From: Natronolimnobius sp. AArcel1
GTDB taxonomy: Archaea > Halobacteriota > Halobacteria > Halobacteriales > Natrialbaceae
Assembly (NCBI RefSeq): GCF_011043775.1
Contig: NZ_JAAKXY010000001.1
Location: 473,617-537,616 of the forward strand
DNA: 64,000 nt
Direction of reading: 5' to 3'
Made by a program: the position numbers and the translations under genes. The notes below the pieces were generated by a model. It did no database searches and was not told the DNA's origin. It saw only the letters and a list, made by a program, of their open reading frames with translations. Shown here one piece after another: positions 1 through 64,000 of this stretch. Numbering within the stretch: position 1 is the first letter of the stretch; each line of letters opens with the position of its first letter.

Positions 1-285
1 TACGTCATCGCCCGCAAGCAGCGCAAAGACTACGGCACGGCTAATCTGATCGAAGGCCGACTCGAGGAGGGCGAAGAGGTCATTGTCCTCGAGGACATCG
101 TGACGACGGGCACGAGCCTCGTCGATGCTATCGAGGCGCTCCGAGAGGCCGGCGCGACGGTCAACCGAGCCCTCGTCGTCGTCGACCGCGAAGAAGGTGG
201 CCGCGAGACCGTCGAAGACGCCGACGTCGAAATGGAGTCACTCGTGACCGCGAGCGAACTGCTGGCCGACGCAGACCGCGAGTAA
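1..285 (+). CDS. pyrE: Orotate phosphoribosyltransferase, C-terminal part
   Basis: The left edge cuts this gene; only about 94 C-terminal residues are present. They contain the PRPP-binding loop of type I phosphoribosyltransferases ([11 protein letters not shown] near residue 30) and the usual haloarchaeal PyrE tail ending in a SLVTASELL segment. The enzyme joins orotate and PRPP to give OMP in pyrimidine synthesis. It reads into the YqeC-like gene 65 bp downstream on the same strand. The GfcR regulator at 6 kb shares this fold, but the short distance to a stop and the catalytic-type loop favour true PyrE here. Confidence 0.85.
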
Positions 286-350
286 CCTACTCGAGCCAGC
301 GCCGCTTACGTGAGCGACGCAGTCAAGCCACTCGCGCTGGTGGTTCGCGT

Positions 351-1073
351 ATGGACCTCCCCAGCGCACTCGAGGCCGAGGGAAACACCGTTTGTGTCGT
401 CGGCGCTGGCGGCAAGAAATCGACGCTGTATGCGCTCGCTGACGGCCTCGAGCGCGCACTCGTTACTGCGACGGTTCGGATTCCGCCGTTTACTGAGCAG
501 GTCGCCGACCTTCGAGTAACCACAGACCCGAATACGGCACTTGAGGAGACGACCGACTGGCCGCTCGGACTCGTTGCCGACCGCGAGGAAGACAGGTGTC
601 ACGGCTACGATCTGGCGGAAATCGACGCGCTCGCGTCGAACGCAGCCGACACGTCTGTCCTCGTGAAAGCCGACGGCGCACGCACGCGCTGGTTCAAGGC
701 ACCGGGCGACCACGAACCACAACTGCCCACCACTGCGGACGTGGTCGTTCCAATCGCCAGTGCGAAAATCGTCGGGAAACGACTGGACGAGGAGTACGTC
801 CATCGACCCGAGCGCGTCGCCGCGATCACCGGCCTCGAGCACGGGGATCGAATTTCTGCTCCTGCTGTCGCGGCCGTCCTCACGAGCGACCGCGGCGGCT
901 GGAAGGGCGTTCCCCACAGTGCAACGGTGATTCCACTCCTGAACATGGTCGACACGCCGGCGCTCGAGGCGACTGCACGCGAGATTGCCGCCGAAATTCG
1001 CGAGCGTCGCCCCGGAGCCCGAGTCGTGCTCACCAGCCTGCTCGCAGACGAGCCAGTCGTCGCGGTCGTCTGA
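351..1073 (+). CDS. YqeC-like selenium/molybdenum hydroxylase accessory protein
   Basis: A 240-residue protein of the YqeC family, named for accessory proteins of selenium-dependent molybdenum hydroxylases. The N-terminus has a P-loop-like VVGAGGKKST motif (about residues 16-25), followed by the family blocks VKADGARTRWFKAP (about 105-118) and a VVPIASAKIVGK stretch. The family is thought to bind a nucleotide and help mature molybdenum hydroxylases; the exact reaction is not settled. The gene follows pyrE in the same direction. No xdh/coxL-type hydroxylase or selD gene lies in the window, so the partner is unknown here. Confidence 0.75.
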   Translation: MDLPSALEAEGNTVCVVGAGGKKSTLYALADGLERALVTATVRIPPFTEQVADLRVTTDPNTALEETTDWPLGLVADREEDRCHGYDLAEIDALASNAADTSVLVKADGARTRWFKAPGDHEPQLPTTADVVVPIASAKIVGKRLDEEYVHRPERVAAITGLEHGDRISAPAVAAVLTSDRGGWKGVPHSATVIPLLNMVDTPALEATAREIAAEIRERRPGARVVLTSLLADEPVVAVV

Positions 1074-1330
1074 GTGGTGTTGTGGAAGGGTGAAACGGGT
1101 CGTTATCCCCGAACACGCGCCGTCGCACACCATCACAATGTTTTTATCCCGCTCGAGACTACGCGTAGCTACGATGGTAGGTGTCCGTTTTACAGGGGCG
1201 TTTGCCCGCTTCTAACTCACATTCACGCCCGTCGTCTTGGCCGGTTCGAACCGCTTGGGCGGCGTTGACGGACGCCACGCCGAACGTCGTCTGGACGTTC
1301 TTCCAGTAATCGTACCACACAGCTACAGCC

Positions 1331-3292
1331 ATGTCAGACTCAGACTCCGACGCGAACGCAGGGGAACAACTCACGGTCGTCCTCCCAGACGGCTCGGAAC
1401 TCGCCGTTGACGACGGCGCAACGGTCGAAGACTGCGCCTACGAAATCGGCCCAGGACTCGGTAGAGACACCGTCGCCGGCAAACTCGATGGCGACTTCGT
1501 CGCCAAAGAAGCACCCGCCTACGATGGTGCCGAACTCGAGATCATCACCGAGGGCAGCGACGAATCGCTGCGCGTCATGCGCCACTCGGCCTCGCACTGT
1601 CTCGCACAGGCCGTCGAGCGCCTCTACGACGAGGAGACGGTCAAACTCGCCATCGGCCCGCCAACGGACGAAGGCTTTTACTACGACTTCGACAACCTCG
1701 ATATCGACGAGTCCGATCTCCGTGACCTCGAGGCCGAAATCGAGGACATCATCGCCGAAGATTACGAAATCGAGCGCGAAGACGTCTCCATCGAGGAGGC
1801 CGAAGAACGCCTCGCAGGCGAACCGTACAAACTCGAGTTGCTCGAGGAACTCGCCGAGGAGGGAGACACCGTTTCCTTCTACAAACAGGGCGAGTGGGAA
1901 GACCTCTGTGCCGGTCCACACGTCGACTCGACAGGCGAAATCGGCGTCGTGAAACTGCTCGAGATCGCTGGCGCATACTGGCGCGGCGACGAGGAAAACG
2001 AGATGCAAACGCGTATCTATGGCACCGCGTTCGAAGACGAGGGCGACCTCGAGGCGTTCATCAAGCGCAAGGAAGAAGCCGAGAAACGCGATCACCGAAA
2101 GATCGGCTCGGAGATGAACCTGTTCTCGATTCAGGACGTCACCGGCCCCGGACTGCCGCTGTATCACCCGCCCGGAAAGACGGTCCTGAAAGAACTCGAG
2201 GACTTCGTCGAAGACCTCAATCAGGACGCTGGCTACGACTACGTCGAGACGCCTCACGTCTTCAAGACGGATCTCTGGCACCGCTCGGGCCACTACGAGA
2301 ACTACGCCGACGACATGTTTATTTTCGATGTTGGCGACGACGAGTTCGGCCTGAAGCCGATGAACTGCCCCGGCCACGCCGCTATCTTTCAGGACCAATC
2401 CTGGAGCTACCGCGACCTCCCAATCCGCTACGCTGAGAACGGCAAAGTGTATCGGAAGGAACAGCGCGGCGAACTCTCCGGTCTCTCGCGCGTCTGGGCC
2501 TTTACCATCGACGACGGCCACCTGTTCATCCGCCCCGACCAGATCGAACAGGAAGTCGAGGAGATCATGGACATGATCACGGACGTCTTAGAGACGTTCG
2601 ACTTAGAGTACGAGATGGCACTTGCCACGCGCCCCGAGAAGTCCGTCGGCAGCGATGAGATCTGGGAGCACGCCGAAGAGCAACTCGAGACCGTCCTCGA
2701 GAAACGTAACCTCGAGTACGAGGTCGAAGAAGGCGATGGTGCGTTCTACGGGCCAAAAATCGACTTCGCGTTCGAGGACGCTATCGGCCGTGCGTGGGAC
2801 GGTCCAACGGTCCAACTGGACTTCAACATGCCCGACCGGTTCGACCTCTCCTACGTGGGCGAAGACAACGAAGAACACGAGCCGGTGATGATCCACCGCG
2901 CACTGTACGGCAGCTACGAACGGTTCTTCATGATGCTCATCGAGCACTACGAGGGCCGATTCCCGCTCTGGCTCGCGCCAGAACAGATCCGTGTCCTCCC
3001 GATTTCGGATGCAAACCTCGGCTACGCCCACCGCGTCGCAAACGAGTTCGATGACTTCCGCGCCGAGGTCGACGGCCGTGACTCCACGCTCGAGCGCAAG
3101 ATCCGTGCGGCCCACGACGACCGCGTTCCCTACCAGATCATCGTCGGCGACAACGAGGAAGAGGCCGGCAACATCTCGGTCCGGGACCGCTTCGAGGACC
3201 AGGAGTACGATGTCGACATTGAGGCGTTCCGCAGCCATCTCGAGGCCGAACGAGACGAGCAGCGGACGGAACCGGACTTCCTGCAGGACTAA
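1331..3292 (+). CDS. thrS: Threonyl-tRNA synthetase
   Basis: A 653-residue class II aminoacyl-tRNA synthetase, close to the usual full length. In order: TGS domain (about 10-75), editing-type domain with the HSASHC motif (about 84-89) and the matching [10 protein letters not shown] motif, catalytic core with class II motifs (motif 2 around YRKEQRGEL), and an anticodon-binding domain ([11 protein letters not shown] onward). It charges tRNA-Thr with threonine. The N-terminal editing domain is of bacterial type, unlike the D-Tyr-deacylase-like domain of many other archaeal ThrRS. The ATG at 1331 sits just before an acidic serine-rich N-terminus. A 257-bp leader upstream has a T-rich TATA-like stretch near 1141. 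Confidence 0.95.
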
Positions 3293-3510
3293 GAGAGGCC
3301 ACTGATCCACGGCGGTAGCCATACCCGATTGACCCCGCCATACCTGTTTTGACAAGTCAAAGTTCTTTACCGACTTTCCGATGAAACGTAGTCTGTCTGC
3401 GATTGCGCCGGCACTGCGCACAACCGCTCATATATGTATGCATACACGTTGTCGTTCGTCGATGATGACGACACAAGAATCGAAACCCAGCAACCCTGAA
3501 AAGCAGTCAG

Positions 3511-3711
3511 TTAATCGTCCGCTTGGAGGCGATGTGATCCATCGGGGACGTCGTTTTGGATCTGATCGTGAATAGCGGACCGTTCTTCAGTGGAGAACGT
3601 TGGGAAGACATCCTCAAACTCTTTGCCGCCCCATAGCTCAGCGGTACTAACGTCTCGCTGTTGTTCCTGAAGTGTAACGAGCGGATCAGGGCGGGGGATG
3701 TCTTCAGGCAT
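3511..3711 (-). CDS. Small acidic protein downstream of HEPN-motif gene
   Basis: A 66-residue acidic protein beginning MPEDIPRPDPL; the ATG at 3711 is chosen because the longer frame (start 3765) would run into the upstream gene and adds a basic, Cys-containing leader unlike the rest. It starts 32 bp after the stop of the HEPN-motif gene on the same strand, so the two are probably co-transcribed. No domain is recognised. It is predicted to be soluble, with two short amphipathic helical stretches (LQEQQRDVS and ERSAIHDQI). By position it could be an antitoxin or regulatory partner, but nothing in its own sequence shows that. Confidence 0.5.
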   Translation of the reverse strand: MPEDIPRPDPLVTLQEQQRDVSTAELWGGKEFEDVFPTFSTEERSAIHDQIQNDVPDGSHRLQADD

Positions 3712-3742
3712 ACCTAGCAAATTGACGCATCGATATAAAAAT

Positions 3743-4399
3743 TTAGTGGTCAGAGATCGCCTCAACGATAGAGTCGTGCAACTCTCTGGCTTCCGCTATC
3801 GCATCGGCATGTTCATCACGAAATTGGCCGAGAACCCACTGATTGAATGTCACGGAGTCATCAAAGTATCGCTCGAGGAGAGGTTCGACTGCAATAAGTT
3901 CCCCTTCATGGCTTTCTAAAAACTGTTTCGCGTGCTCTTTTCTGAACTCACGACCTCGATCACGAAGTTCATCCACGTGAAGATACACACCTGTATCGAT
4001 TTCTGCTGAACGGAACGTGTATCGCGGAGAGACGTTTTCGGGAGAGAACAGAAATGGAATATGGGTGTGTTGAACGTAGTTTCGGAGTTCAATAAGAAAG
4101 TCGCTGACCTCCAGGTCAACCGTCTCGTACAATCGAGTTCGATATGCTTCTTGTGACGCTTCAGATAAATACCGGCAGAATTGCTCAGCCTGATCTCGAA
4201 CTGGAAAGATACTGCCAGAATATGCGATGAACTGCTGTGCTAACTCATACTGTGTCGGGCTGTCAGCCCGAATCGTCTCGAGAAATCGAGTGTGATGATA
4301 TTTGAACGAATGGAATGCAACATCGAAAGCGCGTAGTCGTTCAATTGCCCACAGTCCATCACTCTCAATGAACTGCTGATAGAGAGTTTCGACCGACAT
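3743..4399 (-). CDS. HEPN-motif protein, possible RNase toxin
   Basis: A 218-residue, largely alpha-helical protein. Around residues 106-111 it carries RNYVQH, which fits the HEPN ribonuclease motif R-(polar)-x3-H, inside a helix (IELRNYVQHTHIPF). HEPN proteins are often metal-independent RNases in toxin-antitoxin and abortive-infection systems. A clear TATA element lies at 4427-4437, placing transcription start a few bases before the ATG at 4399. The 66-residue gene follows 32 bp downstream. No nucleotidyltransferase (MNT) partner, the common HEPN companion, is present. The motif is seen directly; RNase or toxin activity is inference. Confidence 0.6.
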   Translation of the reverse strand: MSVETLYQQFIESDGLWAIERLRAFDVAFHSFKYHHTRFLETIRADSPTQYELAQQFIAYSGSIFPVRDQAEQFCRYLSEASQEAYRTRLYETVDLEVSDFLIELRNYVQHTHIPFLFSPENVSPRYTFRSAEIDTGVYLHVDELRDRGREFRKEHAKQFLESHEGELIAVEPLLERYFDDSVTFNQWVLGQFRDEHADAIAEARELHDSIVEAISDH

Positions 4400-4426
4400 C
4401 AGTGAGCAACTACTGTCTTTTCAGCC

Positions 4427-4437
4427 ACTATATATGT
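4427..4437 (-). promoter_or_regulatory. TATA box of the HEPN-motif gene
   Basis: The minus-strand sequence CACATATATAGTG lies about 30 bp before the ATG at 4399. This spacing predicts a very short or absent 5' leader, as is common in haloarchaea. Confidence 0.5.
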
Positions 4438-4481
4438 GTCTACACGAAGGCAGACTATCGTAACGACCGGACGTTTCACAC

Positions 4482-5114
4482 TTACATCGCGTTCGTGTCC
4501 TCGTAGCCAACGAGTAGACGGATCGTTCGCAGGGAGACGAACCGCGGCACACGCTCCGCATAGCGCTCGTACTCCTCGCCGTACTGTTTTCGCAGCCACG
4601 GCTCCTCGGCAAACGGGAGCGCCAGCCACCAGACGAAGTAGATGACACAGATGATCGCCACCAACAGCGAGTTCGTAAGGAGTGCAAACCCAATCGTCGC
4701 GACGATGTAGCCGACGTACTGGGGATTTCTCGAGTAGCGATACCAGCCGCCGGTTCGCAACTTGCCGGAGAGACCTTTCGTCTCTTCGACGCCGAGGTCG
4801 TAGCCGGCAGCGAGCGCAACGGCAAACCCGCCGAGGAATAGACTCACTCCCACGAAAAGCGACGGTGTCCGCGGGAGACCGAGCGTGTTCCAGGTGAGAT
4901 ATGCAAGGAGAGGCAAGAGTACGTTGAGTAGCTGTGAGATCGTCCAATGTGTGTAAAACTGCCATCCTCGCTCGCCGGGCGGCCAGTAGTCAGCCACGCC
5001 GAGAGCGCTCGCAACAATACCCGCGAGGTTCAGCGTGACCAGTCCGACGCCGAGGACAAATACGACCGACGTCAGCGAATCCGCCGTCACAGCCGCTAGG
5101 ATGGAATCGATCAT
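4482..5114 (-). CDS. Isoprenylcysteine/phospholipid methyltransferase-like membrane protein
   Basis: A 210-residue integral membrane protein with about five hydrophobic segments. The C-terminal block GWYRYSRNPQYVGYI, an acidic EEPWLRKQYG segment and the ending EEYERYAERVPRF are typical of the ICMT/PEMT family of membrane methyltransferases (SAM-dependent small-molecule, lipid or isoprenylcysteine methylation). The ATG at 5114 (MIDSILAAV) is preferred over the upstream start at 5162, which adds a hydrophilic 16-residue leader. The substrate cannot be told from sequence. It is divergent from the HTH gene at 5247, with a 132-bp shared upstream region. Confidence 0.7.
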   Translation of the reverse strand: MIDSILAAVTADSLTSVVFVLGVGLVTLNLAGIVASALGVADYWPPGERGWQFYTHWTISQLLNVLLPLLAYLTWNTLGLPRTPSLFVGVSLFLGGFAVALAAGYDLGVEETKGLSGKLRTGGWYRYSRNPQYVGYIVATIGFALLTNSLLVAIICVIYFVWWLALPFAEEPWLRKQYGEEYERYAERVPRFVSLRTIRLLVGYEDTNAM

Positions 5115-5211
5115 GCCTCTCGTACTCCCTCCGTGGTCGCACCCAGTGTCTGGACCATACACGACGCTCGAGTCGCAATCTGCTGGAATCTTCTCACGGA
5201 CACGCTAGGTG

Positions 5212-5221
5212 ATTTATATAT
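5212..5221 (+). promoter_or_regulatory. TATA box of HTH regulator gene
   Basis: GATTTATATA lies about 30 bp before the ATG at 5247, giving a predicted leaderless or near-leaderless transcript. It supports the internal ATG over the longer upstream frame. Confidence 0.5.
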
Positions 5222-5246
5222 CCGGGATGTCACTCAAGTCAACGGG

Positions 5247-5918
5247 ATGAAATACTGTACTGTTCGACTCTCCCAGCCCGACTGGATGCTCCATCCGATG
5301 CAGCAATTCATTCGCGAGGAAACCGCCGTTCGCTACGAGGAACTGCAAGCCTGGGCCATTGCGACTGGCGACGCACTCGAGTACGAACTGTTCTACGTCG
5401 ACGCCGACCGCGAGCCCTACGAAGCGGCTCTCGAGGCCGTCGATTCGATTCACTGGTACGACCTGACGCCGATCAACGAGGACTCGTTCTACGTGTACAT
5501 CTGCCAGCAGACTCGCACGGAAGACACCCAGTGGCGCGAGGCGTTCGCCGCGTTGAACCTCGTCGTTGTGCCGCCAATTGTCTACGACACCGAGGCCGAC
5601 TTCCAGATGACGATTGTCGGCACAGCTGCAGACTTACAGGCCATGCTCGAGGGACTTCCCGATGAGATCGACGTGACCGTCTGTTCGATTGGAGACTATG
5701 ATCGCCGACACGCGCCACTCGTGGGCGACTGTACCGACCGACAACTCGAGGCCGTCGAGGCGGCAGTCGAGGTTGGCTACTTCGACGTTCCCCGAAAGGC
5801 CGGCGTCCGCGACGTTGCCGATGAACTGGGATGTGCCTCGAGTACAGCCGCGACGTTGCTCCAGAAAGCCCAGGCTCGAGTAATGCGACGGGTCACTGAG
5901 CGGTATGGCCGGCGATAA
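5247..5918 (+). CDS. Bat-type helix-turn-helix regulator
   Basis: A 223-residue protein with the haloarchaeal bacterio-opsin-activator HTH (HTH_10) at the C-terminus: QLEAVEAAVEVGYFDVPR, then the ADELGCASSTAATLLQKA recognition region, about residues 160-215. The N-terminal 150 residues match the shorter sensor-type module found in such regulators, without a PAS or GAF domain. It probably binds DNA and controls nearby or metabolic genes; the target is unknown. The ATG at 5247 follows a well-placed TATA box. It is divergent from the membrane methyltransferase gene. Confidence 0.75.
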   Translation: MKYCTVRLSQPDWMLHPMQQFIREETAVRYEELQAWAIATGDALEYELFYVDADREPYEAALEAVDSIHWYDLTPINEDSFYVYICQQTRTEDTQWREAFAALNLVVVPPIVYDTEADFQMTIVGTAADLQAMLEGLPDEIDVTVCSIGDYDRRHAPLVGDCTDRQLEAVEAAVEVGYFDVPRKAGVRDVADELGCASSTAATLLQKAQARVMRRVTERYGRR

Positions 5919-5992
5919 GCAGTAGTGAGCGAACACATGTTCGTGCGTTTTTGTAGGCACATACGGATCGAAATCCCCATAGTTGCAGAATC

Positions 5993-6715
5993 ATGCATAC
6001 CTGTATGAACAGAGCCGAGAAAGCAGCCTTGCAGTTGCGAGCCGTCGACGTGCTGCGGATGCTCAAAGAGACGCGAACGTACGACGAACTCGCCGAGACG
6101 ACCGGCCTTCCCGCGGGCGATCTCAACCGGTACGTCAACGGCCACGTCCTCCCCGGCACCGAACGCGCACGGGAAGTCGTCGAAGATCTGGGACGGGACG
6201 CGCTCGCGGCTGAACTCGACGAGCGAATTCGGGTCGACAACGAGGGCTACGTCGATAACAGCGCGGCCGTCTTCGATCAACCGTTTCTCGACCTCGTCGC
6301 ACCCGTCGTCGCAAACGGGTTCGAGTTCGAACGACCGGATGTTGTACTTACCGCCGCAACTGACGGCATCACCCTTGCAGCCTCCCTCGCGAGTTACTAT
6401 GGGACTCGCTGTGCGTACGCGAAAAAACAAAAGGAAACCGCCGTCGAGGAGTTCATCGAAGCTCGCCAGCGCCTGCAATCGGGAATCGAACTCACCTACT
6501 ATCTCCCTGCCTCCGCAATCGAACCCGGCGAAACCGTCCTGGTTGTCGACGATCTTATCCGCTCGGGTGAAACGCAAGAACTCCTCCTCGATATCATCGA
6601 CACTGCCGACGCCGACGTTGCTGGCGTCTTCGCACTCATCGCTGCCGGCGATGATGGTACTGAACGTGCCCGTGAGCGAACCGATGCACCGGTTGGGGCA
6701 CTCACAACGGTCTAA
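5993..6715 (+). CDS. gfcR: Phosphoribosyltransferase-domain regulator GfcR
   Basis: A 240-residue protein with an N-terminal HTH (YDELAETTGLPAGDLNRYVNG, about residues 27-47) and a C-terminal type I phosphoribosyltransferase domain with the PRPP loop VLVVDDLIRSGET (about 183-195). This is the layout of GfcR, the haloarchaeal activator of glucose and fructose catabolic genes, once annotated as a second PyrE. A start at 5993 or the internal ATG at 6005 is possible. It is convergent with the phosphatase gene, only 15 bp apart. The true pyrE is at the left edge, so the two paralogues should not be confused. Confidence 0.85.
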   Translation: MHTCMNRAEKAALQLRAVDVLRMLKETRTYDELAETTGLPAGDLNRYVNGHVLPGTERAREVVEDLGRDALAAELDERIRVDNEGYVDNSAAVFDQPFLDLVAPVVANGFEFERPDVVLTAATDGITLAASLASYYGTRCAYAKKQKETAVEEFIEARQRLQSGIELTYYLPASAIEPGETVLVVDDLIRSGETQELLLDIIDTADADVAGVFALIAAGDDGTERARERTDAPVGALTTV

Positions 6716-6730
6716 TTGTTCGCGTTCGGG

Positions 6731-7153
6731 TTATGCGCTTTCTGTTTCGAGTTCGTCGAACAGGTCTGCAACGTGCTCACGAACTGTTTCACGAATCTCG
6801 TGCACCGTCTCGAGGTCCTCCCCGTGTGGATCGGGCAGATCCCAGTCTCGAACGTCAGTATCAGCCTCGAGGTCGAGCGTCGAACAGCCCATCGTTGCGA
6901 CGTAGTCACAGCTCTCGAGTTCAGCCTTGGAAACGGCCTGTGGTGTCCGATCCGAGAGATCGATGTCTTCGTCGGCCATGGCCTCGATCACGACGTCGTG
7001 AACCGAATCGGCTGGGTGTGTGCCACCGGAGATGATTTTGACCTGATTCTCGAGGCCGCGCTCGGTGCGTTCTCGCTCGGCGTAGGCGGTCGCCATCTGG
7101 CTTCGACCGGCGTTCTGGACACAAACGAGCGCAATCTGGGTGTCGGGAACCAT
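6731..7153 (-). CDS. Low-molecular-weight phosphatase / arsenate reductase-like protein
   Basis: A 140-residue protein with the CX5R phosphate-binding loop CVQNAGRS near residues 11-18 and the downstream Asp loop DLPDPHGED (about 106-114) that supplies the general acid. This fits the low-molecular-weight protein tyrosine phosphatase fold, which includes thioredoxin-linked arsenate reductases (ArsC). A Cys in ATMGCS (about 88-93) is in the region where arsenate reductases keep their redox cysteines, so either activity is possible. No arsenic transporter or ArsR is adjacent. Confidence 0.75.
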   Translation of the reverse strand: MVPDTQIALVCVQNAGRSQMATAYAERERTERGLENQVKIISGGTHPADSVHDVVIEAMADEDIDLSDRTPQAVSKAELESCDYVATMGCSTLDLEADTDVRDWDLPDPHGEDLETVHEIRETVREHVADLFDELETESA

Positions 7154-7247
7154 ATGTGAGCGGAGAGACGGCTGCTACCTAATCGTTCGTATGTGCGCTA
7201 CTGTGCAAACTATAGACATGGGTTTGAACGCCTGACGAACCAGGCGA

Positions 7248-7682
7248 TCAGCGGACAATCGTCACCGGCACTGGTGAGCGGCGAGCGACTGTTTCAGCGA
7301 CGCTGCCGAGCAGGATGCGGCTAGCACCCGTTCGTCCGTGGCTGCCGATGACGATGTGATCGATGTCGGTTTCGTCAGCGTAATCGACAATCGAACGCGA
7401 GACACTACCGACGACCGAGTCAGTGTCGATCTCACGGCCGAACTCAGCCGCCTGCTCGCGAGCCTGCTCGAGAAGATTTTCGGACTGATTCTCTTGATGT
7501 TTCTGGATCTGGTCGTAGTTTGCCATCGAGCCGCCTTCGATGCCCGTTGCGGCGTAGAAATCGCCCGGATCGAGCACGTTAAGTGCCGTGATGTTGGCAT
7601 CAGGGTACTCGGTGCAGGCGAACTCGAGGGCCTGGGTTGCGCGATCAGACTCATCGACTGGGACAAGAATGTGGGATGTCAT
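7248..7682 (-). CDS. Universal stress protein (UspA family)
   Basis: A 144-residue single-domain UspA protein. It begins SHILVPVDESDRA (beta-1 and nucleotide-binding Asp) and ends with the ATP-binding block VIGSHGRTGASRILLGSVAETV followed by PVPVTIV, the G-2x-G-9x-G(S/T) pattern. Such proteins bind ATP and form dimers; their role in stress resistance is poorly defined. It stands alone between the phosphatase and rpl15e genes. Confidence 0.9.
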   Translation of the reverse strand: MTSHILVPVDESDRATQALEFACTEYPDANITALNVLDPGDFYAATGIEGGSMANYDQIQKHQENQSENLLEQAREQAAEFGREIDTDSVVGSVSRSIVDYADETDIDHIVIGSHGRTGASRILLGSVAETVARRSPVPVTIVR

Positions 7683-7774
7683 ACCTGTTCCTACGAGTGT
7701 CTCGGGCTTAAAGTCCGGCCATAGTTGGCACTCGTCGGGAAGTAGTCAGTGAGTGAAAATCGAGTCGGAATGCG

Positions 7775-8365
7775 TTACTTTGCGCGACCTTGCCCGCCCG
7801 TGTTGGACGGTCGGACCTTCTCTGCACCCTTGCCGCGGTTGTTGAGACCGCGGTTAGCCTTGCCAGCGTTGGTCAGGCCACGGAACGCACGGTTGGTGTG
7901 GGTGTCGTCGCAGATCCAGTTGAGGTCGTCGTCGTTCTCGATTGCTGGATGTTCGGGATCGACGAGGATCACTTCAAACCATTTCTGCGAGCCGTCTTCA
8001 CCGACCCAGTAGCTGTTGAGCACGCGCAGGTTGGGGTACTTGCGCGAAACACGCTCTTCGCCGATGCGCTGGATGTTCTTGCGCCGCCCGATTCGGTTGA
8101 CACCCTGGCGCTTCGATCGGCGACCAGCTTTGTGTCGCTGCTTTCGGGCGGTCCCTTTACGGACCGAGACGCGCGTCACGATAATGCCCTGTTTGGCCTT
8201 GTAGCCGAGTTCACGGGCCTTGTCGAGTCGCGTTGGACGCTCGATGCGTTCGATTGCACCTTCCTTGCGCCATTCCTGTTTTCGCTGCCACTGCAGTTCC
8301 CCGAGCTTACCGTCGCCGGGGTCCTTCCATGCCTCCTTGATGTGGGAGTAGAAGCTTCGTGCCAT
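7775..8365 (-). CDS. rpl15e: Large-subunit ribosomal protein L15e
   Basis: A 196-residue basic protein starting MARSFYSHIKEAWK and ending with a lysine/glycine-rich tail, the length and pattern of archaeal and eukaryotic eL15. Characteristic blocks include QRKQEWRKEG, RKQRHKAGRRSKRQGVNR and a C-terminal FRGLTNAGKANRGL. It lies in the 50S subunit near the peptidyl-transferase region. The ATG at 8365 matches the family N-terminus; the frame is open 75 codons further upstream but that part does not resemble the family. It is divergent from the beta-galactosidase gene. Confidence 0.97.
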   Translation of the reverse strand: MARSFYSHIKEAWKDPGDGKLGELQWQRKQEWRKEGAIERIERPTRLDKARELGYKAKQGIIVTRVSVRKGTARKQRHKAGRRSKRQGVNRIGRRKNIQRIGEERVSRKYPNLRVLNSYWVGEDGSQKWFEVILVDPEHPAIENDDDLNWICDDTHTNRAFRGLTNAGKANRGLNNRGKGAEKVRPSNTGGQGRAK

Positions 8366-8568
8366 ATGTATCACCGCGGGCTTTCCTGGTTCAATCCCGA
8401 TACTCGAGATCACATCCCGACCTGTGGGCGTCGCACCGAACAGGTGCCCGCTGGCGCCCGCGACCCAGCGAGTTGATAGGTTGTAGCCAGCGTTCCCGTA
8501 TAAGCGCTTCGAACCGAGAGACGACGATACAGCCGTGTTAACGGATGACGTGAAAAAGGAACACTTAG

Positions 8569-10623
8569 GTGAGTAACGATTCACAACCACGTATGAATCT
8601 CGGTGTTTGTTACTTTCCGGAACACTGGCCGCGCGAGCGCTGGGAAACTGACATTCAGGCCATGGCAGAAGCGGGTCTCGAGTACGTCCGCATGGCCGAA
8701 TTCTCGTGGGCCGTCATGGAACCCGAACGCGGCGAGTTCAACTTCGAGTGGCTCGATGAGGTCGTCGAGTTGATCCGCGAGTACGACATGCAGGCAGTGC
8801 TGTGTACGCCCACAGCGACCCCGCCGAAGTGGCTGGTCGACGAACACCCCGAAATCCGTCAGGAAACGTTCGACGGCACCACCCTCGAGTTCGGCAGTCG
8901 CCGCCACTACTGTTTCAACTCCGATGCCTATCGCGAGGAGACCGACCGCATTATCACTGAGATGGCTCGCCGCTACGCCGACAATCCAGCCGTTGCGGGC
9001 TGGCAGACCGACAACGAGTTTGGCTGCCACGAGACCGTTCGCTGCTACTGTGACGACTGCGAGGCAGCCTTCCGCGAGTGGCTCGCCGAGAAGTACGACT
9101 CCATCGAGGACCTCAACGAGTCGTGGGGCAATCGCTTCTGGAGCCAGCAGTACACCTCCTTCGACGAGATTGACGCGCCAGGTCCGACACCGGATGGCCA
9201 CCATCCCGCACGCCTCCTCGAGTACGCCCGATTCTCGAGCGATTCGGTCGTCGACTACAACGCATTTCAGGCCGACCTGCTCCGCGAGATTAATTCTGAC
9301 TGGTTCGTCACTCACAACTTCATGGGTCACTTTTCCGACCTGAACGCGTTCGACGTCAGCCAGGACCTCGAGTTGGTCGCCTGGGACTCCTATCCGACTG
9401 GCTTCGTCCAGGAGATGTCCCCCGAGGAGCCGACAGTCGACGAACTACGTGCTGGCAACCCCGACCAACTTGGCCTGAACCACGACCTCTATCGCAGCGC
9501 GCGCGACCGGCCCTTCTGGGTCATGGAACAGCAACCCGGTGATATCAACTGGCCCGCACAGGGCACCCAGCCAGCTGACGGCGCGATGCGACTCTGGGCC
9601 CACCACGCGAGCGCTCACGGCGCAGACGGAGTTGTCTACTTCCGCTGGCGACGCTGTCTCGAGGGCCAAGAGCAGTATCACGCGGGCCTGCGAAAACAGG
9701 ACGGCTCGCCGGATCGGGGCTATCACGACGCCACGCAGGCCGCAAGCGAGTTAGCCGATATCGGCGGCGAAGACGGCGTCGGCCACGTCGACACACCCGT
9801 CGCGCTCCTGTTCGATTACGACAGTTGCTGGGCGCTCGAGGACCAACCCCACGCGCCCGACTTTGACTACTGGCAACTGCTCGAGTCGTTCCACGGCGCG
9901 CTTCGGGCACGCGGCGTGCAGGTCGATGTCGTCCCGCCGAGTACCGATCTCGAGGTCTACGACGCGGTCGTCGCACCTGCACTCCACCTCGTTACCGACG
10001 ACGTTGCGACCCGGCTCGAGGCCTACGTTGCGGCCGGCGGCGAACTCCTTCTCGGCCCGCGAACTGGCGTCAAAGACGCATACAACAAACTTCGCCCGAA
10101 ACTCCAGCCCGGCCCGCTCGCAGACCTCGTCGGTGCAACCGTCGACCAACACGATACGCTCCCTGAGGGGATCGAAACGACAGTCAGCCGTGTCGACAGC
10201 GACGAAACATACGCGTTCCGCACCTGGGCAGAGTGGCTCGAGGCCGACAACGCCGAGCCCCTCCTCACCTACGAGATGGACGGCATCGAAGACGGCCGCA
10301 CGGCTGCTGTTCGAAACACCGTCGGAAAGGGCAGCGTCGTCTACTGTGGTGTCTGGCCTGAGGCAGATCTGGCTGATGACCTCGTCCGACCGTTGCTCGC
10401 ACGCGCAGGCGTCGAGTACACTGAGCGATTCCCTGACGGCGTTCGCATCACTCACCGTGACGGCCGAACCTGGGTCACGAACTTCACGAGCAATGCCTAC
10501 CGACTCGAGACCAATGTCGACGCTGACTGGATCGTCGGCGACGACACGCTCGAGGCGTTCGACGTGGCCGTTGCAGACGACGAACTCACCGGTACCGTTC
10601 GAGTCGACCGTCTCGAGACATAA
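8569..10623 (+). CDS. bgaH: Glycoside hydrolase family 42 beta-galactosidase
   Basis: A 684-residue GH42 enzyme with the three usual domains: TIM barrel (about 9-390), a beta-galactosidase trimerisation domain of glutamine-amidotransferase fold (about 400-610), and a small C-terminal beta domain. The acid/base Glu is in TDNEFGC (about 148) and the nucleophile Glu in WVMEQQPG (about 322). Four cysteines in and around the CYCDDC segment match the zinc site of GH42 enzymes. It hydrolyses terminal beta-D-galactosides in the cytoplasm. The GTG at 8569 is used; an ATG at 8593 (MNLGVCY) is an alternative. No sugar transporter lies beside it. Confidence 0.93.
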   Translation: MSNDSQPRMNLGVCYFPEHWPRERWETDIQAMAEAGLEYVRMAEFSWAVMEPERGEFNFEWLDEVVELIREYDMQAVLCTPTATPPKWLVDEHPEIRQETFDGTTLEFGSRRHYCFNSDAYREETDRIITEMARRYADNPAVAGWQTDNEFGCHETVRCYCDDCEAAFREWLAEKYDSIEDLNESWGNRFWSQQYTSFDEIDAPGPTPDGHHPARLLEYARFSSDSVVDYNAFQADLLREINSDWFVTHNFMGHFSDLNAFDVSQDLELVAWDSYPTGFVQEMSPEEPTVDELRAGNPDQLGLNHDLYRSARDRPFWVMEQQPGDINWPAQGTQPADGAMRLWAHHASAHGADGVVYFRWRRCLEGQEQYHAGLRKQDGSPDRGYHDATQAASELADIGGEDGVGHVDTPVALLFDYDSCWALEDQPHAPDFDYWQLLESFHGALRARGVQVDVVPPSTDLEVYDAVVAPALHLVTDDVATRLEAYVAAGGELLLGPRTGVKDAYNKLRPKLQPGPLADLVGATVDQHDTLPEGIETTVSRVDSDETYAFRTWAEWLEADNAEPLLTYEMDGIEDGRTAAVRNTVGKGSVVYCGVWPEADLADDLVRPLLARAGVEYTERFPDGVRITHRDGRTWVTNFTSNAYRLETNVDADWIVGDDTLEAFDVAVADDELTGTVRVDRLET

Positions 10624-10652
10624 CAGCGAGAAACCGCAGCAATCGCAGTTCG

Positions 10653-10928
10653 TTACGAGTTCGTTTCCGCATCGACCGCCGTTCCGGAGTCAGCGTCGAT
10701 GCTCGTGTCGAGGTCGGTGTCCGGGCGAAGTTCGTCGAGTTCCTGTTCGACCTTTGCCTGTCCTTTCTTGAACTCGCCGGTGGACTCGCCAATGGAGCGA
10801 GCGAGTTTCGGGATTTTCTGCGCCCCAAAGAGGAGAATTGCAATCCCGACGATCAGCAACACTTCGGGCCCGCCAGGAGCCACGAACAGCGGTGTAGTCG
10901 ATATCACGTCTCGAACACCCAGACCCAC
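10653..10928 (-). CDS. tatA: Sec-independent translocase subunit TatA
   Basis: A 91-residue protein with one hydrophobic segment (EVLLIVGIAILLFGAQKIP, about 22-40), the conserved FGAQKIPKLARS hinge, an amphipathic helix, then an acidic Asp-rich tail. This is the TatA/TatE pattern: a membrane pore component that moves folded proteins with twin-arginine signals. Haloarchaea export most secreted proteins this way. The start is uncertain; a later start closer to the membrane segment is possible. The gene is convergent with the beta-galactosidase gene. Confidence 0.9.
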   Translation of the reverse strand: MGLGVRDVISTTPLFVAPGGPEVLLIVGIAILLFGAQKIPKLARSIGESTGEFKKGQAKVEQELDELRPDTDLDTSIDADSGTAVDAETNS

Positions 10929-11217
10929 ACTTGTAATCTTTTAGGTGGTGTTACGATTCAAGAGCATTGCTACGATTCACTGACGGGCCGATTTCTCGAG
11001 CGATCAGCACTGCTGGAAGCCATCTACGCTGCCATAGTTGTGGATTGTCGCGAATCAACGGTTCTCGAGAATACAAGCTATTTTGTATATCACTATATCG
11101 TGTATACCTTCGAAATCAGGCGAGACGCATGGCGTATCAGATACTGGCAGCACGTGTTTCAGCGGCGAAATACCGGGAGTACGGGAGACAGAGACTGCAA
11201 CCGACAACGTCGGCGCG

Positions 11218-12129
11218 TTAGTCGAGAACCGCCATCACCGACTCGAACGACCCCCGCTCAATGGCGGCCGCAACTGGCTCGGCCTCGAGGTCGTCCGGGA
11301 TGTGCTGAGGGTACTTCCGGCGGAAGTAGCCGATTGCATTGGTCAGATCGCGGCGCAGAAACTCCGTTGCGTTCTCGTGATCCGTTGGAATCGCCTGGGG
11401 CCAGTCAAAAATTGTCACCCCACCCTCGTCGACGAAGACGTTGTACTCACTCATGTCCGCGTGGACGTAGCCGTGATCGTACGCGCACGCGATTTCCGAC
11501 ACGAGGAGATCGAGGACGCCGATTACCTGCTCGTCTTCGAGTTTCGTCTGTGAGAGTTCAACCCCGTCCATTCGCTCCATAACGATGGCGTGGCGATTCT
11601 GGCCGATTGGCTGGGGAACCGACACGTCAGGGTACAGCGACTCGAGGATATCATACTCGCGCTCGGCGGCCTTGCGCGCGGTGTACAGCCAGGAGACGTG
11701 GTCGCGGTCGGAGGTGTAATCGCGTTCCTTGTGGACTTCGCGGAAGTTTGTATAGCCCTCACGGTGGTACTTCAGTGCGTGAGGCTTGTACGAGCGCACT
11801 TCGTAGACGTCGCTTTCCTTGCCGACGCCGAGGGGCGAGCCGAACTCCGAAATCGTATCCTGCTCGACGAGCGCCCGCAACGCCAGCGCGTCGTAGCCCT
11901 CGAACTGCAGGGTGTAGCCCTCGTACTGAATCGTTTTCTTCTCGATCAACCCGCGTTTCAAACATCGCTCGAGGCGATAGTCGACCTCCTCGTCGGTGAG
12001 GGTGGCGAACTCCGAGAGTTTCTCCCGCTGGACCCACTCGGAGAAGCGCATCCCCTGTTCGACACCGGAGAGGAGATAGAAGTCCTCGTCCTCGAGCTCC
12101 GGGAGTACCCCGGCGACATTCCGCACCAT
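11218..12129 (-). CDS. rio2: RIO2-family serine/threonine protein kinase
   Basis: A 303-residue protein with an N-terminal winged helix (about 1-90) and a RIO kinase domain. Visible motifs are the phosphate loop GVGKESDVYEV (about 100-110), the ATP-binding lysine in ALKYHREG, the catalytic loop YVHADMSEYNVFV and the metal-binding IFDWPQA. RIO2 binds the pre-40S/pre-30S subunit and acts in late small-subunit maturation. The ATG at 12129 matches the family start (MVRNVAGVLPELE); the frame runs further upstream without homology. It stands alone on the minus strand. Confidence 0.93.
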   Translation of the reverse strand: MVRNVAGVLPELEDEDFYLLSGVEQGMRFSEWVQREKLSEFATLTDEEVDYRLERCLKRGLIEKKTIQYEGYTLQFEGYDALALRALVEQDTISEFGSPLGVGKESDVYEVRSYKPHALKYHREGYTNFREVHKERDYTSDRDHVSWLYTARKAAEREYDILESLYPDVSVPQPIGQNRHAIVMERMDGVELSQTKLEDEQVIGVLDLLVSEIACAYDHGYVHADMSEYNVFVDEGGVTIFDWPQAIPTDHENATEFLRRDLTNAIGYFRRKYPQHIPDDLEAEPVAAAIERGSFESVMAVLD

Positions 12130-12411
12130 GGCGTGCGATAGCCGGCGAGTACGTAAAAACGTCGTGACGAACGCCCGCCAGCGCACGGTGGCTCGTCCCT
12201 CGAGACCAAACGCTGAGTCTGAGATCAGTGGTGCGCCAACCGCATCACTAGCGCCTCTCTGCCCCGTTATCGTTCGATAGCGTGATCGAGCGATGGGATT
12301 GGTAAACTGCATAGAGCAATACGAAATCTACCTCTGGGCGAAACCGCGACGCTACTCGAGCGAGCGCACGACGCGATCCGCGATAGAAACGTAGCGGTCG
12401 CCGATTCCGAT

Positions 12412-13191
12412 TTAGCGGCTGTCCGAACCGGCATCAGCAGTTTCGAGTGCTTCACGAACGTTTCGCTCACCCGCCTGGAGCGCCTCGAGTCGTCGGTCCT
12501 CTGGAAGTTCGTACTCGATAATCAGCGGCGTGTCCGGGTCGGCGTGGTCGCCAAGGAGAAAGACGATCCGCTCGAGGTCGAGCACTCCCGATCCGGGTAC
12601 GTCCTCGAGTTCCGCCTCCGAGGTGTCCTTGAGGTGGGTGGCGACGATTCGGTCGCCGACAGCGGGGATCACGTCCGCCGGATCGACCGACTCGACGAGG
12701 AAGTGCCCGGTGTCGATGCAGACGCCGAGTCGCGGATGGTCGTACGCCTCGAGCACCTCGCGCACGTCGTTAATGGACGAGAACACCGTCGAGAGATCGT
12801 CGTGGTGGACCGACGAGTAGTTGTGAATCGCAACGTCGATCTCGAACGTCTCGGCGAGGGCGAGCAGTTCCTCGGTAATCTCGTCCCGATCTGGCGGATA
12901 GTTGACCGTGACGTAGTCGGCGTCGAGCCAGTCTGCGAACGCGATATACTCGCGGGCGTCCTCGGGAGTTTCGAGGTCGACAACGCCGTAGCCACAGATG
13001 TCGACGGCCGCTTCCTCGAGCAGGTGTTGGACCTCGAGTCGCTCGTCCGGGTCGTCGGTCGGCGGCAGGTGCGTACTCCAGAGTTCGAGCGTTTCGAGGT
13101 CGGTATCGGCTGTCTCGAGTGAACCGAGGACGGACTCGAGCGAGTCGTCGCCGAAGACGACGCTCTGAACGCCACAATCGAACGGTGTCAT
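12412..13191 (-). CDS. Sugar phosphate isomerase/epimerase family TIM-barrel protein
   Basis: A 259-residue protein of the xylose-isomerase-like TIM barrel family. Metal-site residues typical of the fold are visible: a conserved His in DVAIHNYSS, the CIDTGHF block (Asp and His, about 180-186) and a C-terminal Glu in IIEYELPED. The same fold occurs in endonuclease IV at 16.4 kb, but this protein lacks the longer set of Nfo metal ligands. The substrate is probably a sugar, inositol or hydroxypyruvate-like compound and cannot be assigned. It is divergent from the NAD-dependent epimerase gene with a 96-bp shared upstream region, so the two may serve the same sugar pathway. Confidence 0.75.
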   Translation of the reverse strand: MTPFDCGVQSVVFGDDSLESVLGSLETADTDLETLELWSTHLPPTDDPDERLEVQHLLEEAAVDICGYGVVDLETPEDAREYIAFADWLDADYVTVNYPPDRDEITEELLALAETFEIDVAIHNYSSVHHDDLSTVFSSINDVREVLEAYDHPRLGVCIDTGHFLVESVDPADVIPAVGDRIVATHLKDTSEAELEDVPGSGVLDLERIVFLLGDHADPDTPLIIEYELPEDRRLEALQAGERNVREALETADAGSDSR

Positions 13192-13287
13192 AGGTGCACT
13201 CGCGCGGACCGGTCCAAAAGCGTTCGGGAGGCGGAACGAACGGGGTGGGGTACCCGGGTTTATGTCTGTTCAGTGTAACCGACAGCC

Positions 13288-14352
13288 ATGCGCGTCTTAC
13301 TCATCGGCGGCACCGGCGTCATCAGCACCGGCATCACCCGCCAACTGGTCGACGCCGGCCACGAGGTCGTCTGTCTCACTCGCGGCGAAACCGACGCCGA
13401 GGTCCCCGACAGCGTCGAGTTCGTCACCGGCGACCGAAACGACCGCACAGCCCTCGAGCGAGTCGCCAGCGAGGTCGACCCCGACTGCGTCATCGACATG
13501 GTCTGTTTCACGCCCGAGCAGGCACGCGAGGCGGTCGATGTCTTCGGCGGCGAGATACAGCAGTACATCTTCTGCTCGACGGTCGACGTGTATCACCGCC
13601 CGCTCGAGGCCAACCCGGCAACCGAGGATGCCCCGCGGGAGTCAGATGTCGACGCTGAGCCAGTCAGCGAGTACAGCGCGAACAAAGCCGCCGCAGAGGA
13701 TGTCTTTCTCGAGGCCCACGACGGGGCCGAATCAGTCCACGGGACCGACTCCGCGGGCGCGTTTGCGGTGACGATTATCCGCCCGTGGAGCACCTACGGC
13801 GAGGGCGGTGCGGTCTTTCACACCTTCGGCAGCGACACCTACTACCTCGACCGGATTCGGGAGGGGAAGCCGATCATCGTCCACGGCGACGGCTCCTCGC
13901 TGTGGGGGCCGTGCCACCGCGACGACGTTGCGAGCGCGTTCGTCGGTGCCGTTGGCAACGAAACCGCCTACGGCGAGGCCTATCACGCCACGAGCGAGGA
14001 GACCATCACCTGGAATCAGTACTATCGCCGCGTCGCGGCCGCGATGGACGCGCCCGAACCCGAGTTCGTTCACATCCCAACCGAACAGCTCCGCAAAGCC
14101 GCCCCCGAACGCACCGACATGCTCGAGGCGCACTTTCAGTACAGTACGGTCTTCGACAATACGAAGGCGAAACGCGATCTCGGCTTCGAGTACACCATCG
14201 ACTTTGAAGATGGCATTCGGCGAACAATCGAGGCACTCGAGGACCGTGAGGGACTCGAGTCGTGGGATAGCGCGAATGACGACGCGATTATCGAGGCCTG
14301 GACCACAGCTTCGGAGGAGTTCGTCGAGACAGTGCAATCATTGAGCAAGTAA
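13288..14352 (+). CDS. NAD-dependent epimerase/dehydratase family protein
   Basis: A 354-residue extended short-chain dehydrogenase/reductase. The N-terminus has the Rossmann motif LLIGGTGVIST (about 4-14), and an acidic DRND block binds the adenine ring. The catalytic YxxxK is YSANKAA (about 130), and IIRPWSTYGEGG (about 164-175) follows. It resembles nucleotide-sugar epimerases and chloroplast stem-loop-binding-like SDRs. It probably acts on a sugar or sugar nucleotide. It is divergent from the TIM-barrel isomerase and 62 bp before the lipoate ligase gene. Confidence 0.8.
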   Translation: MRVLLIGGTGVISTGITRQLVDAGHEVVCLTRGETDAEVPDSVEFVTGDRNDRTALERVASEVDPDCVIDMVCFTPEQAREAVDVFGGEIQQYIFCSTVDVYHRPLEANPATEDAPRESDVDAEPVSEYSANKAAAEDVFLEAHDGAESVHGTDSAGAFAVTIIRPWSTYGEGGAVFHTFGSDTYYLDRIREGKPIIVHGDGSSLWGPCHRDDVASAFVGAVGNETAYGEAYHATSEETITWNQYYRRVAAAMDAPEPEFVHIPTEQLRKAAPERTDMLEAHFQYSTVFDNTKAKRDLGFEYTIDFEDGIRRTIEALEDREGLESWDSANDDAIIEAWTTASEEFVETVQSLSK

Positions 14353-14414
14353 TTCGGAACGGATCACTACGCTTCGACGCAACCACTAACTCGGTCCCCG
14401 GCGACACCACGAGT

Positions 14415-15275
14415 ATGACCGACGCAGCCAGCGACTCCCTTGCAGACCGCGACTGGCGACTCATCCGCGACGATCCCCGCGACGGCGCGACCCAGATGGC
14501 ACTCGAGGAGGTCGCCGCTGAAACGGCCCTCGAAGACGGCGTTCGGACCGTCCGAACGTTCTCGTGGGAACCGAGTACGCTCTCGCTTGGCTACCGACAG
14601 GACGCCGAGACGGTCGACTGGGACTTCTGCGAGCGCGAGGGAATCGGGGTGACGCGAAGACAAACCGGCGGCGGTGGCATCTATCACGACCGGTGTGCGG
14701 ACATTTCGTATACGATTGTCGCGCCCGCAGACGAGGTGCCGGGCGACCTGATGGACTGCTACGACCTGTTCTGTGAGCCAATTCTCGAGGCGTTCGACCG
14801 ACTGGGCGTCGACGCTGACTTCGCGGCGAGCGAGCAGGACGCGATCTACCAGCCGTCCTGCTATCTGCGGGATATTCATCCGGCCCACGATATCGTCGCA
14901 CCGGCAGGTGCTTCGGACGCAGCCCACCCGAAGAAGATCAGCGGCAACGCCCAGTACCGCCAACGCGACGTCGTCATCCAGCACGGCTCGCTGAGTTTCG
15001 ACCTCGAGCCCACCCGCCACGTCGGTACGTTCGCAACAGAGATCGAGGATGCGACGTTTACGGACCGCGTGACGAGCATCCGCGAGCAAGTGGGTGAACT
15101 CGACCGCGAGACGGCAGTCGAAACACTCGGCGACGCCCTTGGTGACTGGTGTGACGCCGACGCAGAAGCGTGGCGAGCCGAGGAACTCGAGGCAGCCCGC
15201 GACCTCGCCGACCGGAAGTACGGCTCGGATGCGTGGATCCGAAATCGGGAGACGCTCGAGGCGAGCGAGCAGTAG
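14415..15275 (+). CDS. lplA: Lipoate--protein ligase A family protein
   Basis: A 286-residue member of the biotin/lipoate protein ligase family. The lipoate-adenylate loop RRQTGGGGIYHD (about 77-88) and the catalytic-lysine block PKKISGNAQYR (about 174-184) are both clear. It transfers lipoate (or octanoate) to acceptor domains of 2-oxoacid dehydrogenases and the glycine cleavage H protein. A C-terminal accessory segment of about 60 residues (the DRETAVETLGDAL region onward) is present. No lipoyl-acceptor gene lies in the window. Confidence 0.88.
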   Translation: MTDAASDSLADRDWRLIRDDPRDGATQMALEEVAAETALEDGVRTVRTFSWEPSTLSLGYRQDAETVDWDFCEREGIGVTRRQTGGGGIYHDRCADISYTIVAPADEVPGDLMDCYDLFCEPILEAFDRLGVDADFAASEQDAIYQPSCYLRDIHPAHDIVAPAGASDAAHPKKISGNAQYRQRDVVIQHGSLSFDLEPTRHVGTFATEIEDATFTDRVTSIREQVGELDRETAVETLGDALGDWCDADAEAWRAEELEAARDLADRKYGSDAWIRNRETLEASEQ

Positions 15276-15349
15276 CTGTCGGAAAGCCACGTTGTGCCCA
15301 CAGGTGTCGAAAACGGACCGCTTTTTGTTTAACAGCGAAACAGCACGGT

Positions 15350-16324
15350 ATGCGACTGACCGGCCCGATTGGGATCGGCGTCCGAGCTCTCCTCGCAGCC
15401 GGTATCACCGGCCTCACGTTGCTCGCGAGTGCGTACATCATCACCGTCTTCGCCGCAGCACTTGTCCTCTTCGTCGTGATGCAACTCGGCCCGCTCGAGT
15501 TCACAGAGACCAGCTTTTTGTGGACACTCGTCATCGCCGCGATTCCGGTTCTGCCCTGTTTTGCCGTCGTCATCTCCCACGCCATCCGACTGGAACGCGT
15601 GGAACTCCTCGAGCGAACAGTTCCTACGTCGGAAATTGACTCTGAGGCGATACGAGCGCTCGAGGCCGCGACGACGCGACTGGCGGCGCAGTTCGACAGT
15701 ACAACGCCAGAGATTCGGGTCCGCCCGGATGCAACGCCGATGGCGTACACGACCGCCCGCCCGACAGATCCGGTCATTGCGGTCCGTCGCCGTAGCTCGC
15801 CCGTGATCGTCGTCTCGAAGGGGCTCGTGCAGACGCTCTCGAGCGACGAACTCGAGGCCGTGGTGGCTCACGAGTGTGCTCATCTGGCGAACGACGACCT
15901 CCAGCTGACGTCGTGGTTGCTCGTCCCGTTATTTGCGGCCGAGTTCCTCTCCGACAACGATGACGATGAGCCGTGGCGGCTCGACCCGCTTGGCTGGGCG
16001 CTTACGTCCGTTGGACTCGTCGGACTTGGCGTCTTCTCCCGCGGGCGCGAACTCGCCGCAGATCGCGCGGCTGCTGAAGCGACTATTGAACCCGGCGCGC
16101 TCGCGTCCGCCCTCGAGCGTCTTGCACAACGGCGACGGCGACCCTCGAGAGACCTCCGTCATACGCGCTCGACGAACGCGATCAACGTCGTGCCGACGCT
16201 GGGTCAGGACGGTGATGTGGGAGGGAGTGAGAGTGGGGGCGGGCTCAGGTCAACACATCCCTCGCTCGAGGTTCGACTCGAGGCCCTGCGGTCGTTGACC
16301 GCCGAGTCGTCCGGCGATAGTTAG
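15350..16324 (+). CDS. HtpX-like M48 family membrane metalloprotease
   Basis: A 324-residue membrane protease. Two N-terminal transmembrane segments (about 8-40 and 50-75) precede the zinc motif HECAH (about 173-177). The third ligand is in GRELAADRAAAE (about 228-239), giving the M48 HExxH plus ExxxD pattern. It resembles HtpX, which degrades misfolded membrane proteins. The ATG at 15350 is chosen because the longer frame overlaps the lplA end and adds a basic non-family leader. A basic RRRRPSR patch near residue 255 and a glycine/serine-rich stretch near 285 are variable insertions. Confidence 0.85.
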   Translation: MRLTGPIGIGVRALLAAGITGLTLLASAYIITVFAAALVLFVVMQLGPLEFTETSFLWTLVIAAIPVLPCFAVVISHAIRLERVELLERTVPTSEIDSEAIRALEAATTRLAAQFDSTTPEIRVRPDATPMAYTTARPTDPVIAVRRRSSPVIVVSKGLVQTLSSDELEAVVAHECAHLANDDLQLTSWLLVPLFAAEFLSDNDDDEPWRLDPLGWALTSVGLVGLGVFSRGRELAADRAAAEATIEPGALASALERLAQRRRRPSRDLRHTRSTNAINVVPTLGQDGDVGGSESGGGLRSTHPSLEVRLEALRSLTAESSGDS

Positions 16325-16368
16325 ACGGGTCCGACATACCTATCACGAACCGGTACTGACGGGGATTC

Positions 16369-17247
16369 ATGACCATGCAGGTCGGCGCACACGTTTCAAT
16401 CTCCGGCTCGCGCGTCTCCTCCGACGACGAAACGCCTCCGTACGACGACGTTCGCAACGCAGTCCACCGCCAGCTCGCCTTCGGCGGCAACTGTGGACAG
16501 ATCTTCACCACCTCCCCGCAGGTCTGGGCCCAGCCTGAAATCAGCGACGAGGCAGCCGACGGCTTTCAGGACGAAACTGACGAGTTGCTCGAGGGGCCGT
16601 GGGTGATCCACTCCTCGTACCTCGTGAACCTCTGTACGCCCAAAGAGGACCTCCGGCGCAAATCGATGGAGAGCATGCAGGCGGAACTCGACGCCGCCGA
16701 AAAGCTCGGCGTTCCGTACGTCAATGTCCACCTCGGAGCCCACACCGGTGCAGGCGTCGAGGGCGGCCTCGACAACGCTGCGGACGTCATCGACGACCTC
16801 GAGGTCCCAGACGATGTCCAGATTCTCATCGAATCGGACGCTGGCAGCGGGACGAAACTCGGCGGTGAGTTCTCGCATCTCGCGGGCATCATCGAGCGCA
16901 CCGAGACCGATATCGGCATCTGCATCGACACCGCCCACACGCTCGTCGCGGGCAACGATCTGACAACTCCAGAAGCCGTCGACGAAACCGTCCAGCGGTT
17001 CGACGACGAGGTTGGCCTCGAGCACCTCGAGTACATCCACCTGAACGACTCGAAACACGACGTGGGCACCCACAAAGACGAACACGCGCTTATCGGCGAG
17101 GGGTACATTGGCGAAGACGGCATGAAGGCGATTGTGAACCATCCTGAGCTTCGGGATCTTCCGTTTGCACTCGAGACGCCGACGGAGGACGGGAAAGGGT
17201 TTGCGTGGAATATTGAGAAGGTGAGAGAGTTGCGCGATTCGGAGTGA
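16369..17247 (+). CDS. nfo: Endonuclease IV (AP endonuclease)
   Basis: A 292-residue TIM-barrel AP endonuclease of normal length. It begins VGAHVSISG and has the zinc-ligand blocks [43 protein letters not shown] and ALETPTEDG, which together give the His/Asp/Glu three-metal site of the family. It cuts 5' of abasic sites in base excision repair. The start may be either of two Met codons (16369 or 16375). Its 3' end runs directly into the hairpin array at 17248. Confidence 0.95.
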
Positions 17248-17640
17248 GTGAAACGAGCGAGAATCGCGAGCTGCGAGACGCGTAAGCGTCTCGAGAGCGC
17301 GAACGGGGAACGACGTGACCCGTGAGCTGCGAGATTCGGAGTGAACGCGGTTCGGAGGCAAAGGCCGAGAACCGCGGAACCATGAACGGCGAGCATCGCG
17401 AGCCGTGAATGAGTGAAACGAACGAGAATCTCGAGAAAACGAGCGGCGCAAGCCGCGAGTTACGTGACTCGGAGTGAGCGAAGCGAATGAGAGTCACGGA
17501 ATTTCGAACAGGGAGGGACTGCGAGGGGTGAGCAGAGCGAACCCCTCGAGAGCGCGAACGGGAAACGATGTGACCCGTGAGCTGCGCGATTCGGAGTGAG
17601 CGCGGTTCGGGGGTCGAAGACTGAAAATTGTGGGTTGTCA
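17248..17640. repeat. Dense extragenic hairpin array downstream of nfo
   Basis: A gene-free stretch built from short inverted repeats. Examples: an 8-bp stem with a GTAA loop at 17274-17293; a 5-bp stem with a GCAA loop at 17443-17456; an 8-bp stem (CGTGACTC/GAGTCACG) at 17463-17498; an 8-bp stem (CGAGGGGT/ACCCCTCG) at 17522-17548; an 8-bp stem (CGCGGTTC/GAACCGCG) at 17346-17376. A 65-bp unit occurs twice in direct orientation with few differences, at 17291-17355 and 17546-17610. Variants of GAGTGAGCGAAGCGAA recur throughout. The following bases to 17769 have no gene and are the leader of the kinase-fold gene. Confidence 0.8.
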
Positions 17641-17769
17641 CCGACAGAGCTGCGCATGAGCAATAGATTTATTTCCGACAGAAGTGTTTGAGGAACTGCC
17701 TATTATTCGGCCGTAGCTGCGGGACTGTATCCCAACACGGCCGGACCCCGTCCGTAAACGGGATTGACC

Positions 17770-18711
17770 ATGTATCCAGACGAGACCTCGAAACGATCAC
17801 AGTCACTCGTATCGGACTCCGACGACCTCACCGTTATCCGCGAACTACACGACGTCCCACCGTACCGCGTCTACGAAGTCCAAGTCGACGGCCGACGAGC
17901 AGTCCTGAAAGCTGATGCCCACCCGCGCGGACACGCGGCCATCGAAGGCCGCGTCCACGCGTTCGTTGCGTCCGAAACAACGGTCCCTGCTCCCGAAATT
18001 CTCGAGATTGGCCCCCAATATTACATCTCACAATGGGACGAGTCACTCGAGCGAGCACAGACGACTGATGAACTCTGGGCTCGAGCGGCCGGTCGAACGC
18101 TCGCAACGCTGCACACGGAGACTCAAAACGAGTTCGACAACTACGGGCAGTTCTACGTCGATGAGGGAAACCTCGAACTGACGGGCCACAGCGATTGGCT
18201 TGCCGCTGCTCGAGACCGACTCGAGTATCACCGTCCGTACCTTGAGCGGGTCGGCCACGCGGATATTGTCACAGTTGTGGACGAATTTTTTGCGGGTCAG
18301 ACGGACGTTTTCGACGGTGCTGGCGGCCCAGTCTTCTGCCACGGAAACGTCCACCCTGAGCACGTCGCGACGACAGCCAACGAAGCAACGGCGGTCATCG
18401 ATTTCGAGCACGCACTCGTCGCGCCCGGTGAGTACGACTACTGGCGTGTCGCCATGCCGCTTTTCAATGCGGCTTCCGATATCGATAGCTCGGCCCGTAT
18501 CGCGTTTCGCGAGGGCTATGAGTCCATCAGGCCGCTTCAAAGCGGATTTGAACAGCGGCGAGACGCCTACCGACTCCTGAATCTCGTGTCGTACGTCGAA
18601 TCGCTGTACCTCCAGCAGACCGTCGATACATCGACGTTGCCTGAGCGAGCGGCGCGCTTTCGTGAACTGATCGTCGAGACGCTCGAGCGATTACGCGCTG
18701 ACGGTCCGTAG
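17770..18711 (+). CDS. Aminoglycoside phosphotransferase (APH)-fold family protein
   Basis: A 313-residue protein of the APH/choline-kinase-like fold. The N-lobe carries an invariant-type lysine in RAVLKADAHPRG (about 43), and the C-lobe has CHGNVHPEHV (about 192-201) and VIDFEHA (about 211-217). In most family members the first block reads HGD, with Asp as catalytic base; here it is HGN. The metal-binding Asp of DFE is kept. It may phosphorylate a small molecule, or be a weak or inactive kinase. ATG 17770 is preferred to the TTG six bases upstream. Confidence 0.7.
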   Translation: MYPDETSKRSQSLVSDSDDLTVIRELHDVPPYRVYEVQVDGRRAVLKADAHPRGHAAIEGRVHAFVASETTVPAPEILEIGPQYYISQWDESLERAQTTDELWARAAGRTLATLHTETQNEFDNYGQFYVDEGNLELTGHSDWLAAARDRLEYHRPYLERVGHADIVTVVDEFFAGQTDVFDGAGGPVFCHGNVHPEHVATTANEATAVIDFEHALVAPGEYDYWRVAMPLFNAASDIDSSARIAFREGYESIRPLQSGFEQRRDAYRLLNLVSYVESLYLQQTVDTSTLPERAARFRELIVETLERLRADGP

Positions 18712-18787
18712 TCGCCGAGCCCATCTCCCGCACCGCTCTGCCAGCAGTACCGCAAACGTATAGGCCAATCGAACAGTACTGCGTCCT

Positions 18788-19165
18788 ATGACCACTGCAA
18801 AAACGACGCCCGGACTCGGAATCGTACTCGGAGCTGTCCTCGTCGTCATTGGAATCGCGGCCTACGTGCTGTCCGATTTCGCGAGCGTCACGGCGCTTAT
18901 CCCAGCGATTTTCGGCGTCGTCATTGCCGCGCTGGGACTCGTTGGTCGCCAGACTGATCGCGAACAGATCGCAGGCTACGCCATTGGCGTTCTGGCATTG
19001 CTTGGCGTGCTCGGCTCCGCCCGCGGCGTCCCGGACGTGATCGCACTGGTGACTGGTGGCAGTGTTGACTCGAGCGTCGCCGCTGTCGCACAGGGTTCGA
19101 TGATCGTCATTGGAGTGGTACTGCTCGGCGCTGTGGCCCGCGATCTTCTCGCAGGTCGAGCGTAA
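18788..19165 (+). CDS. Hypothetical four-helix membrane protein
   Basis: A 125-residue protein with four predicted transmembrane helices (about 10-30, 34-52, 62-80, 92-115) and short polar loops. It is typical of small uncharacterised haloarchaeal membrane proteins. No motif gives a function. It stands between the kinase-fold gene and a convergent secreted-protein gene. A similar, shorter membrane protein sharing a GLVGRQ/LIGRQ-type loop is encoded at 20912-21106, so the two may be distant relatives. Confidence 0.6.
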   Translation: MTTAKTTPGLGIVLGAVLVVIGIAAYVLSDFASVTALIPAIFGVVIAALGLVGRQTDREQIAGYAIGVLALLGVLGSARGVPDVIALVTGGSVDSSVAAVAQGSMIVIGVVLLGAVARDLLAGRA

Positions 19166-19188
19166 GTCGGTGCTTGAGCACTGCACAA

Positions 19189-19983
19189 TTAATCGATCAT
19201 CATCCGGTCGACGTGTAGGTCGCCGTCCTCGTCGATACCAGCCTCGAGCCCCCAGCAAGTCTCGTCAAATTCGTAGGTCTCTGTCGGCCCGTCCTCGGCG
19301 TCGATGGTCACGTCGTATAGGCCGCCGTTCTCGAGCACTCCAACGAGTCGTTCCATTCCGTCTGCAGCGACAGTGACGGTGTCGGTCGTCCCGGTGTCGG
19401 TACAGCGGTCGACGACGGTGACGGTCATCGTTCGAGCAGTGCCTCTCGAGCGAAGGGTAATCGGCGCGTCGTCACCTGCATAACAGTCGTGTTGGGTATC
19501 ACCGGGCCCGTCGAGTGGTGGAATCCACCCGACTTCGAGTCCGTCTGGCGTGATCGCAATGCCGTGGCGATATCCCGACTGATGTGGCCACGCGACCCGC
19601 TGTGTGGTCTCGCCCTCGATCTGGACGGTAGCAGTGACCGACCAGTCAATCTCGAGTACTGATCGTTCGACGATCCGTTCGCCCGACTCGAGCGTGTACG
19701 TCTCCGTGAGCGCGTCCGACTGGTCGATGTCGACGCTGACAGTGAGTGACTCGGCTCGTTCGTTCTGGATGGCGACCGACGGCGTGAGACCACTGTCAAC
19801 GTAGTGCCACGGCGGGTCGCCGTGGTCGGACGTAAGCCGATCCGAGACGGAGAGCGCGGCAGGACCACACGATTCCACGGAATCCACTGCTGTCGGTTCG
19901 GACGGCAGACTCGCGTCATCGCTCGCGACGAGCGGACTGAGGGCGACGACACCGGCTGTTGCGAGGAGGTGACGCCGGTTCAT
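19189..19983 (-). CDS. Hypothetical exported protein
   Basis: A 264-residue protein with an N-terminal export signal (MNRRHLLATAGVVALSPLVAS) in which the NRRHLL pair looks like a Tat signal. The mature part is acidic, rich in Thr, Asp and Glu, with four cysteines and beta-strand-like segments, consistent with an extracellular or surface protein. No catalytic motif is recognised. Its ATG overlaps the edge of the divergent methyltransferase upstream region. Confidence 0.6.
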   Translation of the reverse strand: MNRRHLLATAGVVALSPLVASDDASLPSEPTAVDSVESCGPAALSVSDRLTSDHGDPPWHYVDSGLTPSVAIQNERAESLTVSVDIDQSDALTETYTLESGERIVERSVLEIDWSVTATVQIEGETTQRVAWPHQSGYRHGIAITPDGLEVGWIPPLDGPGDTQHDCYAGDDAPITLRSRGTARTMTVTVVDRCTDTGTTDTVTVAADGMERLVGVLENGGLYDVTIDAEDGPTETYEFDETCWGLEAGIDEDGDLHVDRMMID

Positions 19984-20092
19984 GGCTGGATCATCGGAGT
20001 ACGGCGGTAAATATCCTGTTGTGCGAGTGACTGATCCAGGAGACGAGACACAAAACCGACCCGTTTTTACTCGAGTCGGGCAAATCCCGCCT

Positions 20093-20908
20093 GTGCGCGA
20101 GTTCTCCGAAGCCTACCTCGAGCGAACCCGCCAGGGGATGTGGGATGATACCCGCACAGCGCTGTCGCCGCTTACACTCGAGTCCCGTGAGCGGATTCTC
20201 GATGTCGGCTGTGGCACGGGCGAGTTGAGTCACGTGCTCGCTGACGAGTGTCCGTCCGACTGCGAGGTGATCGGCTGTGACGTCGATCCCACGTTGCTCG
20301 AGTTCGCTCGCGAGCACGTTCCCGTCGTGGCGGGGAACGCCCTCGAGTTGCCATTTGCTGATGACGCGTTTGATCTGGTCGTCTGTCAGGCACTGTTGAT
20401 CAATCTACCAGATCCCGCCGCCGCAGTCACCGAATTTGCTCGCGTTTCATCGGACCTCGTCGCCGCCGTCGAACCCGACAACGGGGCCGTCGAAATCGAC
20501 TCGAGCGTCGCCGCCGAGAACTCCCTCGAGCAGCGTGCTCGACGCGCCTATTTGGACGGCGTCGACACTGACGTTTCACTCGGCGCGGATGCCCGTGAGG
20601 CGTTCGAAAAAGCCGGACTCGAGGTGCTCGAGACGCGCCGGTACGACCACGTCAGGACGGTCGAACCGCCCTACGGCGAGGCAGCGTTAACTGCAGCACG
20701 GCGAAAAGCGACGGGTTCGGGGTTGGCTGATGACCGAGAGACGATGCTCAAGGGGGCACTCACGGCACGCGAGTACGACGATCTGCGTGGCGAGTGGCGC
20801 GAGATGGGGCGAGACGTCATTGAGCAGATGGGCACAGAGTCGTATCACCGAATCGAGCGCGTTCCGTTTTTCGTCACAGTCGGGCGCGTCGAATCCGCCG
20901 GCCGGTAG
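20093..20908 (+). CDS. Class I SAM-dependent methyltransferase
   Basis: The SAM-binding motif I is ILDVGCGTGELS (about 35 residues from the chosen start), followed by an acidic VIGCDVDPTLLE and the motif IV region FDLVVCQALLINLPDP. This is a standard class I methyltransferase of about 271 residues. GTG 20093 is chosen because a TATA-like T-rich element lies about 30 bp upstream (near 20062); the frame is open to 19982, where it would overlap the divergent gene. The substrate is unknown. Confidence 0.75.
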   Translation: MREFSEAYLERTRQGMWDDTRTALSPLTLESRERILDVGCGTGELSHVLADECPSDCEVIGCDVDPTLLEFAREHVPVVAGNALELPFADDAFDLVVCQALLINLPDPAAAVTEFARVSSDLVAAVEPDNGAVEIDSSVAAENSLEQRARRAYLDGVDTDVSLGADAREAFEKAGLEVLETRRYDHVRTVEPPYGEAALTAARRKATGSGLADDRETMLKGALTAREYDDLRGEWREMGRDVIEQMGTESYHRIERVPFFVTVGRVESAGR

Positions 20909-20911
20909 GCC

Positions 20912-21106
20912 CTACTCGTCGGATTGGCGTCCGATCAACGAGATACCCATGCCGAGCAGCCCTGCCGTCACGACGATGAGGCCAGTCACGAGGTCGAAGT
21001 AGCCGACAAGTGCGAGGACTGAACCAGCCATCACAAGCGCAACGTTGAGGAGCAAGGCGGTCCGTGGCGACCGAAGCCCATCGATAATCGAAGACAGCGA
21101 AACCAT
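20912..21106 (-). CDS. Small two-helix membrane protein
   Basis: A 64-residue protein with two hydrophobic helices (about 15-34 and 39-57) and a charged C-terminus. The ATG at 21106 (MVSLSSIID) is chosen; the longer frame starts with a cysteine-rich leader that looks non-coding. It converges with the methyltransferase gene (3-bp gap) and is divergent from the ABC transporter genes. Its function is unknown. Confidence 0.5.
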   Translation of the reverse strand: MVSLSSIIDGLRSPRTALLLNVALVMAGSVLALVGYFDLVTGLIVVTAGLLGMGISLIGRQSDE

Positions 21107-21248
21107 ACAGACGGTCCCAACGGAACTGGCAAAACACTTTCCAGTCACTACGCTACAGCCGAGGCCAGTTGCCGGTCTCTGAGTACACGTACACACGCCG
21201 TGGGAATTACGACTTACTTACATGAGGGCTGCCCGAGTAGTGGTGTCT

Positions 21249-22283
21249 ATGGCCGTCATCGAACTCGAGGGGCTGACGAAGGACTACGGCGAGGTACTGG
21301 CCAACGACGACGTCTCGTTCGAGGTCGAATGCGGCGAGATTTTTGGCTATCTCGGGCCGAACGGCGCGGGGAAGACAACGACAATCCGGACGCTGCTTGG
21401 GTTCATCTCGCCGACGGCAGGCACGGGCCAGCTACTCGGCCACGACATCACCGACGAATCCGCACTGCTCGAGGCGAAACGACGGCTCGGCTACTTGCCC
21501 GACAATCCGGCGTTCGACGAGACGGCGACCGGGCGGGAAGTCCTTGATCTGCATGCGTCGATCAAAGGCGACGAACGAAGCGAGGAGTTACTCGAGTTGT
21601 TCGATCCACCACTCGAGCGCGAGGTTCGAGACTATTCACACGGAAACGTCCGCAAACTCGGACTCGTCACGACGTTCATGCACGACCCAGACCTCGTTAT
21701 TCTGGACGAGCCGACGAGCGGGCTCGACCCGCTGATGCAACAGCGATTTGCCGAGTTTCTGCGGGCCGAACGCGACCGCGGCGTGACGGTCTTCTTCTCT
21801 TCGCACGTATTGAGCGAGGTCCGACGGCTCTGTGATCGTGTTGGCATCATCCGTAACGGCCGACTCGTCACCGTCGAACCCGTCGCGTCGTTGCTTGACC
21901 GCAGCGGCAAGGTCGTCAGAATCCGCGCAACGGACTCGCTGTCGGCGTCGACGTTCGATCTCGAGGGCGTTCACGATCTCGAGGTGAGTCAGGCAACACT
22001 AGCTGATGAGTCATCGGCAGACGACACGACAGTAACGGAGTGTACGTTCACCTTCACCGGCGATGTCAACGCGCTACTTGCGCGGGTTGAACCATCTCAC
22101 TTGCTCGATCTCTCGATTGAAGAAGCGCCGCTCGAGGATGTGTTCATGCGGTTTTACGGCGGTGACTCGGAATCGGCTGATGCGGTGGACTCGGCGGACG
22201 CAGCGGACACGATGGACAGGCCACAAGCGGACGCGACAGATGCTGCAGATGCCGAAGATTCAGAGGTGAGCAACGATGCTTGA
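21249..22283 (+). CDS. ABC transporter ATP-binding protein
   Basis: A 344-residue ATPase. Walker A is GPNGAGKTT (about 37-45), Walker B LVILDEPTSGLD (about 149-160), and the H-loop is in SSHVLSEVRRL. The signature position reads YSHGNVRKLGL rather than the usual LSGGQ, a variant seen in the ABC-2 exporter group. The last 40 residues are a low-complexity Ala/Asp tail with no family match. It overlaps the permease gene by 8 bp, so the two form a transporter operon; ATG 21249 matches the family start (MAVIELEGL). Confidence 0.88.
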   Translation: MAVIELEGLTKDYGEVLANDDVSFEVECGEIFGYLGPNGAGKTTTIRTLLGFISPTAGTGQLLGHDITDESALLEAKRRLGYLPDNPAFDETATGREVLDLHASIKGDERSEELLELFDPPLEREVRDYSHGNVRKLGLVTTFMHDPDLVILDEPTSGLDPLMQQRFAEFLRAERDRGVTVFFSSHVLSEVRRLCDRVGIIRNGRLVTVEPVASLLDRSGKVVRIRATDSLSASTFDLEGVHDLEVSQATLADESSADDTTVTECTFTFTGDVNALLARVEPSHLLDLSIEEAPLEDVFMRFYGGDSESADAVDSADAADTMDRPQADATDAADAEDSEVSNDA

Positions 22284-23070
22284 ACTCGCCCGCTACGACG
22301 GCAGCAACCGGCTGAAAGGGAGCATCTATCTCGCGATGGCGATGTCTATTCTGGCTGCAGCCGTCATCTGGATCTACCCCTCCTTCAGCGAGTCGTTCGA
22401 CGATATCGACGAGCAGTTCATGGACGCCTATCCAGAGCAAGTAATACAGCTGTTCGACGTCCAAACCATGGCTACACTCGAGGGCTTTCTCGCGTTTGAA
22501 CTCTACATCTTCGGCTGGGTCATCTTGCTTGGTCTCTATCTCGCCTACCTCGCTGCTGGTACGATAGCATCCGATATCGAACACGAACGGATGGATATCC
22601 TGCTCTCGATGCCGGTCACTCGAGCCCGCGTCGTCGCCGAGAAATTTGGATCGCTCGCGGTGCCAATCGTCGTCGTCAACGTCCTGACGCCAGTCGTCGT
22701 CTACGTCTCGGCGTTCCTGGTCGACGAATCGCTCGATATCGTCGATCTGATCGCGATCCATGCACTCTCGATTCCCTATCTTTTTGCCTGCGCTGGAATC
22801 GGGCTGGTCGCATCGGTGGCTGTCAGTCGAACAAGCATCGCCCAACGAGTCGCCCTTGGCGTCGTCTTCGGCCTGTTCATGCTCGAGTCGTTAGTCAATG
22901 AGACGGATTACGAGGCACTCGGCGCAATCGCACCCATGCGGTACTTCGATCCGAACGAAATCTTACTCGAGAGTACGTACGATCTCACCAGTGCGGCCGT
23001 ATTGGTGGTGATGACGGTCCTTCTGGTCGTCGTGAGCCAACTGTGGTTCAGGCGACGCGACATCAGTTGA
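22276..23070 (+). CDS. ABC-2 type transporter permease
   Basis: A 264-residue membrane protein with six predicted transmembrane helices. A conserved segment MDILLSMPVTRARVVAEK in the first cytoplasmic loop matches the ABC-2 permease pattern (LSxPxxR). It pairs with the overlapping ATPase gene upstream, probably as a homodimeric exporter. The substrate (peptide, lipid, drug or ion) is unknown. Confidence 0.85.
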   Translation: MLELARYDGSNRLKGSIYLAMAMSILAAAVIWIYPSFSESFDDIDEQFMDAYPEQVIQLFDVQTMATLEGFLAFELYIFGWVILLGLYLAYLAAGTIASDIEHERMDILLSMPVTRARVVAEKFGSLAVPIVVVNVLTPVVVYVSAFLVDESLDIVDLIAIHALSIPYLFACAGIGLVASVAVSRTSIAQRVALGVVFGLFMLESLVNETDYEALGAIAPMRYFDPNEILLESTYDLTSAAVLVVMTVLLVVVSQLWFRRRDIS

Positions 23071-23202
23071 GACATGTCACTGGAAACACCAATTCGACCG
23101 AAACACCAAACTAACCGGGGCAACGATAGGGTCACAGTCACCTGTAGCCGACGCATGACGCGTCCGCTTGCAGTCACGCCTTGACGGACTGGCCCGACAC
23201 CG

Positions 23203-24561
23203 ATGCCCGATTTCGAATCACTACTCGACCGGAGTTCGGAACTGTTCACCGTCGTCGAGACCGGCGGCACTATTTTGTACCAGAACGCGGCGGTCAATCG
23301 CCACTGTGGCTACACACAGGACGATCTTATCGAGACATCGCTACTCGAGTCGATTCACCCGACTGACCGGCCCGCACTCGAGGCCCTTCTCGAGCGCCCT
23401 GAACAGGCAACACTCGAAGAACCCATCGACTATCGGATTCGCCACGCCGATGGCTCGTGGGTCTGGTTCGAAACGCAGACACCCCCTCACTTGGACCCGG
23501 ATACCGGCGGCTACGTTCTCGTCTCGAGGCCAGTCGATGAACGACGCGCTCTCGAACGACGACGCGAGCGCTACATGCTGATTCTCGATTCGCTGAATGA
23601 TGCCGTCTACGCGATCGATGCTGACGATACCATTGTTTACGTCAACGACGCCTACGCCTCACTGAAACAGATCGACCGCGACGAACTCATTGGCACAAAC
23701 ATCTACAAATGGGGGAAGCCTGCTGCCTTGGAGACGATCGACTCCGAGCGAGAGGCACTCGAGACAGGCGAACAAGATGTCGGCATCGCCGAGTTCGAGT
23801 TCTCGACGACGGACGGACCCACCGTTCCAGTCGAGTTGCGATTTAGCTTCGTCGAAGCCTCCCAAACGGAACTCGCACAGGTCGGCGTCGTTCGCGATAT
23901 TACGGCTCGAAAGGCCCGCGAACGAGCCTTAGAGCGGAAAAACGAGCGACTCGAGGCGTTCGCCAGTATCGTCTCTCACGACCTTCGAAATCCGCTGAAC
24001 GTCGCCTCCGGGCATCTCGAGTTGGGACAGGAGCAAGCCGAACACGGCCACGACCACTTCGAGGAAATTGCGGCCGCACACAGTCGAATTGACACGCTCA
24101 TCGAGACGCTCCTGACGCTCGCACGAGAAGGTGAGTCGGTGACTGATCCCTGTCCAGTGGAACTGGCAGCCGTCGTCGACCGAAGTTGGCGCGGTGTCGA
24201 GACTGCCGATGCGCGGCTGGAACTCGACACTGACCGCGTCGTACTAGCTGATGACAGCCGTCTCCAGCAACTCCTCGAGAATCTCGTCCGAAATGCAATC
24301 GAACACGCAGGCCCCGACATCACGGTCACCGTCGAGGACTGTCCGAACGGGTTCGCCGTCACAGACGACGGGCCGGGCATCCCAGAATCAGAGCGCGAAC
24401 AGGTCTTCGACTTTGGCTACTCGAGTGACGCTGACGGGACCGGATTCGGACTGAACATTGTCCGAGAGATCGCCACGGCACACGACTGGTCGATCACCGC
24501 CACCGAGAGCACGCAGGGCGGTGCACGCTTCGAGATTACCGATGTCGTGTTCGACACGTAG
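23203..24561 (+). CDS. PAS-PAS sensor histidine kinase
   Basis: A 452-residue soluble kinase with two PAS domains (about 5-115 and 122-240) and a HisKA domain whose H-box is SIVSHDLRNPLN. The HATPase domain has an N-box (ENLVRNAIEH), G1 (TDDGPGIPES) and G2 (GTGFGLNIV). It autophosphorylates on His and passes phosphate to a response regulator. No transmembrane segment or receiver domain is present, and no receiver gene is adjacent. PAS ligand and target are unknown. Confidence 0.9.
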   Translation: MPDFESLLDRSSELFTVVETGGTILYQNAAVNRHCGYTQDDLIETSLLESIHPTDRPALEALLERPEQATLEEPIDYRIRHADGSWVWFETQTPPHLDPDTGGYVLVSRPVDERRALERRRERYMLILDSLNDAVYAIDADDTIVYVNDAYASLKQIDRDELIGTNIYKWGKPAALETIDSEREALETGEQDVGIAEFEFSTTDGPTVPVELRFSFVEASQTELAQVGVVRDITARKARERALERKNERLEAFASIVSHDLRNPLNVASGHLELGQEQAEHGHDHFEEIAAAHSRIDTLIETLLTLAREGESVTDPCPVELAAVVDRSWRGVETADARLELDTDRVVLADDSRLQQLLENLVRNAIEHAGPDITVTVEDCPNGFAVTDDGPGIPESEREQVFDFGYSSDADGTGFGLNIVREIATAHDWSITATESTQGGARFEITDVVFDT

Positions 24562-24578
24562 ACAACGAGGCGCTCCGC

Positions 24579-25289
24579 TCAGACCACGTCGCCACGCACC
24601 GTCACGCCATCCTGTTGTTCGCGCCAGGCATGTAGTTCCTGTGCCGCTTCGGTCGCGTCGTCGTCGTCCATCCCGAGCATCTCGAGCGCACTCGAGAGCG
24701 TCGGTAAGGCGAGTTCGCTTTCGCGCAGTTTGCGAAAGGCCTCGTCACTGCGGACGCCATCGGCCCAGAGACAGACGCCGCGCGGATCGAGCAGTTGCGT
24801 GTAGTCCTCTCGCAGTTTCGCGCCGCGCAGGCGCTGGGTGACGTTATCCTCGAAGGAGGCGTTACAGACCTCGAGATGGATCGGCTCGTCGTCATCACCG
24901 AGCAGGTGGGCTGCAAGGCACTTTTCCGGCGCTGCATGCCCGTTTGCGTTAGCTCGTAAATAGTCGGGGTGGGCGTCAGCCCAGTCAGCGCGGACGGATT
25001 TTCCAACGCCCGCGATGCCGTGTGAGTCGCGAAATTGGGCGTCAGGGTCCGTCTCGCCGTCGCCTGCACTCGACCCAGTCGCTTCGTCTGCGGGCGAACT
25101 GTCGTCGCGCACTACGATATCCTTGGTCACGTAGATATCGAGGCGGTCAACGGGGTCAAGTCCCAGTGCAACGTCGCCGAAAGCCCATACTTCGCGAACG
25201 GGCACCGGCATCCGGTCGTTTGCAACCGTGTCGACAACGTCCTCGAGTCGGTCGACTGCCTCGAGACGGTCAACGCCGCGTTCAGTCAT
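24579..25289 (-). CDS. Conserved haloarchaeal protein (DUF7095-like)
   Basis: A 236-residue acidic protein beginning MTERGVDRLEAVDRLEDVV. It resembles a family found mainly in haloarchaea with an N-terminal block WAFGDVALGLDPVDRLDIYVT and a region with HLEVCNASFEDNVTQRL. No catalytic motif is visible. The ATG at 25289 fits the start of the conserved part; the longer frame has an Arg-rich leader. It sits 49 bp after the thioesterase-like gene in the same direction, possibly as an operon. Confidence 0.6.
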   Translation of the reverse strand: MTERGVDRLEAVDRLEDVVDTVANDRMPVPVREVWAFGDVALGLDPVDRLDIYVTKDIVVRDDSSPADEATGSSAGDGETDPDAQFRDSHGIAGVGKSVRADWADAHPDYLRANANGHAAPEKCLAAHLLGDDDEPIHLEVCNASFEDNVTQRLRGAKLREDYTQLLDPRGVCLWADGVRSDEAFRKLRESELALPTLSSALEMLGMDDDDATEAAQELHAWREQQDGVTVRGDVV

Positions 25290-25338
25290 TGTCGAGAGTG
25301 GGTGCTCGAGGCGCAAAACGGTTTCTCGTCTCGCAGAG

Positions 25339-25812
25339 TCAGGCCGCCTTTTCCTGGTTGGTCGTGATGTAAACCGTCTTTCGAACGGTCGCGTGAACCG
25401 TTCCCTCGCTGTCGACGAGGTCAACGGTGTAGTGGCGGTCGATTGCATCGCCATCTGCGTTCTCGAGGGCTGCCTTGATCGCTTCGAGTTCCGCATCTGG
25501 CATCGTAAACGTCGCATAGAGCGTGTCACGGCCCGGTTTCTTGAATCGAATTTCGGCTTCTTTGTCCCAGACGACGTACTCGTCGCCGAGGTTCTTCAGG
25601 AGCATCATCATGTAGAATGGGTCGACCGCGCCGTACAGGCTTCCGCCGAAGGTCGTCCCCACGTAGTTTCGCGTCCGCCACGAGTGCGGGAGTCTGATCC
25701 GAATTGTCTGCCAGTCCGGCGCAATGTACGTCACTCGACCTCCTGTGCCCCGATAGGCTGGAAAGAGATTGAACCCGATCCGATAAAGGCGCGAGCGAAG
25801 CGACTCGAACAT
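25339..25812 (-). CDS. DUF4442 hotdog-fold thioesterase-like protein
   Basis: A 157-residue protein beginning MFESLRSRLYRIGFNLFPAY. It has a hotdog-fold pattern (NYVGTTFGGSLYGAVDPFYMM, about 60-80) typical of the DUF4442 family, relatives of PaaI-type thioesterases. It may hydrolyse acyl-CoA or act as a lipid-binding protein. ATG 25812 is chosen over the upstream ATG at 25890 because only this part matches the family. The DUF7095-like gene lies 49 bp downstream on the same strand. Confidence 0.7.
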   Translation of the reverse strand: MFESLRSRLYRIGFNLFPAYRGTGGRVTYIAPDWQTIRIRLPHSWRTRNYVGTTFGGSLYGAVDPFYMMMLLKNLGDEYVVWDKEAEIRFKKPGRDTLYATFTMPDAELEAIKAALENADGDAIDRHYTVDLVDSEGTVHATVRKTVYITTNQEKAA

Positions 25813-25945
25813 GATTCGAGTCGACCAGCAACCGGGAAAGCCGTTGGGAAACGCCGACTGCACAGTGTCGCGTTTGTAGGCGGTCGACACTGACCGGTCC
25901 TGTCAAGAGAGCAGGTTTTTGGTGATTCACATCGAATGGACCTGT

Positions 25946-26701
25946 ATGAGACACCGCATCTTCAACGAGGACGGTGACGAGGAACTCGTCTTCGTCATGG
26001 GCTGGGGTAACCGCTGGACCCACGAGAACGTCAGTTGGCTCATCGGGAAGCTGACCGACGCCGGCTACCGTGTCCATGCGTTCGAACTCCCCACCAACAT
26101 CGAGGACTTCAAAGCGGACTGGCTCGAGCCCATCGCTGAGTACGTCATCGAGTTCGACGAGGAGTACCAGCTGCTCGCCCACAGCGCGGGCGCGTTAGTC
26201 GCCCAAGCCTTGGATGGTGCGGACAACCACGTCTACCTGAGTCCCTGGTGGGGCTTCAGCGAGCGCTATCCCGACCTCCTGCTCGAGGGCGTCTCGAAGG
26301 TGCCAACGACGTTCCCGTGTATCCCCGTTCGCGGCATGGATCGCGACGCACTCGGCCAAAAAGCGACGGATCACCAACTCGCGACAATGCCGCGATGGCT
26401 CTCGCCCGCGTTCATCCGCGAGATTCGCCACGCCCAGGAGGAACTGCTCGCAATCGACCACGACGCCGTGATCTTCTGCTCGCTTCGCGACCCCGTCGTC
26501 AGCCTTCGCCCCATCGGCGAGCGCGTCCCCGCAGAACACATCGTCGTCTACTCCGGCGGCCACGAACTGTTCTCCTCGCGTGCTCGAGACCACTACCTCG
26601 AGACGCTGCTTGCAACACTCGAGGACGGCGCTGCGGTCGTCGAAACGGATGACCGCAGCGGAGCCACGGACGAAGACGAAGAGGAGACCGTTCCGGCCTA
26701 A
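25946..26701 (+). CDS. Alpha/beta hydrolase family protein
   Basis: A 251-residue soluble protein with an alpha/beta-hydrolase pattern: early VMGWGNRWTHE (oxyanion side), nucleophile motif LLAHSAGAL (about 84-92), Asp in SLRDPVVSL and His in GGHELFSS. The C-terminal tail is acidic. It could be an esterase or peptidase; the substrate is not predictable. ATG 25946 (MRHRIFNEDG) is chosen after a short non-conserved leader. Confidence 0.75.
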   Translation: MRHRIFNEDGDEELVFVMGWGNRWTHENVSWLIGKLTDAGYRVHAFELPTNIEDFKADWLEPIAEYVIEFDEEYQLLAHSAGALVAQALDGADNHVYLSPWWGFSERYPDLLLEGVSKVPTTFPCIPVRGMDRDALGQKATDHQLATMPRWLSPAFIREIRHAQEELLAIDHDAVIFCSLRDPVVSLRPIGERVPAEHIVVYSGGHELFSSRARDHYLETLLATLEDGAAVVETDDRSGATDEDEEETVPA

Positions 26702-26793
26702 GTCTGTCAGTTTGATTTTGAGACCGGTCTCGAGAACCCAGTCGAGCGGAAAAGCGCCGGGAGACGAAACCGACATACGCGTTCACTGGCTAC

Positions 26794-27762
26794 GTGAGCG
26801 CGATGGATTGCAATCGGTGTGGCGAGGACGCGGTGATGCACGCCGCTTACTCCGGAGCACACCTCTGTGCGGATCACTTCCGCGAGTCGGTCGAAAAACG
26901 CGTCCGACGCCGTGTCAGACGAGACGATCTCGTCCCACAGGACGCGACACCCGAGGACCCAGAGACGTGGGTTATCGGCCTCTCCGGTGGGAAAGACAGC
27001 GTCGTCCTCACCCAAATTTTGTATGAGACGTTCGCCGAGGACCCCCGCATCGAACTCGTCGGCCTCACGATCCACGAAGGGATCGAGGGCTACCGCGACA
27101 AGTCAGTCGACGCCTGCGTCGAACTCACCGACGACCTCGAGATACACCACGAACTCGTCAGCTACGAGGACGAATTCGGCGTCCAGATGGACGATGTCGT
27201 CGAGGACGACCCCGAAAACATGGCTGCCTGTGCCTACTGTGGCGTGTTCCGCCGGGACGTCCTCGAGCGCTACGCCGACGAACTCGAGGCCGACCTCCTC
27301 TTGACGGGCCACAATCTCGACGACGAAGCCCAGACTGCCCTGATGAACTTCCTCGAGGGCGATGTTGAGCAAATTGCCAAACACTTCGACGCGAGTCTTG
27401 GGCCGCTTTCGGAGCGCGAGGACCAAGACGAGTTCGTCCCACGCGCGAAGCCACTCCGGGATGTGCCCGAAAAAGAGGTCGCGCTGTATGCACATCTGAA
27501 CGATCTGCCCGCTCACATCACCGAATGTCCCCACGCCAGCGAAGCCTACCGGGGCGAAATTCAGCAACTCCTGTACGGCCTCGAGGAGAACCACCCCGGC
27601 ACCCGTCACTCGATCCTGTCTGGATACGAAGAGCTGGCCGGAATGGTTGCCACCAAATTCAGCGACGACGGCGGCGCAGACTTACAGGACTGCGTCGACT
27701 GTGGCTCGACGACGACACGCGAACGTTGTCGGAAGTGCTCGCTGCTCGAGGCACTCGTCTAA
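26794..27762 (+). CDS. ncsA: tRNA 2-thiolation protein NcsA
   Basis: A 322-residue PP-loop ATPase of the TtuA/Ncs6/NcsA family. The PP-loop is GLSGGKDSV (about 68-76). Cysteine motifs for the metal centre and Zn are CNRC (about 5-8) and CAYCGVF (about 146-152), with a C-terminal zinc ribbon CVDCG...CRKC. It thiolates U34 of certain tRNAs using the SAMP/Urm1-type sulfur relay of haloarchaea. Start 26794 (GTG) or the ATG at 26803 is possible. It is convergent with ftsZ2, with T/A-rich terminator-like DNA between. Confidence 0.9.
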   Translation: MSAMDCNRCGEDAVMHAAYSGAHLCADHFRESVEKRVRRRVRRDDLVPQDATPEDPETWVIGLSGGKDSVVLTQILYETFAEDPRIELVGLTIHEGIEGYRDKSVDACVELTDDLEIHHELVSYEDEFGVQMDDVVEDDPENMAACAYCGVFRRDVLERYADELEADLLLTGHNLDDEAQTALMNFLEGDVEQIAKHFDASLGPLSEREDQDEFVPRAKPLRDVPEKEVALYAHLNDLPAHITECPHASEAYRGEIQQLLYGLEENHPGTRHSILSGYEELAGMVATKFSDDGGADLQDCVDCGSTTTRERCRKCSLLEALV

Positions 27763-27844
27763 ACCAGCAACGTACGAGACGCCCGCATACGCTTGTAAAC
27801 GCCGGGTAGAACAGCTACGAAGCAACTCTTCTCGAGTGAGCCGA

Positions 27845-27874
27845 TGAAAAATCGATGCGATGACCGCAAAAAAC
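27845..27874. terminator. Shared terminator region between convergent ncsA and ftsZ2
   Basis: The 123-bp convergent gap has two A/T tracts (AAAAA near 27846 and AAAAAA at 27868-27873). On the minus strand these are T-runs just after the ftsZ2 stop, as expected for archaeal transcription termination. No strong hairpin is needed. Confidence 0.4.
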
Positions 27875-27885
27875 GGTGACTGGCG

Positions 27886-29073
27886 TTATCGGATGACGTC
27901 GACGCCGTTGTGTTTGTCGACTTCGTTACGGCCGCCATCGCTTTTCGCACCGTAGCCGTTGGTTCCGCTTTCGACGTTGTTGCTCGCGTCGAAGTCCGTG
28001 TCGTTGACGCCTTCGATGCTCGCGCGGGATTTGTCGGCCTGTTTCTGCGTCGTTGGGCCGAGTACCTGTGCGCTCTGGACGCCGGTCATGATCGCCATGA
28101 CGCGGACCTTGCCCTTGTAGTTCTCCTGAATCCGGGCACCCCAGATGACGTTCGCGGAGGCCTCGAGGCGCTCCGTGATGTTGTCCGCAATTCCCTCGGC
28201 CTCTTTGAGGGTGAGGTCCGGTCCACCAGTAATGTGGACGAGACCACCGGATGCACCACGGTAGTCGACGTCCAACAGCGGGTGGTTCATCGCGTCTTTG
28301 ACGACTTCGTCCGTCTTGTTCTTGTCCTGGGTCTCGCCGACGAGCATCACCGCGACGCCACCCTGATTCATGATCGTGGACATGTCCGCATAGTCCAGGT
28401 TGATCAGGCTTGGCTGGGTGATCGTCTCCGAGATGCCCTTGACCGTTTCGGCGATGATCTGGTCCATCACCGAGAACGCCTTGCCGATCGGGAGGTTCGG
28501 GACGTAGTCGAGCAGTCGGTTGTTATCCAGAACGATGATCGAGTCAGCCTGCTCGCGCAGTCGCTCGAGGCCTTCTTCGGCCTTGACGGTTCGTGCGCGC
28601 TCGACGTTAAACGGTGTCGAGACCATGCCGACGACGATTGCGCCCTGTTCTTTCGCAATTTCGGAGACGACAGGGGCGGCACCTGTGCCGGTCCCGCCAC
28701 CCATGCCTGCCGTCACGAACACGAGGTCCGCGTCGCCAAGCACTTCTTTGACCGTTCCCTGTGCCATCTCGGTTGCGCGCTCGCCCATCGATGGGTCGCC
28801 ACCGGCACCGAGTCCGCTGGTCAGGGATTTGCCGACGAGGATCTTCGTGTCGGCTTCGATCATCTTCAGGTGCTGTTTGTCCGTGTTGATCGCGACGGTG
28901 TCAGCGCCTTCGACGCCGATGTTATACAGACGGTTGACGGTGTTGTTACCCGCGCCACCGCAGCCGACGATGACGATCCGTGGGTCGCCAAACTCGTCGT
29001 CGTCCATATCGACGTCCATATCCCGAGCTTCCTGTTCTGCGTTTTCGAGGGCGTCTTGTACGATATCCTGCAT
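27886..29073 (-). CDS. ftsZ2: Cell division protein FtsZ2
   Basis: A 395-residue tubulin-family GTPase. The nucleotide site shows [15 protein letters not shown] (about 37-51) and the tubulin signature [12 protein letters not shown]. The synergy (T7) loop is in the [13 protein letters not shown] region. The N-terminal [13 protein letters not shown] matches the FtsZ2 group rather than FtsZ1. FtsZ2 drives constriction in haloarchaeal division, with FtsZ1 as scaffold. The start at 29073 lies 2 bp after the cdrS stop, so the two genes are one operon. The C-terminal tail is acidic and Asn-rich. Confidence 0.92.
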
Positions 29074-29075
29074 CG

Positions 29076-29255
29076 TTACACCTTCGCCCACGTACGCTGT
29101 CGGGAGTGTTCGGTCTGTCCGTCGTACTCCTCGTTGATCATCTCACGGACGGCCGACCGAATCGCCTCGCTTCGGTTCGGGAACTCGCCCGAATCAACTA
29201 ACTGTTCGACCTCCTCGATCTGCTGTTTCGGAATTCGCAGTGTCACACGCTCCAT
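29076..29255 (-). CDS. cdrS: Ribbon-helix-helix regulator CdrS
   Basis: A 59-residue protein of CopG/ribbon-helix-helix type: [20 protein letters not shown], then a [20 protein letters not shown] helix pair. It lies directly before ftsZ2, the arrangement known for CdrS (cell division regulator, short) in Halobacterium and other haloarchaea, where it regulates division genes. The ATG at 29255 gives the family length; the 91-residue frame extends into the promoter. It shares a transcript with ftsZ2. Confidence 0.9.
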
Positions 29256-29450
29256 GATTGTATTCCCCGTTGAGGTAAGACGGTGCGCGCCCCTGTCAGA
29301 CGCGGCGTGTCTTACACCGGAATCGCCCGACATCGGGCGGTTTTCGGCCATTTCGGCCTGGTGTAAGACGACCGTCTTACGCGAATAAACGGAATACGGT
29401 CTTGGATAATAAAGCTTTCGTCGGACACGACTTTCAGTGTCTTACAACAC
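29256..29450 (-). promoter_or_regulatory. cdrS-ftsZ2 promoter with repeated GTAAGAC sites
   Basis: Between the cdrL stop and the cdrS start, GTAAGAC or its complement GTCTTAC occurs five times: near 29275, 29309-29315, 29363-29369, 29374-29380 and 29438-29444. The two middle copies form an inverted repeat GTAAGACG-AC-CGTCTTAC (29363-29380). A minus-strand TATA-like stretch (CTTTATTATCC) lies near 29405-29415. These are likely binding sites for the ribbon-helix-helix proteins CdrL or CdrS; that is inference from position and symmetry. Confidence 0.65.
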
Positions 29451-30209
29451 TCACGATTGCCGACTATTCGACTCGAGGACATCCGCTGAGGGTGTCCGAC
29501 GCCCACAGCCGGGACAGAATGCCCAATCGGATCGGAACTCATCCCCGCACTCACAGAACAGCCGGTGTGAGGCTTTTTCGCCGCAGTTCGGGCAGTATAC
29601 GTGGTCCTCGTCGACAGACTCGCCACACTGTGCACATGATGTCGAGTGTGCTGGTCCGGCGGTCTGATCATGGGTGTGATCGGTGTCCGACGGACCGTCG
29701 TGGTGCCTTCCAGCCACATCGTGTCCGACAGCTGGGTGTGCATCGCTCGCATGGCGTGTGTCAGACACGTGGCCTCGAGTCTGTGCATGTGAGTCGTGTT
29801 GCTGGTGCGTGTCCAGTTCACGGTCTGCAAGCGAGATTGTCACGTTGATATCTTGGGACTCATTCGCGTGTGGGTGTGCGCGCGAGCCCATGTTCATCGG
29901 GTCCGTCGGATCGAGTCCGAGTGCGGTCAGTCGCTCCGAAACCAGCTCATCGACGCGCTCGCGAACGATGTCATCGATTGCGGTGTCCTCGGTGACTGCG
30001 CCGTGATCACGGTTGCGCGCGTGCTCACCCTCGGCCCCGTTGACATCACTCTGCGCGGCGCTGGACCTGCTGGCCTCGCCCGAGTGTGTCCCGCGTGGCC
30101 CGTCGAGATACGCTCGAAGCGCCTCTCGCATCGCTTCGCTTTTGGAGAGCTCGAGCGCCTCGAGGTCCTCGACGAGGGCATCGTCGGCGCGAAACGTGAT
30201 CTTACTCAT
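29451..30209 (-). CDS. cdrL: Ribbon-helix-helix zinc-ribbon regulator CdrL
   Basis: A 252-residue protein: N-terminal ribbon-helix-helix (SKITFRADDALVEDLEALE, about 2-45), a long low-complexity middle rich in His, Asp and Ser (about 50-180), and a C-terminal pair of zinc ribbons (CAQCGES...CPNCGEK, CECGDEF...CPGCGRR). This is the layout of CdrL (long), which activates or regulates cdrS-ftsZ2 in haloarchaea. ATG 30209 begins the RHH domain. The cdrS promoter starts at its 3' end. Confidence 0.85.
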   Translation of the reverse strand: MSKITFRADDALVEDLEALELSKSEAMREALRAYLDGPRGTHSGEASRSSAAQSDVNGAEGEHARNRDHGAVTEDTAIDDIVRERVDELVSERLTALGLDPTDPMNMGSRAHPHANESQDINVTISLADRELDTHQQHDSHAQTRGHVSDTRHASDAHPAVGHDVAGRHHDGPSDTDHTHDQTAGPAHSTSCAQCGESVDEDHVYCPNCGEKASHRLFCECGDEFRSDWAFCPGCGRRTPSADVLESNSRQS

Positions 30210-30303
30210 GCAGTGGGTTACACTCACATTGTGTGGCCTCCCATATCAATCATTCTGCTAGTCATACCGCTCGAGGAGTTTCGTTTCGGTCCGAATAATA
30301 ACC

Positions 30304-30310
30304 CTTATAT
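30304..30310 (+). promoter_or_regulatory. TATA box of tRNA-Tyr
   Basis: CTTATAT sits about 30 bp before the tRNA start at 30339. Confidence 0.4.
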
Positions 30311-30338
30311 TGGCAACGGCGTCTACGTGAAAGTGCAA

Positions 30339-30412
30339 CCGCCCTTAGCTCAGACTGGTAGAGCAGTCGACTGTAGATCGACTTGCCCCCCGTTCAAATC
30401 GGGGAGGGCGGA
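30339..30412 (+). tRNA. tRNA-Tyr (anticodon GTA)
   Basis: A 74-nt cloverleaf. The acceptor stem CCGCCCT pairs with AGGGCGG, followed by discriminator A. The anticodon arm is GTCGA-CTGTAGA-TCGAC with anticodon GTA. The T arm contains GTTCAAATC between CCCC and GGGG. The C1-G72 pair is the archaeal tyrosine identity element. No intron is present. CCA is not encoded. Its 3' 21 bases are repeated 123 bp downstream. Confidence 0.97.
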
Positions 30413-30535
30413 CTTCTCCTGCGAACAACGTGAGCAGTGAGAAGTCTACCCCGAGCCGATTTGAACATGGAAGTCGCAGCGCGCGAACGAAGTGAGCGCG
30501 ACCGTCTTCCAGCTGTTCAAATCGGGGAGAGCGGA
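30392..30535. repeat. Duplicated tRNA-Tyr 3' end (attachment-site-like) with long hairpin
   Basis: The last 21 bases of tRNA-Tyr (30392-30412) recur at 30515-30535 with one change (GGGAGGGCGGA versus GGGAGAGCGGA). Between them, 30456-30473 pairs with 30506-30525 (12 bp plus 6 bp with a 2-nt bulge), using the repeat's own bases. A 5-bp GC hairpin (CGCGC/GCGCG) lies at its tip (30480-30500). Such tRNA 3' duplications mark integration by tyrosine recombinases. No integrase gene is near. Confidence 0.7.
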
Positions 30536-31000
30536 TTTTCTCGGAAAATACAACTGATGCGAGTTGCACTTGAGACTCAGTTCACTCGCCGACTGGGAGC
30601 ACTGCTGCTCTGCGTGGCAATGCTGTTCTGACACCTGTTTTCAACACGTTTGCTTGCGTAAGGGCGCTGTGTAGTCACTTCTAGTTGTGGTTCTGCGCTC
30701 GAGGGCGGGGTCGCCACGCCGATCTCGCCGCACCGCATGTGGGGTCGTTTCGCGCTTCGCGTGAAAACATCCTTGGCGTGTCCCCAAGGGGACAAAGACA
30801 AAAAATACACCGCCCCTGACCCACCTCTGAACAGAATGCTCGAGGAGAACCACATGAAATGAGGGTTGTCAAAGAACACAACTCCGCGTACTATTTTCTG
30901 AAATCAAATCCTTCCTCCCATGTTATCTATCCGTCACATACTTCTTTCCGGTATTGAGTGCCCCTTCACCAAATTATGCAAGAATTATCCCGACAAGTGA
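30536..31000. other. Gene-free boundary of accessory region
   Basis: A 465-bp stretch with no convincing gene. The open frames on both strands here look like non-coding shadows. It contains small hairpins (for example CCTTGG/CCAAGG near 30771-30788) and becomes AT-rich after about 30850. It looks like the scarred edge of the accessory region. Confidence 0.4.
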
Positions 31001-31258
31001 CTACTTGTACCAGTCGTTTTGTTTGTTCAGGTCCTCGATGTAGTCTTGTGGTTTTGAACGATTTGTCAATTGAATCCGGGTTTCGCTACGGTTCGCATAG
31101 TCAATCGCATCGCACTCTTCGACAACTTCAGCGACTAACTCACGGCATTTTTCGTCAGCATGCTCCTCTGAGAACGTCTCGAGGTCGTCGATCAGGACCG
31201 AATATGGGTCCCAATGAGATCGCTTGTACAACTCGAGAGCGATATCGAGTTTCATCAT
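31001..31258 (-). CDS. Hypothetical small acidic protein
   Basis: An 85-residue predicted helical acidic protein beginning MMKLDIALELYKRSHWDP. No domain is recognised. It is divergent from the winged-helix gene at 31403, which may regulate it. GC and codon use are lower than in core genes. It may be an accessory-element gene of unknown role. Confidence 0.4.
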   Translation of the reverse strand: MMKLDIALELYKRSHWDPYSVLIDDLETFSEEHADEKCRELVAEVVEECDAIDYANRSETRIQLTNRSKPQDYIEDLNKQNDWYK

Positions 31259-31369
31259 CGCCCGATGCGAGTCCGACTCCCAGTTCACGACTAGCAAATG
31301 TATCGGCAGTTATGTGAGTGTTCGGGACTGCCATTGCACCCATGACGGAGTCCGTCCCAATTATGAAAT

Positions 31370-31377
31370 AGATTTAT
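31370..31377 (+). promoter_or_regulatory. TATA box of winged-helix gene
   Basis: GATTTATAC lies about 27-33 bp before the ATG at 31403, predicting a leaderless transcript. Confidence 0.4.
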
Positions 31378-31402
31378 ACGCTGTCGGGTCAGTGGTCTAG
31401 AC

Positions 31403-31876
31403 ATGGCACCTGGATACGAGTCGGGAACGGGAGGTGTATATAGCGAGAGTTCGCCGTTTGTCCGACTGTTTGCGACGCCGAGCCGGGTGAAAATCCTAGA
31501 TCTGTTCATCCGGAAGCACTACGAGGAGCTAACAGCGTCGGACGTCGAAGCGTTAGCCGACGTATCTCAGTCCACATTCCATCGGAACATCGACGAACTT
31601 GAGATGCTCGGTGTGATCGAACAAACAGGGACGACCGGAAATACAAAGACGTTCAAACTTAACAAGGATAGCGAACTGGCGAAAGCGCTTGCAAGTGCAC
31701 ATGCTGATATCCTCGAACATGCCACCCAGATCTTAGATTCGTCACAAAGTCAGGCCACCGTCGAGATTGTCTCATCGGTTGAAAACTCAATCGAGCAAGA
31801 TGATCAAAGTCATCGTTCCGACAGAACCGATAAAGACGAAGTGAAACAGCAAGTGGCCAGGGCAATTACTGGGTGA
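31403..31876 (+). CDS. Winged helix-turn-helix regulator
   Basis: A 157-residue protein with an ArsR-like winged helix: PFVRLFATPSRVKILDLFI (about 18-36), the HTH TASDVEALADVSQSTFHRNI (about 44-63), and a wing with LGVIEQTGTTGNTKTF. The C-terminus is a helical acidic tail. It is probably a transcription regulator of the accessory region. The next gene starts within its stop codon (GTGA overlap), so the two are co-transcribed. Confidence 0.7.
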   Translation: MAPGYESGTGGVYSESSPFVRLFATPSRVKILDLFIRKHYEELTASDVEALADVSQSTFHRNIDELEMLGVIEQTGTTGNTKTFKLNKDSELAKALASAHADILEHATQILDSSQSQATVEIVSSVENSIEQDDQSHRSDRTDKDEVKQQVARAITG

Positions 31877-32202
31877 CTGGAATGAGTGAAAAAGAGATTG
31901 AAGACGTAGATCAGCAAATGCTTTTTATAGATGCTGATACTGGAGAGCGAATTACAAAGCTAGATGGTGCAGAAGGTGTTGATATACCATCGGTAGGAGA
32001 AGAGATAGTACTTGCTGATGTTGAATTCGAGGATATAAGTAATTTAGTCAGCACCCTCGAGAAGAGGGATAGGGAATATGTGGTCCAAGATATAAACCGC
32101 CAATTTGCCCGCGCGACACATACAGCTCCGGATTCACCTACGGTTTACCAGTTCTCCATGATCAGAGTACTTGTAGAGAATTCTGAACAAGTGAATGATT
32201 AG
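31873..32202 (+). CDS. Hypothetical small protein co-transcribed with winged-helix gene
   Basis: A 109-residue acidic protein. It begins at a GTG overlapping the previous stop (or ATG 31882, MSEKEIEDV). The middle has LFIDADTGERITKLDG and VEFEDISNLVSTLEKRDR. The protein has a beta-then-helix appearance but no recognised family. Tight coupling suggests it works with the winged-helix protein, perhaps as a partner or effector. Confidence 0.5.
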   Translation: MTGMSEKEIEDVDQQMLFIDADTGERITKLDGAEGVDIPSVGEEIVLADVEFEDISNLVSTLEKRDREYVVQDINRQFARATHTAPDSPTVYQFSMIRVLVENSEQVND

Positions 32203-32242
32203 GAGATGGTCAGTAGGATCATATGTACTTTATCAGTAATTG

Positions 32243-32524
32243 ATGCATCCCCTTGAGGTTGCACGTTGGCAAAAGACGTTGCCCAAATATGCACACGAGA
32301 CAACGAACCCCGTGTGCATATTGGTCGGTGGTCGGGCCGCCGATCTTTCGAGCTACTGTGACAGAGTGATAGGAATACTCCCATTTTGGGCTGAATGGAC
32401 TTTCAGTGAGTCGAGGAAACTAGAATTTGTGGATCGTGTGTACGAGCATGCGAATCCGAACCGACGGGACTATGCCTATATTCAAATCAGGCCAGCAGCC
32501 CGCAGTTTTCGTCGAAAAAAGTGA
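32243..32524 (+). CDS. Possible small protein of unknown function (doubtful)
   Basis: A 93-residue frame beginning MHPLEVARWQKTL. It contains a perfect 12-bp inverted repeat within its first third (32286-32322), which is unusual for coding DNA, and no family is known. It might be a real accessory gene or a frame covering an RNA hairpin. Listed with low confidence. Confidence 0.2.
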   Translation: MHPLEVARWQKTLPKYAHETTNPVCILVGGRAADLSSYCDRVIGILPFWAEWTFSESRKLEFVDRVYEHANPNRRDYAYIQIRPAARSFRRKK

Positions 32525-32531
32525 ACCCGTG

Positions 32532-32717
32532 TTACTCGAGATCGGAGCCAACCCCTGATGGGTCGGACGCCCGACTCGAGTCGGGGATGATTCGACAGCC
32601 ACAGGGATTGGCGTAGGCATCGCCGGGGCCGAGGACGACGGTCATCGCCATCGGGTTGCCACAGGCGGGGCAGGTTCCGAGGGCCGATGCGTCGTCGGAA
32701 TTGTCCCCGTCAGTCAT
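32532..32717 (-). CDS. Small CPxCG-type zinc-finger protein
   Basis: A 61-residue protein with a CPACG knuckle (about 16-20) and a second CGC motif (about 39-41), giving four Cys ligands for zinc. Haloarchaea encode many such CPxCG microproteins; their roles are mostly unknown, and some bind proteins or RNA. It is separated from its neighbours and oriented against the doubtful 32243 frame. Confidence 0.65.
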   Translation of the reverse strand: MTDGDNSDDASALGTCPACGNPMAMTVVLGPGDAYANPCGCRIIPDSSRASDPSGVGSDLE

Positions 32718-32853
32718 CGCCTCTGCCTAGTTGTGGAATGGCTGCGAGGCTCGAGGCGTTGTGTTCGCCCGTGATCGGCGACTGCGGTAGGTGGTGGTGT
32801 TGATGCGACTCGAGAGGGTGCTGGCGCTCGAGGTGTGCGATTCGACTGTCGTG

Positions 32854-32980
32854 CGGGATGTTTATATCCCGGTAGAATGAACGGAATCATGCTTGCAAAA
32901 CCCCTGGCGGGTTTTGGAAGCCGTCTCGGGTGCTGCTACACCCGGGGCATTTCATTCATGCCCGGTTTGGCTTCCGGTTG
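32854..32980 (+). ncRNA. Candidate structured small RNA with own TATA box
   Basis: A TATA element (TTTATAT, 32861-32867) lies inside a short palindrome CGGGAT...ATCCCG (32854-32871). Downstream is an 8-bp hairpin CAAAACCC/GGGTTTTG (32896-32916, loop CTGGC). A three-way junction follows: outer stem GGAAGCC/GGCTTCC (32916-32922 with 32969-32975), inner hairpins CGGGTG/CACCCG (32927-32944) and GGGCAT/ATGCCC (32945-32963). The first hairpin and the outer stem share base 32916, so both cannot close it. Expected start is about 32891. No open frame follows. It could be an sRNA or a long mRNA leader. Confidence 0.4.
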
Positions 32981-33457
32981 TATTATTGACGTGATGTGAC
33001 TTATATCTACTGTTGCTGGAGTGGAATAGATGTCTAATTGTGGAATTTAGGAAAGGTGTTAACGGAGATGGAACTCTGAGCATTGCCGTCGCTAGATATC
33101 ACGTGGTTACGCCTAGTCTACTAACGAAAGATCACTGCACCCACCAATTAATAGCCATTATACCAACACATATGATCTATGTATTACATGCTTATCTCAA
33201 ATACGTTTTCATGCAAATCAACAGGGAATCAAAATTGTATTTATTTACACTCATATTCGGGAGTGATAAATAATATATTTACACAATATCTGAGATAGAA
33301 TAGATTCGTTTCGAGGATAATGGTGTTCTTACTAAAACCCTCGTATCAGGATTTTCTGGCTAATGGGAACTGAGAGATCCCCCCAACCACACCGAACTCA
33401 TAAGTTGAGAATAGAGGCACAGTCAATCTCTAAAAGAGCAACAACCGTTAGATATTT
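32981..33457. other. AT-rich intergenic region before membrane-protein pair
   Basis: A 477-bp AT-rich stretch. One frame (33013-33273) is open for 86 codons but has no family match or ribosome-binding context, so it is left unannotated. The AT-rich composition continues into the following genes. It may hold the promoter of the 33458 gene. Confidence 0.35.
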
Positions 33458-33679
33458 ATGACTTTCAGAGAAAGTGACGATAATAACATGTTCCAAATTA
33501 GCTACGTCCTATATACAATAGGGACCGTAGGGAGTGGTGCAGGTGTTTTTACAACACTCACCGGAACAGAAATTATTAATTCAGTAGGTAATATTGGACC
33601 TGCAGTCCTCTTTATATCCATTGCATTATTATGGGTTGGCGTTTACATTGAATCAATTGAGGCCTCAATAGAAGCTTAG
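33458..33679 (+). CDS. Small two-helix membrane protein, AT-rich pair member 1
   Basis: A 73-residue protein with two hydrophobic helices (about 14-36 and 45-65). Codon use is AT-rich (endings such as TTA, ATA, AAT), unlike the surrounding genome. It is 5 bp before the next membrane-protein gene on the same strand. The start could be ATG 33458 or ATG 33488. Its function is unknown. Confidence 0.45.
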   Translation: MTFRESDDNNMFQISYVLYTIGTVGSGAGVFTTLTGTEIINSVGNIGPAVLFISIALLWVGVYIESIEASIEA

Positions 33680-33684
33680 ATTAT

Positions 33685-34350
33685 ATGGCCGAAATAAGTT
33701 GGGGGCCTTTTCTTGCATTCTTATTAGCAGGCGGCATTATATCAATTGGTGTGGTAAGGGGGGCACACTTCCTATACGCTAAACTCGTTACCTGTCACCG
33801 AGCAAAGTACCACCTGAAATATGAAGGTGTTGATGTGGATGAATTGACTCCAGGAGAAGATTATGAAAAGCTATCCATGAAAATCATACTACTGTCTGTC
33901 TATAATTTCATTGTTGTGATAACAACAACAGGTTTCTTATTCTTATATACTGTATCACCTCTGGGTGCCTCACTTGATGTTGGGTTAGAAATATGGATTG
34001 CAGTTATTTTTGTTACTCTTATAATGAATATGAGTCTGAGGATTTCGTCATTAGCCGACTTAGAGTTACAAACCGACTATTATGACAATATTGTAGATAG
34101 GTCACTTAGTTTTGGGTATTCTTTTATCCTCACTATTTATTTTATGACTTTTTTTGGTATGAGTACCCATGTGATTCAAAACGGGCTTTCAATTAGTCTA
34201 AATAATGATATTGTGGTGTCTGATAGTACTGGAATGTGGTTTACCCTCTTACTGTTCGTTGGTCCGCTTATTTCTGCTATAATAAGCGAAGCTATCCTTC
34301 ATCCAACCTTATTCAATGTTCGAGAAGATGGGTTTGATCAATTGAATTAA
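33685..34350 (+). CDS. Polytopic membrane protein, AT-rich pair member 2
   Basis: A 221-residue protein with about five hydrophobic helices (about 8-28, 68-90, 100-120, 145-168, 185-208) and a charged loop after the first. Low GC and unusual codon use mark it as recently acquired DNA. It forms an operon with the preceding 73-residue membrane gene. No family is recognised. It could belong to a mobile element or a membrane-acting defence or toxin module, but the sequence does not show this. Confidence 0.5.
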   Translation: MAEISWGPFLAFLLAGGIISIGVVRGAHFLYAKLVTCHRAKYHLKYEGVDVDELTPGEDYEKLSMKIILLSVYNFIVVITTTGFLFLYTVSPLGASLDVGLEIWIAVIFVTLIMNMSLRISSLADLELQTDYYDNIVDRSLSFGYSFILTIYFMTFFGMSTHVIQNGLSISLNNDIVVSDSTGMWFTLLLFVGPLISAIISEAILHPTLFNVREDGFDQLN

Positions 34351-34415
34351 TACCAATGGCACAGAGAGACATATGTGATTAATCATAGCAGCAGAAACCC
34401 CTTTGTCCAATACAT

Positions 34416-35426
34416 ATGATCGACAACGCTCGAGCCCTTCGTCCCTCTCATATCCCCAGTGACCTCCACCACCGGGACGCCAAGATCGAGCAGTTAGCGG
34501 ACGCCTTGCGGCCAATCGCAGACGGAGACCGTGGCGAAAACGTGCTGGTGTTCGGCCCGAGCGGAACTGGCAAGACGACGCTCGCGAAGTTCGTCGTACA
34601 GGAACTCGAGCGTGAAACGCTGGATTTCCGCTGGGGATACCACAACTGTATTTCCGGGTCGTCTAAAGCGGCGGTTCTCTACGGCATCATGCGCGATGCG
34701 GGCCTTGGTGCGGATCTTCGTAAAGCGGGATCGCCAACGAGTGAATTTATCCACCGACTTCGAGAGAGTGACCGCCGCGTCGTCGCGATCATCGACGAGG
34801 TGGACGTCCTCGAGGATGATACCACACTACAGGCGCTGTATGAACTGCCGAACGTGACGATTGTCGCGATTACCATCGACGAAGACGACTTGTTCGCACA
34901 TATCGACAGCCGAGTGCGAAGTCGCCTGCGGAGCGCGGAGACGCTCCGCCTCGAGCGGTTTACGCACGCGCAGTTGGTTGATATCCTTCAGGCGCGCATC
35001 CGTGCCGGGCTTCGACCAGGGACGATCACCAGCGACGCGATCCACTACACCGCAGACGTCGCCGCGGGTGATGCACGAGAAGCGATTGGCATCCTCCGGA
35101 GCGCTGCACGCGCAGTCATGCGTGAGAACGACCGCTCGCAGATCACGACGGCCGTCGTCGACGACAACCGAACCGCTGCTCGCGAAGAGATTCATCTGGA
35201 TCGCGTCGAGGATTTGGGGACGCACAAGCGCCTACTGTACGATATTATCGAGGCAGCGGGCGAAGTTCCGGCGACTGAACTCCACGAGGCCTACGAGCAG
35301 CGAGCACAGACCCCGAAGGCAACGAGCACCCGCCGGCGGTATCTCTCGAATCTCGAGGACAAGTACGGGTTGATCGACTCGAGCGGAAACGGGAAGGGGA
35401 AAGCCTACGCCGTCCCCGAGTTTTGA
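34416..35426 (+). CDS. Orphan Orc1/Cdc6-family AAA+ ATPase
   Basis: A 336-residue AAA+ protein of the Orc1/Cdc6 type, shorter than most haloarchaeal Orc proteins. Walker A is GPSGTGKTT (about 45-53), Walker B VVAIIDEVDVL (about 122-132), with a sensor-1-like VAITID and a C-terminal winged helix (EVPATELHEAYEQR onward). Chromosomal Orc proteins bind origins. This one follows AT-rich accessory genes and is followed by iteron-like repeats, suggesting the replication initiator of an integrated element. It might also be an inert remnant. Confidence 0.75.
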   Translation: MIDNARALRPSHIPSDLHHRDAKIEQLADALRPIADGDRGENVLVFGPSGTGKTTLAKFVVQELERETLDFRWGYHNCISGSSKAAVLYGIMRDAGLGADLRKAGSPTSEFIHRLRESDRRVVAIIDEVDVLEDDTTLQALYELPNVTIVAITIDEDDLFAHIDSRVRSRLRSAETLRLERFTHAQLVDILQARIRAGLRPGTITSDAIHYTADVAAGDAREAIGILRSAARAVMRENDRSQITTAVVDDNRTAAREEIHLDRVEDLGTHKRLLYDIIEAAGEVPATELHEAYEQRAQTPKATSTRRRYLSNLEDKYGLIDSSGNGKGKAYAVPEF

Positions 35427-35429
35427 GCA

Positions 35430-35534
35430 GTTCCGCTCGTTCCGTTCGGGTTCCGCTCACCGCGAGAGAACGCTTCTCTGTGCTGATCAGAGGTTCGAGC
35501 GCCGATAGCGACTTGGTTCCGCTCACCTCCGCTC
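35430..35534. repeat. Iteron-like GTTCCGCTC repeats downstream of cdc6
   Basis: The word GTTCCGCTC or a one-base variant occurs at 35430-35438, 35439-35447 (GTTCCGTTC), 35450-35458 and 35516-35524. A trimmed copy (CTCCGCTC) lies at 35527-35534. The first three are spaced 9-11 bp, one helical turn. The core GGTTCCGCTCACC is exact at 35449-35461 and 35515-35527. Short tandem words beside an initiator gene are typical of plasmid origins. Confidence 0.45.
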
Positions 35535-35714
35535 TGGGCTTATCGGGCCACCCGGTGTCCAGTGATGTATGTCGATTGAACCAGCGTACGCGACGGTATA
35601 CAGACTGCGGGTGGACACTGACGACGAGACCAGACAGCACAGCGGGACCACCCTCCCATCGTGGATAGGGGTAGGACGACAGGGACCCGGATGGGGACTC
35701 GAGGGGGTCCAGTA

Positions 35715-36089
35715 ATGCCAGTCGTGGTTCTCATCCGGTCCGCACTGAGTGCGGATCGGGCAACACACTCCGACCACGAGGTGACGATGCTGGCGGTCGA
35801 CGATGAGGCCGACTGCGTCTATCTGTGGGTGTTCGTTCCGCCGCCAGCCGCGGGCGAGCCAGCTGACCGGCTGGTCGCTGGACACCGAACGGACGTGAGT
35901 GATCTGCCCAGTGGTACGTCTGGTACCACGCGTCGGCTGTGCCGTGTGCTCCTGGATGCGCTACGAATCGTCATCCCGCTCGAACTGTTTCGACACCTCG
36001 AGTTCGATATCCAGTTGCTCGTGACGGAGTTCGTTGGGTTCGTCATCCGCCACCCCATCATCGCTGTGTCACTCGAGGGAATTGGCTAA
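35715..36089 (+). CDS. Hypothetical haloarchaeal protein
   Basis: A 124-residue protein starting MPVVVLIRSALSADRATHS. It has strong GC-rich third codon positions, unlike the AT-rich genes upstream. A hydrophobic stretch in VYLWVFVPPP and a C-terminal helix LLVTEFVGFVIRHPIIAV are visible. It lies within the accessory region. Function is unknown. Confidence 0.4.
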   Translation: MPVVVLIRSALSADRATHSDHEVTMLAVDDEADCVYLWVFVPPPAAGEPADRLVAGHRTDVSDLPSGTSGTTRRLCRVLLDALRIVIPLELFRHLEFDIQLLVTEFVGFVIRHPIIAVSLEGIG

Positions 36090-36206
36090 GACAGAGTTCA
36101 CAGCGGTGCGGTTGATACGGAGCGATGTTCGATCAACCGTCCGTAGACGCGGGCCAACTCGAGGACAGTGTGTTGCTGGGCGATCAGCCAGACCTGTGTG
36201 ACTCAG

Positions 36207-36413
36207 TCAGGATTCGTATGCAAGCTCCTCGACGGCGAGCGTCAGATAGAACAGAAGATACGCGATAGCGAGTGCGACTCCGAGTAAACTCAGTCCGATA
36301 AGGGGAAACACACCGCCCACAAGCACACTCCAGAGACCACCGAGCACTGCAAAGAACGCAACGATGATACCAACAGTCTGTGGCTGCATTCGCCTCGTCT
36401 GTGTGGTAGACAT
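36207..36413 (-). CDS. Small two-helix membrane protein
   Basis: A 68-residue protein with two hydrophobic helices (about 14-34 and 38-58) and a polar N-terminus rich in Thr/Gln. The charged end VEELAYES is typical of small haloarchaeal membrane proteins. Function is unknown. It is followed on the same strand by nothing for about 100 bp. Confidence 0.5.
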   Translation of the reverse strand: MSTTQTRRMQPQTVGIIVAFFAVLGGLWSVLVGGVFPLIGLSLLGVALAIAYLLFYLTLAVEELAYES

Positions 36414-36526
36414 ACGATTGGTGTCAAACCCAATTCAATTGAACGTTCCGAAACGACAACACGGATGAGAGACAGGTATGCGTGACCTCCTCGCGGTCAC
36501 CAGCGGGATTCGTGCCTCCAAAAACG

Positions 36527-36730
36527 TTACTCATCGTCCTCGAGGTTTTCATCGAACTCGAGTGTCGTATCGGTGAGCTCGTCGAACGACGTACTACCAC
36601 ACGAGCACCCGTTGCGAGAACCGATTGGGACGAATCTCTCATCATCGAGGCGGCGCGCAGCGTAAGCAGATCCGCAGGTGGTACACTGCACCATTGTTCG
36701 ATCGGTTGATTCGGACTCTCCCTGTTCCAT
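36527..36730 (-). CDS. Small zinc-ribbon protein
   Basis: A 67-residue acidic protein with CTTCGSAY (about 16-23) and CSCGSTS (about 42-48), giving four cysteines for a zinc ribbon. The C-terminus is strongly acidic (DENLEDDE). The ATG at 36730 (MEQGESEST) gives the main protein; a start at the later Met (MVQCTTCG) is possible. It is one of several zinc microproteins in this region; the role is unknown. Confidence 0.55.
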   Translation of the reverse strand: MEQGESESTDRTMVQCTTCGSAYAARRLDDERFVPIGSRNGCSCGSTSFDELTDTTLEFDENLEDDE

Positions 36731-36911
36731 TGACGAAGCGATTGGTAGTGTCAAATATAACCGTATTGTTGTTACAACAAGAACAACGGTACTGCGGATT
36801 CAATAGGTGATGAGCGGCGAGTAAAACGCGTATACATGCGAAAGAGAGATGTCAAGCGACGTGCTATTGCAGTTCGAGAGTGGCATATCCAACGTGATTA
36901 GCCGATGTGAT

Positions 36912-36920
36912 TTTTATATA
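36912..36920 (+). promoter_or_regulatory. TATA box of DUF7344-like gene
   Basis: TTTTTATATA lies about 30 bp before the ATG at 36948, predicting a leaderless transcript and supporting that start. Confidence 0.45.
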
Positions 36921-36947
36921 CCAGCCCGATTGACTTCTCATGGGCGT

Positions 36948-37307
36948 ATGAACCGGACGGATACAGTGCACATTCTTGCCAGTGCGGACCGCCAGATCGT
37001 CCTCGATGAGTTACTCGTCCGCAACGAGGAGTTGGCTGTCGAGACGCTCTCGGAAATTGTCGCTGCCCGTCGGCACAAACTCTCTCCAGAGAGCGTCACC
37101 GAGACGATGGTCAAACAGGCACAGATTCGACTGGTTCATGAACACCTGCCGACGTTGGCCGATGCGGGCATTATTAACGTTTCGTGGTCGACACAGACGA
37201 TAACACTGTGTGATGGCGAGAATACGACACGATTGCTCGAGACGGCTGCGGAGTTAGATAACTGGCCGCCAGCGGATCTACAGGAGCCCTCGCGTCGCAA
37301 ACACTGA
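36948..37307 (+). CDS. DUF7344-like winged-helix protein
   Basis: A 119-residue protein resembling the haloarchaeal DUF7344 winged-helix family: MNRTDTVHILASADRQIVLDEL, a helix with LVHEHLPTLADAGIINV (about 68-84), and a beta wing with STQTITLCDGENTTRLL. The family is a likely DNA-binding regulator. ATG 36948 follows a good TATA box. It lies between the small zinc-ribbon gene and the F420-type oxidoreductase. Confidence 0.65.
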   Translation: MNRTDTVHILASADRQIVLDELLVRNEELAVETLSEIVAARRHKLSPESVTETMVKQAQIRLVHEHLPTLADAGIINVSWSTQTITLCDGENTTRLLETAAELDNWPPADLQEPSRRKH

Positions 37308-37399
37308 GCTTCCGCAGTGATTTTCTCGAGATTGTCACGGATGGCGGTTAGATTCGCCGAGACGAATGGACTTAGTGGGGCTTCGACGTAGCTACGAGC

Positions 37400-38428
37400 A
37401 TGGTTCGATTCGGCTGGTTTGCCTCTCTCGAGGAGTTCACGCCAGATGAGTGTTTGCAACAGGTCGAGCTCGCCGAACAGTACGGGTTCGACACGGCATG
37501 GGTTAATGATCACTTCCACCCCTGGTTCGATCACAAACAGGATGGCTCGTCGGCCAACGGCGGGAACTGTTGGGCGTGGCTGCCGGCCGCGCTCGACCGC
37601 ACTGACGACCTCGTCATCGGGACGGGCGTCACGGGCATTATCCACCGCTATCATCCCGGTAACGTCGCCCACCGACTGGCCACGCTCGAGGAGATGTACC
37701 CTGATCGGGTCTTCCTTGGCGTCGGCTCCGGCGAGGCACTGAACGAGAGCCCACTGGGGCTGCCAATGCCTGGCTTTGGCGAGTCCGCAAAGCGAACCGC
37801 CGAAGCGATTCGGATGATCCGCGCACTGTTCGAAAACGAGTTCGTCAGCTACGACGGCAACTTCTGGTCGCTCGAGGAGGCAAACCTCTATACGGGGCCA
37901 GATGAGGCACCGCCGATCTACATCGCCAGTAACGGCTCGACGCTTGCGCGAATGGCCGGCGATCTCGGCGACGGCTACGTGACCGTCTTTGAACACCCAG
38001 AGCGCGTCCAAGACGAGTTGTTCCCGGCCGTCGAAACGGGCGTCGAGAAATCCGATCGCAACGAGTCGATTAACGACCTCGATCGCTCGATCCACTTGCA
38101 CGTTTCCTACGACCCCGACAGCGAGGAGGCCGCACTCGAGCCATGTCTCCCGTGGCGAGGCACGATGCTCGATATCTTCTTCCAGGCGGATATCGCCGAC
38201 CCGCGCGTCGTTCAGGACCACGGCGACAAGGTCGACCCGAACGTCCTCCGCGAGGAGATGACGATTACGACCGACCCACAGGACATCGTCGACGTCACCC
38301 AGAAGTACGTCGATGCTGGCTTCAACCACATCGTCTATCAGAGCCACAGCCCCGATCAGGAAGCGTTCTGTCAGGTGCTCGAGGAAGAGGTCTTCCCGCG
38401 CTTCGACGAGGGCGACGCCGACCTGTAG
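37400..38428 (+). CDS. LLM-class F420-dependent oxidoreductase (G6PDH-type family)
   Basis: A 342-residue luciferase-like TIM-barrel oxidoreductase. The N-terminus VRFGWFASLEEFTPDE, then AWVNDHFHPWFDH and LVIGTGVTGIIHRYHPGNVAH, match the family that includes F420-dependent glucose-6-phosphate dehydrogenases. The F420 or flavin cofactor is bound in the barrel. Its true substrate in haloarchaea is not known. It is monocistronic. A 345-bp gene-free gap follows. Confidence 0.85.
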   Translation: MVRFGWFASLEEFTPDECLQQVELAEQYGFDTAWVNDHFHPWFDHKQDGSSANGGNCWAWLPAALDRTDDLVIGTGVTGIIHRYHPGNVAHRLATLEEMYPDRVFLGVGSGEALNESPLGLPMPGFGESAKRTAEAIRMIRALFENEFVSYDGNFWSLEEANLYTGPDEAPPIYIASNGSTLARMAGDLGDGYVTVFEHPERVQDELFPAVETGVEKSDRNESINDLDRSIHLHVSYDPDSEEAALEPCLPWRGTMLDIFFQADIADPRVVQDHGDKVDPNVLREEMTITTDPQDIVDVTQKYVDAGFNHIVYQSHSPDQEAFCQVLEEEVFPRFDEGDADL

Positions 38429-38773
38429 ACGCTCAGTGCCCGGCACACATTTTTGAACGAACGACTGCTTCTCACGGAGCCGTCGCTCTCGGTTGTGGGA
38501 AATGACCCTGGATAAGAGGTAGCCGTTGGGCAACGCGCCACCGTTTTCCAGGGGCAGGTATCAGTTGGTACTCAGGGCACATAAATTGTTCTTGAGGAGT
38601 GTGCAAGTGTCTCATACACACTCCCAAATACTGTCTTTTGAATGTCAATACATTCGAAATACCACTGCCAAAGTGGCCGTATCACATAGCTACCTTAGTG
38701 ACACGTCAGTAATGACAATCACCACGCAAACGCCAGCCGATTTCTTTTCTGTCAAGTCCTGAAACGCCCTAGT
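38429..38773. other. Intergenic region with hairpins
   Basis: A 345-bp stretch with no supported gene. A perfect 8-bp inverted repeat GGAGTGTG/CACACTCC sits at 38596-38624 with a 13-nt loop. A weaker stem CCCTGG/CCAGGG (38506-38553) encloses a small CGTT/AACG hairpin. These may be a transcript end or a small RNA; the evidence is limited to pairing. Confidence 0.3.
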
Positions 38774-39160
38774 ATGAGCGACGATGATCCCTCTCGAGAC
38801 CGTGTGCAAGATCGCGCTGCCCAACGCAAATCCCAGCGTGCAGACACTACAGAATCGATTCTCGAGGACGTCGAGCGCCACCTGGGTGACCTCGAGTATC
38901 CGACGACGAGCGAGGAGATAGCGGCGGAGTATGGGAGTGAGCCAATCGATATGCCGAACGAGACGGAGTCACTCGGCAGCGTGTTTGACCGGCTCGCGGG
39001 AGAACAGTACGACAGTCCGGAGGAGGTTCGCGAGGCCGTCTACGGAGAGATTACCGGGGAGGCTGGCAATCAAAACGAAGCCAATCCGGAACGCGATCTG
39101 TCGGCGGTCGACGAGAGCACGCAGGGGTCGCCGAGCGAACGCGGCGGCGACTCGCTGTAA
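38774..39160 (+). CDS. DUF5789-like haloarchaeal protein
   Basis: A 128-residue highly charged protein. It has a block LEDVERHLGDLEYPTTSEEIAAEYG (given here in part) and SLGSVFDRLAGEQYDSPEEV, matching the DUF5789 family, which is restricted to haloarchaea. The C-terminus is a Glu/Asn/Gln-rich disordered tail. Function is unknown. A 124-bp gap separates it from the aIF2-beta-TRAM gene. Confidence 0.65.
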   Translation: MSDDDPSRDRVQDRAAQRKSQRADTTESILEDVERHLGDLEYPTTSEEIAAEYGSEPIDMPNETESLGSVFDRLAGEQYDSPEEVREAVYGEITGEAGNQNEANPERDLSAVDESTQGSPSERGGDSL

Positions 39161-39284
39161 GTGGCGATTGCCGTGGGCCGCGAGTGCGAGCAAAACCGCC
39201 GCACTAGCGGCGCTCTCGAGGGTCGGCCGGTCGCCGGACCACGATAGCAGAACCGATTTACGTCAGCGTCGTTTGGTCTCGCGT

Positions 39285-39896
39285 ATGGATTACGAATCGA
39301 GTCTCGACCGTGCGATGGAGGACGTTCCCGACATTGGGGGCGACGAACAGCGATTGCAGATCCCGGACGCCAAAGCCCAGAAAGACGGGGCGTTTACCCG
39401 ATTCCGGAATCTCGGCGAGATTGCCGATGTGCTCTCGCGTGAGGACGAACACCTCCACCGGTTCGTCCAGCGTGAGATGGGGACCAGCGGCAAACTCGAG
39501 GACGGACGCGCCCGCTACAACGGGACCTTCTCGGATCGGGACTTCGAGCTGGCCGTCGATGCCTACGTTGATGAGTACGTGCTCTGTTCGGAGTGTGGAC
39601 TGCCGGATACGCGCCTCGTGCGCGAAGACCGCACACCGATGCTTCGCTGTGACGCCTGTGGTGCGTTCCGCCCGGTTACGAAACGCTCGGCGGCAAGCCA
39701 GCAGCAACAGCAGGCCGACGCCGTCGAAGAGGGCAAGACGTACACCGTCGAAATCACCGGCACGGGCCGCAAAGGCGACGGTGTCGCCGAGAAAGGCGAG
39801 TACACCATCTTCGTCCCCGGCGCATCCGAAGGCGATGTCGTCGAGATTTACATCAAGAACATCTCGGGCAATCTGGCGTTCGCGCGACAGGCCTGA
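39285..39896 (+). CDS. aIF2 subunit beta with C-terminal TRAM domain
   Basis: A 203-residue protein: N-terminal eIF2-beta/eIF5 domain (about 1-135) with a zinc ribbon (CSECGLP...CDACGAF) and a C-terminal TRAM domain (about 145-203; TYTVEITGTGRKGDGVAEKGEY). TRAM domains bind RNA. The beta subunit belongs to the aIF2 complex that brings initiator tRNA to the ribosome. The fused TRAM is a known haloarchaeal variant; the second, shorter aIF2-beta paralogue is probably elsewhere in the genome. ATG 39285 starts the conserved part. Confidence 0.85.
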   Translation: MDYESSLDRAMEDVPDIGGDEQRLQIPDAKAQKDGAFTRFRNLGEIADVLSREDEHLHRFVQREMGTSGKLEDGRARYNGTFSDRDFELAVDAYVDEYVLCSECGLPDTRLVREDRTPMLRCDACGAFRPVTKRSAASQQQQQADAVEEGKTYTVEITGTGRKGDGVAEKGEYTIFVPGASEGDVVEIYIKNISGNLAFARQA

Positions 39897-39989
39897 GTTT
39901 CGGACACAGCGAGACGCGTTCGTGTCGGGATGAACCGACCGACTGCCGCCTCCTGAACGTTTTTATCGTCCGTCCGTTGTTGATGGCGT

Positions 39990-41207
39990 ATGTCGACACC
40001 CACACGAGTTCCACCCGAGGAGTTCGACAGCCGCCTCGAGTGCATCCGCGAACACCTCGCTGAGACCGACGCTGACGCGGGCATCTGGTTCGGCGCGACG
40101 AGCATTGAGTACCTCACTGGATTCGACCATATCCAGACCGAACGGCCAGTTATTCTCGCAGTAACTGACGAAGAGGTCGCCCTCACGGTACCCCGACTCG
40201 AGGTCGACCGCGTCCAAGAGAATCCCTGGATCGACATCGTCGCCCACTACGACGACTACCCCGGTGGCGAGCCGGTTCGGACCGCAATCGAAATGTTCGA
40301 GGGGCTCGAGCGACCGATAGAGAGCGTTGCGGCCGACGCCGAGGGCGCGCCGGGGACGATGGGGTATCAGGGGCCGGCGCTGACGGAGTTTCTCGAGGTC
40401 GAGACGCACCGTTGGGTCTCGCGCATGCGCTGGGAGAAATCCGAGACAGAAGTTGAGCTGATACGTGAGTCCGCAAAATGGGCAAACCTTGGCCACCGGT
40501 ATCTTGCGGACTACACCGAGGTCGGCGCACACCCGGCGACAGTGAGCCAGCGCGCCTCGATGGACGCGTCGCGAGCGATGCTCGACGCACTTGGCGATCA
40601 GTACGCTCCACGCACTCGCGGTGGTGGTCCCGTTCATGCGGGCTACATCACCGGCGAGCAGACGCGCCTCCCCCATGGCCACACAGCGAACCGTCGCCTC
40701 GAGGCCGGTGACGCGATGATCACCGGCGCGACTGCCACCGTCGATGGGTACTACTCCGAACTCGAGCGAACGATGTTTCTTGGTGAGCCAACAGATGAGC
40801 AAGAACACTACTTCGAGCTCATGTGTGAGGCCCAAGACATTGCAATTGACAAACTCGGTCCTGGCGTGCCGATCGCAGCCGTCGACCGCGCGGTGCGAGA
40901 GTACGTCGAGGAACAGGGAATCGCGGACCTCGCCCAGCACCACGTCGGGCACAATATCGGACTTGGTGGCCACGAACCGCCCTACATCGACCGTGGTTGG
41001 GGCGACCATTGCGAGAGCGAGCACACGACCTACAACTCCGACGACGCAGTGATGCAACCCGGCCACGTCTGGACAATCGAACCTGGCATCTACACGGAGA
41101 CGGACGGCTACCGTCACTCCGATACGATTGCGATCACGGAAGACGGCATCGAGTGGCTTACCTACTATCCACGCGACCTCGAGTCGAACATCATTTCACT
41201 CGAGTGA
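39990..41207 (+). CDS. M24-fold protein lacking metal ligands, creatinase-like
   Basis: A 405-residue pita-bread fold protein (N-terminal domain about 1-165, catalytic domain about 170-405), usually annotated as Xaa-Pro peptidase. The metal ligands of true peptidases are altered. The Asp region reads ITGATATVDGYYSELERT (no DxG, and SE instead of SD). The last Glu position reads YRHSDTIAI. The His in GHNIGLGGH and Glu in IEPGIY remain. The GYY..LERT and ending ESNII resemble creatinase, a metal-free M24 enzyme. It may be a C-N hydrolase of a small amine rather than a peptidase. Confidence 0.75.
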   Translation: MSTPTRVPPEEFDSRLECIREHLAETDADAGIWFGATSIEYLTGFDHIQTERPVILAVTDEEVALTVPRLEVDRVQENPWIDIVAHYDDYPGGEPVRTAIEMFEGLERPIESVAADAEGAPGTMGYQGPALTEFLEVETHRWVSRMRWEKSETEVELIRESAKWANLGHRYLADYTEVGAHPATVSQRASMDASRAMLDALGDQYAPRTRGGGPVHAGYITGEQTRLPHGHTANRRLEAGDAMITGATATVDGYYSELERTMFLGEPTDEQEHYFELMCEAQDIAIDKLGPGVPIAAVDRAVREYVEEQGIADLAQHHVGHNIGLGGHEPPYIDRGWGDHCESEHTTYNSDDAVMQPGHVWTIEPGIYTETDGYRHSDTIAITEDGIEWLTYYPRDLESNIISLE

Positions 41208-41293
41208 GCCAGGACGTGAGCGAAGAGACCGAGGCGAACGCGAGACGCGCCTGAACCGCGACAGTAAAGTCCACTTGTGCTAGTCACACTGCT

Positions 41294-41938
41294 GTGGCAG
41301 TCTCGTTCGATCTCTTTGGAACGCTGGTTCGTGTTGAGACGCCGGATGACCCGGCAACAGCCGTTGCGACGGAACTGTCCGCACGCGATGTGGACGTGCC
41401 TGCCGACTGGGCCGACGCTTACACCGAGGCTCACGTCGACGCGCCCGAACACGCCGAGGTGCCACTCCCCGCACACGTCGGCCACGCACTCGCGAGTCGC
41501 GGCGTCGACTTCGAACACAACGCTGTCAGACGCGCCGTCGTCGCCGCGTTCGATCCCGACGTCGAGACCAGAGACGGCGCACTCGAGGCGGTCACTGCCG
41601 CCCGCGAGCGAGGACCAATCGCTATCTGTTCGAACTGCAGCGTCCCCGAACTCGTCGCTCGCACGCTCATTCGCGCTGACGTAGACCGCGACGCGTTCGA
41701 TGCCGTCGTTACGAGCGTCGGCTGTGGCTGGCGCAAGCCCGCGCCCGAAATCTTCGAACTGACGGCCGAGGAACTCGGTGTCCCTGCCGACGAACTGACC
41801 CACGTCGGAGACGACCCCCAAACTGATGGCGGGATCGAAGACGTTGGTGGGACAGCGCTGTTACTCGAGGACCGAACACTGACGACCGTTGCTGAACGGT
41901 TCCACAACCGTAGCCCAGCAGACAACGAACAGTCGTGA
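41294..41938 (+). CDS. HAD-superfamily hydrolase in cobalamin operon
   Basis: A 214-residue HAD phosphatase with motif I FDLFGTLV (about 5-12), motif II ICSNCS (about 110-115), the conserved Lys in GWRKPAPEIF (about 145), and motif IV THVGDDPQTDGG (about 165-176). GTG 41294 is the start, and it overlaps the next gene (cbiB) by 4 bp. As first gene of the B12 nucleotide-loop operon it could be the phosphatase that removes the 5' phosphate after CobS; that role is inferred from position. Confidence 0.75.
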   Translation: MAVSFDLFGTLVRVETPDDPATAVATELSARDVDVPADWADAYTEAHVDAPEHAEVPLPAHVGHALASRGVDFEHNAVRRAVVAAFDPDVETRDGALEAVTAARERGPIAICSNCSVPELVARTLIRADVDRDAFDAVVTSVGCGWRKPAPEIFELTAEELGVPADELTHVGDDPQTDGGIEDVGGTALLLEDRTLTTVAERFHNRSPADNEQS

Positions 41939-42909
41939 TACTGACCACGCTCGGGGTGATCGCGCTCGCCTGTAGCCTCGACCTGCTGGTCGGCGAGCCA
42001 CGGACCGGCCTCCATCCCGTCGCGTGGTTCGGCCGACTGGTCGATCACCTCGAGCGTGACTGGAGCGCGACGGCACGAGGCCAGCGACTGGCAGGCGTCG
42101 CAATCGCAGTCCTCGCACCGCTCGTCCCCGCTGGCGTCGCCGCAGGCGTTGTCCTCGCGGGAACCGCACTCCACCCGTTCATCGGTGCCGTCGCCGCTGG
42201 CCTCGTGCTCTTTCTGACGACCAGTTTGCGTGCCTTGCTCGAGTTGACCGAAACGGTCATCGCAGCAACCGAGGGCGACCTCGAGACTGCCCGCGAGGAC
42301 GTTCGGGGGCTGGTCGGCCGCGACGCCTCGAGTCTGTCCCCGGCGGAGATCCGCAGCGCCGCGGTTGAGAGCGCGAGCGAAAACCTCGCGGACGGGTTCG
42401 TCGCGACGCTGCTTCCGTTTGCGCTGTTCGCACCGCTCTCGTTGCCCCTCGCTGCCGCCGCTGCAGCGTGGGTCAAAGGCGTCAATACGCTTGATTCGAT
42501 GCTTGGCTACCCCTCGAAGCCCATCGGCACCGCGAGCGCGAAACTTGACGATTACGTCATGTGGATTCCCGCACGAGTAACAGCCGTGACACTCGCGATT
42601 GGTGGGGCAGATCCGTTCGCACTTGGACGCGCTCGAGCGTGGGCGCGCGAACCACCCTCTCCGAATTCGGGGTGGCCGATGGCGACGCTCGCCTGCGTGC
42701 TCTCGGTGCGCCTGCACAAGCCGGGCGTGTACGATCTGAACCCCGACGCAAACCTGCCGACGCTCGCAGATGGCGAGCGCGCGATCACCGTCGTTGGCGT
42801 CGCGGCAGTCGTCGCAGTCGTCGTCGCTCTCGGGGTTGCGCTCGGAACCGCAACGCTCGGTTCGACACTCACGGAGTCAGCAGCGGTGACGGTGGTGAGC
42901 GGGCGATGA
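41935..42909 (+). CDS. cbiB: Adenosylcobinamide-phosphate synthase CbiB
   Basis: A 324-residue membrane protein with about five helices. The family blocks are present: DLLVGEPRTGLHPVAWFGRLV near the N-terminus, ESASENLADGFVATLL (about 143-158), and KGVNTLDSMLGY (about 181-192). CbiB attaches aminopropanol phosphate to adenosylcobyric acid. GTG 41935 overlaps the upstream stop (GTGA). It overlaps cobS downstream by 4 bp. Confidence 0.92.
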   Translation: MILTTLGVIALACSLDLLVGEPRTGLHPVAWFGRLVDHLERDWSATARGQRLAGVAIAVLAPLVPAGVAAGVVLAGTALHPFIGAVAAGLVLFLTTSLRALLELTETVIAATEGDLETAREDVRGLVGRDASSLSPAEIRSAAVESASENLADGFVATLLPFALFAPLSLPLAAAAAAWVKGVNTLDSMLGYPSKPIGTASAKLDDYVMWIPARVTAVTLAIGGADPFALGRARAWAREPPSPNSGWPMATLACVLSVRLHKPGVYDLNPDANLPTLADGERAITVVGVAAVVAVVVALGVALGTATLGSTLTESAAVTVVSGR

Positions 42910-43754
42910 CCGAGAGAACAGAGCCGAGTGAGAATGTGGACGCTGAAGGGGACGCAAACGGCGCTTCGGCGGGATCGGATCCGGCCTCGAGCGACCCGGA
43001 AACCGGTTGGATCGGCGCGATCCGCGGCGGCGTTGGCTTTCTGACGCGGCTTCCGGTGGGTCATCGGGAAGGCGACTGGGCGGCGTTCCGGTCGCGACCC
43101 GCCGTGTTTCCGCTCGTCGGACTGATTGTCGGCGCTCTCGCGGCGATTCCGTTACTCGCGACCGAGACGCTTCCCGGGCCGACCGTTGCCTTCGGCTACG
43201 TGCTCGCAGTGTACGCCGTCGCGGGCATTCACAACCTCGACGGTGTGGCAGATTTGGGCGATGCGCTGGTCGTCCACGGCGACCGAGAGCGACGCCGCGA
43301 GGTGCTCAAAGAGACGACGACCGGCGTTGGCGCGATACTGGCAGTCGCCGTCGTCATCATCGGACTCGCCCTCGCAGGACTCGGACTGGCCGGACTCCCC
43401 GTCCTCGTCGCCGTCGGCATCGCCGTCGGTGCCGAGGTCGGCGCGAAACTCGGCATGACCGCAATGGCCTGTTTCGGCGAGGCGAGCCACGACGGGATGG
43501 GAAAACAGGTCATCGACGCGGCGTCTCCCGGGCGATTCATCCTCCCCGCTGGGGTCGTCCTCGGCGCGGCAGCACTCGTCTGGCCACAGCCGGTTGCAGT
43601 TGCCGTCTGTGGTGCACTCGCAGGCATCACACTCCCCTGGTACTGGGCGAACCGCAAACTCGACGGTATTAACGGCGATATCTTCGGCGCGGCCAACGAA
43701 CTCGGCCGCGTCGTCGGCGCGCACGCGGGGGTGATCGCATGGATGCTCTTGTGA
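42906..43754 (+). CDS. cobS: Adenosylcobinamide-GDP ribazoletransferase CobS
   Basis: A 282-residue membrane protein with about seven helices. The family motif HNLDGVADLGDAL (about 104-116) with its Mg-binding Asp residues is intact, and RRREVLKETTTGVGA follows. It joins alpha-ribazole to AdoCbi-GDP. A 30-residue polar acidic leader precedes the first helix. ATG 42906 overlaps the cbiB stop (ATGA), and the 3' end overlaps cobY by 16 bp. Confidence 0.92.
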   Translation: MTERTEPSENVDAEGDANGASAGSDPASSDPETGWIGAIRGGVGFLTRLPVGHREGDWAAFRSRPAVFPLVGLIVGALAAIPLLATETLPGPTVAFGYVLAVYAVAGIHNLDGVADLGDALVVHGDRERRREVLKETTTGVGAILAVAVVIIGLALAGLGLAGLPVLVAVGIAVGAEVGAKLGMTAMACFGEASHDGMGKQVIDAASPGRFILPAGVVLGAAALVWPQPVAVAVCGALAGITLPWYWANRKLDGINGDIFGAANELGRVVGAHAGVIAWMLL

Positions 43755-44329
43755 TGTGTGGCGGCGACGGCACCCGCCTCGAGAGCGCCCACGAAAAGCC
43801 GTTGCACCCCATTGACGGGGTTCCGATGGTCGAGCGTGTGCTCGCAGCGCTCGAGTCAAGCCACATCGAAACGAACTACGCTGCCGTCTCGCCAAACGCG
43901 CCAAAAACACGGACCCACCTCGAGTCCATCGCGAGCGACGAGGCAAGCGTCCACCTGCTCGAGACGCCCGGCAATGGCTACGTGTCCGACCTCGTGGCAC
44001 TACTCGAGCGCGACGAGATCGACCGACCGGTGCTGACCGTCGCCGCGGACCTGCCGCTGCTCGAGGCGGCAACGATTGACCGCGTGCTCGAGTCGCATGA
44101 ACGCGGCCCGCGCGAGTGCTCGCTGACCATCTGCGTGCCCGTTGCGCTCAAGCGTCGACTCGGCGTGAGCGTCGAGACGCGACTCGAGGAGGCCCCCCAC
44201 CTCGCGCCAACGGGGCTCAACGTCGTGGGTGCTGGCGAGCTGACCGAGCACATGCGAAGCTACAACCCGCGACTGGCGGTAAACGTGAATCGACGCGAAG
44301 ACAGCCACCGTGCGGCCCAACTCCTGTAA
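43739..44329 (+). CDS. cobY: GTP:adenosylcobinamide-phosphate guanylyltransferase CobY
   Basis: A 196-residue nucleotidyltransferase of the archaeal CobY type, non-orthologous to bacterial CobU. The N-terminal signature MDALVMCGGDGTRLESAHEK binds the GTP phosphate; the DLPLL block follows at about 99-103. It converts AdoCbi-phosphate to AdoCbi-GDP. It overlaps cobS by 16 bp and is followed by cobT after 15 bp. Confidence 0.9.
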   Translation: MDALVMCGGDGTRLESAHEKPLHPIDGVPMVERVLAALESSHIETNYAAVSPNAPKTRTHLESIASDEASVHLLETPGNGYVSDLVALLERDEIDRPVLTVAADLPLLEAATIDRVLESHERGPRECSLTICVPVALKRRLGVSVETRLEEAPHLAPTGLNVVGAGELTEHMRSYNPRLAVNVNRREDSHRAAQLL

Positions 44330-44344
44330 GACACCCAGATTTAG

Positions 44345-45388
44345 ATGATGCGCGTACTTCTCGCCGCTGGAACGACCGAAACGGCACTGATCGACGGCAT
44401 TAGCGCCGCTGGCGCGACCCCGGACCTGATGAACTACACGCCCGCAGCAGATGCAGAAATTCTCGCCTATGGCGAGCCGACGGGGGCACCCGTGACGCCG
44501 GTGAGCCCGACCGGCTGTCCGACGCCCGCGGCGATCACCCGCGCGGTGCGGGAGGTCGTTGGCTTCGACCTGACAGTCGTCGACGCCGGACTCGCCCGGC
44601 CGACGATGGCCCCCACAGTCGCACTCGGCGCGGCTCCCGGTACTGATATTCGCGTGCCTGAGGCCGTTTCCGACGCGGCGGCGATTTTCGACCGCGCGTA
44701 CGACTACGGCGCGAGTCTCCCTGACGATGAACTCCTGATCGGCGAAACCATCCCCGGCGGAACGACGACCGCACTCGGCGTTCTCACCGCGCTTGGCGTG
44801 CCTGCTGGCGTGTCCTCGTCGCTCCCCGAAAATCCGCTCGAGCAAAAACGCCGGGTCGTCGAGACTGGCCTCGAGCGAAGCGGGCTCGATCCCGGCGACT
44901 GTGAGACGGAGCCACTCGCAGCAATCCGCGCCGTTGGCGACCCAGTACAGGCAACCGTTGCGGGTATCTCGGCTGGCGCACTCGAGTCGGGAACCGACCT
45001 CACTCTCGCAGGCGGCACGCAGATGGTCGCTGTCGCGGCTCTTCTGCGCCAATCCGGCGTCGACGCACCCTTCTCGGTTGCCACCACGTCGTTCGTCGCC
45101 GCCGAGCAAGGGGACGAACTCGCGGACGCCTGCGCCCGCCTCGAGTGTGAGCTAACGGTGACTGATCCGGGCTTCGACGACCGTGATCACGTCTCGATGG
45201 AACGCTACTGTGTCGGCGAAGCAAAGGAGGGCGTCGCGATGGGTGGGGCGCTCTCGCTCGTTCCAGACGGACGGCTCGAGGCGGTACTCGACCGAATCGA
45301 ACTCGTCTGTGATCGACTCGGTGTCGACGGCGGCGACGGTGCTGGGACTGAGCCGACAGACCCACCGGAGGGCGCTCATGGACCCTGA
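44345..45388 (+). CDS. cobT: Nicotinate-nucleotide-dependent phosphoribosyltransferase CobT
   Basis: A 347-residue CobT of the archaeal TIGR00303 type. Blocks such as GETIPGGTTTALGVLTALG (about 131-149) and LAGGTQMVAVAALLRQ (about 220-235) are typical. It makes alpha-ribazole phosphate (or a related lower-ligand nucleotide) from NaMN and a base. It overlaps cobD by 11 bp. Confidence 0.88.
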   Translation: MMRVLLAAGTTETALIDGISAAGATPDLMNYTPAADAEILAYGEPTGAPVTPVSPTGCPTPAAITRAVREVVGFDLTVVDAGLARPTMAPTVALGAAPGTDIRVPEAVSDAAAIFDRAYDYGASLPDDELLIGETIPGGTTTALGVLTALGVPAGVSSSLPENPLEQKRRVVETGLERSGLDPGDCETEPLAAIRAVGDPVQATVAGISAGALESGTDLTLAGGTQMVAVAALLRQSGVDAPFSVATTSFVAAEQGDELADACARLECELTVTDPGFDDRDHVSMERYCVGEAKEGVAMGGALSLVPDGRLEAVLDRIELVCDRLGVDGGDGAGTEPTDPPEGAHGP

Positions 45389-46451
45389 GTCGATACGGAC
45401 GGGCGAGCGCGTCCCACACGGCGGCGAACCCGATCAATCGCTGCTCGATTTTTCTGCGAACACGAACCCGCAAACGCCGGACGGCGTCGAGGCGGTGTAC
45501 GCCGACGCACTCGAGGCCTCGCGGCGCTATCCCGACGATAGCTACGCCGACTTTCGAGACGCGGCAGCCGCGTTCGTTGGCTGTGATCCCGCGCAGATCA
45601 TCCCGACGCCCGGCGGGCTGGCTGCGATCAGACTGGCGATGGAACTCACGCTCGAGCCCGGCGACGAAGCGCTGGTACCTGCGCCCAGTTTCGGCGAGTA
45701 CGCTCGGGAGGTCCACTTGCAGGGCGCGACGCCACGATATATCGACGCCTCTGAACTGCTCGAGGTAGAGACCGACCTCCTCGAGTCCTGTGCGCTCGCG
45801 GTCGTCTGCACGCCGAACAACCCCACGGGAGCGGCCGCCGATCCGGACGCGCTGACTGCGTTCGCTGCTCGCTGTGACGACGCCGAAACGACGCTGCTGG
45901 TCGACGAAGCGTTTCTTGGCTTTACTGACCTGCCGTCGGCAGCCACACTCGAGCGCGAGCACGTCATCGTTGCCCGGTCGCTGACCAAACTGTTCGGTTT
46001 GCCGGGATTACGCGCCGGCTTCGCCGTCGCATACGGAGAGCAACGTGATGCCCTCGAGACGGCCCGGCGCGCCTGGTCGCTGGGAACGCCAGCCGCACGA
46101 GTTGGTGCCTACTGTTTGCGACAGGAGGCGTTCGTCCGTGAGACGCGCGACCGCGTCGCCAGCGAGCGCGCTCGAGTATGTGGAGCACTCGAGACCGAGT
46201 GCGGATTCGACGTGGACCACTCCGATGCGCCGTATCTGCTCTGTGACGTCGGTGAACGCTCGGTGACGGACATCCTCGCGTCTGCGCGCGAAGCGGGTGT
46301 CGTCATCCGGGACGCAACGACCTTCCCCGGCCTCGAGTCACACATTCGGGTTGCGATCAAAGACCGCGACGCGAACGACGAACTGCTCGCCGCGCTCGGT
46401 GCTGAGATGGATGGAAACGAGACGAACGACTCGAGCGGAGGGGCTGACTGA
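45378..46451 (+). CDS. cobD: Threonine-phosphate decarboxylase CobD
   Basis: A 357-residue PLP enzyme of the HisC/CobD aminotransferase fold. It begins MDPESIRTGERVPHGGEP and has LDFSANTNPQTP. The PLP lysine is in ARSLTKLFGLPGLRAGF (about 203-219), with CTPNNPTG upstream. It supplies aminopropanol phosphate for CbiB. ATG 45378 overlaps cobT. Its stop overlaps the cbiZ start by one base. HisC itself is ruled out by operon context, not by sequence alone. Confidence 0.88.
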   Translation: MDPESIRTGERVPHGGEPDQSLLDFSANTNPQTPDGVEAVYADALEASRRYPDDSYADFRDAAAAFVGCDPAQIIPTPGGLAAIRLAMELTLEPGDEALVPAPSFGEYAREVHLQGATPRYIDASELLEVETDLLESCALAVVCTPNNPTGAAADPDALTAFAARCDDAETTLLVDEAFLGFTDLPSAATLEREHVIVARSLTKLFGLPGLRAGFAVAYGEQRDALETARRAWSLGTPAARVGAYCLRQEAFVRETRDRVASERARVCGALETECGFDVDHSDAPYLLCDVGERSVTDILASAREAGVVIRDATTFPGLESHIRVAIKDRDANDELLAALGAEMDGNETNDSSGGAD

Positions 46452-47263
46452 TGGACGAGGCCGACACCGACTCGGTGGATGAGCCCGCATACGCTGCGGT
46501 CCGACGAGACGGCGTGCTCTGTGTTCGTCGCTCTGGAACCGAGTGGCTCTCGACCGGCTGGGACGGTGGGCGGTGTCAAGCTGATCGAGCGTACAACATT
46601 TCCGTCCCCGAAGAGTGGGCGCGAACCGATCTTGAGGCCTACACGAGCGAGCGGATCGGACGGGCCGGATTCAACGAAGCAGATTCCAAGCGTCCGGTTC
46701 TGCTGACCGGTGTCGACATCGCCGATGCTCGAGGCGCACGCTGTGGGTCGGTCACAGCCTACGCAACTGCCGGGATTTCGAACCCGGCGGCGCTGCCGAT
46801 GAACCCCGACAAATCGGATCAATCTGGCTCGAACTCGAGCGGCGACGACGCACCGACCCGGCCCGGAACGGGCACTGTCAACCTCATCGTTGGGACAACG
46901 CGTGCGCTTGCGTCGGGCGCATTAGCGAACTTGATCGCCGTGGCAGCGGAGGCGAAAGCGGCGACATTACTCGCCGAGACCGGTTTTCCGGGGACCACGA
47001 CAGACGCCATTGTCGTCGGCCACGATCTGGAGGGTGAGTCGGTGCCCTTCTCGGGGACCGGAACCGAGGTCGGTGGCGCAACGCGTGCCTGTGTCCGTGA
47101 GGCCGTTCGCGCCTCGTTGCAGGCACACTACGCCGAACGGACAGAACAGGTGCCTGCATCGGTCGACGAGGCAACCCACGGCGTCTCGACAACCGAGCGA
47201 GCGACTGTGTTTCGACCGGGAGACGCCACCACGGACGGCGACAACGAGCAGCGCCCGTCATAA
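46451..47263 (+). CDS. cbiZ: Adenosylcobinamide amidohydrolase CbiZ
   Basis: A 270-residue protein with CbiZ blocks STGWDGGRCQADRAYNISVP, VTAYATAGISNPAA and a C-terminal GTTTDAIVVGHDLEG with PFSGTGTEVGGATRACV. CbiZ cuts adenosylcobinamide to cobyric acid so that external cobinamide can be salvaged. It is the last gene of the overlapping operon. An acidic, Ser-rich insertion (about 118-140) separates two conserved parts. Confidence 0.88.
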   Translation: MDEADTDSVDEPAYAAVRRDGVLCVRRSGTEWLSTGWDGGRCQADRAYNISVPEEWARTDLEAYTSERIGRAGFNEADSKRPVLLTGVDIADARGARCGSVTAYATAGISNPAALPMNPDKSDQSGSNSSGDDAPTRPGTGTVNLIVGTTRALASGALANLIAVAAEAKAATLLAETGFPGTTTDAIVVGHDLEGESVPFSGTGTEVGGATRACVREAVRASLQAHYAERTEQVPASVDEATHGVSTTERATVFRPGDATTDGDNEQRPS

Positions 47264-47316
47264 CAGCGACCCTCGAGAACAGATCAGATAAACGTCCTCG
47301 AGCGTAACAGAGACCA

Positions 47317-47799
47317 ATGGGGGACCACGATACAGCGCCGAAGGACGAGGACGAAGCAGACGGCAACTCCGAGCCTGAACCTAAGACACGGCCAGATCCG
47401 TCCGCAATCCGCTCGCTTGCCGTCTCACCCGATGATGTCGTCAACGCCTATATCTACACGCAGGAAAACCCCGGCGAGGCCGTCCTCCGCGTCACACCGC
47501 CGTTTCACGGCCGAATGCGAGCGCGTCTCCACGCCTACCGTGTCGACGATACCCACATGACCGGCGCACTCCACATCCGGCCCGCCGAACTCATTGCAGA
47601 CGAGATCGTCGATGCGTATCCACAACTCGAGGATGCCGCCGAGACGTCCGTGGATGAGACAGACACCGAACGCATCCGAGAGCGCCACGCCGATTCACAC
47701 GAGCAGTGGCGCGAAAACGCAACGGAAGCGATTGCAGAGACCATCACACTCGAGACGCCCGCCGGTTCACAGCAGGTGTCGATCAAACGACTCGGCTGA
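47317..47799 (+). CDS. Conserved haloarchaeal protein of unknown function
   Basis: A 160-residue protein with an acidic disordered N-terminus (about 1-35) and a conserved core with VVNAYIYTQENPGEAVLRVTPPF and GALHIRPAELI. It resembles an uncharacterised family seen in haloarchaea. It follows the cobalamin operon by 53 bp but lacks tight coupling. Function is unknown. Confidence 0.6.
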   Translation: MGDHDTAPKDEDEADGNSEPEPKTRPDPSAIRSLAVSPDDVVNAYIYTQENPGEAVLRVTPPFHGRMRARLHAYRVDDTHMTGALHIRPAELIADEIVDAYPQLEDAAETSVDETDTERIRERHADSHEQWRENATEAIAETITLETPAGSQQVSIKRLG

Positions 47800-47909
47800 G
47801 AATAGAGTCGACCCACCCACCAATTCACCGGCGTCACGCGATTTGTCGTCTACTTTCACTTTCACTGCGGACGGATCGGTTTGACATACAAACAGTCTAA
47901 CTACTCGGT

Positions 47910-48140
47910 ATGACACTGATCGTCGACGCCACGACCGACCCCACGATGACGGCCGCCTCGAGCGAGGACTCCTCAGCCGATTCGACTGAAACAGCAGCGA
48001 ACGCTCGAGAACGCCGTCGAATCGACGTCACCGAGATGCCGGCTGACGATATCGCAGGGTTCGTCGATGAAAACGTCGACACGCATCGCGTCTCACTCGA
48101 GAACTGCGGCGCGCGAACCTACCTGCTCATCGAAGAGTAA
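47910..48140 (+). CDS. Small hypothetical protein
   Basis: A 76-residue acidic protein, with a Ser/Thr-rich start and a structured C-terminal half (RRRIDVTEMPADDIAGFVD, then a RTYLLIEE end). A Met at codon 13 (47946) is an alternative start. No family is known with confidence. It is divergent from nothing and precedes a convergent small gene. Confidence 0.45.
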   Translation: MTLIVDATTDPTMTAASSEDSSADSTETAANARERRRIDVTEMPADDIAGFVDENVDTHRVSLENCGARTYLLIEE

Positions 48141-48182
48141 CGCACTCGGTCCCGAAATACCGGACACAAGCCAACCGACACG

Positions 48183-48383
48183 CTATCGGAGCCGACGGTA
48201 CGCACGCAGTCCAATTGAGACGGCCGTTCCGAAGCCGGGGATGCGCGAGGAAACGGCGGCTGCACCGAGCAACAGCGCGCCGCTCTTTCGTCTCCCCTTC
48301 AGAAACTCCATGCCCGCGTCGACAAGCGTCGTGACGACGCCTGCGTTCTGTAGCAGCTTCGTCCGGTCGGTTGTGGTTGCCAT
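48183..48383 (-). CDS. Small hypothetical protein
   Basis: A 66-residue basic protein starting MATTTDRTKLLQNAGVV. It has a short hydrophobic helix (GALLLGAAAVSSRIPGFG) and an Arg-rich end (AYRRLR). The ATG at 48383 is chosen over the longer frame because the upstream part is not conserved-looking. Function is unknown. Confidence 0.45.
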   Translation of the reverse strand: MATTTDRTKLLQNAGVVTTLVDAGMEFLKGRRKSGALLLGAAAVSSRIPGFGTAVSIGLRAYRRLR

Positions 48384-48497
48384 AGGCGTCATACGAACCT
48401 GCGCCGAAAAGTCGGCCGGGTTGCACATGCCATGGACTCGAGGTGGACACAGTACCGGTATCGGTACGACTAATCCGTCAGCGACCACAGCACCAGT

Positions 48498-49220
48498 ATG
48501 CGAGTCGCGAGAATCGCGACGGCCGACGGGGTAGTGACCGGACGATACGAAAACGGCGTCGTGTACGGCGACGACGAGATATATGAGGTCGGCGAAGATG
48601 GCGAGTTGTGCGCTCCCTGTGAGCCGTCTGCCCTCTATTGCGTTGGGCGAAACTACGCCGAAACGCTCGAGCAGATGGAGTACGACCGTCCCGACGAACC
48701 GGACTTCTTCATCAAACCACCCGTCTCGGTGCTGGCCCACGAAACGGACATTCTCTATCCAGAATTCACGAACGAACTCACATACGCGGGTGAACTCGCT
48801 GCAGTCATCGACAAGGAGTGTCACGACGTGAGTGAGGACGAGGTATCAGACGTTGTCCGCGGCTATACGATCATGAACGACATGGATGCACTCGACCAGC
48901 AGGGCCGCACCGCACGGAAGGCATTCGACGGCTCCGGGCCACTCGGGCCATGGCTCGAGACAGACCTCGATCCGACGGGTATCGATATGTACACAGATGT
49001 TGGCGGCGAGCGCCGTCAGGAGGCGAACACGGAATTGATGTTGTTCGAACCCGACGAGATCATCTCGTATCTCTCGCGGCGATTTACGTTCCAACCGGGC
49101 GACGTTGTGGCGTTTGGCAGCCCGGCGAATCCGGGAGTAGTCGAACCAGGTGAGGCGGTCGAAATAACTTACGAAGGCGTCGGGACACTCCGAAATACGG
49201 TTGTTGACCCGAGTAAATGA
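48498..49220 (+). CDS. Fumarylacetoacetate hydrolase family protein
   Basis: A 240-residue FAH-fold enzyme. The N-terminal beta domain is followed by YCVGRNYAETLEQM, the oxyanion/metal region, and a second block NDMDALDQQGRTARKAFDG. In most FAH hydrolases the metal-binding motif is ExE; here it reads YAGELAAVI, so the first Glu is Ala. The later Asp (NDMD) is kept. It could be an acylpyruvase or isomerase with altered metal binding. Confidence 0.8.
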   Translation: MRVARIATADGVVTGRYENGVVYGDDEIYEVGEDGELCAPCEPSALYCVGRNYAETLEQMEYDRPDEPDFFIKPPVSVLAHETDILYPEFTNELTYAGELAAVIDKECHDVSEDEVSDVVRGYTIMNDMDALDQQGRTARKAFDGSGPLGPWLETDLDPTGIDMYTDVGGERRQEANTELMLFEPDEIISYLSRRFTFQPGDVVAFGSPANPGVVEPGEAVEITYEGVGTLRNTVVDPSK

Positions 49221-49296
49221 GTACGACTGACCGAGCGGATCCAACGCCTCGACTCGGGAAGAAAGGCACTTCCGCACGCGCTTCCTCCCCTCGTTC

Positions 49297-49809
49297 GTGA
49301 GCAGCGAGGCCCCCCGTCGCGTCGAAGTCTATCCCGACCGCGAGGTCGTCGTCGAGTTCGATCCTACCCTCACGTTCGAGTGCGTCGACGACTGTACGTG
49401 GTGTTGTCACCACGGCGTCTTACTCTACGACCGCGACTTACTCGAGTTAGCCCAGCGGGCAAACCTCGCGGAGACGACGACGGACTTTCGCGGCGAGAAG
49501 TTCGTCACCCGCGAGGAGAAAGGCCGCGACGAACACGTCGCCGAGGACGGCTGTGCCTGTGCCTTCCTCCGGGAGGACGGCCTCTGTACGCTGCATCTCG
49601 AGGAGGACTGGAAACCCACCCGCTGTTCGGTGTTTCCGCTGGGCGTCTGGCTCGAGGATGGCGACCTCCACGTCGATATCCGTGAGTCGGCCCACGAGCA
49701 CTGTGAGGGGTTAAACGTCAGCGAACGCAGCGTGATCGACAATCTCGAGGCGTTCTTACCAGAAATTCTGTGGGACCTCGAGAATCCGGACTCTGATCGA
49801 GAGCTGTGA
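49297..49809 (+). CDS. YkgJ-family cysteine cluster protein
   Basis: A 170-residue protein with the cysteine cluster CVDDCTWCC near residues 28-36 and further cysteines (CACAF, LCTLH, RCSVFP). YkgJ proteins probably bind a metal or Fe-S cluster; their function is unknown. It starts with GTG 49297. It lies 70 bp before the aIF1A gene. Confidence 0.8.
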   Translation: MSSEAPRRVEVYPDREVVVEFDPTLTFECVDDCTWCCHHGVLLYDRDLLELAQRANLAETTTDFRGEKFVTREEKGRDEHVAEDGCACAFLREDGLCTLHLEEDWKPTRCSVFPLGVWLEDGDLHVDIRESAHEHCEGLNVSERSVIDNLEAFLPEILWDLENPDSDREL

Positions 49810-49879
49810 GCAGTCTTTTCAAGAGTCATGTTACCACGGCTCTCCAATCTTTTAAACGTCTTCCGTTCGTAGGACAAGT

Positions 49880-50164
49880 GTGACAGAAGAATCCGGGCGT
49901 CGGAATCTCCGTATGCCCAACAACGATGAAGTATTCGCCGTCGTCACCGAGCACCTCGGTGGGAACCACGTTCAACTCCGCTGTGCAGACGGCGAGGAGC
50001 GTCTCGGACGCATTCCGGGACGAATGAAATACCGGACCTGGATCGAGCAAGACGACATCGTCGTCGCCGAGCCCTGGGATTGGCAGGACGAGAAAGCAAC
50101 GATTGAATGGCGCTACACCAGCCAGGACGCAGATCAGCTCCGTCGCGAAGGCCACATCGACTGA
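49880..50164 (+). CDS. eif1A: Translation initiation factor aIF1A
   Basis: A 94-residue OB-fold protein with the signature [16 protein letters not shown], the RNA-binding face [20 protein letters not shown], and [19 protein letters not shown]. It is the archaeal homologue of eIF1A and bacterial IF1, and binds the A site during initiation. It begins with a GTG at 49880. Confidence 0.96.
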
Positions 50165-50279
50165 TTTCTACGTGCGGATACCGCCGCGTGCTTGCTGCCC
50201 GACGGGGGCCGAGCGATTGCACTCGAGGCGGAGTAGACGATAGAGGGCGCTAGATACGCAGGCCAAAGTGTGAGCGATA

Positions 50280-50399
50280 TTACTGATAGCCACGCTGTGT
50301 CTGATACATTAGTTCCCACAGCGCATCCTCGATGGACTCGTCGGTCTGTTCCTCGAGCTTTGCGTACAATTGCTCCGAGACGGTGACTTCTGGCATCAT
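50280..50399 (-). CDS. 39-residue haloarchaeal microprotein
   Basis: A 39-residue frame too short for ordinary calling: MMPEVTVSEQLYAKLEEQ, then TDESIEDALWELMYQTQRGYQ. It looks like a beta-strand followed by two helices, as in very small ribbon-helix-helix or VapB-type antitoxin folds. The start is at 50399 (or 50396). A minus-strand TATA-like CTTTATATT lies near 50420-50430, about 28 bp upstream, so expression is plausible. Family assignment is not certain. Confidence 0.55.
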   Translation of the reverse strand: MMPEVTVSEQLYAKLEEQTDESIEDALWELMYQTQRGYQ

Positions 50400-50601
50400 G
50401 TGGGTGTATACCAGCATTGAATATAAAGGTACGCAGATACGGAATCGAGTTAATTATGCTGATGACAGTCATCAGATTGGATCGATGACGTGAGCGACCA
50501 CCACAGATGAGTGTTCGATTCTCGCGTGTTGGCACCGTTCGGTCCGATACCCTACACAGTATGGTATAGGCTTTTCACTGCGGCGACAGTCACGAATACC
50601 T

Positions 50602-52116
50602 ATGCAACCGCTGACCGATGAGTCTGTAGTCGTTGTTGGAGGTGGTGTCGGTGGCCTCTCGAGTGCGTGTTATCTCGCTGATGCCGGCGCTGACGTCCAC
50701 GTCCTCGAGAAAAACGAGCAACTCGGCGGCCGAGCAAGTCGACTCGAGCGCGATGGCTTCCGATTCGATATGGGACCGTCGTGGTATCTGATGCCCGATG
50801 TCTTTGAGCGGTTTTTCGACCATTTTGACCGGACGCCCTCGGACTACTACGAGTTGACGCATCTTGACCCACACTATCGAATTTTCTTCAAGGACGGGGA
50901 TCAGGTCGACATTACGCCAGACCTCGAGCGCACGAAAGAACTGTTCGAGGAGTACGAGGAGGGCGCTGGCGAGCAGTTAGAACGCTATCTCGAGAAGTCA
51001 CGCGAGAATTACGAGGTTGGGATGGAACACTTCGTCTACGAGGATCGCTCGAGACTGCGGGATTTCATCGACCTCGATGTGGCGCGTCAGGCCCGCGGCC
51101 TGTCGCTGTTGGGGTCGATGCAGGGCCACGTCGAGAGCTACTTCGACCATCCAAAACTCCAGCAGATCATGCAGTACACGCTGGTCTTTCTCGGGGGGTC
51201 GCCCTCGAACACGCCAGCGTTATATAACCTGATGAGCCACGTCGATTTCAATCTCGGTGTCTGGTATCCTGAGGGTGGTATCGGCGCGGTCATCGACGCC
51301 ATTGTTGAACTGGGAACCGAACTTGGCGTTACCTACGACACGGACCGGCCAGCAACAGCGATCAAAGGCCGCGAAGGTGCCTTCCTCGTCGAGACGCCCG
51401 ACGGGCCGGTTCGCCCCGACTTGGTCGTGAGCAACACCGATTACGCCCACACGGAACAGGACCTGCTGCCAGCAGAACAACGTGGCTACGACGCCGACTA
51501 CTGGGACTCACGCACGTACGCTCCCTCCGCGTTCTTGCTCTACCTCGGCGTCGAAGGCGACGTCGAAGAGTTGGCCCACCATACGCTCGTCCTGCCGACG
51601 GAGTGGGACGGCCACTTCGAGCAAATTTTCGATGAGCCAGCGTGGCCCGACGATCCGGCGTACTACTGTTGCGTTCCATCCGAAACGGACGACACCGTTG
51701 CACCTGATGGCCACAGCGCCCTGTTCGTCCTTGTGCCGATCGCGCCAGGGCTCGAGGATACCCCAGAGATCCGCCAGGAGTACCGCGACGAAGTGCTTGC
51801 GGATATTGCGACCAACACTGGGACGGATATTCGTGACCGGATCGTCCTCGAGGAACAGTTCTCGGTCGAGGATTTTGCCTCACGATACAACAGCTACGAC
51901 GGGACGGCGCTTGGACTCGCGCATACGCTTCGCCAGACGGCGCTGTTTCGGCCGCCGCGGCGCTCGAAGGAGGTTGATGGTCTCTACTTCGTCGGTGGGG
52001 ATACGACCCCCGGAATCGGCGTCCCAATGTGTCTCATCAGCGGCGGGTTGACGGCCGAGGCAGTCGAAGCGGATTACGGCCACGCATCACACCAGCACCA
52101 CTCGAGCGCGGAGTGA
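50602..52116 (+). CDS. crtD: Carotenoid 3,4-desaturase CrtD-type
   Basis: A 504-residue FAD-dependent desaturase of the CrtI family. The FAD-binding motif VVVGGGVGGLSSACYLADAG is at residues 9-28. The substrate-side block MGPSWYLMPDVFERFFDHF follows, and the C-terminal FAD block YFVGGDTTPGIGVPM is near residue 460. In haloarchaea the CrtI-type gene directly before lyeJ and cruF is the carotenoid 3,4-desaturase for bacterioruberin. Its stop is followed by a short gap and lyeJ. Confidence 0.85.
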   Translation: MQPLTDESVVVVGGGVGGLSSACYLADAGADVHVLEKNEQLGGRASRLERDGFRFDMGPSWYLMPDVFERFFDHFDRTPSDYYELTHLDPHYRIFFKDGDQVDITPDLERTKELFEEYEEGAGEQLERYLEKSRENYEVGMEHFVYEDRSRLRDFIDLDVARQARGLSLLGSMQGHVESYFDHPKLQQIMQYTLVFLGGSPSNTPALYNLMSHVDFNLGVWYPEGGIGAVIDAIVELGTELGVTYDTDRPATAIKGREGAFLVETPDGPVRPDLVVSNTDYAHTEQDLLPAEQRGYDADYWDSRTYAPSAFLLYLGVEGDVEELAHHTLVLPTEWDGHFEQIFDEPAWPDDPAYYCCVPSETDDTVAPDGHSALFVLVPIAPGLEDTPEIRQEYRDEVLADIATNTGTDIRDRIVLEEQFSVEDFASRYNSYDGTALGLAHTLRQTALFRPPRRSKEVDGLYFVGGDTTPGIGVPMCLISGGLTAEAVEADYGHASHQHHSSAE

Positions 52117-52197
52117 TCGACACGTGAGTACAGCGTCCCGATCGACGCATCGCCAGCGGGCACGGAGCCACTGGATTCGCGAGGACGGGTGGCCCTG

Positions 52198-53055
52198 ATG
52201 GGAGACAGCAACAAGACGCAGACAGGCTCTCTCGTGTATCTGCTCTCGCTCTCGAGGCCGCGTTTTTGGCTCTACCTCGCGGGACCGGTGCTGGTTGGGG
52301 TTGCCTACGGGGCGGCCGCTCCAGCCGAGGTAGTCACGCCTGCAGCGGTCGTGTTGTTTGCATACTTTCTGCTCCCGGCGAATGTGTTTCTGTACGGAAT
52401 CAACGACATCTACGACCGCGAGATCGACGCTGCAAATCCGAAGAAAGACGAAAAGGAGAGCCGGTATCGTGGGCAGCGAGTCGTCCCACTGCTGGTCGGA
52501 CTCTGCGGGGCGCTCCCGCTCGTTTTCGCGCCGGTTGTACCGACTCCCGCGTGGCCGTGGCTCGCTGCATTTGTCGTGCTTGGGGCCGCCTACAGCGCGC
52601 CACCAGTGCGATTCAAGACAACTCCCCTACTGGATTCGGTCTCGAACGGCCTGTACATCCTCCCGGGCGCGGCGGCCTACGCGGCCGTCGCTGGGACGCA
52701 GCCACCCGTCCTCGCCGTTGTCGGCGGCTGGCTCTGGGCGATGGGCATGCACACGTTTTCGGCGATCCCAGACATCGAACCCGACCGTGAAACGGGTATT
52801 CGGACCACGGCGACCGTGTTGGGAGCACAACGGACCTACGCCTACTGCGGGGCCTGCTGGCTCGCGAGCGCACTCGCCTTTGGCGCACTCGACGTGCGAC
52901 TGGGCGCGGTCATGCTCGTCTACCCCGTCCTCGTGGGGGCAATTGCCACCGCGAGCGTCGACGTCGACCGCGCGTACTGGTGGTTCCCGGCAATCAACAC
53001 CGTCGTCGGCGCAGTGCTGACGATGGGCGGACTCTGGAGGTTGCTCTATGGATAA
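52198..53055 (+). CDS. lyeJ: Lycopene elongase/1,2-hydratase LyeJ (UbiA prenyltransferase)
   Basis: A 285-residue UbiA-type membrane prenyltransferase with about eight hydrophobic helices. The two Asp-rich motifs NDIYDREID (about 67-75) and PDIEPDRETG (about 190-199) bind prenyl diphosphate through Mg. LyeJ adds C5 units and water to lycopene, forming the C50 chain of bacterioruberin. ATG 52198 is chosen (GTG 52189 is possible). It overlaps cruF by 8 bp. Confidence 0.85.
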   Translation: MGDSNKTQTGSLVYLLSLSRPRFWLYLAGPVLVGVAYGAAAPAEVVTPAAVVLFAYFLLPANVFLYGINDIYDREIDAANPKKDEKESRYRGQRVVPLLVGLCGALPLVFAPVVPTPAWPWLAAFVVLGAAYSAPPVRFKTTPLLDSVSNGLYILPGAAAYAAVAGTQPPVLAVVGGWLWAMGMHTFSAIPDIEPDRETGIRTTATVLGAQRTYAYCGACWLASALAFGALDVRLGAVMLVYPVLVGAIATASVDVDRAYWWFPAINTVVGAVLTMGGLWRLLYG

Positions 53056-53929
53056 TACAAACACTCGAGCACACGATCACGACGACCGCAACAGCACACG
53101 AGCGAACATACAGCATCGACTCGAGCAAATTATTCGGGAGAATCGGTTTACGATCGCGGTTGTGTTCCCGTTCGTTGGCGCGGTGACGCTCGTTGCGAGT
53201 GCTGAAGGCTGGCTGACGGGGCCGCTTGCGTACAATCCGCTGTTTATCCTCTTTGGTACGGCAGTTATGCGCTCACCGCTGCTGGTCGGCCTCTTACCAC
53301 GGATTGGCTGGTGGGCGCTTGGCTGTCTCGGCGTGTTGACGATCTATACGTACGCAATCGAGATGATTGGCGTTCGGACGGACTGGCCCTATGGCGCGTT
53401 CGAGTACACGATTCAACTCGGGCCGATGCTCTTCGGTGAGGTCCCGATAGCGCTCCCGCTGTTTTTTATCCCACTCGTCTTGAACGCATATCTGCTGACG
53501 TTGTTGGTACTCGGTGACTGGCGTGATCGGCTGTTCGTCCGAGTGCCGGTCGCCATCGCTGCCGTCGTCGCAGTGGACGTCGTCCTGGACCCTGCTGCCG
53601 TCGCTATCGGCTTCTGGGAATTCGACTCGGGTGGATTCTACGGCGTTCCGCTCTCAAATTACCTTGGATGGGTTCTCTCCGGAACTGTTGCTATCCTCCT
53701 CGTGGAGTTGGCCTTCGACCGAGAAGCACTCCTCGAGCGCGTCGAAGAGTGCGTGTTCATCCTCGACGACCTCGTGAGCTTCGTATTGCTGTGGGGCGCG
53801 ATTAATCTCCTCTATGGCAACTGGATTGCAGCAGGTGTCGCCGGGCTGTTCTGTCTTGGACTGTTCAGTACGGATCGGTACGACTGGGAGATGGTTCGAA
53901 CCGCGATTCCGTCAATAAATATGCGGTAA
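53048..53929 (+). CDS. cruF: Bisanhydrobacterioruberin hydratase CruF
   Basis: A 293-residue polytopic membrane protein with about seven helices. Family blocks include TYAIEMIGVRTDWPYGAFEYT and LDPAAVAIGFWEFDSGGFYG with acidic and aromatic residues in the membrane. CruF adds water to bisanhydrobacterioruberin, the last step to bacterioruberin. It follows lyeJ with an 8-bp overlap, completing the crtD-lyeJ-cruF operon. The first 25 residues are charged and variable. Confidence 0.85.
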   Translation: MDNTNTRAHDHDDRNSTRANIQHRLEQIIRENRFTIAVVFPFVGAVTLVASAEGWLTGPLAYNPLFILFGTAVMRSPLLVGLLPRIGWWALGCLGVLTIYTYAIEMIGVRTDWPYGAFEYTIQLGPMLFGEVPIALPLFFIPLVLNAYLLTLLVLGDWRDRLFVRVPVAIAAVVAVDVVLDPAAVAIGFWEFDSGGFYGVPLSNYLGWVLSGTVAILLVELAFDREALLERVEECVFILDDLVSFVLLWGAINLLYGNWIAAGVAGLFCLGLFSTDRYDWEMVRTAIPSINMR

Positions 53930-54000
53930 AATATCTCTTAGAAGTTCTCTTTGGCTAAATTTGAAGAGGATTTTTACGTAAGGGCGTTATTGGACCGAGT

Positions 54001-54324
54001 ATGTCCGAAATTGGAACTATGATCTTGGCGCTCGGATTGATCGGCGCAATCATCGTCCTGCCGCCGACGGCAGCGGTGTACTACAACGCCCGCCGGAAGC
54101 GCCTCTCGACGGCGATTCCCTGGGCCGTAGCGATGGGGCTCAGTACCTGCCTCGCAGTCGTGGCGTTCGGACTCGAGGCCTATGGTGGCTTGGCCACACC
54201 GCTGCTCGTCGGTGGCTTGTACCTCTATCGGACGCGGTCGGTTGAGACTCCCATGTCTCGCAAAGAGCGGGCGAACGAAAAAAACGAGGGAGACTACGAA
54301 CACAGACACAGCTGGTACCGGTAA
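54001..54324 (+). CDS. Small membrane protein
   Basis: A 107-residue protein with three hydrophobic helices (about 7-27, 40-58, 60-76) and a charged cytosolic end (KERANEKNEGDYEHRHSW). No family motif is recognised. It follows cruF by 71 bp and may be the tail of the carotenoid transcript or an unrelated gene. Confidence 0.55.
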   Translation: MSEIGTMILALGLIGAIIVLPPTAAVYYNARRKRLSTAIPWAVAMGLSTCLAVVAFGLEAYGGLATPLLVGGLYLYRTRSVETPMSRKERANEKNEGDYEHRHSWYR

Positions 54325-54363
54325 CAGCACGGTCTACAACTGCAAACCGAACTCGCGGGTCGA

Positions 54364-54574
54364 TTAGACGAACACTGCCGAAATCGAATCGCCGGTCAGC
54401 ATGAGCAGACCGACAGCAGCGAGCGTCAGTACCAGCCAGACGCCGAGAGAGAGACCACCGCCGTCCTAATTCCTGCTCACTCGCTTCAACTGCGAGCAGG
54501 TCGTTCTCCGAATCCGGTGCTGCTGGCGACTGCGACTCTCTCGAGGCGTTGTTCGAACCACGCTGGGTGTGTGC
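54364..54574 (-). pseudogene. Frameshifted remnant of a one-helix membrane protein
   Basis: On the minus strand a reading frame with an acidic polar N-part (SPAAPDSENDLLAVEAS) runs to near 54468. The next frame continues as a hydrophobic helix (GVWLVLTLAAVGLLMLTG) ending with TAA at 54364. A one-base shift around 54461-54468 joins the two, and no ATG is visible upstream. It looks like a decayed small haloarchaeal membrane protein. A sequencing error would also fit. The rest of the gap 54325-54673 has no gene. Confidence 0.3.
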
Positions 54575-54673
54575 CTACGAGGACGGCGTTTGCGTACTGT
54601 TGCTCATACCTCTGTGTTCGGACGAACCAGACACAAACGGATGGCTACGATATTTGCGGCCTTGATAAGCAGG

Positions 54674-55630
54674 TTACTGCGTCGGGACGCTGTCACCGTG
54701 ACCGGGGCTGCGGCCATGGGGGTCGGGATCAACGGTCGGAACCGCCGAGACGCGGTGAAATACCGCTTCCGGGTCTCGATTCCAGTGCCAGTGCCAGCGC
54801 GTTTTCGCTAGACACCAGAGTTTGCGCGTTGTCGAGAGAGCGGGCTCAGTGGAGAGTACATCGTACTCCTGGTGACGAATAAGTGCATGATGTTCCGCGT
54901 AAAGCACGGCCGACAGTAACACCGGCAACTGGCAATCTTCGGGCAAGTACCGAATTCCAGCCACGCCCTCTCGATACAGTTCTTCTGCTCGTTGCAGTTC
55001 GTGTGCCATCGCCGCCGCAAAGTCATCGGAGTACTCGAGACGTTCGATCTGTGCGTCACTGACGCCGTGTTCCTCGAGGGTCGCTTGCGGAAGATAGATA
55101 CGATCCCGGTCAAGGATGTCTTCGCGAACGTCACGGAGGAAGTTCGTGAGTTGGAAGGCTTCGCCGAGTTTGACCGCGTGTGGAAGCGCCGCCTCCTCCA
55201 TGTCGGGTTCCATGATCGCCGTCATCATCACACCGACAGCAGCCGCTGATCCGCGCATGTAGGCCTCGAGATCAGCATACGTGTCGTAGCGACTCGTCTC
55301 AATATCAGTCGCCATGGCATCGATGAACTCGTTGACCTCCTCATCGGCAATGCCGTGCCGGTCGCGAAGTTCGATGAACGCCTCGAGAACCGGGTCGTCG
55401 GGATCCGTCTCACCAAGTGCCTGTTCACGAAGCGACTCGAGTTCGGCCCGTTGTTGTGCTGGCGGGACGCCGTCGGCATCGTCGACAACCTCGTCTGCGA
55501 TCCGAAAGAACGCATAGAGGACGTGTGTCGAGTGTCGAACACGCTCCGGGAGGAATTTTGTGGCAAGATAGAACGTCTTTCCGGTGCGGCGTTGTATCGC
55601 CTTCCCGGCGTCGATGTGTTCCTGTTTCAT
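54674..55630 (-). CDS. crtB: Phytoene synthase CrtB
   Basis: A 318-residue squalene/phytoene synthase. The first Asp-rich motif is DEVVDD (about 48-53) and the second is NFLRDVREDILDRDR (about 167-181), each binding Mg-diphosphate. It joins two GGPP molecules into phytoene, the first carotenoid step. It converges with the crtD-lyeJ-cruF side and is 64 bp after bat on the same strand, with its own TATA box. The last 25 residues are variable and Pro/Ser-rich. Confidence 0.9.
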   Translation of the reverse strand: MKQEHIDAGKAIQRRTGKTFYLATKFLPERVRHSTHVLYAFFRIADEVVDDADGVPPAQQRAELESLREQALGETDPDDPVLEAFIELRDRHGIADEEVNEFIDAMATDIETSRYDTYADLEAYMRGSAAAVGVMMTAIMEPDMEEAALPHAVKLGEAFQLTNFLRDVREDILDRDRIYLPQATLEEHGVSDAQIERLEYSDDFAAAMAHELQRAEELYREGVAGIRYLPEDCQLPVLLSAVLYAEHHALIRHQEYDVLSTEPALSTTRKLWCLAKTRWHWHWNRDPEAVFHRVSAVPTVDPDPHGRSPGHGDSVPTQ

Positions 55631-55678
55631 TGGTGACTAGTAATCCGGACGCACCGGTTGGTGTCTCCCCTACAACAA

Positions 55679-55691
55679 GTATATATAAAAT
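55679..55691 (-). promoter_or_regulatory. TATA box of crtB
   Basis: The minus-strand TATTTTATATATACT stretch lies just after the bat stop (55694) and about 50 bp before the crtB ATG. It gives crtB its own promoter, leaving a leader of roughly 25-30 nt that a regulator such as Bat could act on. Confidence 0.55.
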
Positions 55692-55693
55692 AG

Positions 55694-57328
55694 CTAGCCC
55701 TCACTAGTCGGGTCCGCGGCAAACAGTTCCTCGAGCAATTTTCGCTGTGCGGCGCGGAGGTGCTGGTGAAACGTCGATCGGGAGACGCCCATCGAATCAG
55801 CCAGTTCCTCACCCGAGACATCACGTGGCCACTCGAAATAGTTGGCGTAGTAGGCCTTTCGAAGCGCCATCTGCTGGCGGTCAGTCAGGCGTTCGTCGAG
55901 TTGTGCGGTGATGTCGCGAGGCGTCTGTGTTGGCTGGTCAGTCTCGTGGTAGCTGAGTAACTCGACCCGGTCGTAGCGCTCCGTGACGGTATTGTACGCC
56001 GACCGAGCAGACTGCCCGTTTGGCAACTCGAGTGCCAGATCAGCGACGCGATCGTCGACGTCAAGGCGCTGGATCATCGCGCCGTGGTTCGCAAGCGCCG
56101 TTACGAGCCCAGACGAGAGTGCGACCTCGAGTAAGACGCCTTCCTCGTACTCGGTTACAACAGACGCCCGCTCGATGGCATCGATATCCGCGGCCGCATC
56201 GACCACGCCCGCTGTCCGATCGACATGAAAGAACGCAAGCGGCGTGCCGTGTTCGTCGTAGGTTATTCCTCGATAGGTAAGCGTCGCCTCGAGTGCATTG
56301 GCAAGCGCCGTGACGAACAGCGACGAATCTTCGATCGCCACCTCGAGTTCGACGACGGTCTCAGTCGTAAGCATACGTCGGGTTTCGATCGCATTGAGTG
56401 CGGTCGAGACCGTTCCCGCGAGCGACTCGAGAACTGGCAGTTCGCGGCCGTCAAAGACGTTCGGTTCGTCGGCAAACAAGACGAGTACGCCGTAAGTCAC
56501 ATCGCCGTACTCGAGTGGAATCGCGACGACAGAGTGAAACCGCTCACCGGCACAGGTGGGCCACCAGCGGTCGGCGTCATCGAACGTCGCAATATCCTGA
56601 ATAACGTGTGAATCCCCACCCTCGAGCGCCTGCACGGCGGGGTGGCTCTGGGCATCGCCAGCGTCGAGGACGAGGTCGGCATCCTCGAGTGGGACGTCGT
56701 CGTGGCCAGCCCATGCCTGTGGCGTGATTCGCTGTGTCGCGACGTCGACGCGGCCGATCCAAGCGAGGACGTACGGCTCGGTATCAACGAGGCGCTGACA
56801 GACGCGTCGTTCGATGTCATCGCGGTTGCCTGCGCCGACAGCGGCATCGGTGACGTCACGGATGAGGCCGTCGACGCGATGGAGGACGTGCTCTAAGGCG
56901 CGATGCTCTTCACGTACCTGTTCGGCTGAGGCTTCGGCGGCGATTTCGGCGAGTTTCCGTTCAGTGATGTCGAGGTGGACAACCGAAACCCGTGTCTCAT
57001 CATCGACGGTAAATCGACTCGCACGCATCAGGAACCATCGTTTCTCCTCCGGAGAGTGACATGGATACTCCATCGAGAACGTCTCCTGTTCACCAGCGAG
57101 AACGGCTGTGATACCGTTGACTGCTTGTTCGGCGTGTTCGTCGTCATCACGGTCCATCGCCGCGGTTGCGACGTAATTAACGCCAATGTGATCATTGGGT
57201 ATCTCTTCGCCCTCAAACGTGCGCCACGACTGATTTGTGAGTAGAATCTCCCCTTCGTCGTCGAGTATGGCGACGGTGATCGGGAGTGTCTCAAGGGCGG
57301 CAGCGGCGAGGTTATCCCGGGAATCCAT
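55694..57328 (-). CDS. bat: Bacterio-opsin activator-type regulator Bat
   Basis: A 544-residue regulator: N-terminal PAS domain (about 8-135), a GAF domain (about 160-325), a Bat-specific region (about 335-470) and a C-terminal HTH_10 (LTDRQQMALRKAYYANYFEWPR, then ADSMGVSRSTFHQHLRAAQRK). In Halobacterium Bat activates bop and crtB in low oxygen or light. Here bat is just upstream of crtB, and no rhodopsin gene is in the window. ATG 57328 (MDSRDNLAAA) is chosen over the longer frame. Confidence 0.85.
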   Translation of the reverse strand: MDSRDNLAAAALETLPITVAILDDEGEILLTNQSWRTFEGEEIPNDHIGVNYVATAAMDRDDDEHAEQAVNGITAVLAGEQETFSMEYPCHSPEEKRWFLMRASRFTVDDETRVSVVHLDITERKLAEIAAEASAEQVREEHRALEHVLHRVDGLIRDVTDAAVGAGNRDDIERRVCQRLVDTEPYVLAWIGRVDVATQRITPQAWAGHDDVPLEDADLVLDAGDAQSHPAVQALEGGDSHVIQDIATFDDADRWWPTCAGERFHSVVAIPLEYGDVTYGVLVLFADEPNVFDGRELPVLESLAGTVSTALNAIETRRMLTTETVVELEVAIEDSSLFVTALANALEATLTYRGITYDEHGTPLAFFHVDRTAGVVDAAADIDAIERASVVTEYEEGVLLEVALSSGLVTALANHGAMIQRLDVDDRVADLALELPNGQSARSAYNTVTERYDRVELLSYHETDQPTQTPRDITAQLDERLTDRQQMALRKAYYANYFEWPRDVSGEELADSMGVSRSTFHQHLRAAQRKLLEELFAADPTSEG

Positions 57329-57512
57329 CGTTGCACACGATAAGGTGCAGACGACTATAATGGACACGGACGAAGGATTTCATCACGAACTCGTCCCGAC
57401 GGTGAGTTCTCGGTTCAGTGATCGGCGGATTGTGAATCTGGACTGCGTCGGCACCGATACTCATTTTCGGTCCGCTCGCTGTCTTGGGACATCCGCAGTT
57501 TTCGCCGATCGC

Positions 57513-58541
57513 TTACCGGAGACCGAAGGCGACGTCGTCATTTTCACAGCGGGATTCGGCCGTTTCGCCGGCTTCGAAATGTTCGTCACCCTCAGCGAAA
57601 TTACCGCTCGCGTACGCGTCGGCGCCGCGGGAGTAGTAATCCGCCGCGTCACTGAACGCCTCCATCTGACAGGAGAGATCAATCAGATCTGCACGGAACG
57701 CAGCCGGTGCATCGTCTTCGGCGTCGTTGAACGTAGTATACGCAATGTCGAATTTTCCCGCCGCCGACGAGAACTCGTCTGATGCCGTGGTGAAGTCCTC
57801 CCGTTCAAGGGCATCGGCGCCGGATTCGAGCGGAATCATTGCTTTTGTCAGCTGTTCGCACCCGGTAAAGAACACGTCAAGAACGGCCAGCGTTTCGTCG
57901 ATTTCTTTGAGATCAGTCTCCAGTTCCACGCGGTCAATCTCGTCGACATCTTCGAGCGCCGCCGTATCGATGTCGTCGAACGTCGATTGAGCGACTGTCA
58001 CGCTATCCTTCGCCTCGTCGTTGTACGCGCTCGCCTGTGCTGCAGCGTCGACCGCATCATCCCACCGCCCTTGATCCAAGTACTGTTCCCAGACCTCAAA
58101 CTCGTCGAACGCGTCGCTAACTGCCGAGATCGCACCGACAAAATCGCGGAAGAAGTCTGCTGTGTCTTCGAGCGCGTGGATCGTCTCGAGTTGGTTGTCG
58201 GTCGCCCCATCACGAGCGTCCTCAAGGTCGCTCTCAGCGTCGTCAATCCGTGCATTGATCGGCGCGGTCTCGATTGCATATGACTCGCTCATTGGATCGT
58301 CGGCTTCGTCGAGCGCTTCCTCAAACTCGTCAGCAGCCTCGCCAAGGGTTCTATCGCTCGACTCAATCAGTTCCGCCGACTCTCCCCCCGTTTCGTCATC
58401 GGTTGACTCGTCGTCGGTTCCGGACTGACCAGTATCCGAATCATTGGGAGTCGAACCGGTATCACTGTCGTCGAGACATCCCGCAATCGAAAGGGTCACA
58501 GCCGTTCCCCCGAGAGCAGTTAAGACCTGTCGTCGTTCCAT
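57513..58541 (-). CDS. Secreted lipoprotein of unknown function
   Basis: A 342-residue protein with a lipoprotein signal ending SIAGC (about 18-22), then an acidic Ser/Thr/Asp-rich linker (about 24-58). The rest is helical with many Asp/Glu and few hydrophobic segments; coiled-coil-like stretches are visible. The Cys would be lipid-anchored outside the cell. No enzyme motif is recognised. It precedes bat on the same strand with a 184-bp gap. Confidence 0.7.
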   Translation of the reverse strand: MERRQVLTALGGTAVTLSIAGCLDDSDTGSTPNDSDTGQSGTDDESTDDETGGESAELIESSDRTLGEAADEFEEALDEADDPMSESYAIETAPINARIDDAESDLEDARDGATDNQLETIHALEDTADFFRDFVGAISAVSDAFDEFEVWEQYLDQGRWDDAVDAAAQASAYNDEAKDSVTVAQSTFDDIDTAALEDVDEIDRVELETDLKEIDETLAVLDVFFTGCEQLTKAMIPLESGADALEREDFTTASDEFSSAAGKFDIAYTTFNDAEDDAPAAFRADLIDLSCQMEAFSDAADYYSRGADAYASGNFAEGDEHFEAGETAESRCENDDVAFGLR

Positions 58542-58660
58542 AGCAGGTTATGTAATCGGCTCCGTAAATACCTCTCGCTGAAGAATCATTTTTGAGTTAC
58601 AATTTCGCTCAAAGATCTATCAATCAAGTCAACACATCGTATGGGAGACGATACCGCAGG

Positions 58661-59890
58661 TCACTCGAGTAACTCGTCTCGGAGCATCGGCAGGAACGCC
58701 CCGATATCGGTGACGAGTCCGACGGCCTGTGCACTGCCCCGGTCGAGTAACTGGGTGACGGTCGCGGGGTTGATGTCGACACAGACGGTTTTCGTGGTCG
58801 AGGGAAGGCAGTTGCCGACGGCCACGGAGTGCAACAGCGTCGAGAGCATGAGGACGAGGTCGGCCTCGTGGGCCTGCTCGCGGATAGCGTTCTGGGCCTC
58901 GAGTGCGTCGGTGATCGTATCCGGCAACGGGCCATCGTCGCGGATCGAACCCGCGAGGACGTAGGGCACGTCGTTTTCGATACACTCGTACATCACGCCC
59001 TCGTCGACGACGCCCTCATCGACGGCCGCCTCGATTCCACCGAGACGGACGATCTCGCTGATCGTGTAGATGTGGTGTTTGTGGCCGTTCCGCGGGTGCT
59101 CGAGACTCTCGGTGTCGACGCCCAGCGAGGTCCCATAGAGGTCTCGCTCTAAGTCATGCACTGCAAAGCCGTTACCGGCGCTGAGTGCGTCGATGAATCC
59201 CGCGCTAACGAGGTCTGCCAGCGCGTTCCGACCACCGGAGTGAACGATTGCCGGGCCGCAGACGACAAGCACAGTGCCATCGGCTTCACGCACGTCACGC
59301 ATTTCGTCGGCGATCTCTTCGATCAACGATGCGGATGGTCGCTCGCTCGAGACGCCTCCTTGCATGAATCCGAAGGAGCCACCGCCGTCGCGGGGGCGTT
59401 CAGGCGGTTCGACCCGGATGCCAGTCTCGCCGGTGACGACCAGGTCGCCTTCCTCGACGGCGTTTAAGACTCTGGTCGTGACTCGTGGGGACGACTCGCC
59501 GTTTGGTTCCACCACGAGCGCACAGTCCATTTCGACGTTTTCGACGTCGATCCACTCGCCCCCGACGCGAACGGCGGTCGGGTGATTCGTCGTCGAGTAG
59601 AACTCGACCGGGACGACACCGTCTTCCGGTGCCTCCTCGAGCGTGGCATCTCGAGGGTCAGCCACGGTCGCACCCTGCTGGTTGAGTTCGTGGAGAATCG
59701 CCCGCAGATCGGACTCGGTCTCGGCCATCACCCGTAGCCGGCAGTACGATTCCGCGTGTTTGTGGCGGCCGACCTCGAACTCCTCGACGTCGAACTCGCC
59801 GCCCATGTCCATGACGACGCCGAAGCAATGGCCCATCGTCCCCGAGTCGATGATGTGGCCCTCGAGTTCGACGGTACGCGCGACAGTCAT
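58661..59890 (-). CDS. TIGR00300 family protein (archaeal ornithine cyclodeaminase-like)
   Basis: A 409-residue protein of the TIGR00300 family (LOR/SDH-type N-terminal domain plus a Rossmann-like C-domain). Blocks include GHIIDSGTMGHCFGVVMDMGG near the N-terminus, VVCGPAIVHSGG (about 208-219) and LSTLLHSVAVGNCLPS near the C-terminus. Family members are linked to arginine/ornithine metabolism (ornithine cyclodeaminase). The archaeal function is predicted, not shown here. It is divergent from the zinc-finger gene. Confidence 0.8.
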   Translation of the reverse strand: MTVARTVELEGHIIDSGTMGHCFGVVMDMGGEFDVEEFEVGRHKHAESYCRLRVMAETESDLRAILHELNQQGATVADPRDATLEEAPEDGVVPVEFYSTTNHPTAVRVGGEWIDVENVEMDCALVVEPNGESSPRVTTRVLNAVEEGDLVVTGETGIRVEPPERPRDGGGSFGFMQGGVSSERPSASLIEEIADEMRDVREADGTVLVVCGPAIVHSGGRNALADLVSAGFIDALSAGNGFAVHDLERDLYGTSLGVDTESLEHPRNGHKHHIYTISEIVRLGGIEAAVDEGVVDEGVMYECIENDVPYVLAGSIRDDGPLPDTITDALEAQNAIREQAHEADLVLMLSTLLHSVAVGNCLPSTTKTVCVDINPATVTQLLDRGSAQAVGLVTDIGAFLPMLRDELLE

Positions 59891-59985
59891 TGATTGGCGT
59901 TAGCGGTCGAGGGCCGTGAATGTGTGCGTTGTGGGCTGGCAATTGATACTCGCACAGGCTGACAATTCCGATCACGCTGAACGAA

Positions 59986-59995
59986 CCTATATGAG
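59986..59995 (+). promoter_or_regulatory. TATA box of small zinc-finger gene
   Basis: ACCTATATGA lies about 27 bp before the ATG at 60018, predicting a leaderless message. Confidence 0.4.
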
Positions 59996-60017
59996 ACTCA
60001 ATAGCATACATTCGCGC

Positions 60018-60179
60018 ATGGCCAGTAACACAGCCACCACGAACTACTCGCGGTGTCGCAACTGTGGGTTCGAAGCACCCGGCGGAGACGACGAGTGGCT
60101 CCGCCTCGAGGTGCCGAAACTCGGCCGGATGACCCAATGCCCACAGTGTGAGAGTACAGACGTGATGACCCACCGATAG
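60018..60179 (+). CDS. Small CxxC zinc-finger protein
   Basis: A 53-residue protein with [10 protein letters not shown] (about 13-22) and CPQCESTD (about 41-48), a two-knuckle zinc ribbon. It resembles the small zinc-finger family of haloarchaea that includes HVO_0649. The ATG at 60018 follows a TATA box with leaderless spacing. It is 56 bp before msrB. Role unknown. Confidence 0.7.
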
Positions 60180-60235
60180 GAGACGGTTGCGATCGGTGCG
60201 GACAGATTCTTTGCCGTCACCGCCATACGGAGCGT

Positions 60236-60652
60236 ATGGGACAACGAGGCGACGCTGACGACCGTCCAGCAGACGACGCAGAGTGGCGTGAGCAACTCAG
60301 CGACGAGGAGTATCGCATCCTGCGCGAAGCCGGCACGGAAGCCCCATTCAGCGGCGAGTACGTCGATCACAAAGACGACGGCAGCTACGCCTGTGCCGGC
60401 TGTGGGACCGAACTGTTCGACTCCGAAACCAAGTTCGACTCCGGCTGTGGCTGGCCGAGTTTCTACGACACCGACGACGACCGCATCGAGACCCGTCTCG
60501 ACACCAGCAACGGCATGCGCCGCACCGAAGTACTGTGTGCCGAGTGTGGGGGCCACCTCGGGCACGTCTTCGAGGACGGCCCCGAACCGACGGGCAAACG
60601 CTACTGTATCAATTCCGTTGCCCTCGAGTTCGAGGACGAAGACGGGGCGTAA
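60236..60652 (+). CDS. msrB: Peptide-methionine (R)-S-oxide reductase MsrB
   Basis: A 138-residue MsrB. Two zinc CxxC pairs are visible (CAGCG about 53-57 and CAECGG about 102-107). The catalytic Cys is in RYCINSVAL (about 125-133), preceded by [11 protein letters not shown]. It reduces methionine-R-sulfoxide in proteins. It lies 56 bp after the small zinc-finger gene in the same direction. Confidence 0.93.
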
Positions 60653-60721
60653 GCTGCCAACACCGGCCGACGCGAATGCAGGCACGACCCTTTTTGACGC
60701 CACTGGCTCACACCCACCTGT

Positions 60722-60928
60722 ATGTCAAGCGAATGCCCCACCGCTTCTGAACTCCGCCAGGGCATCACCGTCGAACTCGTCCAGGGCGACCAGGACATCC
60801 AATCCGAGGACAGCGAGCCACTCATCGGCGAAATCGGCACGATCTACGAGGACGATCCAGCAGGCCCCAAAGTCGAACTGAAAAACGGCGCAGTCGGCCA
60901 CGTACAGTCGATCGTCCACGACGAATAG
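60722..60928 (+). CDS. YwbE-family (DUF2196) protein
   Basis: A 68-residue small beta protein with the YwbE pattern: ELRQGITVELVQG, then GEIGTIYEDDPAGPKVELKNGAVGHVQSI. The family is widespread and uncharacterised, with a possible RNA/nucleic-acid-binding fold. It starts at ATG 60722 and precedes the YihY gene by 89 bp. Confidence 0.7.
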   Translation: MSSECPTASELRQGITVELVQGDQDIQSEDSEPLIGEIGTIYEDDPAGPKVELKNGAVGHVQSIVHDE

Positions 60929-61017
60929 GGCCACTCGAGTGCTCGAGAACCCCAATCCACCACTGAACACTGCGGTGCCGGCCAAACGGACTTGTATCCC
61001 CCCGTTGAGGCCACCGT

Positions 61018-61899
61018 ATGGCCGAGTCGGACTCGAGATCGAGTCTCTTTGCCCTCGCTCGAGACGTCGCCGCTGTCGCCCGCGAGCGCCAGATCAGCGT
61101 CAAATCCGCTGGTCTGGCCTATCACGGGTTCAACACGCTCGTCCCGCTCGTCATCCTGTTGCTCGTCGGCGTCACGCTCGTCGACGCACTCGAGCCCCTG
61201 CTCACCGCGCTCGAGGAAGCAACCGGACTCGAGGGGATGGTCTCGGAGGAGGGCCTCGAGGCGGCGACTGCGGAGGGGAACACTGCTCGGACGTACGCGG
61301 CGATTCTGGCGCTCGTGATCTTGCTCTGGAGCGCCATCCGGTTGTTTCAGGCAGTCAACAGCGCCTTTACCGATGTCTATGGCTCACGCAAGACGGAGTC
61401 GTACATGACGACGGCGGCGACAGTGACGCTCGTCACGGGATTCAACGTTGTACTGATGATGCTCACGCTGGTCGCCAGTGTGGCACTGGTCAGTATCGTC
61501 GGCATCAGCGTCTCAATTCGCGGCGGTGGGCTCGCCGCGACAGCGGCCGGCTCTGTCGTCTTGACCGGCCTGCTGATGGTCGTCTTCCTTCCGATGTACT
61601 ACCTCTTTCCGCAGGTTGAGGTCTCAGTCCGGGAGGTGTTCCCAGGAACGATCTTCGCGGCGCTGTCATGGGCAGTCCTCGCCGCGAGCTTTCGCTTCTA
61701 CGTTGCAACCTCCGATAGCGTCGCCCTGTTCGGGATCGCCGGCGCAATCTTGCTCATCCTGACGTGGGTCTACTTCGGAAGCCTCTGTCTGTTACTCGGG
61801 GCCGTCCTCAACGCTGTCCTCGCAGATCGCGTCTCGCCCGACGACGGCTGGGTCCCCCTCTGGGGCGTCTGGTCGAAGTACGCCGGCCTGTTCACGTGA
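61018..61899 (+). CDS. YihY/virulence factor BrkB family membrane protein
   Basis: A 293-residue polytopic membrane protein with about six helices. Family blocks AYHGFNTLVPLVILLLVG (about 38-55), LWSAIRLFQAVNSAFTDVY (about 101-119) and PLSxxP-like segments are seen. The C-terminal ILTWVYFGSLCLLLGAVLNA is typical. The function of YihY/BrkB proteins is not known. The ATG at 61018 begins the conserved part. Confidence 0.8.
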   Translation: MAESDSRSSLFALARDVAAVARERQISVKSAGLAYHGFNTLVPLVILLLVGVTLVDALEPLLTALEEATGLEGMVSEEGLEAATAEGNTARTYAAILALVILLWSAIRLFQAVNSAFTDVYGSRKTESYMTTAATVTLVTGFNVVLMMLTLVASVALVSIVGISVSIRGGGLAATAAGSVVLTGLLMVVFLPMYYLFPQVEVSVREVFPGTIFAALSWAVLAASFRFYVATSDSVALFGIAGAILLILTWVYFGSLCLLLGAVLNAVLADRVSPDDGWVPLWGVWSKYAGLFT

Positions 61900-61941
61900 G
61901 CGACCGGAATCACTATTATTCAGAAGAACAACAGGTTTCCT

Positions 61942-62424
61942 ATGTCGAGTCCACTGCGGTCGGCGTGTGCAGATGCGCTGTCGCAGGCAAAAATCGCCAT
62001 CGCCATCGGTCTTCCGGCAGCGATGGCCGTCTTTCTCGTCCTCATTGTGGCCCTCGAGATCGCAGGACAAACAACGCTCCTCTCGTCGACACTCGGCCTC
62101 GTCGGACTGGCCGCGTGTGCGCTCGTGATCGGACTGCAGGTCGCTGTCGAAGTCAGTGCCATTTCCGAACGCGGTACCGACGCACTGCGTCGCGGTTCGC
62201 CGCCCGCAACGACCGCACGATACGTCGCCGTGTCGCTGGTGGCTGGCGCAACCGCCCTGTTTTTGCTCGCAGTCACCGGCATTGGGCTCTCGGCTGCGCT
62301 TGGGGCCGTTCGTGGGGACTCCCTCGAGCCCGGCCTGTTGATCGGCCTCGCTGGGGCGTACGTGCTCTATCGCAGTGTAGAGGCGTTTGCTGCGGGTATC
62401 CGGGATGAACAGCCCCGCTCGTAG
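61942..62424 (+). CDS. Four-helix membrane protein
   Basis: A 160-residue protein with four predicted helices (about 15-38, 46-66, 91-114, 125-145) and a short hydrophilic loop rich in Arg. No family motif is recognised. It follows the YihY gene in the same direction by 42 bp, possibly as an operon. Confidence 0.5.
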   Translation: MSSPLRSACADALSQAKIAIAIGLPAAMAVFLVLIVALEIAGQTTLLSSTLGLVGLAACALVIGLQVAVEVSAISERGTDALRRGSPPATTARYVAVSLVAGATALFLLAVTGIGLSAALGAVRGDSLEPGLLIGLAGAYVLYRSVEAFAAGIRDEQPRS

Positions 62425-62478
62425 GGACTCCCATCGCGACCGATGGATTCTATCCACCGGCCGTCGTAGAGCCATCGA

Positions 62479-64000
62479 ATGGGTTTTGCATACGCCGACG
62501 ACGAGCCACGAGTCATCGTCGTCGAACCGGCCGCGGACGTCGAACCAATCACGGTCGAGCGAGAGTTCGCAGCCAGCGTGTCGACAGTCCCAACGGCCAC
62601 AGACGCCCTCGAAGCGATCTCGAGCGGCGATCTCGACTGTCTCGTTACGCCACAGCGTCTCACCGACGGCTCCGGCCTCGCATTGCTCGAGCGCGTTCGC
62701 GAACGCAGTGAGGTGCCAGTCGTCCTCGCCCCGTGGAACGGGGACGAGTCACTGGCGAGCGATGCGGTCGCAGCGGGAGTGACAGAATACGTTCCACGAG
62801 ACGATGACGCCGCAGCCGACGCCCTCGCGGGGGCACTCGAGCGCGCCCTCGAGACTGGCCACGAACGCGCCGAAACGAAGGCTCGAGCCCGCCAGTTCGA
62901 TGCGATTTTCGACGACCCTGAGACGGCAGCGTGGGTGCTCGCCCCCGATGGTCACATTCGACGGGCGAACGAGGCTGCACGCGAGGTGATGGACAGCGCA
63001 GATGGAAACGAGCGGACGTTTCCGGAGTTGGCGTGGTTCGACGCCGTCGACGGGGGCGAGACCACGGTATCGCAGGTACTCGAGCGCGCACTCGAGGAGA
63101 GAAGCGTCGTCCGCCAGGAGCTTCGGCGAACGATGCACGACGCGGGGCCACAGACGCTCGAACTTTCCATGCGGCCGGTGATCGACGGTGAGACGGTTAC
63201 CGCCGTCCTCGTACGGATGAGCGACGTCACCGAACGTGCGCGTCTCGAGGCCGAACTCCGAGAGTCCGAGGAACTCCATCGGGTGACGCTGAACAACATG
63301 ACCGATACGATTCTCATTACGGACGAGACGGGTGCGTTCACCTATGTCTGCCCGAACGTCCACTTTATCTTCGGCTACTCGGACGACGAAATCCACGAAA
63401 TGGGAACCATTGATACCTTGCTCGAGCCTGATCTGTTCGACCGGGAGGAACTCGCCGCCGAGGGCGTCCTGACAAATATCGAGTGTACGGCGACGGATCA
63501 GGCCGGCCGCGAACACACGCTGTTGGTCACCGTCCGCGAAGTGTCGATTCAGGACGGGACGTTACTGTATAGCTGTCGTGACATCACGAAACGCAAGCGC
63601 CGCGAGGAGGCGCTAACGGCATTGCACCGGACCTCACAGGACTTGCTGTACGCCGAAACAGACCACGAAATCGCAACCGCTATCGTCGAGGCGTCGGCGG
63701 ACGTCCTCGACCTGGACGCCAGCGCCGCGTTTCTGTTCGATACCGACGAAAACGTGTTGCGTCCGGTCGCCCACTCCCGCGAGATGACCGCTCTACACGG
63801 GCCGCTCGCGCCACGGAGAGCCACTCGAGACAGCATTACGGGCGACGTGTTCGTCGAGGGGGAGAGTCATTTCTACCGTGACGTGCAGGAGTCACCGCTG
63901 TTTTCGAATCCGACGACAGATATCAAAAGCGTAGGCATCGTTCCACTCGGCGACCACGGCGTGTTCCTTGTTGGTACTGACGAACCGGATGCCTTCGATG
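62479..64000 (+). CDS. Partial PAS/GAF signalling protein with degenerate receiver
   Basis: The right edge cuts this gene after about 507 residues. The order is a receiver-like domain (about 9-130), a first PAS (about 145-250), a second PAS (about 268-380) and a GAF domain start (about 385-507). The receiver lacks the phosphoacceptor Asp (CLVTPQRLT in its place) and the usual Lys. Whether a kinase or HTH domain follows is not seen. It begins at ATG 62479 after a 54-bp gap. Confidence 0.75.
   Translation, partial: MGFAYADDEPRVIVVEPAADVEPITVEREFAASVSTVPTATDALEAISSGDLDCLVTPQRLTDGSGLALLERVRERSEVPVVLAPWNGDESLASDAVAAGVTEYVPRDDDAAADALAGALERALETGHERAETKARARQFDAIFDDPETAAWVLAPDGHIRRANEAAREVMDSADGNERTFPELAWFDAVDGGETTVSQVLERALEERSVVRQELRRTMHDAGPQTLELSMRPVIDGETVTAVLVRMSDVTERARLEAELRESEELHRVTLNNMTDTILITDETGAFTYVCPNVHFIFGYSDDEIHEMGTIDTLLEPDLFDREELAAEGVLTNIECTATDQAGREHTLLVTVREVSIQDGTLLYSCRDITKRKRREEALTALHRTSQDLLYAETDHEIATAIVEASADVLDLDASAAFLFDTDENVLRPVAHSREMTALHGPLAPRRATRDSITGDVFVEGESHFYRDVQESPLFSNPTTDIKSVGIVPLGDHGVFLVGTDEPDAFD

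Follow-up and report, generated by a model that had tools for sequence, protein, structure and literature searches.

Which RNA is made from the short segment at positions 32854-32980 of the window, from which strand is it read, and what might it control? The window is a 64,000-nucleotide stretch of contig NZ_JAAKXY010000001.1 of Natronolimnobius sp. AArcel1, and the initial annotation had proposed for this segment a regulated small RNA on the plus strand. Its palindrome CGGGATGTTTATATCCCG lies exactly at 32854-32871, where chance predicts 0.22 matches per window with up to 3 mismatches, and its 8-bp hairpin CAAAACCC/GGGTTTTG is present at 32896-32916. The palindrome, the TATA-like box and the stems are real, and only one strand had been read. 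The features of both strands, in window coordinates, are as follows.

32510-33034, unstranded: whole cassette, delimited by comparison with the copy L040 of a sister species
32532-32717, minus: zinc-finger microprotein of 61 aa (CPACG...PCGC), with no Pfam family above cut-off
32714-32890, minus: leader ORF of 58 aa (MIPFILPGYKHP...), starting at the edge of hairpin HP1; its TGA stop overlaps the zinc-finger ATG (ATGA)
32854-32871, plus: palindrome around the TATA-like box TTTATA, 22 nt before ATGG; predicted promoter of an antisense RNA
32889-32976, minus: putative structured mRNA leader, with helices P1, P3 and P2 in a three-way junction, then HP1 beside the leader-ORF AUG (MFE, z, covariation, G.U wobbles)
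32889-32980, plus: predicted antisense RNA over the minus-strand leader (the small RNA of the initial annotation), from box spacing
32896-32916, unstranded: HP1 hairpin (alignment, covariation, minus-strand MFE)
32916-32922, unstranded: P1 left arm GGAAGCC, common to an alternative helix with GCTT at 32891-32894
32927-32944, unstranded: P2 hairpin with the nearly invariant stem CGGGTG/CACCCG and the hypervariable loop CTGCTA at 32933-32938 (alignment, loop statistics)
32945-32963, unstranded: P3 hairpin GGGCAT/ATGCCC (alignment, covariation)
32969-32975, unstranded: P1 right arm GGCTTCC, 5' end of the minus-strand RNA (alignment, covariation)
32999-33012, minus: conserved 3' box CAGTAGATATAAGT, a BRE/TATA-like promoter of the leader mRNA when read on this strand (exact match, 0 in shuffles)

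Fold and strand of the conserved RNA

The plus strand contains the stems GGAAGCC/GGCTTCC, CGGGTG/CACCCG and GGGCAT/ATGCCC from which a three-way junction had been drawn, but its minimum free energy (MFE) fold differs, consisting of the 5' hairpin extended by GCTT/AAGC and a 10-bp hairpin 2 (z -3.3). Folded from its predicted start, the minus strand has the P1-P3-P2 three-way junction plus HP1 as its MFE structure. A 97-nt minus-strand stretch (32880-32976) gave a z of -4.6, yet the alternative helix there beats P1; in the minus-strand ensemble P1 stands at 0.66 versus 0.24 for the alternative helix.

The site is one of 6 copies of a ~525-bp cassette that BLAST identified in the AArcel1 genome, and BLAST copies occur in 21 of the 61 genomes searched, all of one family. 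A covariance model search in other haloarchaea recovered relatives in most Natrialbaceae, where genomes carry from 1 to at least 21 copies. Other families have weaker relatives, with up to 16 copies in Haladaptatus genomes; a few Natrialbaceae genomes yielded no copy in this search. The stems are not lost in these homologues and are kept with compensating changes. Across 42 sequences from several families, 23 of 28 pairs have changed on both sides and the covariation score is 0.282, compared with 0.096 when shuffled and ~0.06 when slid, figures that lean towards the model because the alignment was fitted to it. An independent MAFFT alignment of 63 copies contains 57 two-sided cells versus 24 when shuffled. 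Furthermore, three complementary segments change in concert across families (GGCTTC/GGAAGCC/GGCTTCC; GGTCTTC/GGAAGACC/GGTCTTCC; GGGTT/GGGAACCCC/GCGTTCCC). A search against Rfam 15 returned no family above its gathering cut-off and none at E<=5 or E<=1. The structured RNA is real, lies outside Rfam and is conserved with compensating changes.

The non-Watson-Crick pairs, counted with one representative per cluster, point to the strand. Read on the plus strand, they are A.C versus G.U at 72:14 in P1 and 46:7 in P3; mostly A.C there, they become G.U on the minus strand. The corresponding GU:AC ratios of 0.19 (P1) and 0.15 (P3) compare with 0.76 and 0.77 in a shuffled-region null and with 0.37 and 0.45 in a column-shuffle null. 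Wobbles in HP1 and in the palindrome are strand-neutral. An early count, made without clustering or a null, had suggested strand-neutral wobbles overall and was superseded by the clustered counts. Wobble asymmetry, folding and the relatives all favour the minus strand for the three-way junction.

Overlapping reading frames on the minus strand

The earlier statement that no protein frame follows is correct for the plus strand (ATG frames 36/24/22, stops in 24/82), where a protein-coding RNA was rejected for lack of a conserved frame, but it missed two overlapping ORFs on the minus strand. The stop of the leader ORF overlaps the start of the zinc-finger gene in 84 of 106 non-redundant copies, versus 12.9 expected with a shuffled ORF body, and the overlap is exactly ATGA in 56 of the 106 (1.8 expected). 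Over 3688 leader-ORF codons, frames 1 and 2 contain 113 and 126 stops and frame 0 contains 0, which is partly by construction since the leader ORF ends at its stop. The leader ORF of Natrialbaceae is variable in length (median 39 aa), and in other families the minus-strand ATG at the RNA edge opens the zinc-finger gene itself. As judged from sequence, an mRNA with two overlapping ORFs has this structured RNA as its leader, and the overlap is the strongest single result. The initial annotation's regulated RNA outside the standard families is in this sense retained as a structured RNA lacking an Rfam match, but its junction is better supported on the opposite strand, as the 5' leader of a zinc-finger mRNA.

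Of 191 copies, 123 have a CPxCG..PCGC protein encoded on the minus strand no more than 700 bp from their 5' side; as controls, the opposite strand gave 0 and the other side 3 and 2. Some Cys-rich protein occupies this position in 160/191 copies, and in Haladaptatus a SWIM zinc finger was found in 25/35. The zinc-finger protein combines an acidic N-terminus with a zinc-finger core of 4 Cys. Such proteins fall below every Pfam cut-off in the tables seen, and a structure model of modest confidence (pLDDT 72) has no significant match in the PDB. Poly-T after the zinc-finger stop was rejected as a general terminator (only 15/158). In the G035 copies L083-L092, the nearest upstream minus-strand gene encodes a HalOD1-like domain protein, and several of these end in a C-terminal CPxCG..PCGC zinc finger.

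The variable loop and a predicted antisense RNA

P2 combines its nearly invariant stem with a hypervariable loop of 6-7 nt. Among copies with 95-99% identical flanks, loop identity is 64% versus 48% for random loops, and 11% of these pairs have identical loops. Within genomes, 0 of 346 pairs share a loop (84 copies, 13 genomes); the between-genome identity rate of 0.66% predicts only 2.3, so that this zero does not reach significance by itself. At its two ends the loop mostly has T..G or C..A, with C..G or T..A in 0/234, and since these closing bases are never Watson-Crick the loop stays open. Reverse-complement pairs are enriched among distinct loops (14/69 vs 5.7; 8/17 vs 2.7). Loop inversion was rejected as a general source of variation, because reverse-complement loops are not enriched among close pairs. 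In plasmid antisense systems, loop-loop recognition goes with a conserved stem that carries a free, open and variable loop (PMC9458437, PMC10724649). The cassette likewise varies the candidate recognition loop and keeps the stem, as expected under antisense control.

Two TATA-like boxes flank the folded core, each at an ungapped, fixed offset from its own edge of it. On the minus strand, the box CAGTAGnTATAAG is located 24 nt beyond the P1 arm, a distance fixed in Natrialbaceae copies; on the plus strand, a TTTAT(A)-like box precedes ATGG by 22 nt with constant spacing. Given the usual archaeal box-to-start spacing, each predicted RNA would begin at one edge of the folded core, and the two would overlap completely. 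The start that the initial annotation placed near 32891 has a suitably spaced box in front of it and is itself a prediction. Similar plus-strand boxes were seen by eye in other families, inside the coding sequence of the opposite strand, and in L155 the box CTTAAG lies inside a GGGCC/GGCCC palindrome. The arms of the Natrialbaceae palindrome are kept by paired changes in most copies and lost in some. Conserved coding of the leader ORF was rejected as its cause, as the variation is not biased to third codon positions and paired nonsynonymous changes preserve the palindrome. The palindromic box would drive an antisense RNA over the leader, and the plus-strand RNA is most simply read as this antisense RNA and not as a free-standing, trans-acting small RNA. 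A downstream gene as its partner was rejected (orientation 50:50, no recurrent family).

We infer two transcripts, their kissing interaction, repression and a role of the zinc-finger protein. The minus-strand mRNA would start near 32976 and fold into the three-way junction and hairpin, with the leader ORF beginning at the hairpin edge (32890), and ribosomes completing this ORF would re-initiate at the overlapping zinc-finger start (ATGA, 32717). The palindromic TATA-like box on the plus strand would drive a ~90-nt antisense RNA that spans the leader together with the start codon of the leader ORF. Contact between the two RNAs would begin at their complementary P2 loops and lead to pairing, which would stop the leader ORF, and with it the zinc-finger protein, from being translated, and copy-to-copy loop differences would restrict each antisense RNA to its own leader. 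Sequence statistics support the structure, the strand of P1 and P3, covariation, linkage, ORF overlap, box spacing and loop variability. Several points weigh against this model. Instead of starting an antisense RNA, the plus-strand box in the palindrome could act on the minus strand or be a binding site for a regulator, and in Haladaptatus SWIM genes this box is weaker, only TTCAAG within coding sequence. HP1 wobbles are neutral, and folding of the plus strand alone does not favour the junction. With 2.3 identical pairs expected, the lack of shared loops within genomes is not significant by itself. Finally, loops differ even between likely orthologues, more than the mere avoidance of cross-talk would call for. 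On balance, we give about an even chance that a dispersed zinc-finger cassette is controlled from this site by an antisense RNA specific to each copy.

The main rival is a leader acting only in cis, since P1 and the helix abutting the leader-ORF AUG use one common arm. The minus-strand junction would then be autogenous or ligand-sensing, with a ligand or the zinc-finger protein stabilising one of the two competing folds and no functional antisense RNA. Both helices covary in Natrialbaceae, the wobbles favour the minus strand, the leader lies directly 5' of zinc-finger genes in several families, and haloarchaea are known to have autogenous leaders, the eL15 leader in the window being one example. 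However, the alternative helix is weak across families and reduced in GGCAAC-type copies, and neither the hypervariable loop nor the constantly spaced plus-strand TATA-like box in several families is explained; we consider this alternative less likely than antisense control.

A stand-alone regulated RNA on the plus strand, acting in trans on other mRNAs, with the zinc-finger gene as a divergent regulator binding the palindrome, would account for the TATA-like box and the paired palindrome changes, and the RNA would open with a stable hairpin. Multicopy sibling small RNAs exist in bacteria, a precedent for this reading. The structure does not appear to be selected on the plus strand, however, with P1 and P3 wobbles favouring the minus strand and HP1 neutral. 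Furthermore, the leader ORF overlaps the zinc-finger gene, conservation is lowest in the candidate seed loop, the loop complement is not enriched elsewhere in the locus, and the palindrome is missing in some copies; we regard such an RNA as improbable.

Dispersal of the cassette and comparison with known systems

Related copies are alike over about 525-640 bp and then diverge abruptly. Over 32510-33034 the window copy and L040, its closest relative in the sister species, are 91% identical, and their flanks on both sides are unrelated. Copies up to 96.5% identical occupy unrelated flanks inside one genome, and copies occur on plasmids as well as chromosomes. All this would suit a non-autonomous, MITE-like mobile element whose hairpins are DNA structures serving movement, but no terminal inverted repeats or target-site duplications were seen by eye at the ends of close copies, no copies were found in phage and viral collections, and the strand-asymmetric wobbles, stop/start overlap and fixed TATA-like spacing are features of expression, making this a very improbable sole explanation; mobility may hold in addition to an expression role.

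The cassette of the window lies between a tRNA-Tyr gene (30339-30413, plus) and an AAA ATPase ORF (34416-35426, plus) that is Orc1/Cdc6-like by eye, and the region may be a variable island. On the 3' side of the element in Haladaptatus L148-L180, an HTH gene followed by a PIN or Fic/Doc toxin-like gene is often present, divergent from the SWIM gene, and the palindromic repeats between the SWIM and HTH genes differ from copy to copy. Some Natrialbaceae copies lie near VapBC-like or DUF433/DUF5615-like genes. In L114 (3452-7800), four copies within 5 kb are interleaved with pairs that look by eye like DUF433 antitoxin/DUF5615 toxin. A link with toxin-antitoxin islands is possible.

More tentatively, copy-specific antisense control could extend to archaeal type I toxin-antitoxin-like (or selfish) cassettes. 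In these, a leader-ORF-coupled zinc-finger effector would be held off by a cis antisense RNA, and each copy would bear its own kissing-loop barcode, changing far more quickly than the sequence around it both inside a species and from one species to the next, so that a single genome could hold up to 20 or more orthogonal switches. If true, these cassettes would form a natural set of orthogonal RNA switches and make it possible to test what haloarchaeal zinc-finger microproteins do, and they would raise the question of why a 6-nt loop changes so fast. We know of no archaeal system in which a structured leader and a coupled leader ORF occur together with a loop-specific antisense RNA; leader/antisense systems of this kind are known from bacteria and their plasmids.

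The cassette shares a folded leader with an apical recognition loop with CopA/CopT tap-repA (IncF plasmid R1) and the RNAI-controlled rep mRNA of I-complex plasmids, and in both a complementary antisense RNA is made from the opposite strand, like the RNA predicted here. In tap-repA the leader ORF overlaps the controlled gene. The cassette has the same arrangement, with the leader-ORF stop overlapping the start of the downstream gene (84/106) and a folded leader with an apical loop selected on the mRNA strand. As proposed for the cassette, loop differences set specificity in both systems (for RNAI, PMC10724649): RNAI of I-complex plasmids inhibits rep translation via a kissing complex, and its top loop sets compatibility (PMC10724649). 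Unlike these systems, the cassette is archaeal, chromosomal as well as plasmid-borne, and present in many copies per genome; its antisense RNA is predicted, and its controlled product would be a ~60-aa zinc-finger protein and not a replication initiator. ColE1 RNAI/RNAII is likewise a sense/antisense pair with a conserved stem and a variable loop, in which loop changes create orthogonal pairs (PMC9458437), but it controls a replication primer rather than translation and has no leader ORF.

Among type I toxin-antitoxin systems, hok/mok/Sok also has a leader ORF (mok) with an antisense RNA over it; hok requires mok translation, which Sok blocks (PMC4147584, PMC3874152). The multicopy Ibs/Sib loci resemble the cassette in their several dispersed copies, with cognate-only recognition (PMC4147584). 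In contrast to both, the cassette is archaeal and its product hydrophilic and zinc-finger-like. The small, usually hydrophobic toxin of type I systems was not found in the cassette protein, given its acidic N-terminus and zinc-finger core; SymE is a non-hydrophobic exception among type I toxins (PMC4147584). The C(P)xCG micro-proteins of Haloferax volcanii are similarly small, with two C(P)xCG-like zinc knuckles (PMC11241148, PMC6562870), whereas the cassette protein is distinguished by its CPxCG..PCGC pattern with 4 Cys, its position below Pfam cut-offs and its multicopy, RNA-linked cassette. Archaeal leaders in Rfam such as eL15-Euryarchaeota (RF03144), found in the window at 8383-8444 (minus, 40.8 bits), also place a structured 5' leader with possible autogenous control before a small gene. 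The cassette differs from this leader in being multicopy, in lacking an Rfam match, in its leader ORF and hypervariable loop, and in a gene that does not encode a ribosomal protein. By analogy, the cassette is best read as a putative archaeal counterpart of CopA/CopT-tap-repA or Sok-mok-hok control.
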